A program made the position numbers and the translations under genes. A stretch of 64,000 nucleotides of DNA from Kribbella sp. NBC_00382 (GTDB lineage: Bacteria > Actinomycetota > Actinomycetes > Propionibacteriales > Kribbellaceae). This document shows positions 1-64,000 of the stretch, piece after piece; position 1 is the first letter of the stretch; every line of letters begins with the position of its first letter. The stretch covers positions 8,370,001-8,434,000 of the forward strand of contig NZ_CP107954.1 of assembly GCF_036067295.1 (NCBI RefSeq), read 5' to 3'. The notes under the pieces are model-generated. The model worked only from the letters and a program-made list of their open reading frames with translations. It made no database searches and was not told the DNA's origin.

Positions 1-1192
1 CCAGCTTCAGCGAGCCGGAGACCTTCTTCATGCCCTTGACCTGCGCGGCGCCGCCGACCCGGGACACCGAGATGCCGACGTCGATGGCGGGGCGGATGTT
101 CGCGTTGAACAGGTCCGACTGGAGGAAGATCTGGCCGTCGGTGATGGAGATGACGTTGGTCGGGATGAAGGCCGAGACGTCGTTGGCCTTGGTCTCGATC
201 ACCGGCAGACCCGTCATCGAGCCGGCGCCGAGCGCGTCGCTCAGCTTCGCGCAGCGCTCGAGCAGCCGGCTGTGCAGGTAGAAGACGTCACCCGGGTAGG
301 CCTCACGGCCCGGCGGGCGGCGGAGCAGCAGCGACATCGACCGGTAGGCCTCGGCCTGCTTGGTCAGGTCGTCGAAGACGATCAGGACGTGCTTGCCCTG
401 GTACATCCAGTGCTGGCCGATGGCCGAACCGGTGTACGGCGCGACGTACTTGAAGCCGGCCGCGTCGGACGCCGGGGAGGCCACGATGGTGGTGTACTCC
501 ATCGCGCCGGCCTCTTCGAGCGCGCCGCGGACGGCGGCGATCGTCGAGCCCTTCTGGCCGATCGCGACGTAGATGCAGCGAACCTGCTTCTTCGGGTCGC
601 CGGACTCCCAGTTGGCCTTCTGATTGATGATCGTGTCGATCGCGATCGCGGTCTTGCCGGTCTTGCGGTCGCCGATGATCAGCTGACGCTGGCCACGGCC
701 GATCGGGATCATCCCGTCGATCGCCTTGATGCCGGTCTGCATCGGCTCGCGGACCTCCTGGCGGTCCATCACGCCGGCCGCCTGCAGCTCCAGCGCGCGG
801 GTGCCCTCGAGGCCGGTGATCTCACCGAGGCCGTCGATCGGCTTGCCCAGCGGGTCGACGACGCGACCCAGGTAGCCCTCACCGACCGGCACGGACAGGA
901 CCTGGCCGGTCCGGCGGACCTGCTGGCCCTCTTCGATGCCGCCGAAGTCGCCGAGCACGACGACACCGATGCTGCGGACGTCGAGGTTCAGCGCGATGCC
1001 CTGGGTGCCGTCCTCGAACTCGAGCAGTTCGTTCGTCATCGCCGAGGGCAGGCCCTCGACGTGCGCGATGCCGTCACCCGCGTCGATCACGGTGCCGACC
1101 TCTTCGCGGGCAGCCTCGTCCGGCGTGTAGTCGCGGACGAACTGATCCAGGGCGTCCCGGATCTCCTCCGGCCTGATCGTGAGCTCAGCCAT
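1..1192 (-). CDS. atpA: ATP synthase F1 subunit alpha, 3' end beyond window
   Basis: Nucleotide-binding alpha subunit of the cytoplasmic F1 head. It begins [18 protein letters not shown] at an ATG (1192-1190) and runs off the left edge after about 397 codons, where the family has about 540. The Walker A loop GDRKTGKT lies at residues 174-181 and the typical stretch [20 protein letters not shown] precedes it. It is the last visible gene of the minus-strand atpB-E-F-H-A operon and lies 91 bp after atpH. The identification is certain; only the C-terminus is missing. Confidence 0.98.
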
Positions 1193-1283
1193 TATCTTCC
1201 GTCCCTGCTTCCTTGACCTTTGCTGGCCTGGTGATGGGCTCTAGAGGCTTGCTGACCACTAGCGCCGTATATGTCGTTAGGGG

Positions 1284-2081
1284 TCAGCCCGCGATGCGCC
1301 GTTGCGCCTCGTCGAGCCGGGCCGCGATGGTTCCGTCGATCACTTCGTCACCGATGTCCACCCGGACGCCGCCGACCACGCTCGGGTCGACGATCACGTT
1401 CAGCTGGATGTCGCGGCCGTACTGCCGGCCGAGCACCGTCGCGAGCCGGGTGCGGTCCGCCTCGGACAGGTCCGCGGCGACCCGGACGGTCGCGATGCTG
1501 GCGCTGCGCCGGTTGGCGGCAGCGACCTGGTACGCCCGCATCGAGCCCGCGAAGTTGCGGCCCCGGCCGTCCACCGCGCGCTCCGCCAGCCGCACGGTCA
1601 CGTCGGTCGCCTTGCCCTGCAGCAGCCCGTGGATGAGCTCCTGCCGGGTGGCCACCGGGATGTTGCGGTCGCTCAGCTTGTCATTCAGTGCCCGCTCGGC
1701 GGTGACGATCCGGTCGAGCCGGAACAGCTCGTCCTCGACGTCGTCCAGCTTGCGCTGCCCATCGGCGTAGGCCACATCGGCCTGCACGCTCAGCTCGTCC
1801 AGCGAGTCGCCGAGGTCGCGCCCGCTGACCCAGCGGCCGGACACCGCGGCGGTCAGGATCTCCAGCGCCTGAGCGGAGATCTTGCCGCCGAGCAACTGCT
1901 GGGCCAGACCGGTCCGGGTCGCCACGGGGCGGGCCGGGTCGGTCAGGGCCCGCCGGAGCGAGCCGTTGCCGTCGAGCAGCTTGGCCACCGAGAACAGCTC
2001 GGCGCCGAGGCCTTCCGTGACGGTGACACTCGCCAGGGCCTCCTGGGCCTTGGCGAGTGACTCCCTCGATGTGCCGCGCAT
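1284..2081 (-). CDS. atpH: ATP synthase F1 subunit delta
   Basis: Delta subunit, which attaches the F1 head to the peripheral stalk. It is 265 residues, longer than the roughly 177 of E. coli, as is usual for actinobacterial delta subunits with an extended N-terminal part. The C-terminal half (VRVAADLSEADRTRLATVL, then VDPSVVGGVRVDIGDEVIDG) is the conserved OSCP/delta signature. The ATG shares its A with the TGA of atpF (TGATG), so translation is probably coupled. Subunits b and delta are separate here, unlike the b-delta fusion of mycobacteria. Confidence 0.96.
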   Translation of the reverse strand: MRGTSRESLAKAQEALASVTVTEGLGAELFSVAKLLDGNGSLRRALTDPARPVATRTGLAQQLLGGKISAQALEILTAAVSGRWVSGRDLGDSLDELSVQADVAYADGQRKLDDVEDELFRLDRIVTAERALNDKLSDRNIPVATRQELIHGLLQGKATDVTVRLAERAVDGRGRNFAGSMRAYQVAAANRRSASIATVRVAADLSEADRTRLATVLGRQYGRDIQLNVIVDPSVVGGVRVDIGDEVIDGTIAARLDEAQRRIAG

Positions 2082-2659
2082 CAGCCGTCCGTTCCGACGG
2101 CCTGCCGTGCCGACTCAGAAGCTTCCAGGTCGGCCAGGAAGCGCTCGACGGTCCGGCGCTGACGCGCCTCGTCCTCGAGCGACTCACCGACGATGCGACC
2201 GGCCAGCGTGGTCGCCATCGTGCCGACCTCGCTGCGCAGCGAGGCCACGGCCTGCGTGCGCTCGGCGTCGATCTGGGTGCGGGCGTGCGTCACGATGCGC
2301 TCGGCCTCGGTGTTGGCCTGCTCACGCATCTCCGCGATGATCAGCGCACCCTGCTCACGCGCGTCCTCACGGATCTTCGCAGCTTCCTGCCGGGCTTCCG
2401 ACAGCTGCGCGTTGTACTTGTCGAGGGCCGCCTTCGCCTCGGCCTGGGCCACCTTGGCCTCGTTCATTCCGCCTTCGATCGCCGCGGTCCGATCGGCATA
2501 AGCCTTTTCGAACTTCGGAACTACGACCTTGGCGAAGGCGATGGCCAAGAGGACCAGGAACACGAAGCCGAAGATGATCTCAGCCGTGTGCGGCAGCAGC
2601 GGGCTGGGGGTTTCCTCAGCGGCCTCTGTCAGCGGCAGAAGTGTCGTCAGCATGTTCAA
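2081..2659 (-). CDS. atpF: ATP synthase Fo subunit b
   Basis: Peripheral-stalk subunit b, 192 residues. One N-terminal membrane helix (about residues 27-50) is followed by a long charged, alanine-rich helix that would form the dimeric coiled coil, including the KFEKAYADRTAAIEGGMNEA segment typical of the family. It sits between atpE and atpH and overlaps atpH by one base. Confidence 0.96.
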   Translation of the reverse strand: MNMLTTLLPLTEAAEETPSPLLPHTAEIIFGFVFLVLLAIAFAKVVVPKFEKAYADRTAAIEGGMNEAKVAQAEAKAALDKYNAQLSEARQEAAKIREDAREQGALIIAEMREQANTEAERIVTHARTQIDAERTQAVASLRSEVGTMATTLAGRIVGESLEDEARQRRTVERFLADLEASESARQAVGTDG

Positions 2660-2684
2660 GTCCTGTCAGTCAGGGGTGGAAAGA

Positions 2685-2927
2685 TCAGGCGCCGGTCTTG
2701 CCCTTGAAGACGAAGGCGAGCGCGATACCGATGATCGCCAGAACCTCGGTGACGCCGAAGCCGATCCACGCGATCGACTGCAGCTTGCTCTGTGCCTCGG
2801 GCTGACGCGCGGTGCCGTTGATGACCGCGGCGAAGATCAGACCGACGCCCACGCCCGGGCCGATCGCGGCGAGACCGTAGCCGAGGACGGCGATGTCACC
2901 GGTGATTGCGAGAGCGATGTTGCTCAT
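2685..2927 (-). CDS. atpE: ATP synthase Fo subunit c
   Basis: Proton-carrying c-ring subunit of 80 residues, with two hydrophobic helices joined by the polar loop R41-Q42-P43. The first helix has a glycine ladder (G23, G25, G27, G29). The second carries the essential proton-binding carboxylate, Glu61, in [11 protein letters not shown] strong AAAGGAACC ribosome-binding site precedes the ATG. The use of glutamate is normal for Actinobacteria. Confidence 0.98.
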
Positions 2928-3007
2928 TGCGGTGGTTCCTTTCGGTACGGATAGGGACTATCCGGGTTTCCGTTACGACGGTCAGGTGTACAGCTGGGTG
3001 GTGCTGA

Positions 3008-3790
3008 TCAGTGCTCGTCGGAGATCGCGCTACCGATGTACTGCGCGGTCAGTACGACGAAGATGTAGGCCTGGATGCACTGCACGAACAGTTCCAGGCC
3101 GCCGATCGCCAGCGCCATCAGCCAGGTGATGATGCCGACACCGCCGATCGCGATGCTGCCGGAGTGCAGCACCATGTACTCGCCACCGGTGACGAAGACC
3201 AGCAGCAGGATGTGGCCGGCGAACATGTTGGCGAACAACCGCAGGCTCAGCGAGATCGGCCGGACCAGGATGTTCGAGATGAACTCGATCGGGATCATCA
3301 GCGGCATCAGCCAGACCGGCACGCCGGCCGGCATCGTCTGGTGCTTGAAGTAGCCCCAGAGGCCCTTCTTCTTGATGCCGACCGCGTTGTAGATGACCCA
3401 GCTCATGATCGCGGCCACGTACGCCCAGCCGATGTGGCTGAAGGTCGGGAACTGGATGAACGGGATCGTCGCCGCGACGTTGTTCAGCAGGATGAAGTAG
3501 AACAGGCCGCACAGGTACGGCACGTACTTCATGTACTCCTGGCTGCCGATCGCGTCGCGCGCCATCGAGTTGCGGACGAAGTTGTAACCCAACTCCCCGG
3601 CGAACTGCAGCTTGGACGGCACGATGGCGGCCTTGCGGGACGCACCCCAGTAGAACCAGATGATCACCACCACCGACAGCGCCGCGACCAGCACCGGCTT
3701 GGTGAACCAGTCGACGCCGTCGATGATCGGCGGGGTGTCGAAGCTTTGTGGACCGGGTGGGATGAACTCGGTCGGAACGCCGGCGCTCAC
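3008..3790 (-). CDS. atpB: ATP synthase Fo subunit a
   Basis: Membrane subunit a, 260 residues, forming the proton half-channels against the c-ring. Several hydrophobic helices are visible. The catalytic arginine is R184 in SLRLFANMFAGH, the equivalent of E. coli Arg210. The conserved C-terminal segment (GGLELFVQCIQAYIFVVLTA) is present. It is the first structural gene of the operon after the small atpI/atpZ-like genes. Confidence 0.98.
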   Translation of the reverse strand: MSAGVPTEFIPPGPQSFDTPPIIDGVDWFTKPVLVAALSVVVIIWFYWGASRKAAIVPSKLQFAGELGYNFVRNSMARDAIGSQEYMKYVPYLCGLFYFILLNNVAATIPFIQFPTFSHIGWAYVAAIMSWVIYNAVGIKKKGLWGYFKHQTMPAGVPVWLMPLMIPIEFISNILVRPISLSLRLFANMFAGHILLLVFVTGGEYMVLHSGSIAIGGVGIITWLMALAIGGLELFVQCIQAYIFVVLTAQYIGSAISDEH

Positions 3791-3887
3791 CGGGTCTCCT
3801 CTCGCGTCGTGCTCAAGTCGTTCGCCATAGGGCTAAGGGCAGGGCGGCTCAGGGCAAGGCGGTCAACTACGTCAGACCCGGTAGGGC

Positions 3888-4103
3888 TCAGGACCGCTGC
3901 CGGTACCGGAAGTTCAGCAACATGATCGTCAGGCCGGCACCGAGCACGATGCCCACCGGAAGCAGAAACTTGGTGCCGAGCCAGCGATCCAACCCGAAGC
4001 CGATGCCCCCGTAGACGAGGACTCCGCCGATCAAGTAGGACAGGACCCGCCAGCCATCGCCGGATGTGTTCGGCGTCGGCTTCGGATCCTCGTTCTGGCT
4101 CAT
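3888..4103 (-). CDS. AtpZ/AtpI-like small membrane protein
   Basis: Small 71-residue protein with two predicted membrane helices separated by a short GLDRWLGTKF loop, the pattern of AtpZ/AtpI-family proteins encoded just upstream of Fo genes and proposed to help c-ring assembly or ion supply. The ATG at 4103 (MSQNEDPKPTPN) is chosen. A GTG at 4133 in frame would add ten residues but has no better ribosome-binding site. Family membership rests on size, topology and position, so the exact role is inference. Confidence 0.75.
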   Translation of the reverse strand: MSQNEDPKPTPNTSGDGWRVLSYLIGGVLVYGGIGFGLDRWLGTKFLLPVGIVLGAGLTIMLLNFRYRQRS

Positions 4104-4229
4104 TGGCACCCGAAAGGTACCAGCCCGCGACACGCCGGGTCACATCGGCCTGAGCGGGGTGTCCAGTGCCATTCGACACACCTTCGGTAACGGCTTGGAA
4201 ACGGCTATCCCAGGCGTCACGCAGGGTGC

Positions 4230-4694
4230 TCACGGGTTCACCTCGTGGTCGAGGTCGTAGATCGGGACGCGCAGCCGCGACCAGGCCCAGATCTCGCCGG
4301 CCATCCAGCCCATCACGACCACCATCGCGGTGATCCCGAGCGCGGTCAGGTTGACGTTGCGGGCCAGCGAGTCGGAGTTGATCGCGAGTGCGAGCAGGCC
4401 GCCGAAGATCGCGATCCGGCCGGTGTAGGAGGCCATCGCGACACCGAGCTGCATGGTCGGGCTGGTGTGCCGCGCGGCGTGCAGCGCGAGCAGACCGGCG
4501 CCGGAGAAGATCAGCACCGTCAACAGGCCGAGCAGCGCGCCCCACAGACCTTTGGATCCGGCGGCGACGGTCGCGACGGCGGCTGCGTTCACGCCGACGA
4601 CCACTGCGGCGATCGCTGCGCCGCGCAACATCGCGAGAGCCGGGTGCTTTGTTGCTTGGCCGGCTTCTTTGGGGCTACTTACTGCGGGAGCCAT
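4230..4694 (-). CDS. atpI: ATP synthase protein I-like membrane protein
   Basis: Membrane protein of 154 residues with about four hydrophobic segments (near residues 25-45, 50-72, 82-104, 115-136) and a charged C-terminus (SRLRVPIYDLDHEVNP). It occupies the slot held by Rv1303/atpI in mycobacteria, directly ahead of atpB. Sequence conservation in this family is weak, so the symbol rests mainly on synteny and topology. Confidence 0.7.
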   Translation of the reverse strand: MAPAVSSPKEAGQATKHPALAMLRGAAIAAVVVGVNAAAVATVAAGSKGLWGALLGLLTVLIFSGAGLLALHAARHTSPTMQLGVAMASYTGRIAIFGGLLALAINSDSLARNVNLTALGITAMVVVMGWMAGEIWAWSRLRVPIYDLDHEVNP

Positions 4695-4888
4695 CTGGTG
4701 GTTCCGTCCTGCTGGCGGCCGGGATTTTGCCCTCGGTCGTCGGGTGGGCGGGGTCAGGGGTGAAGCTGTTGATTGCTGGTGCTTGTGAAAACTAGCACAA
4801 AGTCTGCACGGTCAGCAAAACCAGCGTCCCTGCCGCTGTACACGAACACCTTATCGGTAGGCCACGAGACCCACTGGTCTGGTCCTGG

Positions 4889-6007
4889 TCAGACCTTCGA
4901 CAGGGTCCGCGCGGAGCGCCTCGGGAGGCCGGTGGTGAGGAGGATGGCGGTGACCGCGACGGTGAGTACCAGGAGGGCGGTCCACCACTTCAGCTGGAGG
5001 CCCAGGACCACCACGCCGAAGGCGATCAGGAAGGTCCACAGGTACATCAGCAGGACCGCACGGCGGTGCGAGTGGCCGCGCTGCATCAGGCGATGGTGGA
5101 GGTGGAGCTTGTCGGCGGCGAAGGGGGAACGGCCGGCCTTGGTACGCCGGATGTAGGCCAGCGTCAGGTCGAGCGCGGGGATCGCCAGCACCGCGATCGG
5201 GAGGATCAGCGGGAGCAGTGCGGGCAGCAGGCTGGAGCCGCCGACCTCGTACGGGACGGCGTTGGGGTCCATCTGGCCGGTCAGGCTGATCGTCGACGCG
5301 GCCAGCATCAGACCGATCAGCAAGGCCCCTGAGTCACCCATGAAAACTCTTGCTGGGAAGAAGTTGTGCGGCAGGAAGCCCAGGCAGGCGCCGGCCAGCG
5401 CTACCGTGATCAGGGTCGAGGTGGTGGCGCGGTCGAGGTTCTGCTCGACGTTCAGCAGGTACGAGTAGGTGAAGAAGGCGGCCGCGCCGATCGCGGTGAC
5501 GCCGGCGGCCAGTCCGTCCAGGCCGTCGACGAAGTTCACCGCGTTGGTGGAGACGAGCAGGATGCCGGCGGTCAGCACGGCGAGCTGGGCGGGCGGCGGC
5601 GAGAAGATGCCGCCGGGCAGCGGGAGCCAGTACAACTGGATGCCTTGGACAACCATCACGCCGACGGCCAGGACCTCGCCGGCCAGCTTGGTGATCGCGT
5701 CCAGTTCGTACAGGTCGTCGACGACGCCGACCGCGCAGATCACCACGCCGCCGATCAGGATCGCCCGCGCGTCGTGCGCGACCTGCAGGCTGTCACCGAG
5801 GAACGGCAGGCTGGAGGCGACCGCGAAGCCGGCGATCAGGCCGCCGAGGATCGAGATGCCGCCGAAGTACGGGATCGGGACCTTGTGCACGTCCCGGGTG
5901 CGGACCTTGGCGACGGCGCCGTACCGCAACGCGATCTGCCGGGCCACACCGGTCAGCAGGAAGGTCGTGGCCATCGCCACGAACAGGACCAGCAGATACT
6001 CGCGCAC
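4889..6007 (-). CDS. wecA: Undecaprenyl-phosphate sugar-1-phosphate transferase (WecA/TagO/Rfe type)
   Basis: Polytopic membrane enzyme of 372 residues that transfers a UDP-amino-sugar phosphate to a polyprenyl phosphate, starting cell-wall polysaccharide linker or teichoic acid synthesis. MraY/WecA-family motifs are present: VVDDLYELD (Asp97-Asp98), NAVNFVDGLDG at 155-165, FMGDSG at 222-227 and the histidine motif HLHHRL near 305. The GTG start shares one base with the tsaC stop (TAGTG). The position beside tsaC and atp genes matches rfe (Rv1302) in mycobacteria. Confidence 0.93.
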   Translation of the reverse strand: MREYLLVLFVAMATTFLLTGVARQIALRYGAVAKVRTRDVHKVPIPYFGGISILGGLIAGFAVASSLPFLGDSLQVAHDARAILIGGVVICAVGVVDDLYELDAITKLAGEVLAVGVMVVQGIQLYWLPLPGGIFSPPPAQLAVLTAGILLVSTNAVNFVDGLDGLAAGVTAIGAAAFFTYSYLLNVEQNLDRATTSTLITVALAGACLGFLPHNFFPARVFMGDSGALLIGLMLAASTISLTGQMDPNAVPYEVGGSSLLPALLPLILPIAVLAIPALDLTLAYIRRTKAGRSPFAADKLHLHHRLMQRGHSHRRAVLLMYLWTFLIAFGVVVLGLQLKWWTALLVLTVAVTAILLTTGLPRRSARTLSKV

Positions 6008-6870
6008 TAGTCCGCAGGCCTCACATCAGCTGCCTTGTCATCCTCGGGCTTGTCTTCGGTCTTCTCGTTGGACGCCTCGGCCGGTATTTCGGTTGGCTCG
6101 TCCTGCGGCTTCGCGTCCTGGACGGTCTCGTCGGCGGGCTTCTCGTCAGCGAGCTTCTCGTCTGTGGGCTTCTCGTCAGCGAGCTTCTCGTCGGCGGGCT
6201 TCTCGTCGGCGGGCTTGTCGTCCGGTTCGAGGTCCGTGGTGGCTTCGGGGACGACGTCGCGGATCTGCTGGACGGACAGGGCACCGATCCGGACGACGTG
6301 CGGGACGTCGCCGGTGAGGTCCACGATCGTCGACGGCTGTCCGCCGGTGGCGACCCCACCATCGAGGTAGACGGCGACCGAGTCGAGCAACTGCGCCTCG
6401 GCGTCGTACACGTCCAGTGCCGCCGGCTGCCCGCTCAGATTCGCCGAGCTCACTGCGAGCGGTCCGGTGCGGGACAGGAGTTCACGGGTGTTCTCGTGGT
6501 CGGGCACACGCAGCGCCACGGTCCCCTGGGTCTCCCCCAGGTCCCACATCAGCGAACCCTGCGCGTGGCAGATCACGGTCAGCGGCCCCGGCCAGAACTT
6601 CTCGCACAGCTTCCGGCCGGCCTCCGGTACGTCGGTCGCCAGCGCGTCCAGCGACTCGACCACCGAGATCAGCACCGGCGGCGGCATGTCGCGGCCGCGG
6701 CCCTTGGCGTCCAGCAGCCGCTGGACGGCGTCGGCCTTGAAGGCGTCGGCCGCGATCCCGTAGACGGTGTCGGTCGGCAGGACGACCAGGTCGCCCGCCT
6801 CGATCGCGTCCACGGCCGCGCGGTAGGCCGGGGCCAACTCGTCACCGGTGAAGTCAAAGCGCTCGCTCAC
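6007..6870 (-). CDS. tsaC: L-threonylcarbamoyladenylate synthase with acidic repeat tail
   Basis: YrdC/Sua5-family enzyme that makes threonylcarbamoyl-AMP for the t6A37 modification of ANN-decoding tRNAs. The N-terminal 210 residues carry the fold signatures VVLPTDTVYGIAADAF, FWPGPLTVI and PLAVSSANLSGQPA. The GTG at 6870 (MSERFDFTG) is preferred because the family starts close to this motif; a GTG at 6918 would add 16 residues. About 75 residues at the C-terminus (roughly 213-287) are a Lys/Glu/Asp/Pro-rich tail with tandem DEKPA/DEKLA units, not part of the YrdC domain. The separate Sua5 C-terminal domain is absent. Confidence 0.93.
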   Translation of the reverse strand: MSERFDFTGDELAPAYRAAVDAIEAGDLVVLPTDTVYGIAADAFKADAVQRLLDAKGRGRDMPPPVLISVVESLDALATDVPEAGRKLCEKFWPGPLTVICHAQGSLMWDLGETQGTVALRVPDHENTRELLSRTGPLAVSSANLSGQPAALDVYDAEAQLLDSVAVYLDGGVATGGQPSTIVDLTGDVPHVVRIGALSVQQIRDVVPEATTDLEPDDKPADEKPADEKLADEKPTDEKLADEKPADETVQDAKPQDEPTEIPAEASNEKTEDKPEDDKAADVRPAD

Positions 6871-6979
6871 GGAGTGAATCGTGCCACTCCGGTGGTCACC
6901 CGCCCCAATCGGGTGCACCCTGACATTCGCGTGTCAGCTTCCCGGCGGACCGCCCGCGGCCGTGCATAAGATCCCGGCC

Positions 6980-7996
6980 ATGACTGTGACACGCGACTTT
7001 CTCGCCGGCCTGCCGAAGGCCGAGCTGCATGTCCACCACGTCGGCTCCGCCTCGCCGCGGATCGTCGCCGAGCTGGCCGCCCGGCACCCGAATTCGGCGG
7101 TGCCCGCCGACGCGGCCGCGCTGGCGGAGTACTTCGTCTTCACCGATTTCGCCAAGTTCATCGAGATCTACCTGTCCGTGGTCGACCTGATCACCACGCC
7201 CGAGGACGTCCGGCTGCTCACCTACGAGGTGGCCCGCGAGATGGCCGGCCAGAACATCCGGTACTCCGAACTCACCGTCACGCCGTACTCGTCGGTCAAG
7301 CGCGGAATGGCCGCCGAGGCGTTCTGCGAGGCGATCGAGGACGCCCGGACCGCAGCGGAGAAGGAGTTCGGCGTCGTGCTGCGCTGGATCTTCGACATCC
7401 CCGGCGAATCCGGTCTGCCCGCGGCCGCTGAGACGCTGCGGATCGCCACCGAGATCCGCCCCGATGGCCTGGTCGGCTTCGGGCTCGGCGGCCCGGAGAT
7501 CGGCGTACCGCGGCCGCAGTTCGCCCCGTACTTCGATGCCGCCCGCGCCGTCGGTCTGCACAGCGTGCCGCACGCGGGTGAGTCCACCGGCCCGGAGACC
7601 ATCTGGGACGCCCTGCGCGTGCTCAAGGCTGAGCGGATCGGCCATGGCACCTCTGCCCTGCAGGACCCGGCTCTGGTCGACTACCTAGGCGAGCACCGGA
7701 TCCCGCTCGAGGTCAGCCCGACCTCCAACCTCGCCACCCGCGTCGTCGCGTCGTACGACGAGCACCCGCTCCGCGGCATGGTCGACGCCGGCCTAGTCGT
7801 CACCATCAACTCCGACGACCCGCCCATGTTCGGCACCGACCTGGTCAACGAGTACGCCGTCGCCGCAGACCTCCTCAACCTCGACAACCAAGGCGCCGCC
7901 GACCTGGCCCGCACCGCAGTCCACACCTCCTTCGCCGACGAAACCACCAAAACCAACCTCCTCACCGAGATCGACGACTACGTAGCCAAGGCCTGA
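6980..7996 (+). CDS. Adenosine deaminase-family amidohydrolase
   Basis: Zinc-dependent purine deaminase family member, 338 residues, probably cytoplasmic. The N-terminal metal site reads KAELHVHHVGSASP, so HxH is kept but the residue after it is His rather than the usual Leu. Later motifs are HAGESTG (catalytic Glu), RIGHGT and NSDDPP (metal Asp pair). The ATG at 6980 gives MTVTRDFLAGLPKAELH, matching the family start. Members act on adenosine, adenine or aminodeoxyfutalosine and the substrate cannot be read from sequence alone. It interrupts the otherwise minus-strand core block. Confidence 0.85.
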   Translation: MTVTRDFLAGLPKAELHVHHVGSASPRIVAELAARHPNSAVPADAAALAEYFVFTDFAKFIEIYLSVVDLITTPEDVRLLTYEVAREMAGQNIRYSELTVTPYSSVKRGMAAEAFCEAIEDARTAAEKEFGVVLRWIFDIPGESGLPAAAETLRIATEIRPDGLVGFGLGGPEIGVPRPQFAPYFDAARAVGLHSVPHAGESTGPETIWDALRVLKAERIGHGTSALQDPALVDYLGEHRIPLEVSPTSNLATRVVASYDEHPLRGMVDAGLVVTINSDDPPMFGTDLVNEYAVAADLLNLDNQGAADLARTAVHTSFADETTKTNLLTEIDDYVAKA

Positions 7997-8206
7997 CCAA
8001 CACCACCCACAGGCCACCACCCACACAGCCCCACTCCGCCTCCCTGGCCCACGTCCGCACCCGGGCTAGCCACCACCACGCCGTACACCACTCTGCGGGA
8101 CGCACCTCCTCGCGCCCACCCCGCTTCCCTCGCCCACCGCTCCGCCCGCCCCGCCTTTCTCCCCGCCCAGCCTCCCTCCCGCTGCCCCAGCACCCCCCGG
8201 CGTCCC

Positions 8207-8299
8207 ATCTCGGGGGTTAACCCCCGAGATTGCGGGTTGCCACCCAAGATTCCGGGGTGGCAACCCACCATTTGAGGGGTTAACCCCCGAGATTGCGGG
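8207..8299. repeat. Clustered intergenic palindromes (REP-like element)
   Basis: This fills most of the 377-bp gap between the deaminase and lipoprotein genes (7997-8373), which has no gene. There are three symmetric parts: a perfect 24-bp palindrome at 8207-8230 centred on TTAA (arms ATCTCGGGGG/CCCCCGAGAT), a perfect 12-bp inverted repeat GGGTTGCCACCC (8234-8245) against 8255-8266 with a 9-nt loop, and a second TTAA-centred palindrome near 8275-8290. A 24-bp direct repeat links 8213-8236 and 8276-8299. It could act as a terminator for the upstream gene or be a dispersed palindromic element. Confidence 0.8.
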
Positions 8300-8373
8300 C
8301 GGCGAGGCGGGTGGTCGGTGGGGCGGGTGGTGGTGGGTGTGGATTTGTCGGCGGAGCGTGGTTCCCTGGTGCG

Positions 8374-9315
8374 GTGCGTAGGACGGCTGTCGTTGTCACG
8401 AGCTTGATGCTGCTGCTGGCGGCGGGCTGCAGCGACGGTAAAGCGGATGCGGGGCCGGGGCCGGTGCTCAAGCCTGTTCCGAAGTCGTCGGCTGCTAGTT
8501 CGATGCCTGGTCCGCCGGCTGATGGGGATCTTCCTCGTGGTGGGCGGCAGCTGTTCCCGAAGTACCAGCTGGTTGGGTACGTCGGGTTGCCGGGCTCACC
8601 TGCACTCGGGCCGCTCGACAAGGATCTGGACGCGAAGGCGGACAAGCTGGAGAAGCTCGCCAAGTCGTACGCCGTCGGGCGTACTCCGCTGCCGGTGCTC
8701 GAGCTCATCGTCGTCGTCGCGAGCGGCGGCCCGGGCAAGGATCGCAAGTACCGCAACCGGCTGGCCGACGAGAAGATCGAGAACTACCTGAAGGTCGCGC
8801 GCGAGCACAAGATGCTGCTGTTGCTCGACATCCAGCCCGGCCGGGCGAAGATCCTCGACGAGGTGAAACGGCAGGAGCGCTGGCTGAAGGAACCCGACGT
8901 CGGCCTCGCCTTCGACCCCGAGTGGGCGGTCGGTCCGGGCCAGGTGCCGGGCCGGGTCTTCGGGCACACCAGCGGTGGCGAGCTGGACAGCATCGCGAAG
9001 TACCTGTCCGGTCTGGTCGAGCAGAACGACCTGCCGGAGAAGGTGTTCGTCTTCCACCAACTGTCGACGCGGATCGTCAGCAATGAGAAGGCCCTGAAGG
9101 AACATCCGGGCGTCGTCACGATCAAGTCGGTCGACGGAATCGGCAACCGGAAGGACAAGGAGTCCACCTGGCGCAAGCTCACTCCGACGATGGCCGCCGG
9201 GGTGCATGCGGGGTTCAAGCTCTTCTACCAGGAGGACACCCGGCACGGCCCGCTGATGACGCCGGCACAGGTGATGGCGCTCAAGCCGCGCCCGGAGTTC
9301 GTCGTCTACGAGTGA
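8374..9315 (+). CDS. Conserved actinobacterial lipoprotein, function unknown
   Basis: From a GTG at 8374 the product starts with a short lipoprotein signal (MRRTAVVVTSLMLLLAAGC) whose lipobox LAAGC puts the lipidated Cys at residue 19, predicting an outer-face anchored protein of 313 residues. A proline/serine-rich linker precedes a globular domain starting LFPKYQLVGYVGLPGSPALG, with LLLLDIQPGRAKI and GLAFDPEWAVG segments suggestive of a TIM-barrel-like fold. I do not recognise a characterised family. The last 10 bases overlap the convergent prmC end. The start is chosen because longer frames give no signal peptide. Confidence 0.8.
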   Translation: MRRTAVVVTSLMLLLAAGCSDGKADAGPGPVLKPVPKSSAASSMPGPPADGDLPRGGRQLFPKYQLVGYVGLPGSPALGPLDKDLDAKADKLEKLAKSYAVGRTPLPVLELIVVVASGGPGKDRKYRNRLADEKIENYLKVAREHKMLLLLDIQPGRAKILDEVKRQERWLKEPDVGLAFDPEWAVGPGQVPGRVFGHTSGGELDSIAKYLSGLVEQNDLPEKVFVFHQLSTRIVSNEKALKEHPGVVTIKSVDGIGNRKDKESTWRKLTPTMAAGVHAGFKLFYQEDTRHGPLMTPAQVMALKPRPEFVVYE

Positions 9316-10145
9316 ACTCTGCGCCCAGTGGCGAAGCGGTGCTTGCCAGTCAGGTCGAGCTGATCGCGTACCTCGGTGAAGAGACCGGTAGCCGCGAAGA
9401 CGGCCGGCGCCGACTCCCCCTGTACGTCCGCATGCTCGCAGCCGAACCAGCCACCGGGCTTCAGCAAACGACCGGCCGTGGCGGCGACGACCTTGATCTC
9501 GTCGAGCCCGTCGTCACCCGACCAGAGCGCCAGCGCCGGGTCATGGTCACGCACCTCGGCGGTGACGGATTCCCAAGCAGTCAAAGGGATGTAGGGCGGA
9601 TTGGAGATCACCGCGTCGACCTGGCCGTCCAGCTCCGGTAGGCAGCCGTCGATGTCGCCCTCGTGCAAGGTGGCCCCGGTCCCGGCCAGATTGCGCCGGG
9701 CCCAGACGCACGCCTCGGGCGACAGCTCGACTGCATGCACCGTGCTGTCGGGTCGCTCGGTAGCGACGGCGCCCGCGATTGCACCTGAGCCGCTGCAGAG
9801 GTCGACCACTAGCGGGTTCTCGACGTCGGCGATGCGGTCGAGGATCCAGCCGACGAGCACCTCGGTCTCAGGCCGCGGTACGAACACCCCTGGCCCTACT
9901 GCGAGGTCGCGGTAGCGGAAGGCCGCAGTACCGGTCAGGTGTTGCAGTGGCTCACGCTGCGCTCTACGGGCGAGCAGGGCGGCGTACTGCGCCTCCTGGT
10001 CGGCGGTGGGCTTCACGAGCCCCAACTGCATCCGCCGTACGCCGGTGACGTGGGCAAGCAGCTCAGCGGCGTCGTAGTCGGGGGACGCGACCCCTGCGTC
10101 GGCCAGCTGGGCAGTGGCCTCCGCTAGCAACGTACGGACGCTCAC
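9306..10145 (-). CDS. prmC: Release factor glutamine N5-methyltransferase
   Basis: SAM-dependent enzyme that methylates the glutamine of the GGQ motif of release factors. It has 279 residues, an N-terminal helical substrate-binding domain and a Rossmann methyltransferase domain with DLCSGSG (115-121) and the catalytic NPPY (182-185). The GTG start overlaps the prfA stop by four bases (GTGA), so enzyme and substrate are translationally coupled. Confidence 0.96.
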
Positions 10146-11218
10146 TGGCTTTCGACGGCCTCTAGACGAGCGGTGAGGTCCGCATCGGTCAGTGCCTGGA
10201 TCACCGGGGCAAGCTCGCCGTTGAGCACCTGGTCAAGGTTGTGCGCCTTGTAGCCGACCCGGTGGTCGGAGAAGCGGTTCTCCGGGAAGTTGTAGGTGCG
10301 GACGCGCTCGGAGCGGTCGACCGTACGGATCTGCGACCGGCGGGCGTCGGACGCCTCCTGGTCAGCCGCCTCCTGCGCGGCGGCGAGCAGCCGGGATCGC
10401 AGTACCCGCATGGCCTGCTCGCGGTTCTGCAGCTGGGACTTCTCGTTCTGCATGGAGACGACGATGCCGGTCGGCAGGTGGGTGATCCGGACGGCGGAGT
10501 CGGTCGTGTTGACGCTCTGGCCGCCGGGGCCGGACGACCGGAAGACATCGATCCGCAGATCGTTCTGGTCGATCTCGACGTCCACGTCCTCGGCCTCGGG
10601 CAGCACCAGGACACCGGCCGCGCTGGTGTGGATCCGGCCTTGCGACTCGGTCACCGGCACCCGCTGCACGCGGTGCACGCCACCTTCGAACTTCAGCTTC
10701 GCGTACGGCGCTTCGCCGGGCTCGGGCGTGCCCTTCGCCTTCACCGCGACGGTGATCGACTTGTACCCGCCGAGGTCGGACTCGGCCGAGTCGAGCACCT
10801 CGGTCTTCCAGTTCTGCGACTCGGCGTACTTCAGGTACATCTTGAGCAGGTCGCCGGCGAAAAGGGCCGACTCGTCGCCGCCCTCCCCCGCCTTGATCTC
10901 GAGGATCGCGTCCTTGTCGTCACTCGGGTCACGCGGCACCAGCAGCACCTGCAGCTTCTCGGCCAGCTCATCGCGCCGGCGCTCGAGCTTGGTCGCCTCT
11001 TCCGCGAAGCTCGCGTCCTCGTGGGCAAGCTCCTTGGCGGCCTCGATGTCATCGGCCGTCTGCAACCACTCCGCGTACGTCCGCACCACGGGCGCCAGCG
11101 CGGCGTACCGCTTGCCGACCTGCCGCGCGACCGCCTGGTCGGAGTGCAGCTCAGGATCCGACATCCGCCGTTCCAGCTCGGCGTACTCCGCCTTCAGCGA
11201 CTGCACTGCCTCGAACAT
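10142..11218 (-). CDS. prfA: Peptide chain release factor 1
   Basis: RF1, 358 residues, terminates translation at UAG and UAA. It shows the tripeptide anticodon PVT (188-190) that reads the stop codon and the catalytic GGQ (232-234) in [17 protein letters not shown]. It is full length. It is followed by prmC in a GTGA overlap and preceded by rpmE with a strong hairpin between. Confidence 0.98.
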
Positions 11219-11259
11219 GCCTGCACTCCTTCCTTCGGTTCCACTGTGGACAACGCAAC

Positions 11260-11302
11260 GGCGCCGGTCCCGAATCCCCTGGGGGACTCGTGGACCGGCG
11301 CC
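11260..11302 (-). terminator. Hairpin after rpmE
   Basis: Perfect 11-bp stem GGCGCCGGTCC (11260-11270) with GGACCGGCGCC (11292-11302), with an additional CCCC/GGGG inner pairing. It starts 10 bp after the rpmE stop and ends before the prfA start. No uridine run follows, as is common for actinobacterial terminators, so it may only attenuate transcription into prfA. Confidence 0.7.
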
Positions 11303-11311
11303 GGAAAGTCG

Positions 11312-11518
11312 CTACTTCTTCGCGTACCGCTTCTCGAAGCGGGCGACGCGGCCACCGGTGTCGAGAATCTTCTGCTTGCCGGTGTAGAAGGGGTGGCACT
11401 GCGAGCAGACCTCGGAGCGGATGGTGCCGCTCTCGGCCGTCGAGTGGGTCTCGAACGACGCGCCACAGGTGCACGTCACCTTGGTCAGCACGTAGTTCGG
11501 GTGGATGTCGCTCTTCAT
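11312..11518 (-). CDS. rpmE: 50S ribosomal protein L31
   Basis: Ribosomal protein L31 of 68 residues, starting [20 protein letters not shown]. It is the zinc-binding (C+) form: cysteines 16, 18, 38 and 41 are all present. A terminator-like hairpin flanks it on each side (11612-11650 and 11260-11302), so it is probably transcribed as a short unit in part. Confidence 0.98.
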
Positions 11519-11611
11519 GGATCTCCTCGAGTCAAAGGCGGGCCCGGGTCGTCCGCTTGGTACGAACGTGAACCGGAACCAACAGACAAGTTTGCCATCT
11601 CAGGCCCCAAC

Positions 11612-11650
11612 CTGACGAATCGCCCCGGTATTCCGGGGCGATTCGGTCAG
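11612..11650 (-). terminator. Hairpin after rho
   Basis: A 17-bp stem with one bulged base: 11612-11628 (core AATCGCCCCGG) pairs with 11633-11650 around a TATT loop. It lies 14 bp beyond the rho stop codon and before rpmE, the expected place for a terminator of rho. No uridine tract follows. Confidence 0.75.
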
Positions 11651-11663
11651 CTTGTGGTTACTT

Positions 11664-13880
11664 CTAGTTACCGTTGTCCGTCGTGTGACCGTTGCCGGCC
11701 GACGGAGTCGTCTTGTTCACCTGGAGCAGGAACTCGATGTTCGACTTGCTCTCCTTGAGCTTGCCGATCAGCAGTTCCAGCGCGGCCTGACCGTCCAGCG
11801 CGCTCAGCACCCGGCGGAGCTTCCAGACCACCGCGGTCTCGTCCTTCGACATCAGCAGTTCCTCGCGGCGGGTGCCGGAGGCGACCACGTCGATGGCGGG
11901 GAAGATGCGGCGGTCGGCGAACTCGCGGCGGAGCCGGAGCTCCATGTTGCCGGTGCCCTTGAACTCCTCGAAGATGACCTCGTCCATCTTGGAGCCGGTC
12001 TCGATCAGCGCCGTCGCCAGGATGGTCAGCGAGCCGCCGTCCTCGATGTTGCGGGCCGCGCCGAAGAACCGCTTCGGCGGGTAGAGCGCCGACGAGTCGA
12101 CACCACCGGACAGGATCCGGCCGCTGGCCGGGGCCGCGATGTTGTACGCCCGGCCCAGGCGGGTGATCGAGTCGAGCAGGACGACCACGTCGTGGCCGAG
12201 CTCGACCAGGCGCTTGGCCCGCTCGATCGCCAGCTCCGCGACCGTGGTGTGGTCGTCGGCCGGCCGGTCGAAGGTCGAGGCGATGACCTCACCCTTGACC
12301 GTGCGCTGCATGTCGGTGACCTCTTCGGGCCGCTCGTCCACCAGCACGACCATCAGGTGTACTTCGGGGTTGTTCGTGGTGATCGCGTTGGCGAGCGCCT
12401 GCAGCACCATCGTCTTACCGGCCTTCGGCGGCGAGACGATCAGGCCGCGCTGGCCCTTGCCGATCGGGCTGACGATGTCGACGATCCGGGTGGTCAGGAT
12501 GTTCGGCTCGGTCTCGAGCCGGAGCCGCTCGGTCGCGTACAGCGGGGTCAGCTTGTTGAAGTCCTGACGCTGCTTGGCGACCTCGGGGTCCGACCCGTTG
12601 ACGGTGTCGATCCGGACCAGCGGGTTGAACTTCTCCTTGCGCTCGCCGTCCGACGGCTGCTTCACCGCGCCGGTGATCGCGTCACCCTTGCGCAGGCCGT
12701 AGCGCTTAACCATCGACAGCGCGACGTACACGTCGTTCGGGCCGGGCAGGTAGCCACTGGTCCGGACGAAGGCGTAGTTGTCGAGCACGTCGAGGATGCC
12801 GGCCGCGGGAACGAGGACGTCGTCCTCGTTGATCGTCGGCTCCGGCTCGAAGCGGTCGTTGCGGCCACGGTTGCGCTGGTTGTCCCGGCCGCCGCGATCG
12901 TTGCGGTCGTTGCGGTCGGTGGTGGGACGGTCGGTGGTGGTGCGGTCCCGATCGCGGCCCCGGCGGCGACGGCGACGGCCCTCACCCTCCTCGCCCCGGT
13001 CGTTCTGGTTCTGCCGGTCGCGGTTGTTGTCGCGGCCACCATCGCGGTTGGCATCGCGATCGGTGCGCTGACCGTCGCGGTTGCCGTCCCGCTGGCTCTC
13101 GCCGCGGCTCTGCTGAGAGTCGCGAGCCTGGCCATCACGCGCCTGGCCATCGCGGGCCTGGCTGTCACGGCTGTCCCGGGTCTGGCCTTCACGGCTGTCG
13201 CGGGTCTGGCCGTCGCGGCTGTCCCGGGCCTGGCTGTCGCGCTGGGTGTCCCGCGCGTTGTCGCGGCCACGGTTGCGGTCGCGGTTGCCTTCGGTACGGT
13301 CGCCGCGGCTCTCGCCACGGTCGGTGCTCTGCTCGATCGACGGGCTGTCGGCCGGCTCACGAGTCTTCTCCGGCGCCTGCACGACCTCAGTCGTGGCTGC
13401 GCCGTTCCGCGCCGCGACCGGGGCCGACTCGGCCGACCGGTCGGTGACGCTGGTGGTGGCGCCGTTCTGCTCGGCCGTCTCCGTGCCACTCTGGGTGGCG
13501 GCGGCGCGCGTCCGGCGACTGCCGGCCCGCTGCGGTGCGTCCTGAGCGGGAGCCTCGGCCTTGACCTCAGCGGTCTTGGCCCTGGCCTTGGTGGCCACCG
13601 GCTCCGCGGCCTCGTCCAGGGTCGGCTGACTCGACCGCGAGCGAGAGCCCGCGGCGCCGATACTCGCCTGGTTGGCCTTGATCGCCTCGATCAGCTGGCC
13701 CTTGCGCAGCGCGCCGGTGCCCTTGATGCCGAGCGTCCCGGCGAGCTGCTTGAGCTCGGGGAGCAGCATGCCTTCGAGGCCGCCTCCGGTCTTGCGGCGC
13801 CGCGTTCCGGCGGTAGCCGTCGCGTCAGTGCCCGGGGCCGAGGTACCGGCTCCGCTGGAGGCTTCAACAGTTTCTGTCAC
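11664..13880 (-). CDS. rho: Transcription termination factor Rho
   Basis: Hexameric RNA helicase, 738 residues. The GTG at 13880 is chosen because GGAAGGA lies six bases upstream; an in-frame start at 13925 lacks this. Domains in order: Rho_N helical domain (about 33-73), a long disordered insertion (about 85-350) rich in Arg, Asp, Gln, Asn and Gly with repeated ARD(S/G)xxGQ units, the RNA-binding cold-shock domain (from about 357), and the RecA-like ATPase with SPPKAGKT at 483-490. Such insertions are typical of high-GC Gram-positives and extend RNA binding, but this one is long and regularly repetitive. Confidence 0.97.
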
Positions 13881-14151
13881 GTGAGGTCCTTCCCACACGG
13901 ATGGACGATGTCCTGAGAGGCTCATCGCCCGGAATCATCTCCCGCGACCGACGAAACGGCGACGCGGGGTAACAAAGAGGCGGCTCTCGCTGAATCTGGG
14001 TCCCCCGGAAATCTCCGGCGCAGGCGGCGCAAGTTCTTCACTGGGAGATCGCCACGTACACCTGGGGTGCCGGGAACAAAGCCCGATGCGGCGAGAGTTC
14101 GCCGATCACCTGGAAGGCGATCGGGTGAGTCGAGACTAGCACCCATCAGGG

Positions 14152-15339
14152 TCAGTCTGCTGCCTCGGGATGTTCAACGCGTGTCCGGGATCGTTCATTC
14201 CCGCCCTCGGCGAGCAGAAGTTCTGCATCCGCGGGCCAGACCTGTACACCGAGTGGATCGATGCCGAGCTCGTACCGCCGCCAGCCGTCCGGTGCTTCGT
14301 CGGCACGTTCGGGCTCCTCGCCGATCACCAGCACCGTCGGGCCGGCGCCACTGACGACCGCGGCCAGACCGCTTCCCCGGAGCTTGTGCACAAGGGCAAG
14401 GCTCTCGGGCATCGCGGGTTGCCGGTACTCCTGGTGCAGCCAGTCCTCGGTCGCTGTCATCAGCAAGGATGGCCGCGAGGTCAACGCAGCAACGAGCAAT
14501 GCGGCCCGTCCTGCATTTGCAGCTGCATCTGCATGCGGTACTGCGGATGGCAGCAACCCGCGAGCCTCTTTGGTCAGCACTCGCGTCGACGGCACGTACG
14601 CAACTACCGACAACTCGGCCAACGGCTCCAACCGAACTGTCCGGCCGGTGTCCCCATCGGTCCACGCGATCGTGAACCCACCCAACGCACAAGCAGCCAC
14701 GTTGTCCGGATGCCCTTCGATCTCGTGAGCGAGCTCCACCACCCGCTCCCGATCCAACGGCTCCCCCGCCAACCCGTACGCCGCCGCGATCCCCCCAACG
14801 ATCGCAGCCGACGACGACCCCAACCCCCGCCCATGCGGAATCCGGTTCTCACACCGCAACGTAAATCCCGGCACCGACGCCCCAAGTGCATCCAACCCAG
14901 CCCGAATAGCCCGCACCACCAGGTGCGACTCATCCAGCGCGACCTCACCCTCACCGGGCCCAGTCACCTCAACACTCACCCCGGTACCACCAGGAACCAC
15001 CGTCAACTCGTCATACCGGGTCAACGCCAACCCAAACGCATCAAACCCCGGCCCAAGATTCGCACTGGTAGCCGGCACCCGAACCCGAACCGCCCCGGCT
15101 GCGCCTAGCCCGGACCCGCCGTCGGCCGCGTCGCTGCCCGGAGTGCCGCCGGCCACTTCGCCGTCATCCAACTCGCCGCTGCCCGATCCGACGTGCCCGC
15201 TTACACCGTCGGCCGTCTCGCGGCCGGCCGAGTTGCCGAACGGATCGCCGCTGGCCGTTTCGCCGTCGTCCAGCTCGCCACCACGCCTTCCAGCGTCGGC
15301 GAACTCTCGCCCGGCTGACTGGTCGCTGGTCGAGGCCAA
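14152..15339 (-). CDS. thrB: Homoserine kinase with unusual N-terminal extension
   Basis: GHMP kinase that phosphorylates homoserine for threonine synthesis. The kinase domain begins at VRVRVPATSANLGPGFDAFG and contains the ATP loop IPHGRGLGSSSAAIVGG. Ahead of it lies a Gly/Asp/Glu-rich segment with a duplicated GELDDGE motif. The true start is uncertain. A TTG at 15339, directly after the thrC stop, is used here; a GTG at 15156 would give a protein of normal length, and an ATG at 15414 would overlap thrC by 74 bp. It is the last gene of hom-thrC-thrB. Confidence 0.85.
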   Translation of the reverse strand: MASTSDQSAGREFADAGRRGGELDDGETASGDPFGNSAGRETADGVSGHVGSGSGELDDGEVAGGTPGSDAADGGSGLGAAGAVRVRVPATSANLGPGFDAFGLALTRYDELTVVPGGTGVSVEVTGPGEGEVALDESHLVVRAIRAGLDALGASVPGFTLRCENRIPHGRGLGSSSAAIVGGIAAAYGLAGEPLDRERVVELAHEIEGHPDNVAACALGGFTIAWTDGDTGRTVRLEPLAELSVVAYVPSTRVLTKEARGLLPSAVPHADAAANAGRAALLVAALTSRPSLLMTATEDWLHQEYRQPAMPESLALVHKLRGSGLAAVVSGAGPTVLVIGEEPERADEAPDGWRRYELGIDPLGVQVWPADAELLLAEGGNERSRTRVEHPEAAD

Positions 15340-15340
15340 C

Positions 15341-16429
15341 TCAAACCAGCCCAGCCACGCGGGCGACCGCGTCGGTGTCGGCCGGCGTGACCGGGGACTC
15401 GGCGACCGTTGCATAAGACAGTGCAGTGTCGATGTCCTTCAAGCCGTGGCCGGTGACTGTGATGACGATGGTGGAGCCGCCGTCGAGGCGACCTGCCGCC
15501 TTCGTTGCCAGTAGGCCGGCGACGCCAGCGGCTGAGGCGGGTTCTACGAAGACGCCTTCTCGGGCGGCCAACTCACGTTGGGCGGAGAGGATCTGGTCGT
15601 CGGTGACTGCCTCGATGCGGCCGCCTGACTCGTCCCGGGCGGCTTCGGCGAGGGTCCAGGATGCCGGGTTGCCGACCCGGATCGCGGTCGCCTGGGTGTC
15701 CGGCTTCTCGACGATCCGGCCGGTCACGATCGGCGCCGCGCCCTCGGCCTGGAAACCCCACATCTGCGGGACCTTCGAGGAGATCTTGTCCTTCCGGTAC
15801 TCCTGGTAGCCCTTCCAGTACGCCGCGATGTTGCCCGCGTTCCCAACCGGCAGCAGGTGCAAGTCAGGAGCATCACCAAGCGCGTCACACACCTCGAACG
15901 CCGCGGTCTTCTGGCCTTCCAGCCGGACCGGGTTGACCGAGTTCACCAGCGCGACCGGGTAGTGCTTGCCCAGCTCACGCACGATCCGCAGGCAGTCGTC
16001 GAAGCCACCGTCGATCGACACCAGCTTCGCGCCGTGCACGATCGCCTGCGCCAGCTTGCCCTTCGCGATCCGCCCGGCCGGGATCAGCACCAGCGGCAGC
16101 ATCCCCGCCCGCACCGCGTACGCCGCGGCCGACGCCGACGTGTTCCCCGTCGAGGCGCAGACAACAGCCTTGTCACCGGCCTGTGCGGCGAGCGAGATCG
16201 CCACCGTCATGCCACGGTCCTTGAACGAGCCGGTCGGGTTGTTGCCCTCGACCTTCAGCCAGACCTCGCAATTGGTCTGCTCGCTCAGCCACTGCGCGGC
16301 CACCAGCGGCGTACCGCCTTCGCCCAGCGTGACCACCGGAGTGTCCGCCGAGACCGGCAACCGGTCGCGGTATTCCTCGATCACGCCTCGCCATTGATGA
16401 GGTCGCTGCTGTGGCCTCTGCTGACTCAT
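15341..16429 (-). CDS. thrC: Threonine synthase
   Basis: PLP enzyme converting O-phosphohomoserine to threonine, 362 residues from the ATG at 16429 ([20 protein letters not shown]). The PLP lysine is K70 in [12 protein letters not shown] glycine-rich phosphate loop and the segment [17 protein letters not shown] are typical of the short actinobacterial type. A TTG three codons upstream overlaps the hom stop and is less likely. The gene begins 6 bases after hom. Confidence 0.95.
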
Positions 16430-16434
16430 TGTCT

Positions 16435-17733
16435 TCAATCCCCTTCGACCCGCATCACACTGCTGACCTCACGGACGATGTCCATGTCGCGCAGGGCTTC
16501 CACGGTCGCGGAGAGTGCGGCGTCGGTGGCGGTGTGGGTGACGACGACGAGCTGCGCCTCACCACCCCGGCCCTCCTGGCGGACGGTCTGGATCGACACG
16601 CCGTGCTCGGAGAACGCGAGGGCCACCGCCGCCAGCACGCCGGCCTTGTCGGCCACGTCCAGCGACACGTGATAGCGAGTCCGGGTGGCACCCATCGGAC
16701 GGGCGGCCCGCTGGGTGTACGACGACTCGCCGACCCCCGGCACGCCCTTGAGCCGGTTGCGCGCGGCGGAGACCAGATCCCCGAGGACAGCGCTGGCCGT
16801 CGGGGCGCCGCCGGCCCCACGACCATAGAACATCAGCTGGCCGGCCGCTTTGGATTCCACGAAAACGGCGTTGTACGCGTCCCGGACCGACGCCAGCGGA
16901 TGGCTCAGCGGGATCATCGCCGGGTAGACCCGCGCGCCGACCGAGTCGTTCTCCTCGTCCAGCTCGCAGATCGCCAGGAACTTCACCACGCAGCCCATCT
17001 CGCGGGCCGAGGCGATGTCCGTCGCGGACACCTCGGTGATGCCCTCGCGGTGCACGTCAGCGATGGAAACCCTGGTATGGAAGGCCAAACTGGCCAGCAG
17101 AGCAGCCTTGGCGGCGGCATCGAAACCCTCGATGTCGGCGGTCGGGTCGGCCTCGGCGTACCCGAGGGCCTGGGCCTCCTCGAGCGCCTCGTCGAAACCG
17201 GCGCCGGTGGAGTCCATCTTGTCGAGGATGTAGTTCGTGGTGCCGTTGACGATGCCCATCACCCGGGTCACGTCATCACCGGCCAGCGACTCACGCAACG
17301 GGCGCAGGATCGGGATCGCGCCGGCGACGGCGGCTTCGAAGTACAGATCTCGCTCGTACTTCTCCGCGGCGGCGAACAGGGTCGGGCCGTCCTCCGCGAG
17401 CAGCGCCTTGTTGGCCGTGACGACGGAAGCGCCATGCTCGAGAGCGGTGAGGATCAGGCTGCGGGCCGGTTCGATCCCGCCGATCACCTCGATCACCAGG
17501 TCGAGGTCACCGCGCGAGACGAGCGCTTGGGCGTCGGTGGTGATGAGGGCCGGGTCGACCGCGATGTCGCGCGCCCGGCCTGCTCGGCGTACGGCGATGC
17601 CGGCGATCTCCAGCGGAGCGCCGACCCGGGCGGCGAGGTCGTCGGCCCGCTCGGTGAGGATCCGGACCACCTCGGTCCCGACGACGCCGCAACCCAGCAG
17701 CGCCACCTTCAAGGGTTTGCCTGACGGTTTCAC
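16435..17733 (-). CDS. hom: Homoserine dehydrogenase
   Basis: NAD(P)-dependent reduction of aspartate semialdehyde to homoserine; 432 residues. The dinucleotide loop GCGVVG is at 14-19. The catalytic domain has [13 protein letters not shown] and [22 protein letters not shown]-terminal ACT domain (about 355-432, [19 protein letters not shown]) should give threonine feedback control. The GTG start overlaps the lysA stop in GTGA. The open frame continues upstream through lysA, but that part is a shadow. Confidence 0.96.
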
Positions 17734-19133
17734 TCGGCCCCCATGTCCAGTGCAAGCATGTCGTCCTCGGTCTCGCGACGGATGACGACGCGCGTCTGCC
17801 CGTCCTTGACCGCGATCACCGGTGGCCGCGGTACGTGGTTGTAGTTGCTCGCCATCGACCGGCAGTACGCGCCGGTGCCCGGTACGGCGACCAGGTCGCC
17901 CGGCGTGACGTCGGCCGGCAGGAACTCGTCCTTCACCACGATGTCGCCCGACTCGCAGTGCTTGCCGACCACCCGGGCGAGCGTCGGCCCGGCCTCGGAG
18001 TAGCGATTGGCCAGCGTGCAGGAGTAGTCGGCGTCGTACAGCGCGGTGCGGATGTTGTCGCTCATCCCGCCGTCGACCGAGACGTAGGTGCGGTAGGCGT
18101 CGCCATCGAGTGCGACCTCCTTGACCGTGCCGACCGCGTAGACCGTGCACATCGCCGGGCCGACGATCGCGCGGCCGGGCTCGATCGAGACCCGCGGCAC
18201 GTCGATACCGTGCCCGCGGCACTCGTGCTCGACGATCTTGCCCATCTCGGTGGCCAGCTGCGCGGGGTCGGACGGGTCGTCCTGGGTGGTGTACGCGATG
18301 CCGAAACCGCCACCGAGGTCGAGCTCGGGCATGTCCACGCCGAGCTCGTCGGAAACCCTTGCGTGCAAGGCGATCACGCGCTTCGCGGCGACCTCGAACC
18401 CGGACGAGTCGAAGATCTGCGAGCCGATGTGCGAGTGCAGGCCGAGCAGCTCCAGCTCGGGCGCTTCGTTGATCCGGGCAACGGCTTCGTAGGCCGCGCC
18501 CGAGGTGATCGAGAAGCCGAACTTCTGGTCCTCGTGCGCGGTCGCGATGTACGCGTGGGTGTGCGCCTCGACGCCCGCGGTGACCCGGACCATCAGCGGC
18601 GCGACGACGCCGCGCTCCTTGGCCAGCTCGATCAGCCGGGTGATCTCGTACTCGGAGTCGACGATGATCCGGCCGACGCCGGCGTCGAGCGCCCGGGCCA
18701 GCTCCTGCTCGGACTTGTTGTTGCCGTGGAACCCGAGCCGCTTCGGGTCGGCGCCCGCTCGCAGAGCGACGGCGAGCTCGCCGCCCGAGCAGATGTCGAG
18801 GTTGAGCCCCTCCTCCATCACCCAGCGCACGACGGTCGTACTGAGGAAGGCCTTGCCCGCGTAGTAGACGTCGAAGTCCTTGAAGCCGAGCTTGAACGCG
18901 CGCGCCCGGGCCCGGAAGTCGTCCTCGTCCAGCACGTACGCCGGGCTGCCGTGCTCCGCGACGAGCTCGCGCAGGTCGACGCCGCCGACCTCGAGGGCGC
19001 CGTCGCCGTTCTTCTTGGCGGTCGTCGACCACAGCGAAGTGACCAAGTCGTTGGGGTCACGGGGCGCGCGCAGCCAGGGCGGTGAGTTGTGCCCGAGGTC
19101 GGCGTGCAGCGTGCCCGCCTCGTGCGCCCTCAC
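17730..19133 (-). CDS. lysA: Diaminopimelate decarboxylase
   Basis: PLP enzyme that makes lysine from meso-diaminopimelate; 467 residues. The PLP lysine is K94 in VYYAGKAFL. HSHIGSQ, the glycine-rich LDLGGGFGIAY and EPGRAIVGPA complete the alanine-racemase-like barrel. The GTG at 19133 overlaps the argS stop (GTGA) and gives MRAHEAGTLHADLG, like the actinobacterial family. The open frame extends further upstream antisense-like through argS and is not coding there. Confidence 0.96.
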   Translation of the reverse strand: MRAHEAGTLHADLGHNSPPWLRAPRDPNDLVTSLWSTTAKKNGDGALEVGGVDLRELVAEHGSPAYVLDEDDFRARARAFKLGFKDFDVYYAGKAFLSTTVVRWVMEEGLNLDICSGGELAVALRAGADPKRLGFHGNNKSEQELARALDAGVGRIIVDSEYEITRLIELAKERGVVAPLMVRVTAGVEAHTHAYIATAHEDQKFGFSITSGAAYEAVARINEAPELELLGLHSHIGSQIFDSSGFEVAAKRVIALHARVSDELGVDMPELDLGGGFGIAYTTQDDPSDPAQLATEMGKIVEHECRGHGIDVPRVSIEPGRAIVGPAMCTVYAVGTVKEVALDGDAYRTYVSVDGGMSDNIRTALYDADYSCTLANRYSEAGPTLARVVGKHCESGDIVVKDEFLPADVTPGDLVAVPGTGAYCRSMASNYNHVPRPPVIAVKDGQTRVVIRRETEDDMLALDMGAE

Positions 19134-20791
19134 ATCCGCTCCGGGGCACTGACGCCGAGCAGGTCGAGCCCGTTGGCGAGGACCGTCTTGGTGGCGCCGA
19201 CCAGGGTCAGCCGAGCCTTGTGCACCGGCTCGATCTCCTCGTCGCCGCGCGGAAGTACCCGGCAGACGTCGTAGAACTTGTGGAACGCCGACGCGGTGTC
19301 CTCGAGGTAGCGGGCAACCCGGTGCGGCTCGCGCAGCTCGGCGGCCGTGGCGATCACCCGCGGGAAGTCGGCGAGCGCGCGGAGCAGGTCGCCTTCCTTC
19401 TCGTGGCTGAGCAGGCCGGGCTCGAACTCGTCCAGCTTGATCCCGAGCTCGTCGGCGTTGCGCAGGATCGAGGCGAGCCGGGCATGCGCGTACTGCACGT
19501 AGTACACCGGGTTCTCGCTGACCTGGCGGGTCATCTCCTCGATGTCGAGCGTCAGCGGCGACTCGACCGGGTAGCGGCACAGCGTGTACCGCAGCGGGTC
19601 GACGCCGCTCTCCTCGACCAGCTCTGCGAGCGTGACGATCGTGCCCGCGCGCTTGGACAGCTTCATCTCCTCACCGTTCTTGAGGATCTTGACGAGCTGG
19701 CCGATCAGGATCTCGATGTTGTGCTCGGGGTCGTCGCCGGCGCAGGCCGCGATCGCCTTCAGCCGGTTCACGTAGCCGTGGTGGTCGGCGCCGAGCAGGT
19801 AGATGCAGACCTCGAAGCCGCGGTCGCGCTTGTTCACGTAGTACGCGGCGTCGGAGGCGAAGTAGGTCGGCTCGCCGTTGGTCCGGATCAGCACCCGGTC
19901 CTTGTCGTCGGTGAAGTCGGTGGTGCGCATCCAGAGCGCGTCGTCGGCCTCGAACAGGTGGCCCTGCGCGCGGAGCTTCTCGATCGCGTGACCGACACCG
20001 TTCTGCTCGTGCAGGGTGCGCTCGGACATCCAGACGTCGAACTCGGTCCGGAACTGAGCCAGCTGGTCCTGCTGCTCCTTGAGCTGCCGGACATAGCCGG
20101 CCTCGCGGAACGCGACCAGTTGGTCGGCCTCGGGCAGCTCCTTGATCCCCGGCTCCTCGGCGACGATCCGCGCCGCGAGGTCGTGGATGTACTCGCCGTG
20201 GTACCCGTCCTCCGGCACCGGTACGCCGTTGGCCGAGGCCATCAGCGAGGCGCCGAACTTCTCCATCTGGGCGCCCCGGTCGTTCACGTAGAACTCGCGG
20301 GTGACCTTGGCGCCGGCGGCGATCAGCACCCGGGCCAGCGCGTCGCCGACGGCGGCCCAGCGGGTGTGGCCGAGGTGCAGCGGGCCGGTCGGGTTGGCGG
20401 AGATGAACTCCAGGTTGATCGGCTGGCCCTTGAGCGAGTCGGTACTTCCGTACGCCGCGCCCGCCTCGAGGATCTGGGCCGCGATCTTGCCCTGGGCATC
20501 GGCCGCGACCCGGATGTTGATGAAGCCCGGGCCGGCGATCTCGGCCGCCGTGATGGCGTCGTCGTCCTGCAGTTTGGCCGCCAGCAGCTCGGCCAGCTTG
20601 CGCGGGTTGCCCAGGCTGGAGCGCTTGCCCAGCTGCATCGCGATGTTGGTCGCGTAGTCGCCGTGCTCGGGATTCTTGGGCCGCTCGACCTTGAGCTCAC
20701 CAGGCAGCCCACCCTCGACCGTCAACGTCCCGTCGTCGACGAGCGCGGTCAGAGCCAACAAAATCTTCTCAGCGAGCTGTTCCGGAGTCAC
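19130..20791 (-). CDS. argS: Arginyl-tRNA synthetase
   Basis: Class I aminoacyl-tRNA synthetase, 553 residues. HIGH-type motif HLGH at 139-142 inside SANPTGPLHLGHTRW; KMSKS-type motif KLSKRAGT. The N-terminal additional domain and the C-terminal DALR anticodon domain ending GVSAPERM are complete. It starts with GTG and leads the argS-lysA-hom-thrC-thrB series, joined to lysA by a GTGA overlap. Confidence 0.97.
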   Translation of the reverse strand: MTPEQLAEKILLALTALVDDGTLTVEGGLPGELKVERPKNPEHGDYATNIAMQLGKRSSLGNPRKLAELLAAKLQDDDAITAAEIAGPGFINIRVAADAQGKIAAQILEAGAAYGSTDSLKGQPINLEFISANPTGPLHLGHTRWAAVGDALARVLIAAGAKVTREFYVNDRGAQMEKFGASLMASANGVPVPEDGYHGEYIHDLAARIVAEEPGIKELPEADQLVAFREAGYVRQLKEQQDQLAQFRTEFDVWMSERTLHEQNGVGHAIEKLRAQGHLFEADDALWMRTTDFTDDKDRVLIRTNGEPTYFASDAAYYVNKRDRGFEVCIYLLGADHHGYVNRLKAIAACAGDDPEHNIEILIGQLVKILKNGEEMKLSKRAGTIVTLAELVEESGVDPLRYTLCRYPVESPLTLDIEEMTRQVSENPVYYVQYAHARLASILRNADELGIKLDEFEPGLLSHEKEGDLLRALADFPRVIATAAELREPHRVARYLEDTASAFHKFYDVCRVLPRGDEEIEPVHKARLTLVGATKTVLANGLDLLGVSAPERM

Positions 20792-20871
20792 CGGGCCAGC
20801 CTAATGGCCAGCGCGCCAAACCCTTGACCCAGTATCCACAGCCCGGTACGGCGCCGCTCCCGGGCGGCCGC

Positions 20872-21360
20872 TCAGGCGGGTTTGAGGCTGAGGATGGCCG
20901 TTTTGCCGGTGACCGAGACGGTGGTGACTTTGAGGCTGTTGAGGATGTAGCTCTTGCCGGGGCCCTGGGCGCTGGTGCTGAGGCTGCAGCAGCCGCCCTT
21001 GGCGCTGTAGGCGACCGTGCCGTCGCTCACGCGGTCGATCTTCAGGGTGCTGGTGAAGCCCAGGGTGCTCCGCTTGACCGGGAGGCGGGTGCCGGTACGG
21101 ACCGTGACCTCGCAGCGGGAGTCGGCGCAGGCCTTGTAGTTCGTACCGTCAGCCGCCTTCGGGAGCGGCTTGGCCGGCGGGGTCGGCGTACCGGCGGTGT
21201 CGGGCGGTGGGGTGTCGCCGGGGCCTGGGGTGGGGGTGGCCGTGGGGCTTGCGGGGGTGGTGGAGGCCGGGGCGGCCGCGCCGTTGTCGTTCTGGCCGCC
21301 GCAGCCGGTCAAGGCGAGTGCTGCGAGGGCGGTGGCGACTACTGCGAGCTTGCTGTTCAT
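20872..21360 (-). CDS. Putative lipoprotein, unknown function
   Basis: From the ATG at 21360 the product (162 residues) has a lipoprotein signal MNSKLAVVATALAALALTGC with lipobox LTGC (Cys20). A Pro/Thr/Ala-rich linker of about 40 residues follows, then a small domain with paired cysteines (YKACADSRCEVTV and KGGCCSLST). The open frame extends further upstream to 21417, but that would hide the signal. No recognised family. The next minus-strand gene upstream is also a lipoprotein. Confidence 0.78.
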   Translation of the reverse strand: MNSKLAVVATALAALALTGCGGQNDNGAAAPASTTPASPTATPTPGPGDTPPPDTAGTPTPPAKPLPKAADGTNYKACADSRCEVTVRTGTRLPVKRSTLGFTSTLKIDRVSDGTVAYSAKGGCCSLSTSAQGPGKSYILNSLKVTTVSVTGKTAILSLKPA

Positions 21361-21421
21361 ACCGGTAGTCAAGCGGGCCCTAGGGGTTGTCAGGGGCGGT
21401 TGCCACCTTCCTGCCACCCGA

Positions 21422-21937
21422 TCAGTGCTTGGCTGCGACCTGGATGACGCTCTCCCGGGGGAGCTTGGTGTCCCAGGCGGCCTTCTCGCCGTTGACGACG
21501 ACGGTCAGCGAGCCGCAGGCATCGGCCAGGCAGCGGTCGTCGTACTTGACTCCCCAGAGGGTGAAGAACTGGTTCAGGGTGGGGCGCTCGGCCTTCGTCT
21601 TCGCCTCCACCCACAGCACCCCGTCGGTACCGTGCGTGTGGACCGCCGCCTGCTCGGCGCGCAGCCGGTCGACGCCGATGTCCGCCGGGATCTCCACCGG
21701 CTTGCCGTCGACCGTGACCGAGAGCTTCAGCGTGTACGGCGCCGGGCCGCTGAAGTCGAGCGGCAACCGCTCGAACCCGGCCTTGTCGATGTACGAGACC
21801 GCATCCCGTGGCGCGCTCCACGGGGGTGCGCTCGTCCTCAGCTCCGCCGGCCCGGGTTCGGCCGGACCGACCTGGCAGCCGCTCAGCACCGGTACCAGGC
21901 TCAGTGCGACGGCGACCGCCAGCAGACCCGCTCTCAT
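21422..21937 (-). CDS. Putative lipoprotein, unknown function
   Basis: 171 residues with an N-terminal lipoprotein signal and lipobox LSGC (Cys21 in VLSGCQVGPAEPG). The mature part has alternating strands and two cysteines near the C-terminus (RCLADACGSLTVVVNG). I do not recognise the family. Its gene lies between another small lipoprotein gene and a PspC-domain gene, all on the minus strand, which suggests a small cell-envelope cluster. Confidence 0.75.
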   Translation of the reverse strand: MRAGLLAVAVALSLVPVLSGCQVGPAEPGPAELRTSAPPWSAPRDAVSYIDKAGFERLPLDFSGPAPYTLKLSVTVDGKPVEIPADIGVDRLRAEQAAVHTHGTDGVLWVEAKTKAERPTLNQFFTLWGVKYDDRCLADACGSLTVVVNGEKAAWDTKLPRESVIQVAAKH

Positions 21938-21964
21938 GGGGAGCAGGGTTTCATGCCACCCGCG

Positions 21965-22150
21965 TCAGTCCTCCGACGGCATCATCACCCAGAGCACGAT
22001 GTAGATCAGGAACTGCGGACCGGGCAGCAGACAGCTGATCACGAAGATGAGCCGCATCGTGTTCGCGGAGATGCCGAAGCGGCGCGCCAGACCGGCACAC
22101 ACACCGCCGATCCAGCGGTTACCGGACGGTCGGACCAAGGAGCTAGCCAT
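21965..22150 (-). CDS. PspC-domain small membrane protein
   Basis: Phage-shock-protein-C-like protein of 61 residues: RWIGGVCAGLARRFGI followed by one membrane helix (ISCLLPGPQFLIYIVLWVMMP), the core PspC pattern. The ATG at 22150 (MASSLVRPSGNRW) has an AAGGA ten bases upstream; a longer frame starting at 22225 lacks this. Stand-alone PspC proteins are linked to envelope stress, but no psp partner genes are nearby. Confidence 0.85.
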   Translation of the reverse strand: MASSLVRPSGNRWIGGVCAGLARRFGISANTMRLIFVISCLLPGPQFLIYIVLWVMMPSED

Positions 22151-22305
22151 GAGTTCGTTTTCCTTTCGGTGCTTGGGGTTACGTCCACTATGACGACTCC
22201 GGTACCCAGTGGGATCCCGCAACACGGAAGACCCAGGGACCGACCAGGGTCTCCCCCAATGCGAACCCTCACTGAATTTCCTGCTAAGGTTCTGCTCGTT
22301 CCTGA

Positions 22306-22377
22306 GCCCCCGTAGCTCAGGGGATAGAGCACCGCCCTCCGGAGGCGGGTGCGCAGGTTCGAATCCTGCCGGGGGCG
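22306..22377 (+). tRNA. tRNA-Arg, anticodon CCG
   Basis: A 72-nt cloverleaf: acceptor GCCCCCG/CGGGGGC, D stem GCTC/GAGC, anticodon stem CCGCC/GGCGG around loop CTCCGGA (anticodon CCG), T arm GCAGG-TTCGAAT-CCTGC, discriminator G. No CCA is encoded. It reads CGG codons, which are abundant in this genome. Confidence 0.96.
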
Positions 22378-22390
22378 CCCGAAAGCAAGA

Positions 22391-22417
22391 AGCCCGTGAC
22401 CGAACTGGTCACGGGCT
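22391..22417. terminator. Bidirectional terminator hairpin after tRNA-Arg
   Basis: Perfect 11-bp stem AGCCCGTGACC/GGTCACGGGCT with a GAACT loop, 13 bp past the tRNA and 11 bp past the stop of the convergent gene at 22429-23262. TTTC follows on the plus strand. It can serve both sides. Confidence 0.85.
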
Positions 22418-22428
22418 TTCGTGCTTTC

Positions 22429-23262
22429 TCAGCGCTGGAAGCGGTAGGTCTTGCTGTCGGTGGTGATGCAGACGCTGGGCGAGAGGACGATGACGCGGAG
22501 GGTGGCGTCGGGCTCGAAGTAGTCGATGCCTTCTACCTCGAAGGTGCCGGTGCAGGCGCTCTGCAAGGGCAGTCGGCCGAGTGAGGTGACCGTGCCGGTG
22601 ACGTCGGTGCTGCCGACCGGGGCGGAGAGATCGACCTGCAGGAGCGGCTTCGTCGTACCGAAGAGGGTGCCGTCGGGGTCGTCGGAGGCGCAGAGCAGTT
22701 GGGTCGCGGTGACGAAGTCGCAGCCCTGGATGTCGCGGACCTGGTGGTTCAGCCGGATCGCCGAGGCGTACGGCAGGTTCTGCGCCGGGTTGGTGGCGCC
22801 GACCCCGGGCATCGGAAGTACCAGCAGCCGGTCCATCGTTCCCCACTCGCCGGTCACCATCCAGTGCACGTCCGGTGATACCGCGGAGAAGCTGTTGTTG
22901 CTGGCCTCCCAGGACTCCAGCGCGTGCTTGTAGTTGGCCCACTTACCGGCCGGCGACTGCACCCGGTACAGCTTCGCGCCCCGGTCGTCGCGTTGGTACG
23001 GCTCCACGTACCAACCACCGGCGGCACCCGGATCGCCGACATGGTTCCAGCCGCCGAGCAGCAGATCGAGTGGGATGGTCGTGCTCCCGGTGTACCGGTA
23101 CGACGTCGTGCCACCACGCGTCACCGTGGCCAGTCCCTGGCCTTCGTCGAGCGGCCGGGCGTTGTCGGATCCGACGATCCGCCACCCGGTGACGGCGTGG
23201 GCTTGCAGCGGAATGAGCAGGGCGGTCAGCGCCGCCACGAAGATGATCCCCAGTTTGCGCAT
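22429..23262 (-). CDS. Secreted protein of unknown function
   Basis: 277 residues with a clear Sec signal peptide (about 1-23, ending AHA). The mature protein has no membrane helix and contains several cysteines (CDFVTATQLLCASDD, SACTGTF, SVCITTDSK) that could form disulfides outside the cell. No known motif or family is recognised. It is convergent with the tRNA gene across the shared terminator. Confidence 0.75.
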   Translation of the reverse strand: MRKLGIIFVAALTALLIPLQAHAVTGWRIVGSDNARPLDEGQGLATVTRGGTTSYRYTGSTTIPLDLLLGGWNHVGDPGAAGGWYVEPYQRDDRGAKLYRVQSPAGKWANYKHALESWEASNNSFSAVSPDVHWMVTGEWGTMDRLLVLPMPGVGATNPAQNLPYASAIRLNHQVRDIQGCDFVTATQLLCASDDPDGTLFGTTKPLLQVDLSAPVGSTDVTGTVTSLGRLPLQSACTGTFEVEGIDYFEPDATLRVIVLSPSVCITTDSKTYRFQR

Positions 23263-23353
23263 TCACTGGTTGTAGCAGCACATGCTGTCAGCGTGATGAA
23301 ATCCCGGTGCCTACCGAACAAATCGGTTGGTGCCGAGCGGGAATCGGCGTTTG

Positions 23354-24451
23354 ATGAGCCGCATGGCTGAGGTTGAGGGGACCTGCGACGCCCGGTTCGG
23401 GGCGGTGCGGGAGGCGCTGGTCGCGTCGCTGGACGGTAAGGACGTCGGGGCTTCGGTCGCCGTCTATCTGGGGGACGAGCCCGTCGTGGATCTGTGGGGC
23501 GGGTACTTCGACGAGGCCCGCACCAGGCCCTGGGAGTCCGACACGATCACCTGCGTCTTCTCCACGACGAAGACGATGGCCGCGTTGTCGATGCTGATCC
23601 TGGCCGATCGCGGCGTACTCGACCTGGACGCGCCGGTGGCGAAGTACTGGCCAGAATTCGGTGCCCTGGGCAAGGACAAGGTGCTGGTGCGGCAGGTGCT
23701 CGGGCACACCTCGGGCCTGCCCACTTGGGAGGTACCGGTACGGACCGAGCAGCTCTACGACTGGTCGCTGATGACCAGCCTGCTGGCCGAGCAGGCACCG
23801 AGCTCTCCGCCTGGGGAGGTCGGCGCCTATCACGCGGTGACCCAGGGATTTCTGATCGGCGAGATCGTACGGCGGGCAACCGGCCGGACCCTCGCCACCT
23901 TCTTCGCCGAGGAGGTCGCCGGGCCGCTCGGCGCCGACTTCCAGCTGACCGTGCCGCCCGAGGACGACCACCGGGTCTCGCCGGTCATTCCAGCTCCGAC
24001 CAGAGCGCCTGAGCTGGTCGCGGCAGGGCCTGGGAACCCGCCGATTCCTGCTGAGACCGCCAACACCGAGGCGTGGCGGCGGGCCGATATCCCATCGGCC
24101 GCCGGCTTCGGGAACGCACGGTCGGTCGCGGCCGTGCAGTCGGTGCTTGCCTCCGGCGGCGAGGCGCGTGGGGTGCGGTTGCTGTCGAAGGCCGGGTGCG
24201 AGCGGGTCCTCGAGGAGCAGTTCTCCGGCATCGACGAGCTGTTCGGCGGCCGGATGCGCTACGGGATGGGGTACAGCGTGCAGGGCCGGACCTGCAGTTG
24301 GGGTGGTTGGGGAGGGTCGATTGTGCTGGTCGACCTCGAGACCCGCCTCACCGTCGCGTACGTGATGAACCAGATGCTGGAGGAGAGCGCGCTGGGGGAC
24401 GAGCGCGGGCTCGGCATGGTGTTCGCGGCCTATGAAGGCCTTATGGCTTAA
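23354..24451 (+). CDS. Beta-lactamase-family serine hydrolase (EstB-like)
   Basis: Class C beta-lactamase-like esterase/peptidase fold, 365 residues from the ATG at 23354 (a second ATG is at 23363). The nucleophile motif SxxK is STTK (about residues 70-73). A Tyr in GAYHAVTQGFLIGEI is the second catalytic element. GHTSGLP and the C-terminal GWGGSIVLVD strand fit the family. No signal peptide, so cytoplasmic esterase activity is most likely. The TAA stop overlaps the convergent AraC-type gene. Confidence 0.85.
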   Translation: MSRMAEVEGTCDARFGAVREALVASLDGKDVGASVAVYLGDEPVVDLWGGYFDEARTRPWESDTITCVFSTTKTMAALSMLILADRGVLDLDAPVAKYWPEFGALGKDKVLVRQVLGHTSGLPTWEVPVRTEQLYDWSLMTSLLAEQAPSSPPGEVGAYHAVTQGFLIGEIVRRATGRTLATFFAEEVAGPLGADFQLTVPPEDDHRVSPVIPAPTRAPELVAAGPGNPPIPAETANTEAWRRADIPSAAGFGNARSVAAVQSVLASGGEARGVRLLSKAGCERVLEEQFSGIDELFGGRMRYGMGYSVQGRTCSWGGWGGSIVLVDLETRLTVAYVMNQMLEESALGDERGLGMVFAAYEGLMA

Positions 24452-25308
24452 GGGGTTCGGTCCTCGGCCGGCGTACGGCCGAAGGCCTTGTGGTAGGTCC
24501 GGGTGAAGTGGGCGGGGCTGGTGTAGCCGACCTGGTACGCGACCTCGGCGGCGGTCAGGGGCTGCGTCCGGAGCAGGACCCTGGCCTCCTGCAGGCGTAG
24601 CTGTTTCTGGAACTGGATCGGCGTCATCGAGGTGGCCGCAAGGAAGTGCCGGTGGAAGGTGGACGGGCTCATCCCGGCCAGATCCGCCAGCTCGGCCACC
24701 AGGATCGGCTCGTTGTGGTGCTGCCGGATCCAGCGGATCGCGTCCGAGATGTGGGCGAGCATGCCGTCGGCCAGCCCGATCTGCTGAACCAGCGCACCCT
24801 GGTCACCGGTGAGCAGGCGCCAGAGGATCTCGCGCCGGATGCCCGCGCCTAGGACCCGTACGTCGTCCGGCCGGTCAGCGATCCGCAACAACCGGACGAC
24901 CGGATCGAGCAGGTCGGCGGTCGCGTCGCTGACCACCATGCCGCCGTACTGCGGTGGGCGGGCCGGCGTCTCGAGCAGCAGCGGCGCGATCGCCAGCGGG
25001 TCGAGCCGGATGCTGACCACCGCGAACGGCTCGTCCGCGCTGGCCTTCAGCGCCTGGCCGATCACCGGCAGGTCCAGCGAGGTGACCAGGAACTGCCCGG
25101 CGCTGTACTCGTAGGCGACCCCGTTGAGCAGCGTCAGTTTGACGCCCGAGGCAACGATCGCGACCGAGGGCTCGGCCACGCCGGCGCTCAACTCGGTCGG
25201 CGCGTCCACCCGGCTCACCTGGACACCGTCCAGCAGGTGCCGGCTGTGCCCGCGCTGCCCGACGGCATGCCGCAGGATCAGCGTCCGGAGCTCTTCGAGC
25301 AGGTCCAC
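24448..25308 (-). CDS. AraC-family transcriptional regulator
   Basis: 286 residues: an N-terminal AraC-type ligand domain (about 20-160, including EYSAGQFLVTSLDLPV) and a C-terminal double helix-turn-helix (about 190-282) with LAGMSPSTFHRHFLAATSMTPIQFQKQ split across two spans and QVGYTSPAHFTRTYHKAFGR. It is divergent from an aldo/keto reductase gene, its likely target, with a direct-repeat site in the gap. Confidence 0.9.
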   Translation of the reverse strand: MDLLEELRTLILRHAVGQRGHSRHLLDGVQVSRVDAPTELSAGVAEPSVAIVASGVKLTLLNGVAYEYSAGQFLVTSLDLPVIGQALKASADEPFAVVSIRLDPLAIAPLLLETPARPPQYGGMVVSDATADLLDPVVRLLRIADRPDDVRVLGAGIRREILWRLLTGDQGALVQQIGLADGMLAHISDAIRWIRQHHNEPILVAELADLAGMSPSTFHRHFLAATSMTPIQFQKQLRLQEARVLLRTQPLTAAEVAYQVGYTSPAHFTRTYHKAFGRTPAEDRTP

Positions 25309-25326
25309 TCCCCCAGTGTTCCACCC

Positions 25327-25352
25327 AAGTCGGCAGGATCGCGCAAGTCGGC
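25327..25352. promoter_or_regulatory. Candidate AraC-type operator (direct repeat)
   Basis: AAGTCGGC occurs at 25327-25334 and again in the same orientation at 25345-25352, 18 bp start to start, between the divergent regulator and reductase genes. Two direct half-sites near two helical turns apart are usual for AraC-family binding. Assignment is inference from position and spacing. Confidence 0.45.
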
Positions 25353-25421
25353 GCCAGCATCAGGCTCACACCTCGCCGCTCACCGGTGGTCTGATCGAAG
25401 GACCAACAGAAAGGCTTTCCC

Positions 25422-26435
25422 ATGAACCGCAGAATTCTCGGCGGCACCGGTCTCTCGGTCAGCGAGCTCAGCCTCGGCGCGATGATGTTCGGCGCGATGG
25501 GCAACCCGGACCACGAGGACTCGGTCCGGATCATCCATCGCGCCCTCGACGCCGGCATCAACCTGATCGACACCGCTGACGTCTACTCGGCCGGTGAGTC
25601 CGAGGAGATCGTCGGTACTGCGATCAACGGCCGGCGCGACGACGTCGTACTGGCCAGCAAGTTCGGCCTGCCGATGGGCGAGGACCCGAACCAGAGCGGT
25701 GCCTCCCGACGGTGGATCATCCAGTCGGTCGAGAACAGCCTGCGCCGGCTCGGTACCGACCACCTTGACCTGTACCAGCTGCACCGGCCTGACCACGACA
25801 CCGACGTCGCCGAGACGCTGTCCGCGCTGTCCGACCTGGTCCAGGCGGGCAAGATCCGCGCGTTCGGGTCGTCAATGTTCCCGGCGGAGACCATCGTCGA
25901 GGCGCAGTGGGCCGCGGAGCGGCGTAGTACGCACCGGTTCCTGACCGAGCAGCTCATGTACTCGATCTTCACCCGGCGCCCGGAGGCCAGCGTCTTCCCG
26001 GTGACCCAGCGGCACGACCTCGGCGTACTGACCTTCAGCCCACTCAACGGCGGCTGGCTGTCCGGCCGGGCGGACCTGTTGTCGTCCCACCGGGCGTCCA
26101 CGCGGCAGAGCCACTACGACCCCACCACCCCGACCGGTGCCTTGAAGGCCGCCGCAGTCGGCAAGCTCAGCGCCCTCGCCGACGAGGCCGGGATGACGCT
26201 GCCGCAACTGGCGATCGCGTTCGTCCGGGCGCACCCGGCGGTGACGTCCGTCCTGATCGGCCCGCGAACCCACGAGCAACTCGACAGCCTCCTACCCGCC
26301 GCCGACATCGCCCTGTCCGCCGACGTGCTCGACCGGATCGACGAAATCGTCCCGCCTGGCACCGAGCTGGACCCTGCCGACAACTACAACGCCACCTCAC
26401 CCGCGATCGAGCACGCACACCTACGCCGGCGCTGA
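25422..26435 (+). CDS. Aldo/keto reductase
   Basis: NADPH-dependent TIM-barrel oxidoreductase, 337 residues. Family signatures: LGAMMFGAMGNPDHEDSV, GINLIDTADVYSAGESE (catalytic Asp/Tyr), VLASKFGLP (catalytic Lys), LYQLHRPD (His). A ribosome-binding AGAAAGG precedes the ATG. It is divergent from the AraC regulator and its last 15 bases overlap the convergent next gene. Substrate unknown. Confidence 0.92.
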   Translation: MNRRILGGTGLSVSELSLGAMMFGAMGNPDHEDSVRIIHRALDAGINLIDTADVYSAGESEEIVGTAINGRRDDVVLASKFGLPMGEDPNQSGASRRWIIQSVENSLRRLGTDHLDLYQLHRPDHDTDVAETLSALSDLVQAGKIRAFGSSMFPAETIVEAQWAAERRSTHRFLTEQLMYSIFTRRPEASVFPVTQRHDLGVLTFSPLNGGWLSGRADLLSSHRASTRQSHYDPTTPTGALKAAAVGKLSALADEAGMTLPQLAIAFVRAHPAVTSVLIGPRTHEQLDSLLPAADIALSADVLDRIDEIVPPGTELDPADNYNATSPAIEHAHLRRR

Positions 26436-27095
26436 CCTGCCTCGGCTCCGGCGGCGTAAGAGAACTGCGGCCAGTACAAGGACCAGAAGGACTACCAGGG
26501 AGCCGAGAAGGTACCGGGGCCAGGTGGGTTTTGTGTGGGCGTAGACCGTGACGACCCCACCCTTGCCGGGGACGGCGGTCAGTTCGGCTGGGGTGAGGAT
26601 GAGGTCGGAGGATGTGAGGAGTTCGTTGGTGCTGCGGAACTCCTTCAGGTCGGTATAGGTCTTGCCTGTCTCGTCGATTGCCTGGTTGCCCGCCAGATAG
26701 AGGGTGAGAAGCTCCAGCGAATTGTCCTTGTGCTTGACGACGAGAACTCGGGCGTTGAGCTTGCCGCCGAGGCGTTCGGCGGTCTTCGCAGCCGCCGTGC
26801 TCGGACTGCATGAGGTGTCGAAGAACTCGTCCTGTCCTTCGCTGGTGCTGCACGGGAAGGCCAGCAGAAGGCGCGACTGCAGTTGCTCTGCCGAGTAATG
26901 GGCAGCGAGGTTGGCTAGGCGGTCTTCGCTGGAGCCGCCGGTGTTCGGGAAGCGGTCGTTTCTGACGCTTGTGGACTTGAGGTATTCGCCCAGCAGGTTG
27001 GGGGCGGGGTCCGGAGCCTCGTCGGCGGCGCAGGCGGACGCGGTGAAGGCGAGGGCCGCGAGGACGATAGCGAGGAAGCTGTGCCGGAGCTGCAT
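26421..27095 (-). CDS. Secreted or membrane-anchored protein, unknown function
   Basis: 224 residues with an N-terminal signal (about 1-22; the end TASACAADE could also be a lipobox with Cys22), an extracytoplasmic domain with a cysteine pair (FPCSTSEGQDEFFDTSC) and a single C-terminal membrane helix (about 196-214) followed by an Arg-rich tail. This is a type I topology with the domain outside. No recognised family. Convergent 15-bp overlap with the aldo/keto reductase gene. Confidence 0.72.
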   Translation of the reverse strand: MQLRHSFLAIVLAALAFTASACAADEAPDPAPNLLGEYLKSTSVRNDRFPNTGGSSEDRLANLAAHYSAEQLQSRLLLAFPCSTSEGQDEFFDTSCSPSTAAAKTAERLGGKLNARVLVVKHKDNSLELLTLYLAGNQAIDETGKTYTDLKEFRSTNELLTSSDLILTPAELTAVPGKGGVVTVYAHTKPTWPRYLLGSLVVLLVLVLAAVLLRRRSRGRSAPA

Positions 27096-27217
27096 AGGCC
27101 GAGGCTAGGTCTCGCTGAGCGGTGGGCGGCCGGGGTGACCTGATGCTGACATGTGGGTCTTATGAAGGTCTTACCAGTAGTTCTTGACCTTTGTTCTGGC
27201 ATGCCACACTCAGGATT

Positions 27218-29962
27218 GTGCGGACACTTCTCGGTCGGGCGGCGGAGCAGGAACGGCTGAGTGCGCTGGTTGCCGGGGTCACCGAGTTCGGTGGGGCTCT
27301 GGTGATTCGGGGTGCGGCGGGGATCGGGAAGTCGGCGTTGGCGGCCGAGGCTGCGGCTCGGGCTAGGGCGGCTGGGGCGAAGGTGTTGTCGGTTGCTGGT
27401 TCGGAGTCCGAGCAGAACTTCCCGTACGCCGGACTGCACCAGCTGCTGCATCCCGTCCGCAAGGGAGTCGACGCCCTCCCCGGATCGCAACGTGACGCCC
27501 TTCGAATCGCGCTTTGCCTCGCCGACGGAGACATCCCCGACCTCTACCTGGTCGGCATGGCAGCGCTCAATCTGCTCTCCGACACCGGTACTCCGCTCCT
27601 GCTGCTGGCCGAAGACGCTCACTGGCTGGACCAGGCGAGTGCCGACGTCATCGCCTTCGTGGCTCGGCGGTTGGACTCCGAGCCGATCGTGCTGATCGCC
27701 ACCGTCCGCGACGGCGTCCCTTGCCAGCTGGACTCGGCCGGCCTGCCGACCCTGCACGTCGAACCGCTCACCGACGAGGTCGCATCGGCCCTACTTGACG
27801 AGGTCGCCCCGGGGCTGGAGCCTGCCGTCCGTGATCGGCTGCTGTCCGAGGCCGCGGGCAACCCGCTCGCGCTGACCGAGCTGCCTGCCACAGTCCACGG
27901 CGATTCGTTGCTGAAGGCCACCTTGCCGCTGAACGCCCGACTAGAGCAGGCCTTCGGCGCCAGGATCTCAGCCCTGCCCGCCGAGACCCGGATGTGCCTA
28001 TTGGTTGCCGCACTCAACGATCGCGGATCGCTCGGCGAGATGTTCGAGGCCGCGAGCGCGGCGCTGGGCGGCCGGTCGGTCGACGCAGATGCGTTGACGC
28101 CGGCCGTCGATGCCGGGTTGATCGAGGCGATGCAAATCGGTGCCGGGCTGGTCGGGGGTACGGGTGGGCCGTTGGGGTTTCGGCATCCGTTGGTGCGGGC
28201 GGCGATTGTTCAAGCCGCGACGGTTGCTGAGCGGCGGGCGGCTCATCGGGCGTTGGCTGAGGAGTTGGTGAAGGATCCGGAGCGGCAGGCTTGGCATTTG
28301 GCTGCGGCGGCTCAGGGGCCTGATGAGGGGATCGCGGGGACGCTGGTCAAGGCGGCTGAGCGGGCGCAGTACAGGGGTGGGGTTGGAGCGGCGATTGCGG
28401 GGCTGGAGGAAGCCGCCCGGCTGAGTGAGACGGGTGAGTTGCGGGCTGATCGGTTGCTCAGGGCAGCGGATCTCAGTGTTGAGGCCGGGCGGCCCGATCT
28501 GGTCGAGCGGCTGCTCAGCGAGGCTTCCAAAGAGGAGCTCTCGTTTCAGGATCAGGCGCGGGTTACCTGGATTCGGAGCATCTTCGATGACGGCCTGGTC
28601 GACGATACGGCCGGGCCGATCGAGCTGGCCAAGCTAGCGCGTTCGGTCTACGAGGACGGCGATCTCGACCTCGCGATGCGGATCCTGTGGGGCGCCGGGA
28701 TGCGCTGCTTCTGGGCCGAGCCCGGCCCGGAGGCACGCCAGCATCTGCTCGACGTCGCCGACAGTCTCCCGCTCGACGAGCACGACCCGCGGCTGATTGC
28801 GATCCTCGCCTACGTCGCGCCGATCGAGCGCGGCAAGGCTGTCGCGGCCGGACTGATGGAGCTGGCCGGACAGACAGGCGGCGACCCTGAGGTCGAGCGA
28901 TTCCTCGGCAGCGCCGCCCTGCAAATCGGTGCCTTCGAGCTGGCCGCCCGATTCTCGGCGTCCGCCGCGGCCGGTCTGCGAGCGCAGGGCCGCCTCGGCC
29001 TGCTGGCCCGCGCGCTAGCGGTACACGCCTGCAGCGCCACCCGCCTGGGCAACCTCAGCGTCGCGCTGCCTGCCGCCGAGGAAGCGGCCCGGCTCGCGAA
29101 GGAGACCAACCAGATCTTCATGTACGGCTTCGCCCTCTCCGCCCAGGCCGAGATCGCCGCCCTCCGCGGCCAGTACGCCGAAGCCGCCGAGCTGATCGCC
29201 GAGGCGGAGCAGGTCGCCCTCGCCGCAGGCGCCCGCCCGATCCTCGCCACCGTCCAACTGGCCCGTGGCCTGTCCGCCCTCGGCGAGGGCCGGCACGCCG
29301 ATGCCTTCGCCGACCTGCACCGCGTCTTCGACCTGACCGAACCGTCGTACCAGCTCGCGCTCCGCTGCTACCTGATCGCCGACCTGACCGAGGCGGCGAT
29401 CCGTTGCGGCCAGGAAGACGCAGCACGCAAGACCGTGCGCAGACTGGAGAAGGAGGCGCAGCAGACCGGCTCCCCCTCCCTCCACATCGGCCTGCGCTAC
29501 GCCCGCGCAGCACTGGCGAGCGACGCCGACGCGGAGAAGCTCTTCCTGGCCGCGCTGGCCGGTGACCTCACCGGATGGCCGCTGGAGCGAGGACGGCTGC
29601 ACCTCGCGTTCGGCGAGTGGCTGCGGCGGCACCGGCGAGCAGCCGAGTCGCGGGTCCACCTCAGGGCGGCTCGGGACACCTTCGACGCGCTCGGCCTGCT
29701 CCCCTGGAGCGAGCGCGCCCGCAACGAGCTACGCGCCGCCGGGGAGACCAGCCCACGTCGTACGCCGGATGCGCGCGAGCAACTCACTCCACACGAGCTG
29801 AGCATCGCCCAACTGGCCGCCGAGGGCCTGACGAACCGTGAGATCGGCCAGCGCCTCTACCTGTCGCACCGGACCGTCAGCACCCACCTGCACCGGATCT
29901 TCCCGAAGCTCGGCATCACGTCACGCGCCGATCTGCCCGCAGTACTGCGTTCGACCGGGTGA
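27218..29962 (+). CDS. LuxR-family regulator with AAA ATPase domain (LAL type)
   Basis: Large ATP-binding LuxR regulator, 914 residues from the GTG at 27218 (MRTLLGRAAEQERLS). An N-terminal AAA domain carries Walker A GAAGIGKS (32-39) and a Walker B-like LLLLAEDAHWLDQAS. A long TPR-like helical middle is rich in Ala/Glu. The C-terminus has a LuxR helix-turn-helix (LTPHELSIAQLAAEGLTNRE then VSTHLHRIFPKL). LAL proteins often activate nearby catabolic or secondary-metabolite genes; the two Tat-exported hydrolases downstream are candidates. Confidence 0.93.
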   Translation: MRTLLGRAAEQERLSALVAGVTEFGGALVIRGAAGIGKSALAAEAAARARAAGAKVLSVAGSESEQNFPYAGLHQLLHPVRKGVDALPGSQRDALRIALCLADGDIPDLYLVGMAALNLLSDTGTPLLLLAEDAHWLDQASADVIAFVARRLDSEPIVLIATVRDGVPCQLDSAGLPTLHVEPLTDEVASALLDEVAPGLEPAVRDRLLSEAAGNPLALTELPATVHGDSLLKATLPLNARLEQAFGARISALPAETRMCLLVAALNDRGSLGEMFEAASAALGGRSVDADALTPAVDAGLIEAMQIGAGLVGGTGGPLGFRHPLVRAAIVQAATVAERRAAHRALAEELVKDPERQAWHLAAAAQGPDEGIAGTLVKAAERAQYRGGVGAAIAGLEEAARLSETGELRADRLLRAADLSVEAGRPDLVERLLSEASKEELSFQDQARVTWIRSIFDDGLVDDTAGPIELAKLARSVYEDGDLDLAMRILWGAGMRCFWAEPGPEARQHLLDVADSLPLDEHDPRLIAILAYVAPIERGKAVAAGLMELAGQTGGDPEVERFLGSAALQIGAFELAARFSASAAAGLRAQGRLGLLARALAVHACSATRLGNLSVALPAAEEAARLAKETNQIFMYGFALSAQAEIAALRGQYAEAAELIAEAEQVALAAGARPILATVQLARGLSALGEGRHADAFADLHRVFDLTEPSYQLALRCYLIADLTEAAIRCGQEDAARKTVRRLEKEAQQTGSPSLHIGLRYARAALASDADAEKLFLAALAGDLTGWPLERGRLHLAFGEWLRRHRRAAESRVHLRAARDTFDALGLLPWSERARNELRAAGETSPRRTPDAREQLTPHELSIAQLAAEGLTNREIGQRLYLSHRTVSTHLHRIFPKLGITSRADLPAVLRSTG

Positions 29963-30008
29963 CGTACACCGCCAGCGTCATCTGACGGGCGCGGCGGCCA
30001 GCGAGTAG

Positions 30009-30052
30009 CTCCTACGTTGCAAGGGCAACCTCAAGCTGACCACTCGTAGGAG
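30009..30052 (+). promoter_or_regulatory. Inverted repeat covering the ribosome-binding site of the epoxide hydrolase gene
   Basis: CTCCTACG (30009-30016) is fully complementary to CGTAGGAG (30045-30052), and the latter contains the AGGAG ribosome-binding site eight bases before the ATG at 30060. An inner repeat GTTGC-AAGG-GCAAC (30016-30029) lies in the loop. It could be an operator or, if transcribed, a hairpin that hides the ribosome-binding site. Confidence 0.5.
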
Positions 30053-30059
30053 TCACACC

Positions 30060-31334
30060 ATGCCCGAACAACCCTCGCGGCGGACCTTCCTCGCCACCTC
30101 AGCTGCCGCCGTCACGGTGGCTTCCACCGGAGCCATTTCGAGCTCCGAAGCCTTCGCCAGCACCGGAGACAGCGCCATCCGGAAGTACAAGGTGAACGTG
30201 CCGGACTACGTACTGGCCGACCTGCGGCACCGGATCAAGGCGACTCGCTGGCCCGCCAAGGAGACCGTCAACGACCAGGCGCAAGGCGTCCAGCTGGCCA
30301 AGCTGCAGGAGCTCGTCCACTACTGGGGCACGCGCTACGACTGGCGCAAGGTCGAGCGGAGGCTGAACGCGCAGCCGCAGTTCGTCACCAAGATCGACGG
30401 CCTCGACATCCACTTCACCCACATCCGCTCCAAGCACGCGAACGCGCTGCCGCTCATCATCACGCACGGCTGGCCCGGCTCGATTCTCGAACTGCAGAAG
30501 GTGATCGGCCCCCTCACCGATCCCACCTCGTACGGCGGCCGCGCGGCGGACGCGTTCCACCTGGTCATCCCGTCGATGCCCGGCTACGGATTCTCCGAGC
30601 GGCCGACGGCGAAGGGCTGGAACGCGGACCGGATCGGGCTCGCCTGGGACGTACTGATGAAGCGGCTGGGCTACTCGAAGTACGTCTCGCAGGGCGGTGA
30701 CTGGGGTGCCGTCGTCTCGGACAAGATGGCCAAGCGCGCCTTCCCGGGGCTGCTCGGCATCCACATCAACATGCCCGCGACCGTACCGCCGGACGTGGCG
30801 AAGGCGCTCAACGACGGCGACCCCGCGCCGGCCGGGCTCGGTCCGGTGGAGAAGAAGGCCTTCGACACGTTGAAGACCTTCTACGCGCTGAACACCGGGT
30901 ACTCCGCGATGATGGCGACCCGCCCGCAGACGCTCGGCTACGGGCTGACCGACTCGCCGGCCGGGCTGGCCGCGTGGATGTACGACAAGTTCGCGCAGTG
31001 GACGTACAGCGGCGGCGACCCGGAGCGGTCGCTGACCAAGGACGAGATGCTCGACGACATCACGCTGTACTGGGTGACCAACACGGCCGTCTCGTCGTCG
31101 CAGCTCTACCTGGAGAACGGCGAGAACAACTTCAACGCCGTCGACATCTCGATCCCGGCCGCGATCACCGTCTTCCCCGGCGAGATCTACCAGACCCCGC
31201 GCAGCTGGGCCGACCGTGCGTACCACGACCTCATCTACTTCAACGAGGTCGACAAGGGCGGCCACTTCGCCGCCTGGGAAGAGCCCGAGCTGTTCAGCCG
31301 GGAGATCCGCGCCGCCTTCCGCTCCCTGCGTTGA
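30060..31334 (+). CDS. Tat-exported epoxide hydrolase (EHN family)
   Basis: Alpha/beta hydrolase, 424 residues. A twin-arginine signal (SRRTFLATSAAA) precedes an epoxide hydrolase N-terminal (EHN) domain (about 40-150: VPDYVLADLRHRIKATRWP) and the hydrolase core. HGWPGS (136-141) forms the oxyanion region, Asp214 in GGDWG is the nucleophile, and GGHFAAWEEP near 398 supplies the catalytic His. It is followed 14 bp later by another Tat-exported hydrolase. Confidence 0.9.
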   Translation: MPEQPSRRTFLATSAAAVTVASTGAISSSEAFASTGDSAIRKYKVNVPDYVLADLRHRIKATRWPAKETVNDQAQGVQLAKLQELVHYWGTRYDWRKVERRLNAQPQFVTKIDGLDIHFTHIRSKHANALPLIITHGWPGSILELQKVIGPLTDPTSYGGRAADAFHLVIPSMPGYGFSERPTAKGWNADRIGLAWDVLMKRLGYSKYVSQGGDWGAVVSDKMAKRAFPGLLGIHINMPATVPPDVAKALNDGDPAPAGLGPVEKKAFDTLKTFYALNTGYSAMMATRPQTLGYGLTDSPAGLAAWMYDKFAQWTYSGGDPERSLTKDEMLDDITLYWVTNTAVSSSQLYLENGENNFNAVDISIPAAITVFPGEIYQTPRSWADRAYHDLIYFNEVDKGGHFAAWEEPELFSREIRAAFRSLR

Positions 31335-31347
31335 GAGGACCGTGTTC

Positions 31348-32343
31348 ATGATCAGCAGAAGGACTTTTGGCAAGGTGGTGGGCGCAGGAGCCGCCGCCGC
31401 GGCAGCGGTGCCGAGTGTTGCCGGTGCTGCAGTCGGCGGGCTCGGGCGGCTTCGGCACGTGCGCACTGACCTGCTCGACATCGCGTACTACGAATCCGGG
31501 CCGGCCAATGGGCCCGTCGTACTGCTCGGGCACGGTTGGCCGTACAGCCCGTACGCCTTCACGCATGTCGTGCCCGAGCTGGTGCGCGCCGGGTATCGGG
31601 TACTCACGCCGTTCCTGCGAGGACACGGCGAGACGACGTTCCTGTCGGCCGACACCTTCCGCTCCGGGCAGCAGGCAGCGCTCGGGTCGGACTGGATCGC
31701 CTTCATGGACGCTTTGCAGATCCCTCGTGCGATCTTCGCGGGCTACGACTGGGGCGGTCGCGGCCTGTGCGTCGCCGCGGCGCTCTGGCCGGAGCGATGC
31801 GTCGCACTGGTCTCAGTGAACAGCTACCTGGTCCAGAACCTCGATCCCAAGCTCGCCGTGATCCCGGCGGCTCCGGCGGTCGAGGCCGCTCAGTGGTACT
31901 TCGACTACTTCACCACCGAGCGCGGCAAGAACGGCCTGACCCAGAACCGCAAGGAGATCGCCCGGGTCGTCTGGACCAAGAACTCCCCCACCTGGCACTA
32001 CACCGAGGCCGACCTCGACCGGGCCGCCACCCTGATGACGAACCCGGACTACGTCGCCGTCGTCCTGCACGTGTACCGCCACCGCCGGCTGACCGAGCCA
32101 GGCGATCCCCGGTACGACGCGCTGGAGGCGCAACTCCGCCAGCAGCCGCCCATCACGGTCCCCACGGTCACGCTCGATGGCAAAGACGACGGCAATTTCC
32201 CATGGACGGACGGCAAACCCTCGGCCTTCCACTTCACCGGGCCCCGGGTGCATCACGTAGTACAGGGTGCTGGGCACAACCTCCCGCAGGAGAAGCCGCG
32301 TGCGTTCGTGCAGGCGATCCTGGAGGCGGCGCGCCTACACTGA
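31348..32343 (+). CDS. Tat-exported alpha/beta hydrolase
   Basis: 331 residues from the ATG at 31348, which has AGAGGA eight bases upstream. It starts MISRRTFGKVVGAGAAAAA, a twin-arginine signal. The hydrolase core has LLGHGWPYSPY, LRGHGETTF, the nucleophile elbow AGYDWGGRG (Asp, as in epoxide hydrolases and haloalkane dehalogenases) and a C-terminal GAGHNLPQEKP catalytic His. It is probably co-transcribed with the epoxide hydrolase gene. Confidence 0.88.
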   Translation: MISRRTFGKVVGAGAAAAAAVPSVAGAAVGGLGRLRHVRTDLLDIAYYESGPANGPVVLLGHGWPYSPYAFTHVVPELVRAGYRVLTPFLRGHGETTFLSADTFRSGQQAALGSDWIAFMDALQIPRAIFAGYDWGGRGLCVAAALWPERCVALVSVNSYLVQNLDPKLAVIPAAPAVEAAQWYFDYFTTERGKNGLTQNRKEIARVVWTKNSPTWHYTEADLDRAATLMTNPDYVAVVLHVYRHRRLTEPGDPRYDALEAQLRQQPPITVPTVTLDGKDDGNFPWTDGKPSAFHFTGPRVHHVVQGAGHNLPQEKPRAFVQAILEAARLH

Positions 32344-32380
32344 GGGCGGTTTGCCGCGTCGTCCGTAGGAGGACCTGAGA

Positions 32381-33892
32381 ATGCCCGATTCCCGTACCCA
32401 GACGATCGCCTATCCGGCGCCCGGCGCGCGTCCGTCGCGGCGGGATCTGGAGCCGCTCGCGCCGCACGTGATCGTGCTGTTCGGGGCGACCGGTGACCTG
32501 GCCAAGCGCAAGTTGCTACCGGGGCTGGCCTACCTGCAGCAGAATCGGTTCGCTCCGGACGTACGGATCATCGGGACCGCGACCGAGGAGCTCACCACCG
32601 AGGAGTTCCAGGCCCGGGCGCGGCTCGCGGTGGACACCTACGGGACGCACAAGATCAGCGAGGAGGAGTGGGCGCAGTTCTGCGACCGCCTCTCCTACGT
32701 GCCGACGACCGCCGGGCCGGACGCCCTCGCCGCCGCGGTGAAGGAGGCCGAGACCCTGCTCGGCCCCGACACCCGGCGGCTGCACTACCTGTCCGTACCG
32801 CCGAAGGCCGCGCACTCGGTGATCCAGATGCTGCGCGACGCCGACCTGGTCGAGCGGGCCCGGGTGGTGATGGAGAAGCCGTTCGGTGACGACCTGCAGT
32901 CCGCGATCGCGCTGAACGACTTCGTGCACGAGACCTTCGACGAGTCGCAGATCTTCCGGATCGACCACTTCCTCGGCAAGGAGGCGGCGCAGAACATCCT
33001 CGCCTTCCGGTTCGCCAACGGGCTGTTCGAGCCGATCTGGAACCGCAACTTCATCGACCACATCCAGATCGACATCCCCGAGTCGCTCGGGCTGGACCAG
33101 CGGGCCACCTTCTACGAGCCGACCGGCGCGTTCAAGGACATGGTCGTCACGCATGTGCTGCAGGTGCTCGCGTTCGTCGCGATGGAGCCGCCGACGGCGC
33201 TGGAGCCGCGGGCCATCTCGGAGGAGAAGAACAAGGTCTTCCGCTCGATGCTGCCGATCCAGCCGACGGACGTGGTCCGCGGCCAGTACGGCGGCTACCG
33301 CAGCGAGGAGGGCGTCGCGCCGGACTCCGACACCGAGACATTCATCGCGATGAAGGTCGGGATCGACAACTGGCGCTGGGCCGGCGTGCCGTTCTACCTG
33401 CGCACCGGCAAGAAGATGGCCGAGGGGATGCGGATCATTTCGATCGCCTTCAAGGAGGCGCCGAAGACGATGTTCCCGTCCGGCTCCGGCGTCGGGTCGC
33501 AGGGCCCGGACCACCTGACCTTCGACCTGGCCGACTCGTCGCGGGTGTCGCTGTCCTTCTACGGCAAGCGCCCGGGTCCGGGGATGCGGCTGGAGAAGCT
33601 GTCGATGCAGTTCTCGACGCAGGAGACCGAGACGGCGGGCGATGTGCTGGAGGCGTACGAGCGGCTGATCCTGGACGCGATGCGCGGCGACCACACGCTG
33701 TTCACGACGGCTGAGGGTATCGAGTCGTTGTGGGAGAACTCGACGCTGCTGCTCGAGGACCCACCGCCGGTGAAGACGTACGCGCCCGGTACTTGGGGCC
33801 CGAACGCCATTCACCAGCTGATCGCTCCGCATGCGTGGCGACTGCCGTTCGAGCGCGAGTGGCGCGAGGGCAAGCCGTCGGCTGAGGACTAA
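32381..33892 (+). CDS. zwf: Glucose-6-phosphate 1-dehydrogenase
   Basis: First enzyme of the oxidative pentose phosphate pathway, 503 residues. The NADP loop is GATGDLAKRK (35-44) and the catalytic site RIDHFLGK (193-200) contains the substrate Lys and His. An AGGAGGA ribosome-binding site precedes the ATG. It stands apart from other pentose phosphate genes, so it may be a second zwf copy in the genome. It ends in a 4-bp convergent overlap with the TetR gene. Confidence 0.96.
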   Translation: MPDSRTQTIAYPAPGARPSRRDLEPLAPHVIVLFGATGDLAKRKLLPGLAYLQQNRFAPDVRIIGTATEELTTEEFQARARLAVDTYGTHKISEEEWAQFCDRLSYVPTTAGPDALAAAVKEAETLLGPDTRRLHYLSVPPKAAHSVIQMLRDADLVERARVVMEKPFGDDLQSAIALNDFVHETFDESQIFRIDHFLGKEAAQNILAFRFANGLFEPIWNRNFIDHIQIDIPESLGLDQRATFYEPTGAFKDMVVTHVLQVLAFVAMEPPTALEPRAISEEKNKVFRSMLPIQPTDVVRGQYGGYRSEEGVAPDSDTETFIAMKVGIDNWRWAGVPFYLRTGKKMAEGMRIISIAFKEAPKTMFPSGSGVGSQGPDHLTFDLADSSRVSLSFYGKRPGPGMRLEKLSMQFSTQETETAGDVLEAYERLILDAMRGDHTLFTTAEGIESLWENSTLLLEDPPPVKTYAPGTWGPNAIHQLIAPHAWRLPFEREWREGKPSAED

Positions 33893-34488
33893 CCGCGGGG
33901 GCGGCGCATGCTCTCCAGTGCCTCGGCGAGGCCGTCTTCGAGGTAGCGGAGGTTGTCGGTCGACAGGAGCAGGGTCGCGCCGCCGGTGACGGCCGCCAGG
34001 ATCGCGTTGGCGGTCTTCTGTACGTCAACCCGCGGGTCGATCTCGCCTGACTCCTTGAGCGCCTTCACCCCGGCCGCCAGGTGGCTGCGCCATTCGCTGG
34101 TGAGGCCGTTGATGATCTCCAGAGTCGCTGGGTTCGTCCTGCCCAACTGCACGGTCAGGGAACTCAGCGGGCACGCCTGGCGCTGCTTGTCGTAGATCTG
34201 GATCACCCGGCGTCGCCAGGCCTGCCATTTGCGCCAGCTGGTGAGGTCGCCGAGCTGTGGCATCTGGTCGGCGATCACCTGCTCCGCTTCGTACCGGGCG
34301 ACGGCGAGCAGCAGGTCACCCTTGCCGTCGGCGAAGTAGTGGAAGAGCTGGCTCTTGCTCGTCGCGGTGGAAGCCCGGATGTCGTCGAGCCCGACGTTCG
34401 GCACCCCGCGCTCACGGATGAGCTGCGCGGCGCCTTCGACGATCCGCTGCCGGGTCGCCGCGCCCTTGGCGGTCAGAACTCGCTCCAT
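33889..34488 (-). CDS. TetR-family transcriptional regulator
   Basis: 199 residues. N-terminal TetR helix-turn-helix (about 10-55: RQRIVEGAAQLIRERGVPN then TSKSQLFHYFADGKGDL) and a helical ligand domain. It is divergent from the SDR gene at 34596, and the gap holds two near-identical palindromes that are likely its operators. It probably represses itself and the SDR gene. Confidence 0.93.
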   Translation of the reverse strand: MERVLTAKGAATRQRIVEGAAQLIRERGVPNVGLDDIRASTATSKSQLFHYFADGKGDLLLAVARYEAEQVIADQMPQLGDLTSWRKWQAWRRRVIQIYDKQRQACPLSSLTVQLGRTNPATLEIINGLTSEWRSHLAAGVKALKESGEIDPRVDVQKTANAILAAVTGGATLLLSTDNLRYLEDGLAEALESMRRPRG

Positions 34489-34524
34489 GGTGCCCAGCCT
34501 AGCGCGGCCGGGTTCATCTTGGGC

Positions 34525-34574
34525 TGGACCGGGCGGTCCATTCCTGGTGCTACTCTGGACTCAACGGTCCATTC
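34525..34574. promoter_or_regulatory. Paired TetR operators
   Basis: TGGACC-GGGC-GGTCCATTC at 34525-34543 and TGGACT-CAAC-GGTCCATTC at 34556-34574. Both are inverted repeats with the same arms and a variable 4-bp centre, 31 bp apart start to start, i.e. about three helical turns. They lie between the divergent TetR and SDR starts. Confidence 0.8.
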
Positions 34575-34595
34575 TTAGTCGTTGAGGAGAACGTC

Positions 34596-35387
34596 ATGCG
34601 GTTGGCAGGCAAGACGGCACTGGTCACCGGTGCCACCAGCAACATCGGCCGCGCGATCGCCGTCGCGCTGGCCGGGCAGGGCGCCCACGTGGTCGTTGCT
34701 GGGCGCAACAAAGAGCGTGGCGACGAGGTGGTCGCGGAGATCCGGTCGGCGGGTGGTCGAGCCGACTTCGTCGCGGTCGACCTGGCGGGCTCGACGGCTG
34801 CCGGCTCGACCGCGCTGGGTGGCGCGGGCGGTACGAAGGCTGCGGCGGAGGAGTTGGCGGCGACGGCGACGCGGCTGCTCGGTGGGCGGATCGACGTACT
34901 GGTGAACAACGCCGGCGCGATCGACGGTAGCGCGACCGTCGATACGGATGAGGCGACCTTCGATCAGGTGTTCGCGGTCAACGTGAAGTCGCCGTACTTC
35001 CTGACCGCGGCGATCGCGCCGGCGATGGCAGCGGCCGGCGGTGGCGTCATCATCAACCTCGGGTCATGGGTGGCCCGGCTGGGGATCCCGATCGGCGCCG
35101 TGTACGCCGCGTCGAAGGGCTCGCTGGAGACGTTGACCCGCGCGTGGTCGGCCGAGTTCGGGCCTTCCGGCGTACGGGTCAACGCGATCGCTCCGGGTGT
35201 CGTGCACACCGTCGAGGATCATCCCGCCGAGTCGATGATGGCCGGTACGCCGTACGGCCGGATCGGCTCCCCGGACGCCATCGCCCAAGCAGCCGTCTAC
35301 CTCGCCAGCGACGACGCCTCCTTCATCCACGGCACCGTTCTGGACGTCGACGGCGGCCGCCTCGGCGTCGCCGTCATCGCGAGCTGA
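34596..35387 (+). CDS. Short-chain dehydrogenase/reductase
   Basis: Classical SDR of 263 residues. The cofactor loop is TGATSNIG (11-18), structural NNAG is in VLVNNAGAIDG, and the active site is YAASK with an upstream Ser in INLGSWVARLG. An insertion around residues 66-88 (GSTAAGSTALGGAGGTKAA) is low in complexity and unusual. The gene is divergent from TetR, so expression is probably ligand-induced. Substrate unknown. Confidence 0.92.
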   Translation: MRLAGKTALVTGATSNIGRAIAVALAGQGAHVVVAGRNKERGDEVVAEIRSAGGRADFVAVDLAGSTAAGSTALGGAGGTKAAAEELAATATRLLGGRIDVLVNNAGAIDGSATVDTDEATFDQVFAVNVKSPYFLTAAIAPAMAAAGGGVIINLGSWVARLGIPIGAVYAASKGSLETLTRAWSAEFGPSGVRVNAIAPGVVHTVEDHPAESMMAGTPYGRIGSPDAIAQAAVYLASDDASFIHGTVLDVDGGRLGVAVIAS

Positions 35388-35388
35388 T

Positions 35389-36261
35389 TCAGAAGGCTGC
35401 GGCGACCGGGATGATGTCCGTGCCGATGCGTTCTACCGCTTCCAGGTCGGGGAGTTGGGGGATGCCACCGATGGCGACGTCGAAGCCGAGGGTGTGGAGG
35501 CGGCCGAGTTCGTCGATCAGCTCCTGGGTCTTCTCGCCGTCGGGGCCGGCGTCGAGGGTCTGGTAGACGGTCTTGGTGATCTCGGCGTAGTCGCGGCCGA
35601 CGTCCTCGCAGTGCTGTTTGAGGACGTCGAGTTTGTGCTCGAGCTCGGGGGTGTTGAAGAGGTTGCAGGACTGGGCGTACTGCGCGACCAGGCGGAGCGT
35701 CTTCTTCTCTCCCCCGCCGCCGACCATGATCGGCGGGTGCGGCTTGCTCAGCGCCTGCGGGACGTTGAGCAGCCGCTCGGCCTGGTAGTGCTTGCCCTCG
35801 AACGGCTTGTCCTCGTCGCTCCACATCTGCTGCAGGTACTTGAGCGTCTCCTCCAGCCGCTCGAACCGCTCGGCGACGGGCGGGAACTCGAAGCCGAGCC
35901 CGCGCGACTCCTCCTCGTTCCAGCCGGCGCCGATGCCGATCATCGCGCGACCGCCGGACAGTACGTCGAGCGTCGTCACCGCCTTCGCGAGCAGGCCGGG
36001 GTGGCGGTAGTGCACGCCGGTGATCAGCGCGAAGAGCTTGACCCGCTCGGTGTGCGCGGCGAGGAAGCCGAGCGTCGTGTAGGCCTCGAGCATGTCGTTC
36101 TCGGCCGGCCCGACACCGCGGATCTGGAAGAAGTGGTCCATCACGGCCAGGTGGCTGAAACCGGCCCGATCGGCGGTCTCGGCCACGACGGCGAGCTCGG
36201 AGCCGAGCACGGCAGCGCCGTTCGGCCAGGTGAAGTCAGGAATCTGCAGACCGATGTCCAT
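35389..36261 (-). CDS. LLM-class flavin/F420-dependent oxidoreductase
   Basis: Luciferase-like monooxygenase family protein, 290 residues. The ATG at 36261 (MDIGLQIPDFTWP) has GGAAGGA just upstream, which rules out a longer frame beginning at 36315. Motifs include FSHLAVMDHFFQ, GGRAMIGIGAGWNEEESRGLGF (written here as family-typical core GIGAGW) and PPIMVGGGGEKKTLRLVAQY. In Actinobacteria this subgroup usually uses F420; the cofactor is inferred, not visible. Convergent with the SDR gene, one base apart. Confidence 0.88.
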   Translation of the reverse strand: MDIGLQIPDFTWPNGAAVLGSELAVVAETADRAGFSHLAVMDHFFQIRGVGPAENDMLEAYTTLGFLAAHTERVKLFALITGVHYRHPGLLAKAVTTLDVLSGGRAMIGIGAGWNEEESRGLGFEFPPVAERFERLEETLKYLQQMWSDEDKPFEGKHYQAERLLNVPQALSKPHPPIMVGGGGEKKTLRLVAQYAQSCNLFNTPELEHKLDVLKQHCEDVGRDYAEITKTVYQTLDAGPDGEKTQELIDELGRLHTLGFDVAIGGIPQLPDLEAVERIGTDIIPVAAAF

Positions 36262-36351
36262 CGGAAGTCCTTCCGGGGGCTTTTCCTCCCAGCCAACACC
36301 CCGGAACAGCCGCATTCAACCGATCCGCACCGATCTGCTGGACTACCTGCC

Positions 36352-37251
36352 ATGAAGCTCCCGTTCAAGTATCGGAAGATCGACGCCGACGGGGTCGGTA
36401 TCAACTGCGCGATCGGGGGCGACGACGGGCCGCCGGTCTTGTTGCTGCATGGGTATCCGCAGACGCATCTGATCTGGCACCATGTCGCGCCGGTGCTCGC
36501 CCGGACGCACACGGTCGTGGCGACGGACCTCCGCGGGTACGGCGACAGCGACAAGCCGCCGGCCGGCCCGGACCACGCGGAGTACTCCAAACGCGCGATG
36601 GCCCGCGACCAAATCCTCGTCATGCGCGCGCTCGGCTTCGACCGCTTCTCGGTGGTCGGCCATGACCGCGGCAGGCGGGTCGGACACCGGCTTGCGCTCG
36701 ATCACCCGGAGGCGGTCGAGCGGCTGGCTGTACTGGACATCGTGCCGACCCGCTACACCTTCGAACACGCCGACGCCGGGTTCGGAGCGGAGTACTACCA
36801 CTGGTTCTTCCTTGCCGCGGGCAACGGAATCCCGGAACGCCTGATCGGCGGCGCCCCGGAGTACTGGATCCGCGCCCGGATGACGGCCCGCCACCACGGC
36901 GGTACTCCCTTCGACCCAGCCGCCATGGCCGAGTACATCCGCTGCTTCTCCACCCCGGACGCCATCACCGCCTCCTGCGAGGACTACCGAGCCGCCGCCA
37001 CCATCGACCTACTCCACGACAACGCCTCCTACGGCACCCCTCTCACCTGCCCAGTCCTAACCCTCTAGGGCGAGACCAGCTTCGTAGGCCGCACATACGA
37101 CGTACTGGCAGCTTGGAGCGAATACGCCACCAACCTCCGAGGCGCCGCCATCCCCTCCGACCACTACCTCCCCGAAGAAGCGCCGACCGCAACCGCCGCC
37201 GCCCTCCTGGACTTTCTGGACGGGGAGGGAAATACCCCAGAACTGGGCTAA
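36352..37251 (+). pseudogene. Alpha/beta hydrolase (haloacetate dehalogenase-like) interrupted by TAG
   Basis: The frame from the ATG at 36352 encodes an alpha/beta hydrolase: LLLHGYPQTHL, ATDLRGYGDSDKPP and nucleophile elbow VVGHDRGRR (Asp105). It stops at TAG (37066-37068, codon 239). Beyond it, the same frame stays open for 60 codons to TAA 37249-37251 and encodes the expected C-terminus: GETSFVGRTYDVLAAW and SDHYLPEEAP with the catalytic His (271). Family members usually have LWGE at this point, so TGG became TAG by one change. The elbow also reads DRGRR where DRGGR is usual. The 238-residue product would lack its catalytic His. Confidence 0.85.
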
Positions 37252-37333
37252 ATGGGTACCCAAGTCCCGCGAAAATCCTCCCCAGACCGTCGATCCGGCA
37301 CTACTCGCGCCCCGCGGCAGGTGTTTCCGGGCA

Positions 37334-37398
37334 CCGCTGGCGGGTTGTGGTGCCGATGGCGTGATGCTTCATGCCATCGGCACGAGAACCTGCCAGTG
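37334..37398. repeat. 65-bp palindromic element, copy 1
   Basis: Long nested hairpin: outer arms CGCTGGCGGGTT and AACCTGCCAGTGG, inner arms GTGCCGATGGCGTGA and TCATGCCATCGGCAC around a TGCT loop; nearly every position pairs if G-U is allowed. About 88% identical over the same length to the reverse complement of 57186-57250. It lies between the hydrolase pseudogene and a convergent SnoaL-like gene, so it may also end transcription from both sides. The remainder of 37252-37461 shows nothing else. Confidence 0.85.
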
Positions 37399-37461
37399 GC
37401 GGCGCAATAGAGTGCCCACCCGGAAGTCCCTCACCATCAGCAACCCCTGACCGCGAGTAGG

Positions 37462-37848
37462 TCAGGGGGCGATTTCGAGGTGGGTGATGAGGGTGGATTC
37501 GGGGTCGAGGGTGAAGCGGTAGAGGAGGTCTACTACGCCGCCGGGGAAGTTGCCTTCGAGGTGGTTGGTGGTGACGTAGTGGGTGTCGTCGAGTTTTTCC
37601 ACGTGGGTCAGTTCGACGGTGTAGGTGTATTCGGTGGCGGCGGTTTCGCGCCAGCGGTGGATTTCGTCGTGGCCGGTGTAGGTCTTCTCCTCGTCGACGA
37701 CGACGGCGTCGGTGGTGAAGGCCGACAGGAGATCGTGGGCGTTCGCGCGGTGGGCGGGGTCGGCCTCGCGCAGGTAGGTGACGATCGAGTGCGGGAGCTG
37801 CTTCGCGTGTTCGGCGGCGGTCGGGTCGGGCGGGGTGGGGATGGTCAT
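37462..37848 (-). CDS. SnoaL-like / NTF2-fold protein
   Basis: 128 residues with the NTF2-like pattern: N-terminal helices (LREADPAHRANAHDLLSAFT), DAVVVDEEKTYTGHDEIHRW, then a beta-sheet ending DLLYRFTLDPESTLITHLEI. This fold covers ketosteroid isomerases, polyketide cyclases and many unknown proteins. The ATG shares one base with the stop of the upstream AlkC-like gene, so the two are co-translated. Confidence 0.82.
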   Translation of the reverse strand: MTIPTPPDPTAAEHAKQLPHSIVTYLREADPAHRANAHDLLSAFTTDAVVVDEEKTYTGHDEIHRWRETAATEYTYTVELTHVEKLDDTHYVTTNHLEGNFPGGVVDLLYRFTLDPESTLITHLEIAP

Positions 37849-38948
37849 CAGTTGCCTTCCGTGGTGAGGGTGAAGGTGGAGCGGCCGAAGGTCCGGCCGT
37901 TGATCTGGAGTTCCAGCGCGTGCTCGCCGGCGTAGTACCGGCGGGTCGAGATCGGCTTGAACGAGTGCAGTTTGGCGATCGTCGCCGACTCGCCGGGCGC
38001 GAGGGTACGGGTGGTGAGCTTGAAGACCTTCGGCGCGAGCGTCCCGTTCGCCTTGACGTGGTGGACGACGTAGTCGATCGCCAGCCGCAGCTCCCCGGCC
38101 CCGCGATTGTGCGCGCTGAACTCGAAAGCCAGCGACTCCCCCACAGCAACAGCCGGTACTGCGACCAGCGGCCCGTCGACCACCAACCCGACAGGCGGCT
38201 CAAACCCCAGCAATGCAAGGGCTCCCGGGTCAGCCGCCTTGATCAAGGTCCGCAACGCATGCCGCACCAGCCGCTCGGTCGTCGGCTCCGGTGATGCAAG
38301 CCACTCACCGGCGATCGCGACAGCCAGCCCCGGATCGAGCCGGCTCAAGTCGTTGAGGTGGTTGGCCACCGAGCGACGAACGTACTCCGACTCATCGCGC
38401 CGCAGCGCCTCAAGAATCGGCCGCGTCACGTCCGGCCGCTCGATCAACCCCGGCACACGCTTGGCCCACGGCAGTCGCGCCCGAGTGCCTTCGCTCGCCA
38501 GCCGCCGAACATGCTCATCTGGATGCCGAGTCCACCCGAGGACCACCGCCAGCGTGCGATCCAGATCCGCAGCCAGGAAGGTCCGCAGCGCGAACTCACC
38601 GGTCAACCGCGACGTGAGCTCAGCCGTCAACGCAAGACCCGCTTCAAGCTCGCCGTCCGCAACCGCCCGGACAGCGACCGCCTCGGTGACCGGCCAGATC
38701 ATCCACCCGCTGAACGAGGGATCCTCGAGCGCCGCCCGGAAGATCTTCTCCATCGCCCCGTACTCCGCGGGCAGGTCGGCCAGCAACGCGTCCCGCACCA
38801 GCCGCCCGCGCTCGCTGAAGGCCAGCCCGGCCAACTCTGCAGGAGCCGCGGTCACCATCGCCAGGTCCAGTGAAGGTGCCGCCTCGCGAAGGCACACGCC
38901 GAGCGCGACCACAGACGCAGTGCTGAGCATTTCTTCCGCAGTGGGCAC
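37848..38948 (-). CDS. AlkC-like DNA alkylation repair protein
   Basis: 366 residues. The N-terminal 240 are HEAT-like helical repeats (WTRHPDEHVRRLASEGTRAR, RRDESEYVRRSVANHLNDLS) of the DNA alkylation repair superfamily. The C-terminal 110 form an Ig-like beta domain (FEFSAHNRGAGELRLAIDY and FKLTTRTLAPGESATI). HEAT plus Ig is the known AlkC architecture, a glycosylase for 3-methyl purines or cytosines. Catalytic residues cannot be assigned by eye. It overlaps the SnoaL-like gene by one base. Confidence 0.8.
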   Translation of the reverse strand: MPTAEEMLSTASVVALGVCLREAAPSLDLAMVTAAPAELAGLAFSERGRLVRDALLADLPAEYGAMEKIFRAALEDPSFSGWMIWPVTEAVAVRAVADGELEAGLALTAELTSRLTGEFALRTFLAADLDRTLAVVLGWTRHPDEHVRRLASEGTRARLPWAKRVPGLIERPDVTRPILEALRRDESEYVRRSVANHLNDLSRLDPGLAVAIAGEWLASPEPTTERLVRHALRTLIKAADPGALALLGFEPPVGLVVDGPLVAVPAVAVGESLAFEFSAHNRGAGELRLAIDYVVHHVKANGTLAPKVFKLTTRTLAPGESATIAKLHSFKPISTRRYYAGEHALELQINGRTFGRSTFTLTTEGN

Positions 38949-39031
38949 GGGGACCTCTCGACGAAGTTACTTTGAAATTAGCAGTAACTGGGCAGCCAGC
39001 CAACCCAGGCCTCCCCACTACTGTCGGCGCC

Positions 39032-39793
39032 ATGATGGAACTGAAGGTCATCGGGGTAGGCGCCGGCGATCCGGACCACGTGACGATCCAGGCCGTGAAG
39101 GCGCTCAACCGGGTCGACGTGTTCTTCGTACTCGACAAGGGCGCGGTCAAGCAGGAACTGGTCGACCTGCGCGAGGAGATCCTCCACACGCACGCCGGCG
39201 ACCGGAAGTACCGGATCGTCTACGGGCAGGACCCCGAGCGGGACCGCAGCAGCGACGCGTACGTCGAGTCCGTCGACGACTGGCGCCGCCGCCGCGCGGA
39301 CGTCTGCGCAGACCTGATCGCGAGGGAACTGAAGGACGACCAGGTCGGCGCCTTCCTGGTCTGGGGCGACCCTTCCCTGTACGACAGCACGCTGGCGATC
39401 CTCGACGACATCCTCGCTCGCGGTGAGCTGACCTTCGAGATCGAGGTCATCCCCGGGATCAGCAGCGTCTCCGCGCTCGCGGCCCGGCACCGGGTCGGGC
39501 TCAACCAGGTCGGCCGGCCGATCGAGATCACCACCGGGCGGCGGCTGGCGAAGAGCTGGCCGGACGAGGTCGACGACGTCGTGGTGATGCTCGACGCGCA
39601 GACCGCCTTCACCCAGCACACCGACCAGGATGCCGACATCTACTGGGGCGCCTACCTCGGCACGCCGGACGAGATTCTGATCGCCGGACCACTGTCCGAG
39701 GTGTCCGATCAGATCGTCGAAGCGCGTGCGGAAGCGCGCGGCCGCAAGGGGTGGATCATGGACACGTATTTGTTGCGACGACGCCAGAAATAA
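39032..39793 (+). CDS. cobF: Precorrin-6A synthase (deacetylating)
   Basis: SAM-dependent methyltransferase of the aerobic cobalamin pathway, which methylates C1 of precorrin-5 and releases acetate. 253 residues with IGVGAGDPDHVTIQAVKALN at the start, LVWGDPSLYDST and VIPGISSVSALAARH, all typical of tetrapyrrole methylases. Two ATGs (39032, 39035) are possible. It stands alone, about 7 kb from the cobG-cobH-cobIJ operon. CobF occurs only in the oxygen-dependent route. Confidence 0.92.
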   Translation: MMELKVIGVGAGDPDHVTIQAVKALNRVDVFFVLDKGAVKQELVDLREEILHTHAGDRKYRIVYGQDPERDRSSDAYVESVDDWRRRRADVCADLIARELKDDQVGAFLVWGDPSLYDSTLAILDDILARGELTFEIEVIPGISSVSALAARHRVGLNQVGRPIEITTGRRLAKSWPDEVDDVVVMLDAQTAFTQHTDQDADIYWGAYLGTPDEILIAGPLSEVSDQIVEARAEARGRKGWIMDTYLLRRRQK

Positions 39794-39934
39794 TTACCAA
39801 AGGATCTTTAGAAAGTCTAGAGCGCACGCTCTTCTGCTCGCTGACCGGCGGATCTAGCTTGTCCCTGTCCACCCGCCCCCATGACCTTTGGCGCGCGCCC
39901 CCACTGCGCCGGGTCAGGACAGAGGAGTGCCATC

Positions 39935-41023
39935 GTGAAGATGCCTCGTTTCGTGCGCGTTCTGCCGGTCCTCGCGGCCTTCGGAGTCGTGCTGTCAATG
40001 CTGGTGATGGCCCCCGCGGACGCCCGCGTCCAGGCCCCCACCGCGACCCAGGCCTGCAACTACCCGAACTGGGTGGCCGGCGCCAACTACGTGACCGGGA
40101 ACGTCGTCAAGTACACCGACGGCCAGTACTACATCGCCGAACACGACAACCCCGGCTATGACCCGATCATCAGCACCTGGTTCTGGGACCCGTTCAGCTG
40201 CGACGGCGGGACCACCCCGCCCGCCTGCAGCTACCCGAACTGGGTAGCCGGCGCCAACTACGTCACCGGCAACATCGTGAAGTACACCAACGGCCAGTAC
40301 TACATCGCAGAACACGACAATCCGGGCTACGACCCGACCGTCAGCACCTGGTTCTGGGACCCCTACACCTGCAGCGGCGGGCCGACGGATCCGCCGCCGA
40401 GCGGTAGTTTCCCGGTGAGCGAGTCGCAGTTCAACTCGATGTTCCCGGGCCGGAACTCCTTCTACACGTACTCCGGCCTGGTCGCCGCCGCCTCTGCCTT
40501 CCCTGGCTTCACCACCACCGGTGACGACGCCACCAAGAAGCGTGAGGCAGCCGCCTTCCTGGCCAACGTGAACCACGAGACCGGCGGGCTGGTCTACATC
40601 AAGGAGATCAACGAGGCCAACTACCCGAGCTACTGCCACCCGGAGCTCCCGTACGGCTGCCCGGCCGGCCAGTCGGCGTACTACGGCCGCGGACCGCTGC
40701 AGTTGAGCCACAACTTCAACTACAAGGCAGCCGGTGACTACCTGGGCATCGACCTGCTCGGAAACCCCTGGCAGGTCGAGCAGAACGCGACGGTCTCCTG
40801 GAAGGCCAGCCTCTGGTACTGGAACACCCAGTCGGGTCCGGGCACGATGACGCCGCACAACGCGATGGTGAACGGCGCCGGCTTCGGCGAGACCATCCGC
40901 AGCATCAACGGCTCGATCGAGTGCAACGGCGGCAACCCTGGTCAGGTACAGAGCCGCGTGGACGCCTACAACCGGATCACCGGCATCCTGGGCGTCTCCC
41001 CCGGCAGCAACCTTTACTGCTGA
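39935..41023 (+). CDS. Secreted GH19 chitinase with two chitin-binding domains
   Basis: Exported chitinase, 362 residues from the GTG at 39935, which has AGAGGAG seven bases upstream. A signal peptide (about 1-31) is followed by two nearly identical type-3 chitin-binding modules (about 41-89 and 98-146; CxYPNWVAGANYVTGN) and a short Pro linker. The GH19 domain has catalytic Glu215 in NHETGG and the YYGRGPLQLSHNFNY signature. It probably degrades fungal or arthropod chitin. Confidence 0.95.
   Translation: MKMPRFVRVLPVLAAFGVVLSMLVMAPADARVQAPTATQACNYPNWVAGANYVTGNVVKYTDGQYYIAEHDNPGYDPIISTWFWDPFSCDGGTTPPACSYPNWVAGANYVTGNIVKYTNGQYYIAEHDNPGYDPTVSTWFWDPYTCSGGPTDPPPSGSFPVSESQFNSMFPGRNSFYTYSGLVAAASAFPGFTTTGDDATKKREAAAFLANVNHETGGLVYIKEINEANYPSYCHPELPYGCPAGQSAYYGRGPLQLSHNFNYKAAGDYLGIDLLGNPWQVEQNATVSWKASLWYWNTQSGPGTMTPHNAMVNGAGFGETIRSINGSIECNGGNPGQVQSRVDAYNRITGILGVSPGSNLYC
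40055..40372 (+). repeat. Internal duplication of the chitin-binding module
   Basis: Two copies of a roughly 147-bp segment, starting at 40055 and 40226 (171 bp apart), within the chitinase gene. Differences are mostly at third codon positions, so the duplication is either recent or kept alike by gene conversion. Confidence 0.85.
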
Positions 41024-41100
41024 CCCCTAGACCAAAGGTGTAGGCGTACTGGCCGTGCGGCCGAAGCGGGTTCACCTGGACCTGGCAGAGGCTGCAGGGC

Positions 41101-42708
41101 ATGAAGACAACCATGAGCAGGAAGGTGAAGCTGGCAGCAGCACTCGCGCTGCTGCCAGCTTCACTACTTGTCAATCAGGCCGCGGCCTCGCAGCCGGCAG
41201 CCGCCTCCGGTCTAGTAGTACGGACTGATGCTGGCCAGGTGCGTGGGAAGACGACGGCAACGACCGAGATCTTCAACGGCATCCCGTACGCCGCTCCGCC
41301 GGTGCACGCGTTGCGCTGGAAGCCTCCGCAGGCCGTGACGCCGTGGACGGGTGTGCGGGACGCGACGAAGCTGTCCAGCGTCTGCCCGCAAGGGGACAAC
41401 CCGGAAGCGCCCGGCGGCTCCACCAACGAGGACTGCCTCTACCTGAACGTCACCAGGCCTGCCCAGCAGACCAGCAAGCCGCGTGCCGTCGTGGTGTGGA
41501 TCCCAGGTGGCGGCTTCTTCTCCGGCGCTGGAAGCAGCTACGAGGCCTCGAAGATGGCTGCCCGCGGCAACGTAGTCGTTGTCACGGTCAACTACCGGCT
41601 GGGCATCTTCGGCTTCTTCGGCTACCCGGGCCTGGCCGCCTCTGGCACCTACGGCATCCAGGACCAGCAAGCCGCCCTCCGCTGGGTCCAGCGGAACGCC
41701 CGGGCCTTCGGTGGCGACCCGCGCAACGTCACTGTGGCCGGTGAGTCGGCTGGTGGCATGAGTGTGTGCGCACAGCTCACCTCACCCACCTCTACCGGCC
41801 TGTTCTCCAAGGCGGTCATGCAGAGCGGCTCCTGCGCCTTCAACTGGGCCGACAACAGCCAGTACCCGGGACAGGCGGCTGACTCGCCGTGGATCTCGCA
41901 GAGCACCGTGCAGCAGAACGGCAAGGAGTGGGCCGCCGACAACGCGGCCAAGCTCGGCTGCAAGCCGGGGCAAGCGGTCTTGGACTGCCTGCGCGCGGCG
42001 GACCCCGCAGTACTGGTCGAGGACACGTTGAACTTCACGCAGGTTGCCTATGGCGGTACTGCGGTGTTGCCGCTGAGTCCTGCGAAGGCGATGAAGGCTG
42101 GGCTGTTCCACCGGGTGCCCGTGTTGTCCGGCAACAACCATGACGAGGCATCGGCCTGGTTGACCGCGTTCAACGGGGGCGTGCTCACCGATGCGGACTA
42201 CCCGCGACTGGTGACCGACATGGTCGGCGCTGCGGACGCTCGGAAGGTGTTGAAGGAGTACCCGCTGGCGAAGTACGGGTCAGCCGCCGCTGCTTGGACT
42301 GTGGTGACGACCGATCGGATCTGGTCATGCACGCAGGTCGCCACCGATCAGCGGGCGGCTCGGAAGGTGCCTGTGTACGCGTATGAGTTCGCGGACAAGC
42401 ACTCGCCGATCTCCCAGCCAGGGCAGGGCGCAGCACACGCGACGGAACTGCCGTACCTGTTCAACCTTGGCGGCTACGAGCTCCCACTGACCGCTACGCA
42501 GAAGAGGCTGTCGGAGCAGATGATCGACTACTGGACGGCGTTCGCTCGTACTGGCAACCCGAACGGCCCAGAGCGTCCGCACTGGGCACCGGCGAGCAAG
42601 AAGGCCATCACCGGCCTCTCACTCGCACCGACCGACCAGGGCGGCATCAAGAAGGTCAACCTGCAGACCGAGCACCACTGCGACTTCTGGGCCGGGCTAG
42701 GCGACTGA
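41101..42708 (+). CDS. Secreted type B carboxylesterase
   Basis: Cholinesterase-like esterase, 535 residues, with a Sec signal (about 1-29). Family motifs: NEDCLYLNV, oxyanion IPGGGF (134-139), nucleophile GESAG (Ser216), and the acid and His near NNHDEASAW and GAAHATELPYLF. Cysteines are placed as in extracellular members. ATG at 41101; a second ATG is four codons on. It follows the chitinase gene by 77 bp. Confidence 0.92.
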   Translation: MKTTMSRKVKLAAALALLPASLLVNQAAASQPAAASGLVVRTDAGQVRGKTTATTEIFNGIPYAAPPVHALRWKPPQAVTPWTGVRDATKLSSVCPQGDNPEAPGGSTNEDCLYLNVTRPAQQTSKPRAVVVWIPGGGFFSGAGSSYEASKMAARGNVVVVTVNYRLGIFGFFGYPGLAASGTYGIQDQQAALRWVQRNARAFGGDPRNVTVAGESAGGMSVCAQLTSPTSTGLFSKAVMQSGSCAFNWADNSQYPGQAADSPWISQSTVQQNGKEWAADNAAKLGCKPGQAVLDCLRAADPAVLVEDTLNFTQVAYGGTAVLPLSPAKAMKAGLFHRVPVLSGNNHDEASAWLTAFNGGVLTDADYPRLVTDMVGAADARKVLKEYPLAKYGSAAAAWTVVTTDRIWSCTQVATDQRAARKVPVYAYEFADKHSPISQPGQGAAHATELPYLFNLGGYELPLTATQKRLSEQMIDYWTAFARTGNPNGPERPHWAPASKKAITGLSLAPTDQGGIKKVNLQTEHHCDFWAGLGD

Positions 42709-42723
42709 CTCGGCGCAACTGAC

Positions 42724-43371
42724 CTAGGCGACTGACGGAGTGCGGCGCTCGCGCTGATTGCTCACGAGTTTGGCGATGGCGCCGCTCGGGATCAGCGCGA
42801 GCAAGCCGTAGAGACGTACCCCCGGCACCAGCGCGAGAAGGAACGCGACCACTGCGCAAGCGAGGAAGGCGAGAGAGCCGACGATCTCGCGGTCGGTGAC
42901 GGGGTTCTCGGCGACCTCGAGTTCCTTGTGCCCGTGGACGAGCAGCGTGAGAGTCGTCTGGGTCAGCGCGAGCACGACCAGGGTGCCGGAGTAGAAGGCC
43001 GCCGAGAAGGTGTCGCTCTTGAACTGGCCGAGGATCTCGGTCGGGAACGGCAGTACCACGATGCAGAGCAGCCAGAGCATGTTCAGCCGGACCAGCATGC
43101 TGTTGTAGGCCTTGACGTGCTCGAAGACGCCATGGTGAACCAGCCAGAACCTGCTGATCACCACGAAGCTCAGCAGGAACGACAGAATGGCCGGCTGGTT
43201 CTCACTGATCACCGCGAACGGGTCCGGGGCGTCTCCCCCGTTCGCTTCCCCCTGTGCCTTCGCGATCTCCGTGACGACCTCCACCAGCGGGAGGATCAGC
43301 AGGGTGACGGCGATGGCGACCACCGCGTCGGTGAACAGCACCAGCCGGTCGGGGTTCCTCGTCATACTCAC
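42724..43371 (-). CDS. TMEM175-family potassium channel-like protein
   Basis: 215-residue polytopic membrane protein with the DUF1211/TMEM175 signature near the N-terminus (RLVLFTDAVVAIAVTLLILP; the usual form is FSDGVFAIAITLL). About six hydrophobic segments are visible, i.e. one repeat unit as in other bacterial members, which assemble into K+-selective channels. The GTG start overlaps the stop of the MFS gene (GTGA), an uncommon coupling. Confidence 0.85.
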   Translation of the reverse strand: MSMTRNPDRLVLFTDAVVAIAVTLLILPLVEVVTEIAKAQGEANGGDAPDPFAVISENQPAILSFLLSFVVISRFWLVHHGVFEHVKAYNSMLVRLNMLWLLCIVVLPFPTEILGQFKSDTFSAAFYSGTLVVLALTQTTLTLLVHGHKELEVAENPVTDREIVGSLAFLACAVVAFLLALVPGVRLYGLLALIPSGAIAKLVSNQRERRTPSVA

Positions 43372-44795
43372 GGGCGACCACGGTAGCGCAGCAACAGTGT
43401 CGTACCCACGAGCAGTGCCGCGACGACAAAGGCCGACGCGGCAACGAACGCCACGCTGTACCCATCGCGCAATGCGCTGACTGGGTTGGCCCCTTCAGAC
43501 ACCCGTACTGCGGTGCGCGAGGCGGCCAGCGTTGCCAGTACCGCAGTACCGACTGCTGCGCCTGCCTGCTGGGCGGTGTTGTTGAGTCCGGAGGCCAGAC
43601 CCGCGTCGCCGGGCTCTGCGCCGGACATGGCGAGCATGATCGCTGCCGGGATGCCTACGCCGGTACCGGCGCCCACTAGGAGGAGTGGGGCAATCACGTT
43701 GGTGAGGTAGGAGCCGTTGACCGGGGCTTGGCTCATCAGCAGGAGTGCTGCGAGGAGGGCGACGAGGCCGGCCAGTAGGAGGGCACGGCCGCCGAAGCGG
43801 GCGATCAGGCGGGGGCCGATGAACAGGGACATCACTGCGCCCAGGATCGGTGCCGGGAGGAAGGCCAGGCCGGTGTGGAGCGAGTCGAAGCCCAGTACTC
43901 GCTGCAGGTATAGAGCAGTCATGAACTGGAAGCCGAAGCCAGCTGCGAAGAGTAGGACGACTACCAGGTTGGCCGTAGTCACTTGGCGGTTGCGGAAGAT
44001 GTGCAGAGAGAGCAGTGGCTGGGTGGCGCGGGCCTGGCGTAGTACGAAGCCGGTGAGGAGGGCTACTGCTGCAGCGGCGAGGACAAGCGTCCGTGGGAGG
44101 TCTGCGGTCGGCGCGGCGGTCTGGACGATCGTGTAGACGGACAGTGAGAGACCCGCGGTGACCAGTACTGCGCCTAGTACGTCTGCGCCCTTGCTGAGGC
44201 CTAGGCCGCGTTGGCTCTTTAGTAGGCGGGAGGCGAGCACCAGGGAGACGATGCCGATCGGCACGTTGATCAGGAAGGACCAGTGCCAGCCGACTGTCTG
44301 GGTGATGACACCGCCGAGGATCAGGCCGATCGAGGCCCCACCGGCGGAGGTGAAGCCGTAGACGCCCATCGCGCGGGCCTGCTCGGCCGGCGCGGGATAG
44401 AGGCCGACGATCATGCCGAGGATCACGGCGGAGGCCAGGGCACCGCCGACGCCTTGCAGGAACCGGCCGGCGATCAGTACTTCGGAGCTGGTGGCGACGC
44501 CGCAGAGCAGGGAGGCCGCGGTGAAGACGGCCAGGCCCGTGAGGAAGACCTGCTTGCTGCCGATCAGGTCGCCGATCCGGCCGGCCAGCGGGAGGAGGCC
44601 GGCGAACGCGATCAGGTACGAGTTCATCACCCAGGCAAGACCAGCCTGGCTGAAGCCGAGGTCGCCCTGGATGGTCGGCAACGCCACCGTCACGACGGTG
44701 CCGTCGAGGATGATCATCAGCTGCATCACACAGAGCACAGCGAGCGCCTTCGCCCGGCCGAGCTGGACCGGGTGGGCGGTGAGGGTGGAGGTCAT
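43368..44795 (-). CDS. MFS drug efflux transporter (DHA2/EmrB-QacA type)
   Basis: 475 residues with many membrane helices, probably 14 as in the DHA2 family. Motifs are MQLMIILDGTVVTVALPTI in helix 1, WVMNSYLIAFAGLLPLAGRI and LIGSKQVFLTG (motif A region), and GGVITQTVGWHWSFLINVPI (motif C region). A MarR gene lies upstream and shares an operator half-site. It likely exports a toxic compound sensed by MarR. Confidence 0.93.
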   Translation of the reverse strand: MTSTLTAHPVQLGRAKALAVLCVMQLMIILDGTVVTVALPTIQGDLGFSQAGLAWVMNSYLIAFAGLLPLAGRIGDLIGSKQVFLTGLAVFTAASLLCGVATSSEVLIAGRFLQGVGGALASAVILGMIVGLYPAPAEQARAMGVYGFTSAGGASIGLILGGVITQTVGWHWSFLINVPIGIVSLVLASRLLKSQRGLGLSKGADVLGAVLVTAGLSLSVYTIVQTAAPTADLPRTLVLAAAAVALLTGFVLRQARATQPLLSLHIFRNRQVTTANLVVVLLFAAGFGFQFMTALYLQRVLGFDSLHTGLAFLPAPILGAVMSLFIGPRLIARFGGRALLLAGLVALLAALLLMSQAPVNGSYLTNVIAPLLLVGAGTGVGIPAAIMLAMSGAEPGDAGLASGLNNTAQQAGAAVGTAVLATLAASRTAVRVSEGANPVSALRDGYSVAFVAASAFVVAALLVGTTLLLRYRGRP

Positions 44796-44835
44796 CGGTC
44801 GTCTCCTTGTCAGCAGAGCAGGACAAGAAAGACGT

Positions 44836-44844
44836 TAGCAGATA
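44836..44844. promoter_or_regulatory. MarR half-site upstream of the MFS gene
   Basis: TAGCAGATA, the reverse complement of TATCTGCTA at 45374-45382 in the MarR upstream region. It lies 41 bp upstream of the MFS start. The second arm is degenerate. Inferred to be a weaker copy of the MarR operator. Confidence 0.45.
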
Positions 44845-44872
44845 GTTCCGTAGTAGACGATCTTTTAGTGGA

Positions 44873-45352
44873 TCATGTACGCCGGCGTGGACGGCGTACC
44901 GGTTGCGCCTCGACCGGGGTGGCGAGCTGGCCGCCGACGAGTTCGGCGAGAGCGTCGGCGAAGGGCTTGCGCTGGGAGGCGGCGAGGGCGGCGAGCGCTT
45001 CACCGTGGACTCTGTCGACGACTCGCTGGCCCTCCTCGGCCGCCTTGGCGCCCGCGGGGGTGACCGCGACGATCCGGGCCCGACGGTCGGTCTCCGACGG
45101 CTTCCGCTCGGCGAAACCGGCCTTCTCCAAGGCATCCACGGTGCCGACCATCGTCGTCTTGTCGAGATACGCGAGCTCGGCGAGCTGGATCTGGGTCCGC
45201 TCCTCCTCCAAGGCGTACCCGAGCACGCACTGCATCCGCGGCGTCATCCCGATCTCCGCCAGGGCCGCGGTCAACTGGGTCTCCAGCACGTGCCCGGCAT
45301 GAATCAGCATCCCGGTCAGGTCCGGCACGGTGCGCAACGGGGTATCGGCCAT
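44873..45352 (-). CDS. MarR-family transcriptional regulator
   Basis: 159 residues with winged helix-turn-helix: MTPRMQCVLGYALEEERTQI, LAELAYLDKTTMVGTVDALE and the wing KAGFAERKPSETDRRARIV. The C-terminus is rich in Arg and Pro (PVRRPRRRT). It lies just upstream of, and on the same strand as, the MFS transporter, its likely target. A perfect palindrome sits upstream of its start. Confidence 0.92.
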   Translation of the reverse strand: MADTPLRTVPDLTGMLIHAGHVLETQLTAALAEIGMTPRMQCVLGYALEEERTQIQLAELAYLDKTTMVGTVDALEKAGFAERKPSETDRRARIVAVTPAGAKAAEEGQRVVDRVHGEALAALAASQRKPFADALAELVGGQLATPVEAQPVRRPRRRT

Positions 45353-45373
45353 GCATTCATCCTAGCGCGGGAT

Positions 45374-45388
45374 TATCTGCTAGCAGAT
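45374..45388. promoter_or_regulatory. MarR operator palindrome
   Basis: Perfect 14-bp palindrome ATCTGCTAGCAGAT (45375-45388), 22 bp upstream of the MarR start and 53 bp before the divergent dehydrogenase gene. It may regulate both. Confidence 0.65.
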
Positions 45389-45441
45389 GATCTCTGGCTG
45401 GTGCATCTGTGCTAAACAGGCGGTAACCAAAGGGGCCCATC

Positions 45442-46596
45442 GTGGACCAGTTAACTCTCGGCGTCATCGGCCGTTCGCGTAAAGAGAACGAGCATCGGCT
45501 GCCGATCCATCCGCATCATTTCGAACGTATCGACGACGATCTGCGGCAGCGCATCTTCCTCGAGTCCGGGTACGGCGAGAAGTTCGGGATCTCCGACGTG
45601 GAGCTGTCCCGGTCCGTAGCAGGCGTCCTTGACCGGGAACAGCTGATCGCCAGGACCGACGTCGTACTCCTGCCGAAGCCGCAACACGAAGACCTGGCCG
45701 AGTTCCGTACCGGCCAGATCCTGTGGGGCTGGCCGCACTGCGTCCAGGACGACAAGGTGACCCAGCTCGCGATCGACCGCGAGCTCACCCTGATCGCCTT
45801 CGAGGCGATGAACCACTGGACCGACGACGGCCGGTTCAACCTGCACGTCTTCCACAAGAACAACGAGCTGGCCGGCTACTGCTCGGTGCTGCACGCGCTG
45901 GAGATGATCGGCTCGACCGGTGACTACGGCCGCAGGCTCAACGCGGTGGTGATCGGCTTCGGCGCGACGGCCCGCGGTGCCGTGACCGCGCTGGCGGCGC
46001 ACGGGATCCACGACGTCGACGTACTGACCGGACGTGGCGTGGCGGCGGTCAGCTCGCCGATCCACTCCGCCCGGATGATCCAGTTCGACCACGAGGACCC
46101 CGACGACACCAGTGACCCACGGCGCAGTCACGCGCTGATCGACGACGAGCGGGTGCCGCTGGCCGGGTTCCTGGCCCAGCACGACATCGTCGTGAACTGT
46201 GTGCTGCAGGATCCGGACGCGCCGCTGACGTTCCTGATCGAGGAGGACCTGGCCCAGTTCGCGCCGGGCAGCCTGATCGTGGACGTCTCCTGCGACCTGG
46301 GCATGGGCTTCAGCTGGGCCCGCCCGACCGGCTTCGCCGAGCCGACCTTCACCGTCGGCGACAACATCACGTACTACGGCGTCGACCACACCCCGTCGTA
46401 CCTGTGGAACTCGGCCAGCTGGGAGATCAGCGAGGCCCTGCTGCCGTATCTGCGGACGGTTCTCGACGGGCCGGAGTCCTGGCACGCCGACACGACGATC
46501 GATCGCGCCATCGAGATCGAGGGCGGCCGGATCCGCAATCCCGGCGTCCTCTCCTTCCAGCACCGCTCCCCCACGTACCCGCACGCGCACCTCTAG
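45442..46596 (+). CDS. N5-(carboxyethyl)ornithine synthase-like dehydrogenase
   Basis: 384 residues, alanine dehydrogenase/PNT superfamily. The N-terminus GVIGRSRKENEHRLPIHPHH aligns with the substrate-binding part of the family; the NAD(P) loop is VVIGFGATARGAV (about 171-183); the C-terminal YYGVDHTPSYLWNSASWEIS is characteristic of carboxyethylornithine synthases, which condense ornithine or lysine with pyruvate. It lacks biosynthetic neighbours. Function is inferred by family resemblance only. Confidence 0.72.
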   Translation: MDQLTLGVIGRSRKENEHRLPIHPHHFERIDDDLRQRIFLESGYGEKFGISDVELSRSVAGVLDREQLIARTDVVLLPKPQHEDLAEFRTGQILWGWPHCVQDDKVTQLAIDRELTLIAFEAMNHWTDDGRFNLHVFHKNNELAGYCSVLHALEMIGSTGDYGRRLNAVVIGFGATARGAVTALAAHGIHDVDVLTGRGVAAVSSPIHSARMIQFDHEDPDDTSDPRRSHALIDDERVPLAGFLAQHDIVVNCVLQDPDAPLTFLIEEDLAQFAPGSLIVDVSCDLGMGFSWARPTGFAEPTFTVGDNITYYGVDHTPSYLWNSASWEISEALLPYLRTVLDGPESWHADTTIDRAIEIEGGRIRNPGVLSFQHRSPTYPHAHL

Positions 46597-46607
46597 CCGG
46601 TACTACG

Positions 46608-46641
46608 CCCGCGCAGCGGCTCTAGAGGGCTGCTGCGCGGG
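46608..46641 (+). terminator. Hairpin after the dehydrogenase gene
   Basis: Perfect 10-bp stem CCCGCGCAGC (46608-46617) with GCTGCGCGGG (46632-46641), loop containing the palindrome CTCTAGAG, 11 bp after the stop codon and before cobG. AAAT follows. Confidence 0.7.
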
Positions 46642-46669
46642 AAATCGGGCGGGAAAGTAGCATCACGCC

Positions 46670-47830
46670 GTGGTGCCTCCTGAAAGAACTGTGCCGGACC
46701 GCTGTCCGGGCGTTCTCGCCGTGCACGAGGCGGCCGATGGCGGGCTGGCTCGGGTGCGACTGCCTGGTGGCGTGCTGAGCGTGTCCCAGCTGCAGGTGCT
46801 GACTACCGCTTCTGTGGAGCTGGGCGACGGGCACCTTGAGCTCACCTCTCGTGCGAACGTGCAGCTCCGGGCGCTGCAGCCTGGTGCGCCGGTGGAGCTG
46901 TCTGAGCGGCTGTATGCGGCGGGGTTGCTGCCGTCGATCACGCATGAGCGGGTGCGCAACATCCTCGCCTCACCACTCTCCGGACTCGACCAGCACAGCC
47001 GGTACGACGTACTGCCGCTCGTTGGCGAGTTGGACCGCCTACTGTGCGCTACCCCCGGCCTGGCCGCCTTGCCCGGCCGCTTCCTGTTCGCGCTGGACGA
47101 TGGACGGGGAGACCTGGCATCCGCCAAGGCAGATGTCGCCGTACGGATGCTCGATGGTCAGCAGGGTGAGCTGGTGCTCGCCGGGGTCGCCACCGGAGTG
47201 CAGGTGCCTGCCGAGCGCGTGGTCGAGGTGATGGCGGCCGCCGCGGAGGCGTTCCTGTCGGAACGCGCCGAGCAGGAGTCTGAGGCTTGGCGGTTGGGTG
47301 AGATGGAGGACGGGCCGCAGAGGGTTCAGAAACGGCTTGGTCTCACCAGCGGTCCGACTGGCCTGCAGGGCGGGAGCGCACCGGCTGTTGCGGGGGCCTT
47401 TGGAGGACCTCGTGGGGGTGTGGTGGTGACTGTGCCGCTGGGGGTGCTCGGCGCCGAGCAGGCTCGGGCTTTGGCTGAGGCTGGTTCGGCCGTGCGGGTT
47501 ACGCCGTGGCGGTCTGTGGTGGTGCCGGGAGGTCAGTGCGCGATGGACGGGCTGCGGCGGGTTGGCTTGGTGTTGGAGGCGGACTCGGCTTGGAATGGGG
47601 TTACTGCGTGTGCTGGGCGGCCGGGGTGTGGGAAGGCGTTGGGCGATGTGCGGGGGGATGCTCGGCGCGTAGTACCGGGGTGGTCTGGTGGTGGGCGGGT
47701 GCACTGGTCGGGGTGTGAGCGGCGGTGCGGGAAGCCTGGTGGGGAGTTTGTGGATGTGGTTGCCCTCGGGGGTGGCGGTTACGCGGTCGATGGGGTCGCG
47801 ATGGGAGTCGACGAGGTGAGGGCACAGTGA
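46670..47830 (+). CDS. cobG: Precorrin-3B synthase
   Basis: Oxygen-dependent ring-contraction monooxygenase of aerobic cobalamin synthesis, 386 residues, nitrite/sulfite reductase fold. The N-terminal ferredoxin-like half has [16 protein letters not shown]. The 4Fe-4S cysteines are in [10 protein letters not shown] and [11 protein letters not shown]. The GTG start has no strong ribosome-binding site. The stop overlaps cobH (GTGA). The 3' third is distinctly richer in simple G runs than the rest. Confidence 0.9.
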
Positions 47831-48459
47831 GTGAGTACGAGTACGTGACCGATGGGGCCGAGATCTATCGGCGGTCGTTCGCGACGATCCGCGCGGAGGC
47901 TGCGCTCGACGGGTTGCCGGCCGACGTGGCGCAGGTCGCCGTACGGATGATCCACGCCTGCGGGATGACGGATCTGGTGCAGGATCTCGCCTGGTCGGAC
48001 GGTGTGGTCAAAGCCGCGCGCGCCGCGTTGCAGGCCGGCGCTCCGATCCTGTGTGACGCATCGATGGTCGCGGCGGGAGTCACCCGCAAGCGGTTGCCCG
48101 CGGCCAACGACGTCGTGTGCACCCTGAGCCACCCGTCAGTGCCTGAGCTGGCCGAGCAGTTCAAGACGACCCGGAGCGCCGCCGCGATCGACCTGTGGGC
48201 CGATCGGATGGCCGGCTCGGTCGTTGCTATCGGCAACGCTCCGACCGCGTTGTTCCGGTTGCTGGAGCTGATCCGCGACGGTGCGCCCCGTCCGGCCGCA
48301 GTACTGGGGATTCCGGTCGGCTTCATCGGTGCCGCCGAGTCCAAGGACGCCTTGGCTGCCAACGAGATGGGCCTCGAATACCTGGTCGTCCGCGGCCGCC
48401 GGGGTGGCAGCGCGATCACCGCCGCCGCCATCAACGCGATCGCGAGCGAGGACGAATGA
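47827..48459 (+). CDS. cobH: Precorrin-8X methylmutase
   Basis: Moves the C11 methyl group to C12 of precorrin-8X to give hydrogenobyrinate; 210 residues from the GTG at 47827. Core motifs: [32 protein letters not shown] (catalytic His in IHACG), [15 protein letters not shown] and [16 protein letters not shown]. It overlaps cobG upstream (GTGA) and cobIJ downstream (ATGA) by four bases each. Confidence 0.96.
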
Positions 48460-49967
48460 CCGGACGGCTCTGGGGTGTCGGGCTCGGCCCGGGCGACCCC
48501 GAACTCGTCACCGTGAAGGCAGCCCGGCTGATCGGCGAGGCAGACGTCATCGCATACCACAGCGCGCGGCACGGCCGGAGCATCGCGCGCTCAGTGGCAG
48601 CGCCGTACCTGCGTGAAGGCCAGCTCGAAGAGTTGCTGAGGTACCCGCTGACCACCGAGACCACGGATCACCCAGGCGGCTATCAGGGCGCCATGGACGA
48701 CTTCTACGCCGACTGCGCAGCACGGCTCGCGGCGCATCTCGATGCCGGGCGCAACGTCGTCGTACTGGCCGAAGGCGATCCGCTCTTCTACGGCTCCTAC
48801 ATGCACATGCACAAGCGCCTCACTGACCGCTACACGTGCGAGGTAGTGCCTGGGGTGACCTCCGTGAGCGCAGCGGCGGCAGTACTCGGCAGGCCATTGT
48901 GCGAGCGCGACGAGATCCTCACGATCCTCCCCGGCACCTTGCCACCCGACGTACTGGCCGAGCGGCTGCGCACTACTGACGCTGCAGCCGTCATGAAGCT
49001 CGGTAGGACTTTCACCAACGTACGTGAGGCTTTCGAGCTCTCCGGCCGGGCAGACGAGGCCTGGTACGTCGAACGCGCGACCACCGACGCCCAGCGCACC
49101 TCTCCCCTGGCAGACGTCGATCCGGCCTCCGTGCCGTACTTCTCCCTGGCCCTGCTCCCCAGCCCGATCAACACCCCGGCACCGGAGGCCGTACTGCCTA
49201 GGGAGAGCGCAGAGGGCTCAGTGACGGTCGTAGGGCTCGGACCGGCCGGGCCGGAGTGGATGACCCCACAGGTCCGCAATGCGATCGCCGAGGCCGACGA
49301 CCTGATCGGCTACGGCCCGTACATCGACCGGCTGCCCGACCGCGCCCGGCAACGCAAGCACGGGTCGGACAACAAGGTGGAGTCCGAGCGGGCCGCCTTC
49401 GCCCTCGACCTGGCCCGCAAGGGCTCGCGGGTCGTCGTGGTGTCCTCTGGGGATCCAGGGGTGTTCGCCATGGCCAGTGCGGTCACCGAGGTCGCCTCTC
49501 AGCCGGAGTACGCCGACCTCGCCGTCACCGTGTTGCCGGGGATGACTGCGGCGCAGGCGGTGGCTAGTCGCGTCGGTGCGCCTCTCGGCCACGACTACTG
49601 CGTGCTATCGCTGTCGGACCGCCTCAAGCCGTGGGAGGTGATCGCTGCCCGCCTGAGCGCGGCAGCGGCCGCCGATCTCGCCATAGCGATCTACAACCCA
49701 GCCTCTAAGTCCCGTACCTGGCAAGTGGCCGCCACCCGCGACCTGCTGCTCGAACACCGCGCACCGACGACCCCTGTGATCGTCGGGCGTGATGTGGGCG
49801 GCGCGAGCGAGTCAGTCACCGTCACCACGCTGGCCGAGCTGGACCCGGCCACCGTCGACATGCGGTGCCTACTGCTGATCGGCTCCTCGCAGACGCAGAC
49901 AGTCCCCCGCCCTGCCGGTCCGCTGGTTTTCACTCCCCGCCGCTACCCGCGCACAGAGGATCGTTAA
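48456..49967 (+). CDS. cobIJ: Bifunctional precorrin-2 C20- / precorrin-3B C17-methyltransferase
   Basis: 503-residue fusion of two tetrapyrrole methylases. The CobI half (about 1-240) starts [20 protein letters not shown] and has [13 protein letters not shown]. The CobJ half (about 250-503) starts [18 protein letters not shown] and has [11 protein letters not shown] and the C-terminal [12 protein letters not shown]. The same fusion and the order cobG-cobH-cobI are known in mycobacteria. The ATG overlaps the cobH stop (ATGA). Confidence 0.95.
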
Positions 49968-50045
49968 TTCCTCTCAAGGCCCGCATGAGTCACCTGGTTC
50001 ACGGGTAGGCCCCCGGCGCAGGGCTGACATGTGAGGGGAACGGCA

Positions 50046-50702
50046 GTGGAACAGAGCATCCTGGATGAACCTGAGGCCGATACGACGACCCGGCGGTACG
50101 AGGAAGCCCGGGCCGCTGCTCATCGCGCGATGAGCAGCGTCACGCTGGTCCCCGACAGGCCGGCGGCCGAGCCGACAGAGCCGGAACGGCTGTCCTACCG
50201 AGGGTTCAAGTTCGGCGCCGCGTTCTTCGGCTGGCTGATCATGATCTCGATGCTCGTCCTGCTCTCCGCCGTCGTCGGCGGTGCGGCCATAGCCGGCTAC
50301 TACATTCTGGGCTATACCAAAACCGATCTCGAGGACAACGCCGGCACCGTCGCCATCAGCGCCGCGGCGGCGGTGGTCGTGGTGATCACCTTGGCCTACT
50401 ACATCGGCGGCTACGTCGCGGGCCGGCTGGCCCGGTTCGACGGGATGCGGCAGGGGTTCGGGGTCTGGATGATCTCGCTGCTGCTGATCGTGCTCGCCTC
50501 GTCCGCCGGCGCGTTCCTGAACAGCCGCGAGGACTACGCCGGCCGGATCGACCGTCCCAATGTGCCCCTGACCGACGACACCCTGCTGACCGGCGGGCTC
50601 ATCACGGCCGCCGCGCTGCTGATGCTGCCGCTGCTCTTCGCGCTGCTCGGCGGCCGGACGGGGCAGCGCTACCACGACAAGATCGACGATTTGATCGCTT
50701 AA
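50046..50702 (+). CDS. Membrane protein, tandem paralogue 1
   Basis: 218 residues from the GTG at 50046, which has GAGGGG seven bases upstream. A charged cytoplasmic N-terminus of about 50 residues precedes RGFKFGAAFFGWLI and four predicted membrane helices, with YYIGGYVAGRLARFDGMRQG between helices 2 and 3 and a C-terminal GGRTGQRYHDKID. It is paralogous to the next gene along its whole length. The glycine-rich loop is conserved between the two, suggesting a functional site. Function unknown. Confidence 0.82.
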   Translation: MEQSILDEPEADTTTRRYEEARAAAHRAMSSVTLVPDRPAAEPTEPERLSYRGFKFGAAFFGWLIMISMLVLLSAVVGGAAIAGYYILGYTKTDLEDNAGTVAISAAAAVVVVITLAYYIGGYVAGRLARFDGMRQGFGVWMISLLLIVLASSAGAFLNSREDYAGRIDRPNVPLTDDTLLTGGLITAAALLMLPLLFALLGGRTGQRYHDKIDDLIA

Positions 50703-50770
50703 AGAGTTGAGACGAATACAGGCGGGTACGGGTATTGCGAACGGGGCTGTCGAGGTGAGGAGACGGCGAG

Positions 50771-51418
50771 ATGGTTCAGCAGTACCGGGACGAGGCTGAC
50801 ACCCAGCGGTTCCCGCACAAGGAGTTCACCGAGGACACCGCGGTGGAGCGGCCGACGGCCACGCACCGTGCAGATATCAAGACGTCCACGGCGGCCGAGG
50901 TCGACCCGGTGTACCGGGGCTTCAAGTCCGGCGCCGCCTTCTTCGGCTGGCTGATCGCGATCGGCCTGACGGTCCTGCTGACCGGGATCATCGGCGCCAT
51001 CGCCGCCGCGGTCGACTACGCGGTCACGATCGACCGGTCGATGGCAGAGGACAACGCCGGCACCATCGGCATCGTCTCGGCCGTACTGCTCGTGCTGATG
51101 ATGGCGATCGCCTACTACAACGGCGGGTACGTCGCCGGCCGGCTCGCCCGCTTCGACGGCGCGCGCCAGGGCTTCGGCGTCTGGGCGATCGGGTTCATCG
51201 TGACGCTGGTCGTCGCCGGGATCGGCGCGCTGGCGGGGTCGCAGTACGACGTACTGGACCGGGTCGATCTGCCGTCCGTCCCGATCGCGGACCAGGACCT
51301 GACCACGGGCAGCCTGATTCTGGCGGCCGCTGTCGTGGTGACCAGCCTGCTGGCCGCGGTGATCGGCGGCAAGGCGGGCCAGCGCTACCACAAGCGCATC
51401 GACAACAGCTGGGGCTAG
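50771..51418 (+). CDS. Membrane protein, tandem paralogue 2
   Basis: 215 residues with the same layout as its upstream neighbour: acidic N-terminal tail, RGFKSGAAFFGWLIAIGL, four membrane helices, YYNGGYVAGRLARFDGARQG and C-terminal GGKAGQRYHKRID. Identity is high in the helices and loop but low in the tail. The pair is separated by 68 bp and probably co-transcribed. TIGR-style or DUF assignment is not possible by eye. Confidence 0.82.
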   Translation: MVQQYRDEADTQRFPHKEFTEDTAVERPTATHRADIKTSTAAEVDPVYRGFKSGAAFFGWLIAIGLTVLLTGIIGAIAAAVDYAVTIDRSMAEDNAGTIGIVSAVLLVLMMAIAYYNGGYVAGRLARFDGARQGFGVWAIGFIVTLVVAGIGALAGSQYDVLDRVDLPSVPIADQDLTTGSLILAAAVVVTSLLAAVIGGKAGQRYHKRIDNSWG

Positions 51419-51460
51419 GCGAGCGGGAGTAAGGCGGTCGGCCCGGCTGTTGCACCGGGT

Positions 51461-52522
51461 GTGAAGAGGACCCAGGTTGCGGTGATCGGGGCCGGCCAGG
51501 CCGGGCTGTCGGCGGCGTACCACCTCGTCAGGATGGGGTTCCCCCGGTACGACGGGGTGGTGGTGCTCGACCGCAACCCGGCACCAGGTGGGGCGTGGCA
51601 GCACCGCTGGGACTCGCTCACCATGCACGACGTGCACGGCATCGCCAACCTGCCGGGGGTCTCGGTACCGGCGAGTGCTGGTGAGGAGCGGGCCAATGCG
51701 TTCGTCCCGCGGTACTTCGCCGACTACGAGACTCGCTTCGAGCTCCCCGTCGTACGGCCAGTGATCGTGGAGAGCGTGCGGCACGACAGCGAGCTGTTCG
51801 AGCTGACCACCGACCACGGCGACTACGAGGCGTCGGCGATTGTGAACGCGACCGGGACTTGGAATCGGCCGTTCATTCCCTGGTATCCGGGGATCGAGAC
51901 CTTCAAGGGACGGCAGCTGCACACGGCCGACTACAGCGGCGCCGGCGAGTTCGCCGGGAAGCATGTGCTGGTGGTCGGCGGGGGTGCGTCGGCGGTGCAG
52001 TTGCTCGCGGAGATCTCCGAGGTCGCGAGTACGACGTGGGTGACTCGGAGGCCGCCGGAGTGGCGGATGCCGGGTGAGGAGTTCGGGCCGGAGATCGGGC
52101 GGCAGATCATCGCCAAGGTCGAGGAGCGCGTCCGGGCCGGGCTGCCGCCGAAGAGCGTGGTCGCGGTGACGGGTCTGCAGTTGCGCGAGCAGGAGCAGGC
52201 GGCGTACCGGAAGGGCGTTTACACACGGCTGCCGATGTTCTCCCGGATCACGCCCGACGGTGTGGAGTGGGCGGACGGTCGGGTGGAGCACGTCGACGCG
52301 ATCCTGTGGGCGACCGGCTTCCGTGCCGACCTGGCGCATCTCGCGCCGCTGCACCTGCGCGAACCGTCGGGCGGCATCCGCATGGACGGTACGCACACGG
52401 TGCTCGAGCCGCGCGTACACCTGATTGGCTACGGCCCGTCAGCCAGCACCATCGGCGGTAACCGCGCCGGCTTCCAGGCCGCGCGCCAGTTGCGCGACCT
52501 GCTCCAGCCCGTCGCCGCCTAG
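51461..52522 (+). CDS. Flavin-dependent monooxygenase-like oxidoreductase
   Basis: 353 residues, two-dinucleotide-binding-domain flavoprotein. FAD loop VIGAGQAGLSAAYHL (about 8-22); second NADPH loop VLVVGGGASAVQLLAEI (about 168-184); ATGTW and WATGF motifs as in flavin monooxygenases. Start GTG at 51461. Probably an NADPH-dependent oxygenase of small molecules; substrate unknown. Four-base convergent overlap with the GyrI-like gene. Confidence 0.88.
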   Translation: MKRTQVAVIGAGQAGLSAAYHLVRMGFPRYDGVVVLDRNPAPGGAWQHRWDSLTMHDVHGIANLPGVSVPASAGEERANAFVPRYFADYETRFELPVVRPVIVESVRHDSELFELTTDHGDYEASAIVNATGTWNRPFIPWYPGIETFKGRQLHTADYSGAGEFAGKHVLVVGGGASAVQLLAEISEVASTTWVTRRPPEWRMPGEEFGPEIGRQIIAKVEERVRAGLPPKSVVAVTGLQLREQEQAAYRKGVYTRLPMFSRITPDGVEWADGRVEHVDAILWATGFRADLAHLAPLHLREPSGGIRMDGTHTVLEPRVHLIGYGPSASTIGGNRAGFQAARQLRDLLQPVAA

Positions 52523-52992
52523 CCGCGGAGGCGGAACAGCAGTTCGGTTTCCCACTGGTCCATCGGGACCTCTTGCGGGTCTGACTTGTAGACCTCGAGC
52601 CGGCTGCCCCACAGGTTGCCGTTGACATCCCACTCCAGGCCCTCCTTCTCGGCCCAGGCCAGCAGTTCGCCGGTCGCGCCTTCGAGCCCGTCCGGATGGC
52701 CGATGTGGGTAACGCTCACGTAGCGGCCGCCCGGCAGAACACCGCCGACGATCTCGCCCTCGCCGTGGTGGCGTTCCTCCACCGGCACACCGATCTGCAG
52801 TCCGAGGTCATGCTCCATGTCGACCAAGGTGTAGCGGAAGAACACGTCGCCGATCGGGTCGATCGTGCGGGCGGCGAGCCACCCGAACAGCTCAGGTGTC
52901 CGCCGGGCGAAGTCGGCGATCCCGCTCATCGGGACCTTGCCGCTGAGCGCGATGTACGGCTGGTCTTCGCGCTCGACAATCGTGGGTTCCAT
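52519..52992 (-). CDS. GyrI-like small-molecule-binding protein
   Basis: 157 residues from the ATG at 52992 (MEPTIVEREDQPYIALSG), preceded by GGAGGAG. The arrangement of strands and YVSVTHIGHPDGLEGATGEL then a C-terminal RLEVYKSDPQEVPMDQWETE is the GyrI/SOUL-like fold used by AraC effector domains, here stand-alone without DNA-binding domain. Likely a ligand-binding or hydrolase-like member; exact role unknown. Confidence 0.82.
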   Translation of the reverse strand: MEPTIVEREDQPYIALSGKVPMSGIADFARRTPELFGWLAARTIDPIGDVFFRYTLVDMEHDLGLQIGVPVEERHHGEGEIVGGVLPGGRYVSVTHIGHPDGLEGATGELLAWAEKEGLEWDVNGNLWGSRLEVYKSDPQEVPMDQWETELLFRLRG

Positions 52993-53081
52993 ACCGCTCC
53001 TCCAATGCTGTTCTCCGCAGACTAGCCCCTTGCAGGGCACGTCGTTGAGGCGTGTACTGCAAAGGCCAGGGGGTGGGTTGG

Positions 53082-54368
53082 ATGAAGCGTTTGCTATTGG
53101 TTGTGGCGTTGCTGTTCATGGGGTTGGCGGCACCGGCGGCGGCCGAGCCGGCTACGTCGGTCGGGTATCCGGCTAGTGCGACAGCTACTAGATACAAGGG
53201 GCTGGCGTTCGACACCTGTACTGCGCCGACGGTCGCGACGATGTCCTCGTGGCTGGCGTCGCCGTACAGGGCGATGGGGATCTACTTCGGCGGGGTGAAC
53301 CGGGGATGCCCGAATCAGCCGGAGCTCACGGGCAGTTGGGTACGCACTGTTACGCGGATGGGGTGGCGGCTCATCCCTGTGTACATGGGGTATCAGGCGC
53401 CGTGCACTACGCGGCCCAACGCAGTGAAGCTGACCGTGTCGTCTGCTGCGACTCAGGGGACGGCGCAGGCGGCGGATGCCGCGGCCAAGGCTGCAGCACT
53501 CGGGATCCTGCCGGGTAGTGCGCTCTATGGCGACATGGAGCACTACGACGTCAACGACGCGACCTGCAGGGCGGCAGTACTGCGGTACCTCTCGTCCTGG
53601 ACGAAGGAACTGCACCGCCGCGGCTACATCTCCGCCGTGTACGCCCACCAGGACTCCGGCGCGCGTCACCTGGCGGAGGTCTACAACTCGACCTCCTACG
53701 CGCGCCCGGACGCGGTGTGGATCGCCCGTTGGAACCAGAACTCCGCACTGACGGGTTGGCCACTCATCTCGGATCGCTATTGGTCCATGGGCCAGCGGGC
53801 TAAGCAGTACAACGGCGACCACAACGAGACGTACGGCGGCGTCACCCTCAACATCGACAACGACCGCTTCGACGCACCGGTCGCGTCTACTTGGTACACG
53901 TACACCCTCCGGACGAACATCTACGCCTACAGCGGTCCGTCCACCGCCTACCCGAGGCGGGCGACGATCGCCCGCAACGCCGGCATCCGCATCGTCTGCC
54001 AGACCTTCGGCCCGAAGATCGGTACCAGCGCCGTCTGGGACAAGCTGATCGACGGCACCTACGTCACGGACTACTACGTCCGTACGCCCGGCAACCCCGG
54101 CTACAGCGCGCCCATCCCGGGTTGCAGCCTCCCGTACCAGACCACAACCGACAACCTGGCCAGGCGGCACGGCCCTGGTACCTCATACGCCACCTACCCG
54201 GGCCTCCTGCCGATCGGCTCCCTGGCCTGGGTCACCTGCCAACGAGCCGGCACCACCGTCGGTACCACCGCAGTCTGGAACCGCCTGAGCGACGGCACCT
54301 GGGTCACCGACTACTACGTAGCCAACCCAAGCAACACCACCTACAGCGCCCCCATCCGCCGCTGCTAG
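53082..54368 (+). CDS. Exported DUF1906 glycoside hydrolase-like protein with two SH3-like repeats
   Basis: 428 residues from the ATG at 53082, with a Sec signal (about 1-20). The DUF1906 (Rv2525c-like) TIM-barrel domain covers about 30-270: KGLAFDTCTAPTVATMSSWL, GIYFGGVNRGC, LIPVYMGYQ, GSALYGDMEHYD (acidic catalytic-like pair). Two SH3-like cell-wall repeats follow, each with a TxxNxxxxxGPxT(A/S)Y pattern and ending TYVTDYYV or TWVTDYYV. Likely acts on the cell wall or a polysaccharide. It overlaps the convergent next gene by 4 bp. Confidence 0.85.
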   Translation: MKRLLLVVALLFMGLAAPAAAEPATSVGYPASATATRYKGLAFDTCTAPTVATMSSWLASPYRAMGIYFGGVNRGCPNQPELTGSWVRTVTRMGWRLIPVYMGYQAPCTTRPNAVKLTVSSAATQGTAQAADAAAKAAALGILPGSALYGDMEHYDVNDATCRAAVLRYLSSWTKELHRRGYISAVYAHQDSGARHLAEVYNSTSYARPDAVWIARWNQNSALTGWPLISDRYWSMGQRAKQYNGDHNETYGGVTLNIDNDRFDAPVASTWYTYTLRTNIYAYSGPSTAYPRRATIARNAGIRIVCQTFGPKIGTSAVWDKLIDGTYVTDYYVRTPGNPGYSAPIPGCSLPYQTTTDNLARRHGPGTSYATYPGLLPIGSLAWVTCQRAGTTVGTTAVWNRLSDGTWVTDYYVANPSNTTYSAPIRRC

Positions 54369-55894
54369 TCCCTCACCCATGGCAACGCCGCCCAGTCGAT
54401 CAGGGCAGGACTGCCTGCGTTCAGAGCACGTACGGCGGAGCAGAATGCACGCCAGGCGTCCTCGTTGCGTGCCGAGAGCGAGCCATTGCTGAGGAGCGGC
54501 TCCAACGCGACGGCCACCCGGGTCGCCCACTCGCTCATGACGTCCCAGTGCTCGCCGCCGTAAGACTGCAGCGTCGCGAGGCCACGGACGATCTCCGGCA
54601 TCAGGTAGGCCCCGTCCGATGCGACCAGGTCGGTCTGAAGTTGTTGCACCGAGTGCTCGAGCGCCATCCCGGTCGACTGCTTCGCCTCGTCACCGTAGCG
54701 GGCCGGATCGCCTTCGGGTGCCTGGCCGATCGGCTCCTGAAGCTGCGCGGCGAGCCGCGCTCCGACCGTCACCGGTAGCTGCGGCACCGGGCCGAGCCAG
54801 CGGAATTCGTGGTGCTCCCGCTCCAGTTCACCCTGATCGTCCAGGAAGATCGGCCAGACGAGTTGTCCCCGGCCGGTGGCCAGCGTCACTCGGCCCGCAC
54901 GCGTTCGCGAGCCGTGTTCGCCCTGGTACGCGGCGGTGATGCCCGCCCGAGTACCGACGAGCAGTTCGTCGCCGGCGGGAGAGACGGCGACGCCCCAGCA
55001 GGCCGGGTCCACGTCGCCCTGCCCGTCGACGTGGAGCTGCGGGAACTCACCGACGTACTCGGCCGAGGACAGATCGTAGAGCCTCGGCACACCGCCGCCG
55101 GCCTCGTTGACGACGGTGATGAGCGTGGCCGGACGCAGCGGCCACCAGGCAGCGTTCTCGACCGGCGCCTGCATCCAGCGCCCGGTCGCGACCTCGACCA
55201 GCCAGGCCTTCGACCCGCCGTCGAGCAACAGCCAGCCACCGTCGGGGCTGAAGCGGATCTCCTCGCCTCCGCTCACACCGTCGATGAAGGTCAGGATTCT
55301 GTGCGACCCACTGCCGTCGATCAGCGCGACGGACCCCAGCGAGCCGCCCCAGGACTCGAAGAAGGCCATCGATCCGCTCGACGGCCACAGATCGACCGAG
55401 AGGACGTCGGCGTTCATCAGCGCCGGGACGAGCGCGCCGGAGCGATCGGACCCGCAGTACAGGTTGCCCGCTGGATAGACCATCCCGTTGTGCTCGCGCC
55501 AGGAGATCAGGTTCCGGCCGTCCATGGCGCCGAGATCCAGGGCCGGCGGCAGCCCGAGACCCCCGTGGCTCAAATGGGCTGCCGCCGCGATCCGCCCGCT
55601 GGCGGGGTCGTGGACGAGGCTCCTGGTCGTCAGCCAGCCAGGGTTCATGCGCTGGCCGGTATCCGACCTGACCGTCCGTTCGAAGCCGCTGCCCTGGTGG
55701 TTCTGGAGTGCCAGCCCCAAGGCGTTGACCCGGTCGAAGTCTTTGCCGCCCGCACCCGGGGAGTGCTTGATGCTCTCCGAGACGGTGAACTCCGCCGCCG
55801 GTAGGCCGATCACCCCCACCCGTCCCGGACGGCGGCCGGGAGGAGCGATCGTCAGGCTGTCCCAGAGCGGTTGGCGCGTCGTCATCTCCGTCAT
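54365..55894 (-). CDS. Large protein of unknown function, beta-propeller-like
   Basis: 509 residues, cytoplasmic by lack of signal. The first 330 residues contain recurring strand patterns (EEIRFSPDGGWLLLDGGSKA, CWGVAVSPAGDELLVGTRAG) that resemble WD40/beta-propeller blades. The last 150 are helical and Leu-rich. No family recognised with certainty. It stands between an exported DUF1906 gene (convergent) and a small cupin gene (same strand, 28 bp away). Confidence 0.7.
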   Translation of the reverse strand: MTEMTTRQPLWDSLTIAPPGRRPGRVGVIGLPAAEFTVSESIKHSPGAGGKDFDRVNALGLALQNHQGSGFERTVRSDTGQRMNPGWLTTRSLVHDPASGRIAAAAHLSHGGLGLPPALDLGAMDGRNLISWREHNGMVYPAGNLYCGSDRSGALVPALMNADVLSVDLWPSSGSMAFFESWGGSLGSVALIDGSGSHRILTFIDGVSGGEEIRFSPDGGWLLLDGGSKAWLVEVATGRWMQAPVENAAWWPLRPATLITVVNEAGGGVPRLYDLSSAEYVGEFPQLHVDGQGDVDPACWGVAVSPAGDELLVGTRAGITAAYQGEHGSRTRAGRVTLATGRGQLVWPIFLDDQGELEREHHEFRWLGPVPQLPVTVGARLAAQLQEPIGQAPEGDPARYGDEAKQSTGMALEHSVQQLQTDLVASDGAYLMPEIVRGLATLQSYGGEHWDVMSEWATRVAVALEPLLSNGSLSARNEDAWRAFCSAVRALNAGSPALIDWAALPWVRD

Positions 55895-55922
55895 GCCTGC
55901 CCCTGACGGACAACGCCTCCAG

Positions 55923-56294
55923 CTACTGGGCCCAGGGCGGCTGAACGGTGGTGCCGTCGGCCATGGTGCCGGTCAAGCCTGCGGTGATGGCGACGTAGAG
56001 CTCGGCCTCGGTCTCCCCGAGGTTGCGCACCTGGATCGGCTCTCCGGCCAGTACTACGGCCGCGTCGCCTGCCTCGAGCTTCTCGCCGTCCGGCGTGAGC
56101 TGCACCGTGCCGGACAGCACCATGAAGACCTCGTCGCGGTCCAGCGTGTGCGGCGCATCGTTGCGCTGGCCTGTATCGAGCCGCAACCGCCACGTGCAAA
56201 GGCCTTTCGAGCCACGGCTGGGTGCGGCCATCACGGTGAACTGCGCGCCCGGAAGGTCGAACCGCGGCGCATCGGCCGCGCGGGTGATCGGCAT
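55923..56294 (-). CDS. Cupin-domain protein
   Basis: 123-residue single-domain cupin. Motif 1 region APHTLDRDEVFMVLSGTVQL (His/Glu metal ligands) and motif 2 region GDAAVVLAGEPIQVRNLGE, where the usual His is replaced. Small cupins of this kind bind or modify metabolites. It is divergent from a MarR gene with an operator between them, so its expression is probably controlled by that regulator. Confidence 0.85.
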   Translation of the reverse strand: MPITRAADAPRFDLPGAQFTVMAAPSRGSKGLCTWRLRLDTGQRNDAPHTLDRDEVFMVLSGTVQLTPDGEKLEAGDAAVVLAGEPIQVRNLGETEAELYVAITAGLTGTMADGTTVQPPWAQ

Positions 56295-56313
56295 CTCGTT
56301 CCCCCTAGCTATT

Positions 56314-56347
56314 TAGACAAGCTGACTTGTTCAACTTGACTTGTCTA
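56314..56347. promoter_or_regulatory. Operator between cupin and MarR genes
   Basis: Inverted repeat TAGACAAG (56314-56321) and CTTGTCTA (56340-56347), with further ACTTG/CAACTTG copies between them, so overlapping half-sites are possible. It ends two bases before the MarR ATG and 19 bp from the cupin start, fitting autoregulation and cupin control. Confidence 0.65.
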
Positions 56348-56349
56348 TC

Positions 56350-56823
56350 ATGAGAGACATGGCGACAAATGACAAGCCCGATTTCGGCATCCTGCTGCTC
56401 CTCGCCGAACAGGAGTTCGTCCGCGAACTCCGCGCGGCCACCGCGGCGCAGGGCTTCGACGACCAGGGCCGCTCCGACGGCTTCGTCTTCCGCACCCTCG
56501 GCGCCGGGCCGGCAACCATCAGCACCCTGGCGACCCGGCTGGACATCACCAAACAGGGCGCGGCGCAGATTGTCGACGACATGGAGCGGCGAGGGTACGT
56601 GGAGCGGCACCCCGATCCGACGGACGGACGGGCGCGACTGATCCACCTGTCAGCGCGCGGCGAGGCTGCTTTGAAGGCGGCCCGGCGCTTCCACCAGGCG
56701 TACGAACGCAAGCTGCGCAAGACCTACGGCGACGAAGTGATCGACGCGGTCCGTGCTGTCTTCACCGCAATGGCAGGCGAAGACAGCACCACCGATCCGC
56801 ACTTCAGAGCACTGATGTTCTAG
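56350..56823 (+). CDS. MarR-family transcriptional regulator
   Basis: 157 residues from the ATG at 56350 (a second ATG at 56359 is also possible; neither has a good ribosome-binding site, and a leaderless start is conceivable). Winged helix-turn-helix: GPATISTLATRLDITKQGAA, VDDMERRGYVERHPDPTDGR. It is divergent from the cupin gene. Confidence 0.9.
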   Translation: MRDMATNDKPDFGILLLLAEQEFVRELRAATAAQGFDDQGRSDGFVFRTLGAGPATISTLATRLDITKQGAAQIVDDMERRGYVERHPDPTDGRARLIHLSARGEAALKAARRFHQAYERKLRKTYGDEVIDAVRAVFTAMAGEDSTTDPHFRALMF

Positions 56824-56903
56824 CGGGTTGAGTGGTTGCTGTTGGTGCTGTGGATTCGGGGCTGGTGCGGTACGGGACTCTGGATCGCGTCGCCGGGCTG
56901 CTT

Positions 56904-57011
56904 GAGTGTCCTAGTCGAGCCGGTGGGTATCAAGGGCGCTTCGCGTCCCTTCGGGATCGAACAAGTTCGACCCTTGACACCCACCACCACGACCAGGGAA
57001 AGACGCAGCTA
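56904..57011 (+). repeat. 108-bp structured repeat, copy A
   Basis: Begins GAGTGTCCTAGTCGAG and ends GACGCAGCTA. Its arms 56914-56936 and 56971-56993 pair into a long interrupted stem. The loop holds two small hairpins, TCCC-TTC-GGGA and TCGAA-CAAG-TTCGA, and a short CGC-TTC-GCG. About 88% identical (13 differences) to copy B, which is in inverted orientation. Confidence 0.88.
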
Positions 57012-57185
57012 TCCCGGAGCCGCTGACAAGACCGGCAACAATCGACAGTCCACCACCAACGCCCGGCCGACCCGTGTCGCGGCCCGCGACAAGCACAGCC
57101 GGCCCCGACGGGCAGGGCCACCACCGGGGTCGGCCACTAACGAGTTATTCGGCCCGAGACGGGTCCAGGGCACCGATTCGCCCGG

Positions 57186-57250
57186 CCACTGGCAGGTTTT
57201 CGTACCGGTGGCGTGAAGCATCACGCCGGTGGCACCAAAACCCGCCAGCG
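57186..57250 (-). repeat. 65-bp palindromic element, copy 2
   Basis: Reverse complement matches 37334-37398 over the full 65 bp with 8 differences. The outer arms and the GGCGTGA-TGCT-TCACGCC tip are conserved; a 3-bp inner segment is unpaired here. Lies between convergent genes, like copy 1. Confidence 0.85.
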
Positions 57251-57522
57251 AACACCATTTCTTCACCGACTGACACCCCTACAGGTCGCCAGCCGGTGAA
57301 CAACCCGCCCCCCAACCCCAGACCAGCCCGGATCAGGCCATCGCGCGCCGAGCCGTCGCCGCGCGACACCACCATCCCCACCAACACACCTGTCCCGCCG
57401 CGACCGAGAGCACCACCCGGACCGCCACCACACACCAACCCCGACACCCAGCCCTCGACACGCCGGGGTAATCGCTTGCTGACCGGGTTTGGTGTTCGCT
57501 GGCGGACCGGTCCGAGCGCCGG

Positions 57523-57612
57523 GCGACCGCCAGCCCATCAAACGCCCCGCAAACCACCCCGACACGCCGAGCCAGACGTTGCCCTCCGGGGCATTGATGG
57601 GCTGGCGGTCGC
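57523..57612. repeat. Long inverted repeat in the island
   Basis: GCGACCGCCAGCCCATCAA (57523-57541) is perfectly complementary to 57594-57612. The stem extends through GCCCCG/CGGGGC after a small mismatch. A loop of about 37 nt separates the arms. Confidence 0.8.
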
Positions 57613-57664
57613 ACGTTGCCCTCAGCAACCAATCTCAGCCACCCCGGCGACCGCGGCCCCGCCG

Positions 57665-57944
57665 CACAAGCCCCCTTGCCGCCGTCACCCCGCAACACGA
57701 CCCGCCTTGCCATCGGCACCCCGGAACAAGACCCGCCTTGCGATCGCCACCCCGCGACACGACCCACCTTGCCACCGTCACCCCGCAACACGACCCACCT
57801 TGCCACCGGCACCCCGCAACACGAGCCGCCTTGCCATCGGCACCCCCGGCACACGAGCCGCCTCGCGATTGGTGCTCCGGGACACGACCCGCCTTGCGAT
57901 CGGCGCCCCGGGACACGAGCCGCCTTGGCAAGGTGCCCCTCCGG
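57665..57944. repeat. Tandem array, nine units of 31 bp
   Basis: Unit starts at 57665, 57696, 57727, 57758, 57789, 57820, 57852, 57883 and 57914; all steps are 31 bp except one of 32. The core is CACGACCCGCCTTGCC then ATCGGCACCCCG. Because 31 is not a multiple of three, any open frame changes register in each unit, so it is not a protein repeat. Units are contiguous, without spacers. Confidence 0.88.
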
Positions 57945-57969
57945 CTCAGACCCCTCCGCGGGATCCGCG

Positions 57970-58077
57970 TAGCTGCGTCCTTCCCTGGTCGAGAGGGTGT
58001 GGGTCAAGAGTCGAACTTGTTCGATCCCGAAGGGACGCGAAGCGCTCTTGACGCACACCCTCTCGACTAGGACACTC
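57970..58077 (-). repeat. 108-bp structured repeat, copy B (inverted)
   Basis: Same length and ends as copy A, on the opposite strand. Its stem is almost perfect: GTCGAGAGGGTGTG and GTCAAGAG on one side pair with CTCTTGAC and CACACCCTCTCGAC on the other, leaving only a C-C mismatch. The loop with its small hairpins is identical to copy A. Confidence 0.88.
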
Positions 58078-58154
58078 CCGCGGCGGAGACCGCGCACCAC
58101 AGCACCCTTACCGCGGCACCCCGCCACCACACCCGGCCTTGCGAGGAGGCGGGT

Positions 58155-59417
58155 TCAGCTGGGGAAGTACTGCGGGAAGAGGTCGTTGGTAGGCCAGGTC
58201 TTCACGCCCTGGGCTGCGGTCCACATGGCTGCGTCGATGTCGCCGTATGACTTGCCGCTGGGGTCGTCGCGGCGGTTGAAGAGTGCGGCCCAGCTCATGC
58301 CGTTGTACGTGCGGACGAGCAGGGTGAAGGTTCCGGGGAGGCTGCCGGTGTGCCAGGTGTTGCGGCCGGTGCCGCCCTGGGTCGTCGGGCGGACCTGCCA
58401 GCCGAGGCCGTAGTACCAGCCGTCGGGCGATACGCCGGTCTCGGGCTTGGCCCAGACGCTGGCCAGCGAGGTGCTGTTCAGGACGGTGCCTGGCGCGTCG
58501 AACATCTTGGCCCAGCGGACCAGATCCGGGGCGCTCGCGATCCAGCCGCCGTTGGCGTCGTGGATGCGCATGCTGAAGGACCCGTACGGCGCTGCGACGA
58601 CCTTGCCCGTCATGTCCAGGACCGTCTTCGCCGTGTACTGCGAGTCGTACGGCACCTCGCCCGCGTGCTTGGCGATCGTGTAGCCCTGCGCCATCCGGGT
58701 GATCTTCAACGGGGTCAGCAACTTCTGCTGCACGTACGTCGCATAGGGCAGCCCGCTGACCTTCTCGATCACGCGGCCGGCGAGCAGGAAGCCGTAGTTG
58801 GAGTAGGCAACCTTCGTACCGGGTGCGTTGTCGAGCGGCCGCCCGGCCATGAACTTGATGACGTCGGCGTGCTGCAACTCCATCGGGACGCCGAGCGCCT
58901 TGGCGATGGTCGCGTCCATGCCGGTCGGGTCGCCGGACACGTCGCGGTCCCAGCCGCCGAGGTGCTGGAGGAGCCGCTTGATGGTGACCGTCTTCAGCCG
59001 CGGGTCGACCGTCTGCCCGGCCGGCGGGGTGAAGGTGAGGATCGACGTCACCGGCGTGGTCAGGCTGAGCTTGCCGTCCTGCACCAGCTTGAGGATCGCC
59101 GCCGACGTGAACGACTTCGTCAGCGAGGCGACCCGGAACAACGAGGTCGGCTGGACGGCCAGCGTGGACTCGGTGCTGTAGCCGCGGGCAAGTACCAGCC
59201 GGCCCTTGTACGTCACCGCCAACTGACCCGCCGTCACGCCGCGCGCCTGCATGAAGGTCTTCATCTGGTTGTCGAAACCAGCCAGCGCCGGCACTGCGGT
59301 CCCGGTCGCCTTCCACGTCGCGGCGGCGTCGGCGGACCTGATCACCGCCGTCCCGAGAGCCGCTGCTCCCCCGGTCGCGACGACGAGCTTGCCGAGATTA
59401 CGGCGTGACAGTTCCAC
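58155..59417 (-). CDS. Tat-exported beta-lactamase-family serine hydrolase
   Basis: 420 residues from the GTG at 59417, which has AAGGAG nine bases upstream; a longer frame from 59456 lacks this. A twin-arginine signal (LSRRNLGKLVVATGG) precedes a class C beta-lactamase-like domain with SLTK (98-101) as the nucleophile motif, YSNYG as the second, and HTGSLPG near the end as the KTG-like third. Probably a D-alanyl peptidase or esterase outside the membrane. It faces the repeat island. Confidence 0.9.
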   Translation of the reverse strand: MELSRRNLGKLVVATGGAAALGTAVIRSADAAATWKATGTAVPALAGFDNQMKTFMQARGVTAGQLAVTYKGRLVLARGYSTESTLAVQPTSLFRVASLTKSFTSAAILKLVQDGKLSLTTPVTSILTFTPPAGQTVDPRLKTVTIKRLLQHLGGWDRDVSGDPTGMDATIAKALGVPMELQHADVIKFMAGRPLDNAPGTKVAYSNYGFLLAGRVIEKVSGLPYATYVQQKLLTPLKITRMAQGYTIAKHAGEVPYDSQYTAKTVLDMTGKVVAAPYGSFSMRIHDANGGWIASAPDLVRWAKMFDAPGTVLNSTSLASVWAKPETGVSPDGWYYGLGWQVRPTTQGGTGRNTWHTGSLPGTFTLLVRTYNGMSWAALFNRRDDPSGKSYGDIDAAMWTAAQGVKTWPTNDLFPQYFPS

Positions 59418-59468
59418 TGACGTGAACTCCTTCAAACACAGGCGGTTGAACGTCAAAAACTACAAGCT

Positions 59469-62324
59469 CTAGGGTTCGTCGACGACCGATGCGTAGGAGA
59501 TCACGCCACGGCGGATCTGGTCCGTGACCTGGCGGGCGGTCTTGCGCAGTGGCGTCGGGCCGGCCGCGTCGGCGACCTGTTCGGTGAGGTCGATCAGTTG
59601 CTTCACCCAACGGACGAAGTCACCGGCCGCAAGGTCGGACTCGTACAGCACCTCGGCCAGCGAAGCACCCGACGCCCAGCGGAAGGCGGCCCAGGAGAAG
59701 CCGAGATCCATCGGGCGCAAGAAGTCGACGCGCATGTCCCGCTCGAGCGCCGACAGGTCCCGCCAGATGGTGCCCATCTTCTCGAGCGCGGTCCGTACCT
59801 CACCACGCGGCAACCGCGGCGACGTCGGCTCATCCTTGGACCGCGACTCGTACACCAGCGCCGCCAGACAAGCCGCCAACTCCGGTACGTCGAGATCGTC
59901 GAACACCCCCACCCGCAGGCATTCCGCCGCGACCAGGTCGAGCTCGGTGTAGATCCGCGAGAGCCGATCGCCGGCCTCCGTCGTCTTGTCGCCGTCCAGG
60001 TAGTGCAACGCGTCGAGCACCTGGCAGACCCGGTCGAACTGACGGGCGATCGTGTTCGTCCGCTGCTCGATCTTGCGTTGCGTGTCGCGGTTCTCCCGGT
60101 CGAGCCGGAAGTACCGCTCGGCCCAGCGGGCGTGGTCCTCGCGATCCGAGCAACCGTGGCACGGGTGCGCACGCAGCTCGGCCCGCATCTGCTGCAACTC
60201 GGGATCGTCCGCGTGCGTGACGACGTCACCGCTCCGGCTGCGCGACGACGGCGGACCGTCCTCACCGAGCATGTCGGTCCGACCGCGGAGCACGTGGGCA
60301 AGCTCGCGGCGCTGCTGCGGGTTGCGGGCGTTGAACTTCTTCGGCACCCGCAGCGTGCTGATCGCCTCGACCGGGGTCGGGAAGTCGATCATCGACAGCT
60401 TGCGCACCTGCCGGTCCAGCGTCAGTACGGTCGGCCGCGGCCCCTCGCGCTCGGACCGTACGCCGGCGTCGAGTACCAGAGCCCAGCCCGCGCTCCGGCC
60501 GGCCGGGATCCGGATGATGTCGCCGATCCGCAGCTTCTCCAGCGACGCTTGAGCCTCGACCCGGCGATCCAGCTTGCGCGCCTTCGAGCCCGACGACTCG
60601 CGATCACCGATCCGGCGGCGCAGCGCGGCGTACTCGAGGAAGTCGCCGAGGTGGCAGTCGATGGACTCCTTGTACCCCTCCAGCGCCTCCGTGTTGCGCT
60701 GCACCTGGCGCGCCAACCCCACCACAGCCTGGTCGGACTGGAACTGCGCGAACGACAGCTCCAGCATGTCGCGCGCCCGCGAGCGCCCGACCTGGCGGAC
60801 CAGGTTGACGGCCATGTTGTACGACGGGGAGAACGACGACCGCAACGGATAAGTACGAGTCGACGCAAGACCAGCAACCGCACGTGGGTCGAATCCCGGC
60901 TGCCAGAGCACGACCGCGTGCCCCTCGACGTCGATGCCTCGGCGCCCGGCCCGGCCGGTCAGCTGGGTGTACTCCCCTGGCGTGATGTCGACGTGGGCCT
61001 CGCCGTTCCACTTGCTCAGCTTCTCCAGCACCACCGTGCGGGCCGGCATGTTGATGCCTAGGGCAAGCGTCTCGGTGGCGAAGACGACCTTGATCAGGCC
61101 GCGCGCGAACAGCTCCTCGACGACCTCCTTGAAGGCCGCGAGCATGCCCGCGTGGTGCGCCGCGATGCCGCGACTGAGCGCCTCACTGAAGTCGTGGTAC
61201 CCGAGCACGCCGAGGTCCTCGTCCGGCAGGTCCACCATCCGCTCAGCGAGCACCCGCCTGATCTCGGTCTGCTCGCTCGGCTTGGTCAGCCGCAGGCCGG
61301 AACGCAGGCACTGCAGCATCGCGTCCTCGCAGCCCTTGCGGGAGAAGATGAAGTAGATCGCCGGCAGCAGCGCGCCGGCATCCAGCTCCTCGACCACGTC
61401 GGACCGGTACGGCGTGAAGTGCGACCGGGCCGGCCGGCTCTTGGGCAGATCCCGCCGGCGGCGCGGCCTGCGTGAGTCGTCCTTGAAGATCCGGCTGTCG
61501 TCGCGGGCGATCTTGACCAGCTGCGGGTTGACCATGTCCTTCAGGTCAGGCCCCCCGCTGCTGGCCTTGGCCGGGTTCCCAGACTTCGACTTCGGCGCGG
61601 TGTACGACGGCCCGTACTGCGCTACGCCACCGGCGCGCGCGGTCGGCGCCTCCCCCGCGAACAGGTCGTGCAGCCGCTTGCCGACCATCACGTGCTGGAA
61701 CAGCGGTACCGGCCGCTTCTCCTCCAGCACCACCACGGTGTTGCCGCGGACGGTCTCCAGCCAGTCGCCGAACTCCTCCGCGTTGCTCACCGTCGCCGAC
61801 AGCGATACCACCGAGACCGACTCCGGCAGGTGGATGATCACTTCCTCCCAGACCGCACCGCGGGCCCGGTCTGCGAGGTAGTGCACCTCGTCCATCACCA
61901 CGTACGACAGGCCGAGCAACGTCTGCGAGGCGGCGTACAGCATGTTGCGCAGCACCTCGGTCGTCATCACGACGATCGGCGCCTCGGAGTTGATCGAGTT
62001 GTCACCGGTCAGCAGGCCGACGTTGTCGTGGCCGTAGCGGCGGACGAGATCGCTGTACTTCTGGTTGCTCAGTGCCTTGATCGGGGTGGTGTAGAAGCAC
62101 TTCTGCCCGCGCTGCAGGGCCAGGTGCACGGCGAACTCGCCGACCAGCGTCTTGCCCGACCCGGTCGGCGCGGCGACCAGCACCTGGTGCCCGTCCTCCA
62201 GCGCCGCGCACGCCCGCAACTGGAAGTCGTCCAGCTGGAAGTCGTACAGCGAGCGGAACTCCCGCACCGCGGGGTGCTCCTGGTCCGAGCGGAAAACGGC
62301 ATACTTCTCGGACGGAGTACTCAT
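59469..62324 (-). CDS. helY: DEVH-box RNA helicase (HelY/Mtr4-like)
   Basis: 951-residue superfamily 2 helicase of the Ski2/Mtr4 type. Walker A APTGSGKT (52-59), DEVH (145-148) in VVMDEVHYLADRARGAVWEE, SAT in VVSLSATVSNAEEF, and TGRAGRRGID in domain 2. The C-terminal DSHCT region ends FSWAAFRWASGASLAEVLYE. A Cys pair motif HPCHGCSDREDH resembles the actinobacterial form. A disordered Arg/Lys-rich insert lies near 230-310. It is thought to act in RNA processing or recombination. Confidence 0.94.
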   Translation of the reverse strand: MSTPSEKYAVFRSDQEHPAVREFRSLYDFQLDDFQLRACAALEDGHQVLVAAPTGSGKTLVGEFAVHLALQRGQKCFYTTPIKALSNQKYSDLVRRYGHDNVGLLTGDNSINSEAPIVVMTTEVLRNMLYAASQTLLGLSYVVMDEVHYLADRARGAVWEEVIIHLPESVSVVSLSATVSNAEEFGDWLETVRGNTVVVLEEKRPVPLFQHVMVGKRLHDLFAGEAPTARAGGVAQYGPSYTAPKSKSGNPAKASSGGPDLKDMVNPQLVKIARDDSRIFKDDSRRPRRRRDLPKSRPARSHFTPYRSDVVEELDAGALLPAIYFIFSRKGCEDAMLQCLRSGLRLTKPSEQTEIRRVLAERMVDLPDEDLGVLGYHDFSEALSRGIAAHHAGMLAAFKEVVEELFARGLIKVVFATETLALGINMPARTVVLEKLSKWNGEAHVDITPGEYTQLTGRAGRRGIDVEGHAVVLWQPGFDPRAVAGLASTRTYPLRSSFSPSYNMAVNLVRQVGRSRARDMLELSFAQFQSDQAVVGLARQVQRNTEALEGYKESIDCHLGDFLEYAALRRRIGDRESSGSKARKLDRRVEAQASLEKLRIGDIIRIPAGRSAGWALVLDAGVRSEREGPRPTVLTLDRQVRKLSMIDFPTPVEAISTLRVPKKFNARNPQQRRELAHVLRGRTDMLGEDGPPSSRSRSGDVVTHADDPELQQMRAELRAHPCHGCSDREDHARWAERYFRLDRENRDTQRKIEQRTNTIARQFDRVCQVLDALHYLDGDKTTEAGDRLSRIYTELDLVAAECLRVGVFDDLDVPELAACLAALVYESRSKDEPTSPRLPRGEVRTALEKMGTIWRDLSALERDMRVDFLRPMDLGFSWAAFRWASGASLAEVLYESDLAAGDFVRWVKQLIDLTEQVADAAGPTPLRKTARQVTDQIRRGVISYASVVDEP

Positions 62325-62362
62325 GCCCCCAATCTATGCGAAGCCACCCCCAGAAACCCGCG

Positions 62363-63253
62363 CTACCCGACCGGCTGGTCCCCGAGTCGGCGTCGCAGGA
62401 AGGCCGCAGCCCGCTCGAGCGCCTCATCGGCCTCGGGCAGGAAACCGGTGAAGTACTGGAACACGTGCGGCGCCCCGGCGACCACGTCCAGGCTGACGTC
62501 GACCTCGGCTTCGGCGGCCCGGACCGCCAGGCGCAGCGAGTCGTCCAACAGGACCTCGGCCGATCCGACCTGGACCAACAGCGGCGGCAGACCGGTCAGG
62601 TCCGCGAACAGCGGGCTGGCCAGCTCGTCCCGCGGGTCCTGACCGCCGACGTACCAGTCCGCAGACTCGGCCATCTGGGCCCGGCTGAACAGCGGGTCGA
62701 AGTCGCCCCGCGAGTCGATGCTCCCGCCGCTCAACGACACATCAGTCCACGGCGAGTACAGGACAGCCGCTGCCGGCTGAGGCAGCCCGGCCGTGCGCGC
62801 CGCGAGCATCAACGCGAGCGCGAGCCCGCCACCGGCCGAATCCCCTGCTACGACGACCTTCTGGCCACTCTCGAGCAGCTCCCGGTACGCCGCGAGCGCA
62901 TCGTCGACCGCGGCCGGGAACGGGTCCTCCGGCGCCAGCCGATACTCCAGCGACACAGCCGGTACGCCGGTACTCCGCGCCAGCGGCGCCGCAAGGTTGG
63001 CCCCCGTGCGCGCGGATCCGATCGAGTAGCCGCCGCCGTGGAGGTAAAGGATGACGCCCTCGCCCTCGGCGCCGTCGATGTGGACGTCCAGCGCGGGACG
63101 GCCGCCCAGCGTCCGGGGACTCAGCGTCACGTCCTCACCGAGCGGGCGACTGGCGAACATCTCGTCGAAGCCGGCGCGCTGCTCGGCGGGCGTCTGGCCG
63201 AGTTCGGCCTTGCTGATCAGGCTGCGCGCCTGCTCACGTTGCTCCCTGCTCAT
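62363..63253 (-). CDS. HSL-family alpha/beta hydrolase (esterase)
   Basis: 296 residues. Oxyanion motif HGGG (72-75) in YLHGGGYSIGS, nucleophile GDSAG (Ser139), catalytic Asp region VQVGSAEVLLDDS and His in GAPHVFQYF: a hormone-sensitive-lipase family carboxylesterase, cytoplasmic. It is divergent from a MarR gene, with two CCTAGG sites between, so it is probably induced by an aromatic or ester ligand. Confidence 0.93.
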   Translation of the reverse strand: MSREQREQARSLISKAELGQTPAEQRAGFDEMFASRPLGEDVTLSPRTLGGRPALDVHIDGAEGEGVILYLHGGGYSIGSARTGANLAAPLARSTGVPAVSLEYRLAPEDPFPAAVDDALAAYRELLESGQKVVVAGDSAGGGLALALMLAARTAGLPQPAAAVLYSPWTDVSLSGGSIDSRGDFDPLFSRAQMAESADWYVGGQDPRDELASPLFADLTGLPPLLVQVGSAEVLLDDSLRLAVRAAEAEVDVSLDVVAGAPHVFQYFTGFLPEADEALERAAAFLRRRLGDQPVG

Positions 63254-63262
63254 CGTGCACCT

Positions 63263-63304
63263 CTCCTAGGTGGGTTATGGTTCTGACAACTACATTCCTA
63301 GGAA
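63263..63304. promoter_or_regulatory. Paired CCTAGG sites between esterase and MarR genes
   Basis: CCTAGG occurs at 63265-63270 (in CTCCTAGG) and 63297-63302 (in the perfect palindrome TTCCTAGGAA, 63295-63304), 32 bp apart or about three helical turns. They sit between the divergent starts and are likely operators of the MarR protein. Confidence 0.6.
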
Positions 63305-63332
63305 GCTAATTCCCAAGAAGCGGGATCATTTT

Positions 63333-63776
63333 GTGACCGACCTCACGTCGCTGTTCTCGGACCTGGTCCGGCTGGAGACGCGGCTCTACAACGCGCTCGA
63401 CGCCCGGCTGAAGGCGGAGCACGACCTGCCGCTGGGCCAGTTCGAGTTCCTGCGCTTCATCGTGGCGAGCGGGACGACGCGGGTGCAGGACCTTGCTCAG
63501 GAGTTCGCCATCACGGTCGGCGCCACCAGCAAAGGGGTCGACCGGCTCGAAGCTGCCGGTCGTTGCCACCGGACGGCCAACCCCGACGACCGCCGCTCCT
63601 CGCTGGTCGAAGCGACGCCGGAGGGCCGGGAGATCCTGACCGCCGCGACGCCTACGGTCGAGGCCGAACTCGCCACGCTGATCGGCTCAACGTTGCCCGA
63701 TCAATCGATCGAAGACCTGGCCAACCTGCTGTCGACGATCAGCGCTGGACTCGGTGGGTTTCGTAGGCCCACATGA
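63333..63776 (+). CDS. MarR-family transcriptional regulator
   Basis: 147 residues from the GTG at 63333 (MTDLTSLFSDLVRLETRLYN). Winged helix-turn-helix: TRVQDLAQEFAITVGATSKG, VDRLEAAGRCHRTANPDDRR. An earlier in-frame start at 63270 would run through the operator and is unlikely. Its last 38 bases overlap the end of the convergent LuxR-type gene. Confidence 0.88.
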   Translation: MTDLTSLFSDLVRLETRLYNALDARLKAEHDLPLGQFEFLRFIVASGTTRVQDLAQEFAITVGATSKGVDRLEAAGRCHRTANPDDRRSSLVEATPEGREILTAATPTVEAELATLIGSTLPDQSIEDLANLLSTISAGLGGFRRPT

Positions 63777-64000
63777 CGAGTTCGACCCGGTTCCGGGCGC
63801 CGAGTTTGGTCATGATGCTGGTGAGGTGGGTCTTGACCGTGCTGAGGCTGATGTGGAGGTCGCCGGCGATCTCGGAGTTGGTGCGGCCCTGGGCGACGGT
63901 GAGCAGGATCTGCTCCTCGCGGCCGGTCAGCGGCTCGACGGGTTGAGCAGGCGGCCGGCCGAGCCGGGTGTCGGAGAAGGCCGCGAGTAGGCGGGCAGTG
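63739..64000 (-). CDS. LuxR-type response regulator, 5' end beyond window
   Basis: Only the C-terminal 86 codons are present. They encode a NarL/LuxR helix-turn-helix (LTGREEQILLTVAQGRTNSE, then ISLSTVKTHLTSIMTKLGAR) ending YETHRVQR. The output domain suggests a two-component response regulator; the receiver domain would lie to the right. Convergent 38-bp overlap with the MarR gene. Confidence 0.9.
   Translation of the reverse strand, partial: TARLLAAFSDTRLGRPPAQPVEPLTGREEQILLTVAQGRTNSEIAGDLHISLSTVKTHLTSIMTKLGARNRVELVMWAYETHRVQR

Follow-up and report, generated by a model that had tools for sequence, protein, structure and literature searches.

The DNA analysed here, referred to as the window, is a stretch of 64,000 nucleotides from Kribbella sp. 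NBC_00382 (contig NZ_CP107954.1, positions 8,370,001 to 8,434,000). Between a MarR-family regulator gene and a beta-lactamase-family gene it carries an element bounded by two inverted hairpins (Table 1). The first-pass annotation had recognised two inverted copies of 108 bp at 56904-57011 (plus strand) and 57970-58077 (minus strand), and our comparison bore this out: 95 of 108 positions are identical (88%) and the copies are spaced 958 bp apart. The conserved unit exceeds 108 bp, the 108-bp copies being the cores of hairpins of about 130-150 nt. The flanks, inside as well as outside, distinguish an L-type end (at 56904) from an R-type end (at 57970); the hairpin and its base stem are common to both.

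Table 1. Features of the element and its neighbours (window positions).
Feature	Position	Strand	Remarks
MarR-family regulator, left neighbour	56341..56823	+	3' end towards element
L-end hairpin as modelled, 127 nt	56892..57018	-	Outward is leftwards; contains 56904-57011; contig 8426892-8427018
Promoter-like core of L hairpin	56905..56933	-	TTGATA 56928-56933, 17-nt spacer, GACACT 56905-56910; putative function
Non-coding interior of element	57019..57962		Codon-position and Pfam evidence
Interior hairpin	57187..57248	-	Bottom strand folds better in 7/8 copies where located
Second interior inverted repeat	57520..57615		22-nt arms, 95% complementary
Tandem repeats of ~31 bp inside R end	57647..57926		Similar units outside both ends
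R-end hairpin as modelled, 127 nt	57963..58089	+	Outward is rightwards; contains 57970-58077; contig 8427963-8428089
Promoter-like core of R hairpin	58048..58076	+	TTGACG 58048-58053, 17-nt spacer, GACACT 58071-58076; putative function
Beta-lactamase-family gene (PF00144), right neighbour	58155..59456	-	3' end towards element

The description of the interior as gene-free was upheld. Comparison of paralogues A and B gave 53/38/55 substitutions over the three codon positions, 8 of 10 gaps were not multiples of three, and the two long interior open reading frames that were scanned had no Pfam match at E ≤ 0.01; a protein-coding interior is therefore unsupported. Read from L to R, the interior has a positive AT skew in 15/15 elements and a negative GC skew in 14/15. 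Element B gave no counterpart of the interior hairpin, and G007 provides the copy with the better top-strand fold. The ~31-bp repeats were considered as a separate repeat family and rejected as such, a query with the array having returned six element loci and one weak place of 39 bp. A conserved island at 57456-57499, with an imperfect palindrome around AAKCGCTTG, is also found in the other aligned elements and is possibly a protein-binding or recombination site.

In all, 43 hairpin copies were read, of which 42 entered a first alignment (one partial copy dropped) and 37 a second (five near-duplicates dropped). The fold consists of a base stem, an internal loop, a stem of 26 pairs and a tip of three mini-hairpins, and 95.9% of the pairing cells are paired across the 37 aligned copies. 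It had been proposed that compensatory change maintains this structure. Within the window, both of the changes named in support were found again (G56935-C56972 to A-T and G56926-C56981 to T-A in the second copy), and 56921-56986 is a third pair changed on both sides, for which the fold of the outward strand keeps pairing (copy A having T.G and copy B having G-C). Alignment columns 34/112 and 42/104 are also changed on both sides with one copy left unpaired, so that the differences between the two copies are only partly compensatory. The accompanying picture of an identical loop on a diverged stem needs amendment, as divergence extends beyond the stem and the loop differs in other copies. Covariation over the 37-42 aligned copies does support a maintained fold and exceeds the background of both shuffled and slid structures: both sides had changed in 14 pairs and 82 cells of the 37-copy alignment, compared to 7.0 and 19.8 in shuffles and to a maximum of 5 pairs and 15 cells when the structure was slid. 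The count of further pair types was not above shuffles (100/500).

Several features distinguish one strand from the other. On the outward strand, wobbles are of the G.T type in 93 cells and A.C in 3. With RNA parameters, the better fold is that of the outward strand in 35 of 38 distinct cores, and with DNA parameters in 42 of 43, although in only 28 of 38 when flanks are included. In the window, the L hairpin reaches -56.8 on the outward strand and -45.2 on the other, while the strand difference of the R hairpin is small (-61.6 vs -59.1). The secondary structure is thus strand-specific, as is that of an RNA-polymerase-dependent single-strand origin (sso). Two of the tip hairpins have GNA loops in 91/93 and 84/94 located cases, and the third has CTTG or CTCG in 49/84 and GNA in 35/84. 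GNA-type DNA mini-hairpins are very stable.

The outward strand also carries a promoter-like core. The pattern TTGA[C/T], a 17-nt spacer and NACNNT is present on this strand in 37/37 copies and on the other strand in 0/37. TTGA[C/T] resembles a -35 box; the NACNNT, which resembles a -10 box, sits in the internal loop, and in the aligned copies the positions corresponding to -11 A and -7 T are invariant and the 3' arm is without indel. Sigma factors read a -11 A and a -7 T flipped out from single-stranded DNA. In the pairs that involve TTGA, all six changes are on the opposite arm, as against most of the stem, where variation of the 3' arm is equal or greater. A looser core pattern with spacers of 15-19 nt was found in 25 of 27 forward matches of the first cross-genome set; matches of the covariance model are biased towards the core letters, because the model was built with those letters. 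A scan for consensus promoters found no match, and the hexamers, the -10-like box among them, are weak. The core motif is absent from matches L151, L152, L156, L158, L176 and L180 of Blastococcus, Geodermatophilus and Modestobacter, and these hairpins of the Geodermatophilus type perhaps represent a sub-family with another function. The same six hairpins keep the tip.

A search of the genome returned 11 copies in all, those of the window included, every one with E ≤ 1.4e-27. In this assembly (G000; 8,486,922 bases in one contig) they form four inverted pairs and three singles. Matches at the DNA level occur in 14 of 38 Kribbella genomes, its own included, and covariance-model matches (E ≤ 0.001) in 31 of 38. 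Defining a pair as an L/R doublet less than 1.3 kb apart, we found such doublets in five of the 38 genomes among the matches listed (four in G000, five in G028, seven in G015, one each in G007 and G005; one partner is partial), and 18/18 are inverted with their hairpins pointing outward; copies of one genome are related, and these counts are not of independent events. Wider same-strand doublets in G011 (1.9 kb) and G029 (2.5 kb) fall outside this definition, and the hairpin groups of loci L126 and L127 were not counted as pairs. The length from hairpin to hairpin ranged from 643 to 1202 bp in the 15 elements measured. Records labelled 'Streptomyces sp. SID13031' (contigs of G028; L153, L164, L170, L181, L184 and L185) group in Kribbella and are probably misnamed.

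The element, which sits between convergent genes, is absent at orthologous sites in some relatives. At the MarR/beta-lactamase junction, G016, G015 and G032 have nearly no spacer, other sequence is present in G018 and G007, and G013 has a different stretch; this junction looks like an insertion hot spot. The site of a further element, C, is empty in G007 and G029, and in G028 it holds a shrunken copy whose hairpins are mostly deleted. Multiple copies together with empty orthologous sites agree with the suggestion of the first-pass annotation that the repeats are the ends of a non-autonomous, mobile-like unit. No target-site duplication was seen in the empty-site junctions read, where flanks are diverged and repeat-rich; no transposase was found between the ends of the pairs examined, and a search for a gene mobilising the element found none. 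Three sites are common to G000 and G028, namely the window site, L017 (where most of the L hairpin is lost) and C, and they could be old insertions that were homogenised later. Orthologous ends of G000 and G028 are only 82-84% identical, compared to a mean of about 98% between ends within G028 and 87-90% within G000. Because orthologous ends are less alike than ends of the same genome, either the copies evolve in concert within each genome or insertion occurs repeatedly at the same places. As to what replaces the element at the window junction (56824-58154), G018 has another palindrome, G007 other tandem repeats and G013 another stretch.

Outside these paired elements, the hairpin has relatives on actinomycete integrative elements (AICEs) and on plasmids. 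With the covariance model (E ≤ 0.001), matches were obtained in 73 of 394 sampled genomes of the class, belonging to 25 of 138 genera. At L134, on a Frankia-type AICE, the order is an FtsK-type gene, RepSA, a 99-aa open reading frame, the hairpin, an integrase and then a tRNA. RepSA lies on the strand of the hairpin in 9/9 AICE loci of another family (the integrase was checked in two of these, L134 and L154). In Kribbella, merging of neighbouring fragments left 32 RepSA loci; among the matches listed, 15 have a hairpin within about 16 kb, which in 15/15 cases shares the strand of RepSA and lies on its 5' side, and for the other 17 no hairpin is among those matches. Orientation with respect to the rolling-circle initiator is thus fixed in all 24 loci compared; the G011 region has one weak match (20.6 bits) on the opposite strand. 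Such constancy of strand is a requirement for an sso. L220, an AICE of Kribbella, has the hairpin first, followed by regulators, an FtsK-type gene, RepSA and the integrase. AICEs have the hairpin and not the inverted pair, and the Kribbella pairs may derive from hairpins of the AICE type. The AICE and its hairpin are found some 30 kb into the contig in two single-contig genomes (G137:C1:30088 and G169:C1:30196). The RepSA proteins of L219 and L220 have weak, sub-threshold matches to Helitron_like_N (PF14214).

At L127, three minus-strand hairpins precede plus-strand genes by 71, 79 and 426 nt, the first two of these genes having a ParB and an ArdC domain, respectively. This placement is as expected for ssDNA promoters. 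The core motif is missing in 2 of the 4 L127 hairpins, including the one before ArdC. The L127 hairpins were not found in six plasmid stretches homologous to this region (L187-L192), and the leading-region argument comes from L127 alone; L192 has one full-length match after a recombinase gene, and L188 has weaker matches. The window hairpin was not found by blastn in plasmids, nor the Frankia-type hairpin in phages, and two core patterns gave 0 matches each in a viral collection.

In a probable Streptomyces (G180, for which 8 of 11 plasmid matches are Streptomyces), 4/4 pairs are inverted and outward-facing around cargo genes with GntR-UTRA, NUDIX and HAD domains and one with only a sub-threshold TPR match. 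The ends of one of these units are inverted repeats of about 400 bp (88%), and G442 lacks the whole of this unit (2.3 kb), GntR gene included. The inverted repeats of the unit at L140 (3823-4139 and 6705-7022; 95% over 319 bp) reach outward past the hairpins and end only shortly before the neighbouring gene, as though one arm had received a copy of the DNA flanking the other. A GntR-UTRA regulator occurs both as the cargo of a paired unit (L125:6983-7741) and as a gene of a Kribbella AICE (L220:6546-7784).

We propose, with confidence evenly balanced against doubt, that the window copies terminate, in inverted orientation, a non-autonomous mobile element devoid of genes, with a single-strand origin or ssDNA promoter at either end. 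Once single-stranded, the outward strand would fold into the long stem with its multi-hairpin tip. In this fold the -35-like box would be double-stranded, as part of the stem, and the -10-like box, at a distance of 17 nt, would lie already melted in the internal loop. Starting there, host RNA polymerase would transcribe the 5' arm and the 5' flank, yielding a primer or an mRNA. On AICEs, the hairpin would act as the sso by which the displaced strand is turned into duplex. Since the two hairpins of the window element are on opposite strands (L on minus, R on plus), both strands would have a start close to the 3' end, and exposure of either one would allow the entire element to become duplex again. 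As a whole, the interpretation that the first-pass annotation gave to these hairpins is partly supported.

The hairpins may work like two known systems, a likeness of working rather than of class. According to PMC4595007, the sso adopts its fold in single-stranded DNA, where host RNA polymerase treats it as a promoter and makes a primer; according to PMC11541004, Frpo primes likewise on conjugative plasmids. To the sso described there, such as ICEBs1 sso1 and those of Gram-positive rolling-circle plasmids (PMC4595007), the likeness would be an orientation-specific ssDNA fold on a rolling-circle element; here, however, the fold is another (with a cruciform-like tip), the host range differs, the window copies are chromosomal inverted pairs and the activity is predicted. 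Frpo/ssi (PMC11541004) would resemble our hairpins in having the -35 and -10 boxes inside the stem, and a further likeness is that three L127 hairpins stand, on the would-be template strand, ahead of genes that are ParB-like, ArdC and others; here the fold is GC-rich and actinobacterial, and two of the four L127 hairpins are without the motif. In the open-access literature searched, we found no description of the paired hairpin architecture, no description of single-strand origins of this type on AICEs and no paper combining Kribbella, inverted repeat and hairpin; in the accessible part of an AICE survey (PMC3218068), the terms 'hairpin', 'secondary structure' and 'single strand' are absent.

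One competing explanation is a structured RNA encoded by each end, about 130 nt long, with transcription running outward out of the interior and covariation protecting the RNA fold. The strong covariation, the G.U-type wobbles and the RNA energies, which favour the outward strand, all speak for it, but the tip loops are mainly GNA triloops, a -35/-10-like pair lies within the supposed RNA, the RepSA strand rule has no ready explanation, and neither L134, L125 and L127 nor the window search yielded an Rfam match at gathering score to such an RNA (a tRNA being the only gathering match at the three loci, and window 56700-58300 giving only sub-threshold miRNA matches in an E-value search). We consider this RNA unlikely. 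The annotation had left the choice between folded RNA and folded DNA; the GNA type of the loops, the constant spacing of the -35/-10-like pair and the fixed strand relative to RepSA suit folded ssDNA better than RNA, so that the former is favoured and the latter less so. A terminator or insulator working in both directions between convergent genes would account for the position of the element between gene 3' ends in the window and, by a rough codon-usage caller that misses genes and also served for some related loci, at 4 of 7 own-genome loci. Read-through RNA of the neighbours would, however, correspond to the weaker-folding strand (clearly so for L, the gap being small for R), no terminator-like site was found, and relatives retain the same convergent genes without the element, which makes this explanation very improbable.

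Alternatively, the hairpins might serve only as terminal recognition structures of an ordinary non-autonomous transposon or palindrome element, bound by a transposase (HUH or other) encoded elsewhere, with the motif incidental. Insertion with empty sites, L and R ends, a fast-changing interior and the exchange of cargo in Streptomyces-type units are all compatible with this; on AICEs, however, a single copy stands beside RepSA, on one strand in 24 loci, where no transposition end is needed, and motif and spacing are conserved. We regard this possibility, too, as doubtful. Since the hairpin directly precedes the integrase gene on Frankia-type AICEs, it could be a folded recombination site for a tyrosine integrase, following an attC-like logic. 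The order of 99-aa open reading frame, hairpin and integrase in L134 and L154 would fit; in L220, by contrast, about 9 kb separate hairpin and integrase and the hairpin is on the far side of RepSA, and the tRNA beside the L134 integrase suggests that the integration junctions of AICEs are outside the hairpin. We attach only the slightest likelihood to such a site.

The proposed element, with its ends as single-strand origins, can also be set beside other inverted and repeated DNA. MITEs and REP/BIME-type repeats are short, multi-copy, intergenic, palindromic and non-coding. The window element is likewise short, multi-copy, intergenic, palindromic and without coding capacity, but it has long structured L and R ends with AICE relatives, and the classical combination of terminal repeat and target duplication was not seen. 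Parvovirus inverted terminal repeats and the telomere palindromes of Streptomyces have inverted ends with multi-hairpin tips. Inverted multi-hairpin ends and, in our model, a start at each 3' end would be shared with these, whereas the window element is embedded in a chromosome and its proposed primer is an RNA made by polymerase, not a folded 3' end.

More tentatively, such elements might form a class of mobile DNA in actinobacteria whose movement passes through single strands and which has a self-folding promoter near each 3' end, from which host RNA polymerase would restore the duplex, combining the logic of terminal repeats with RNA primers. This class would be gene-free in Kribbella, carry interchangeable cargo in the probable Streptomyces and share its end structure with AICEs. 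If the proposal for the window element is true, the covariance model offers a way to locate candidate single-strand origins on AICEs and on plasmids of actinobacteria and to recognise the exposed strand, and the analysis would reveal a mobile element whose ends are single-strand origins.
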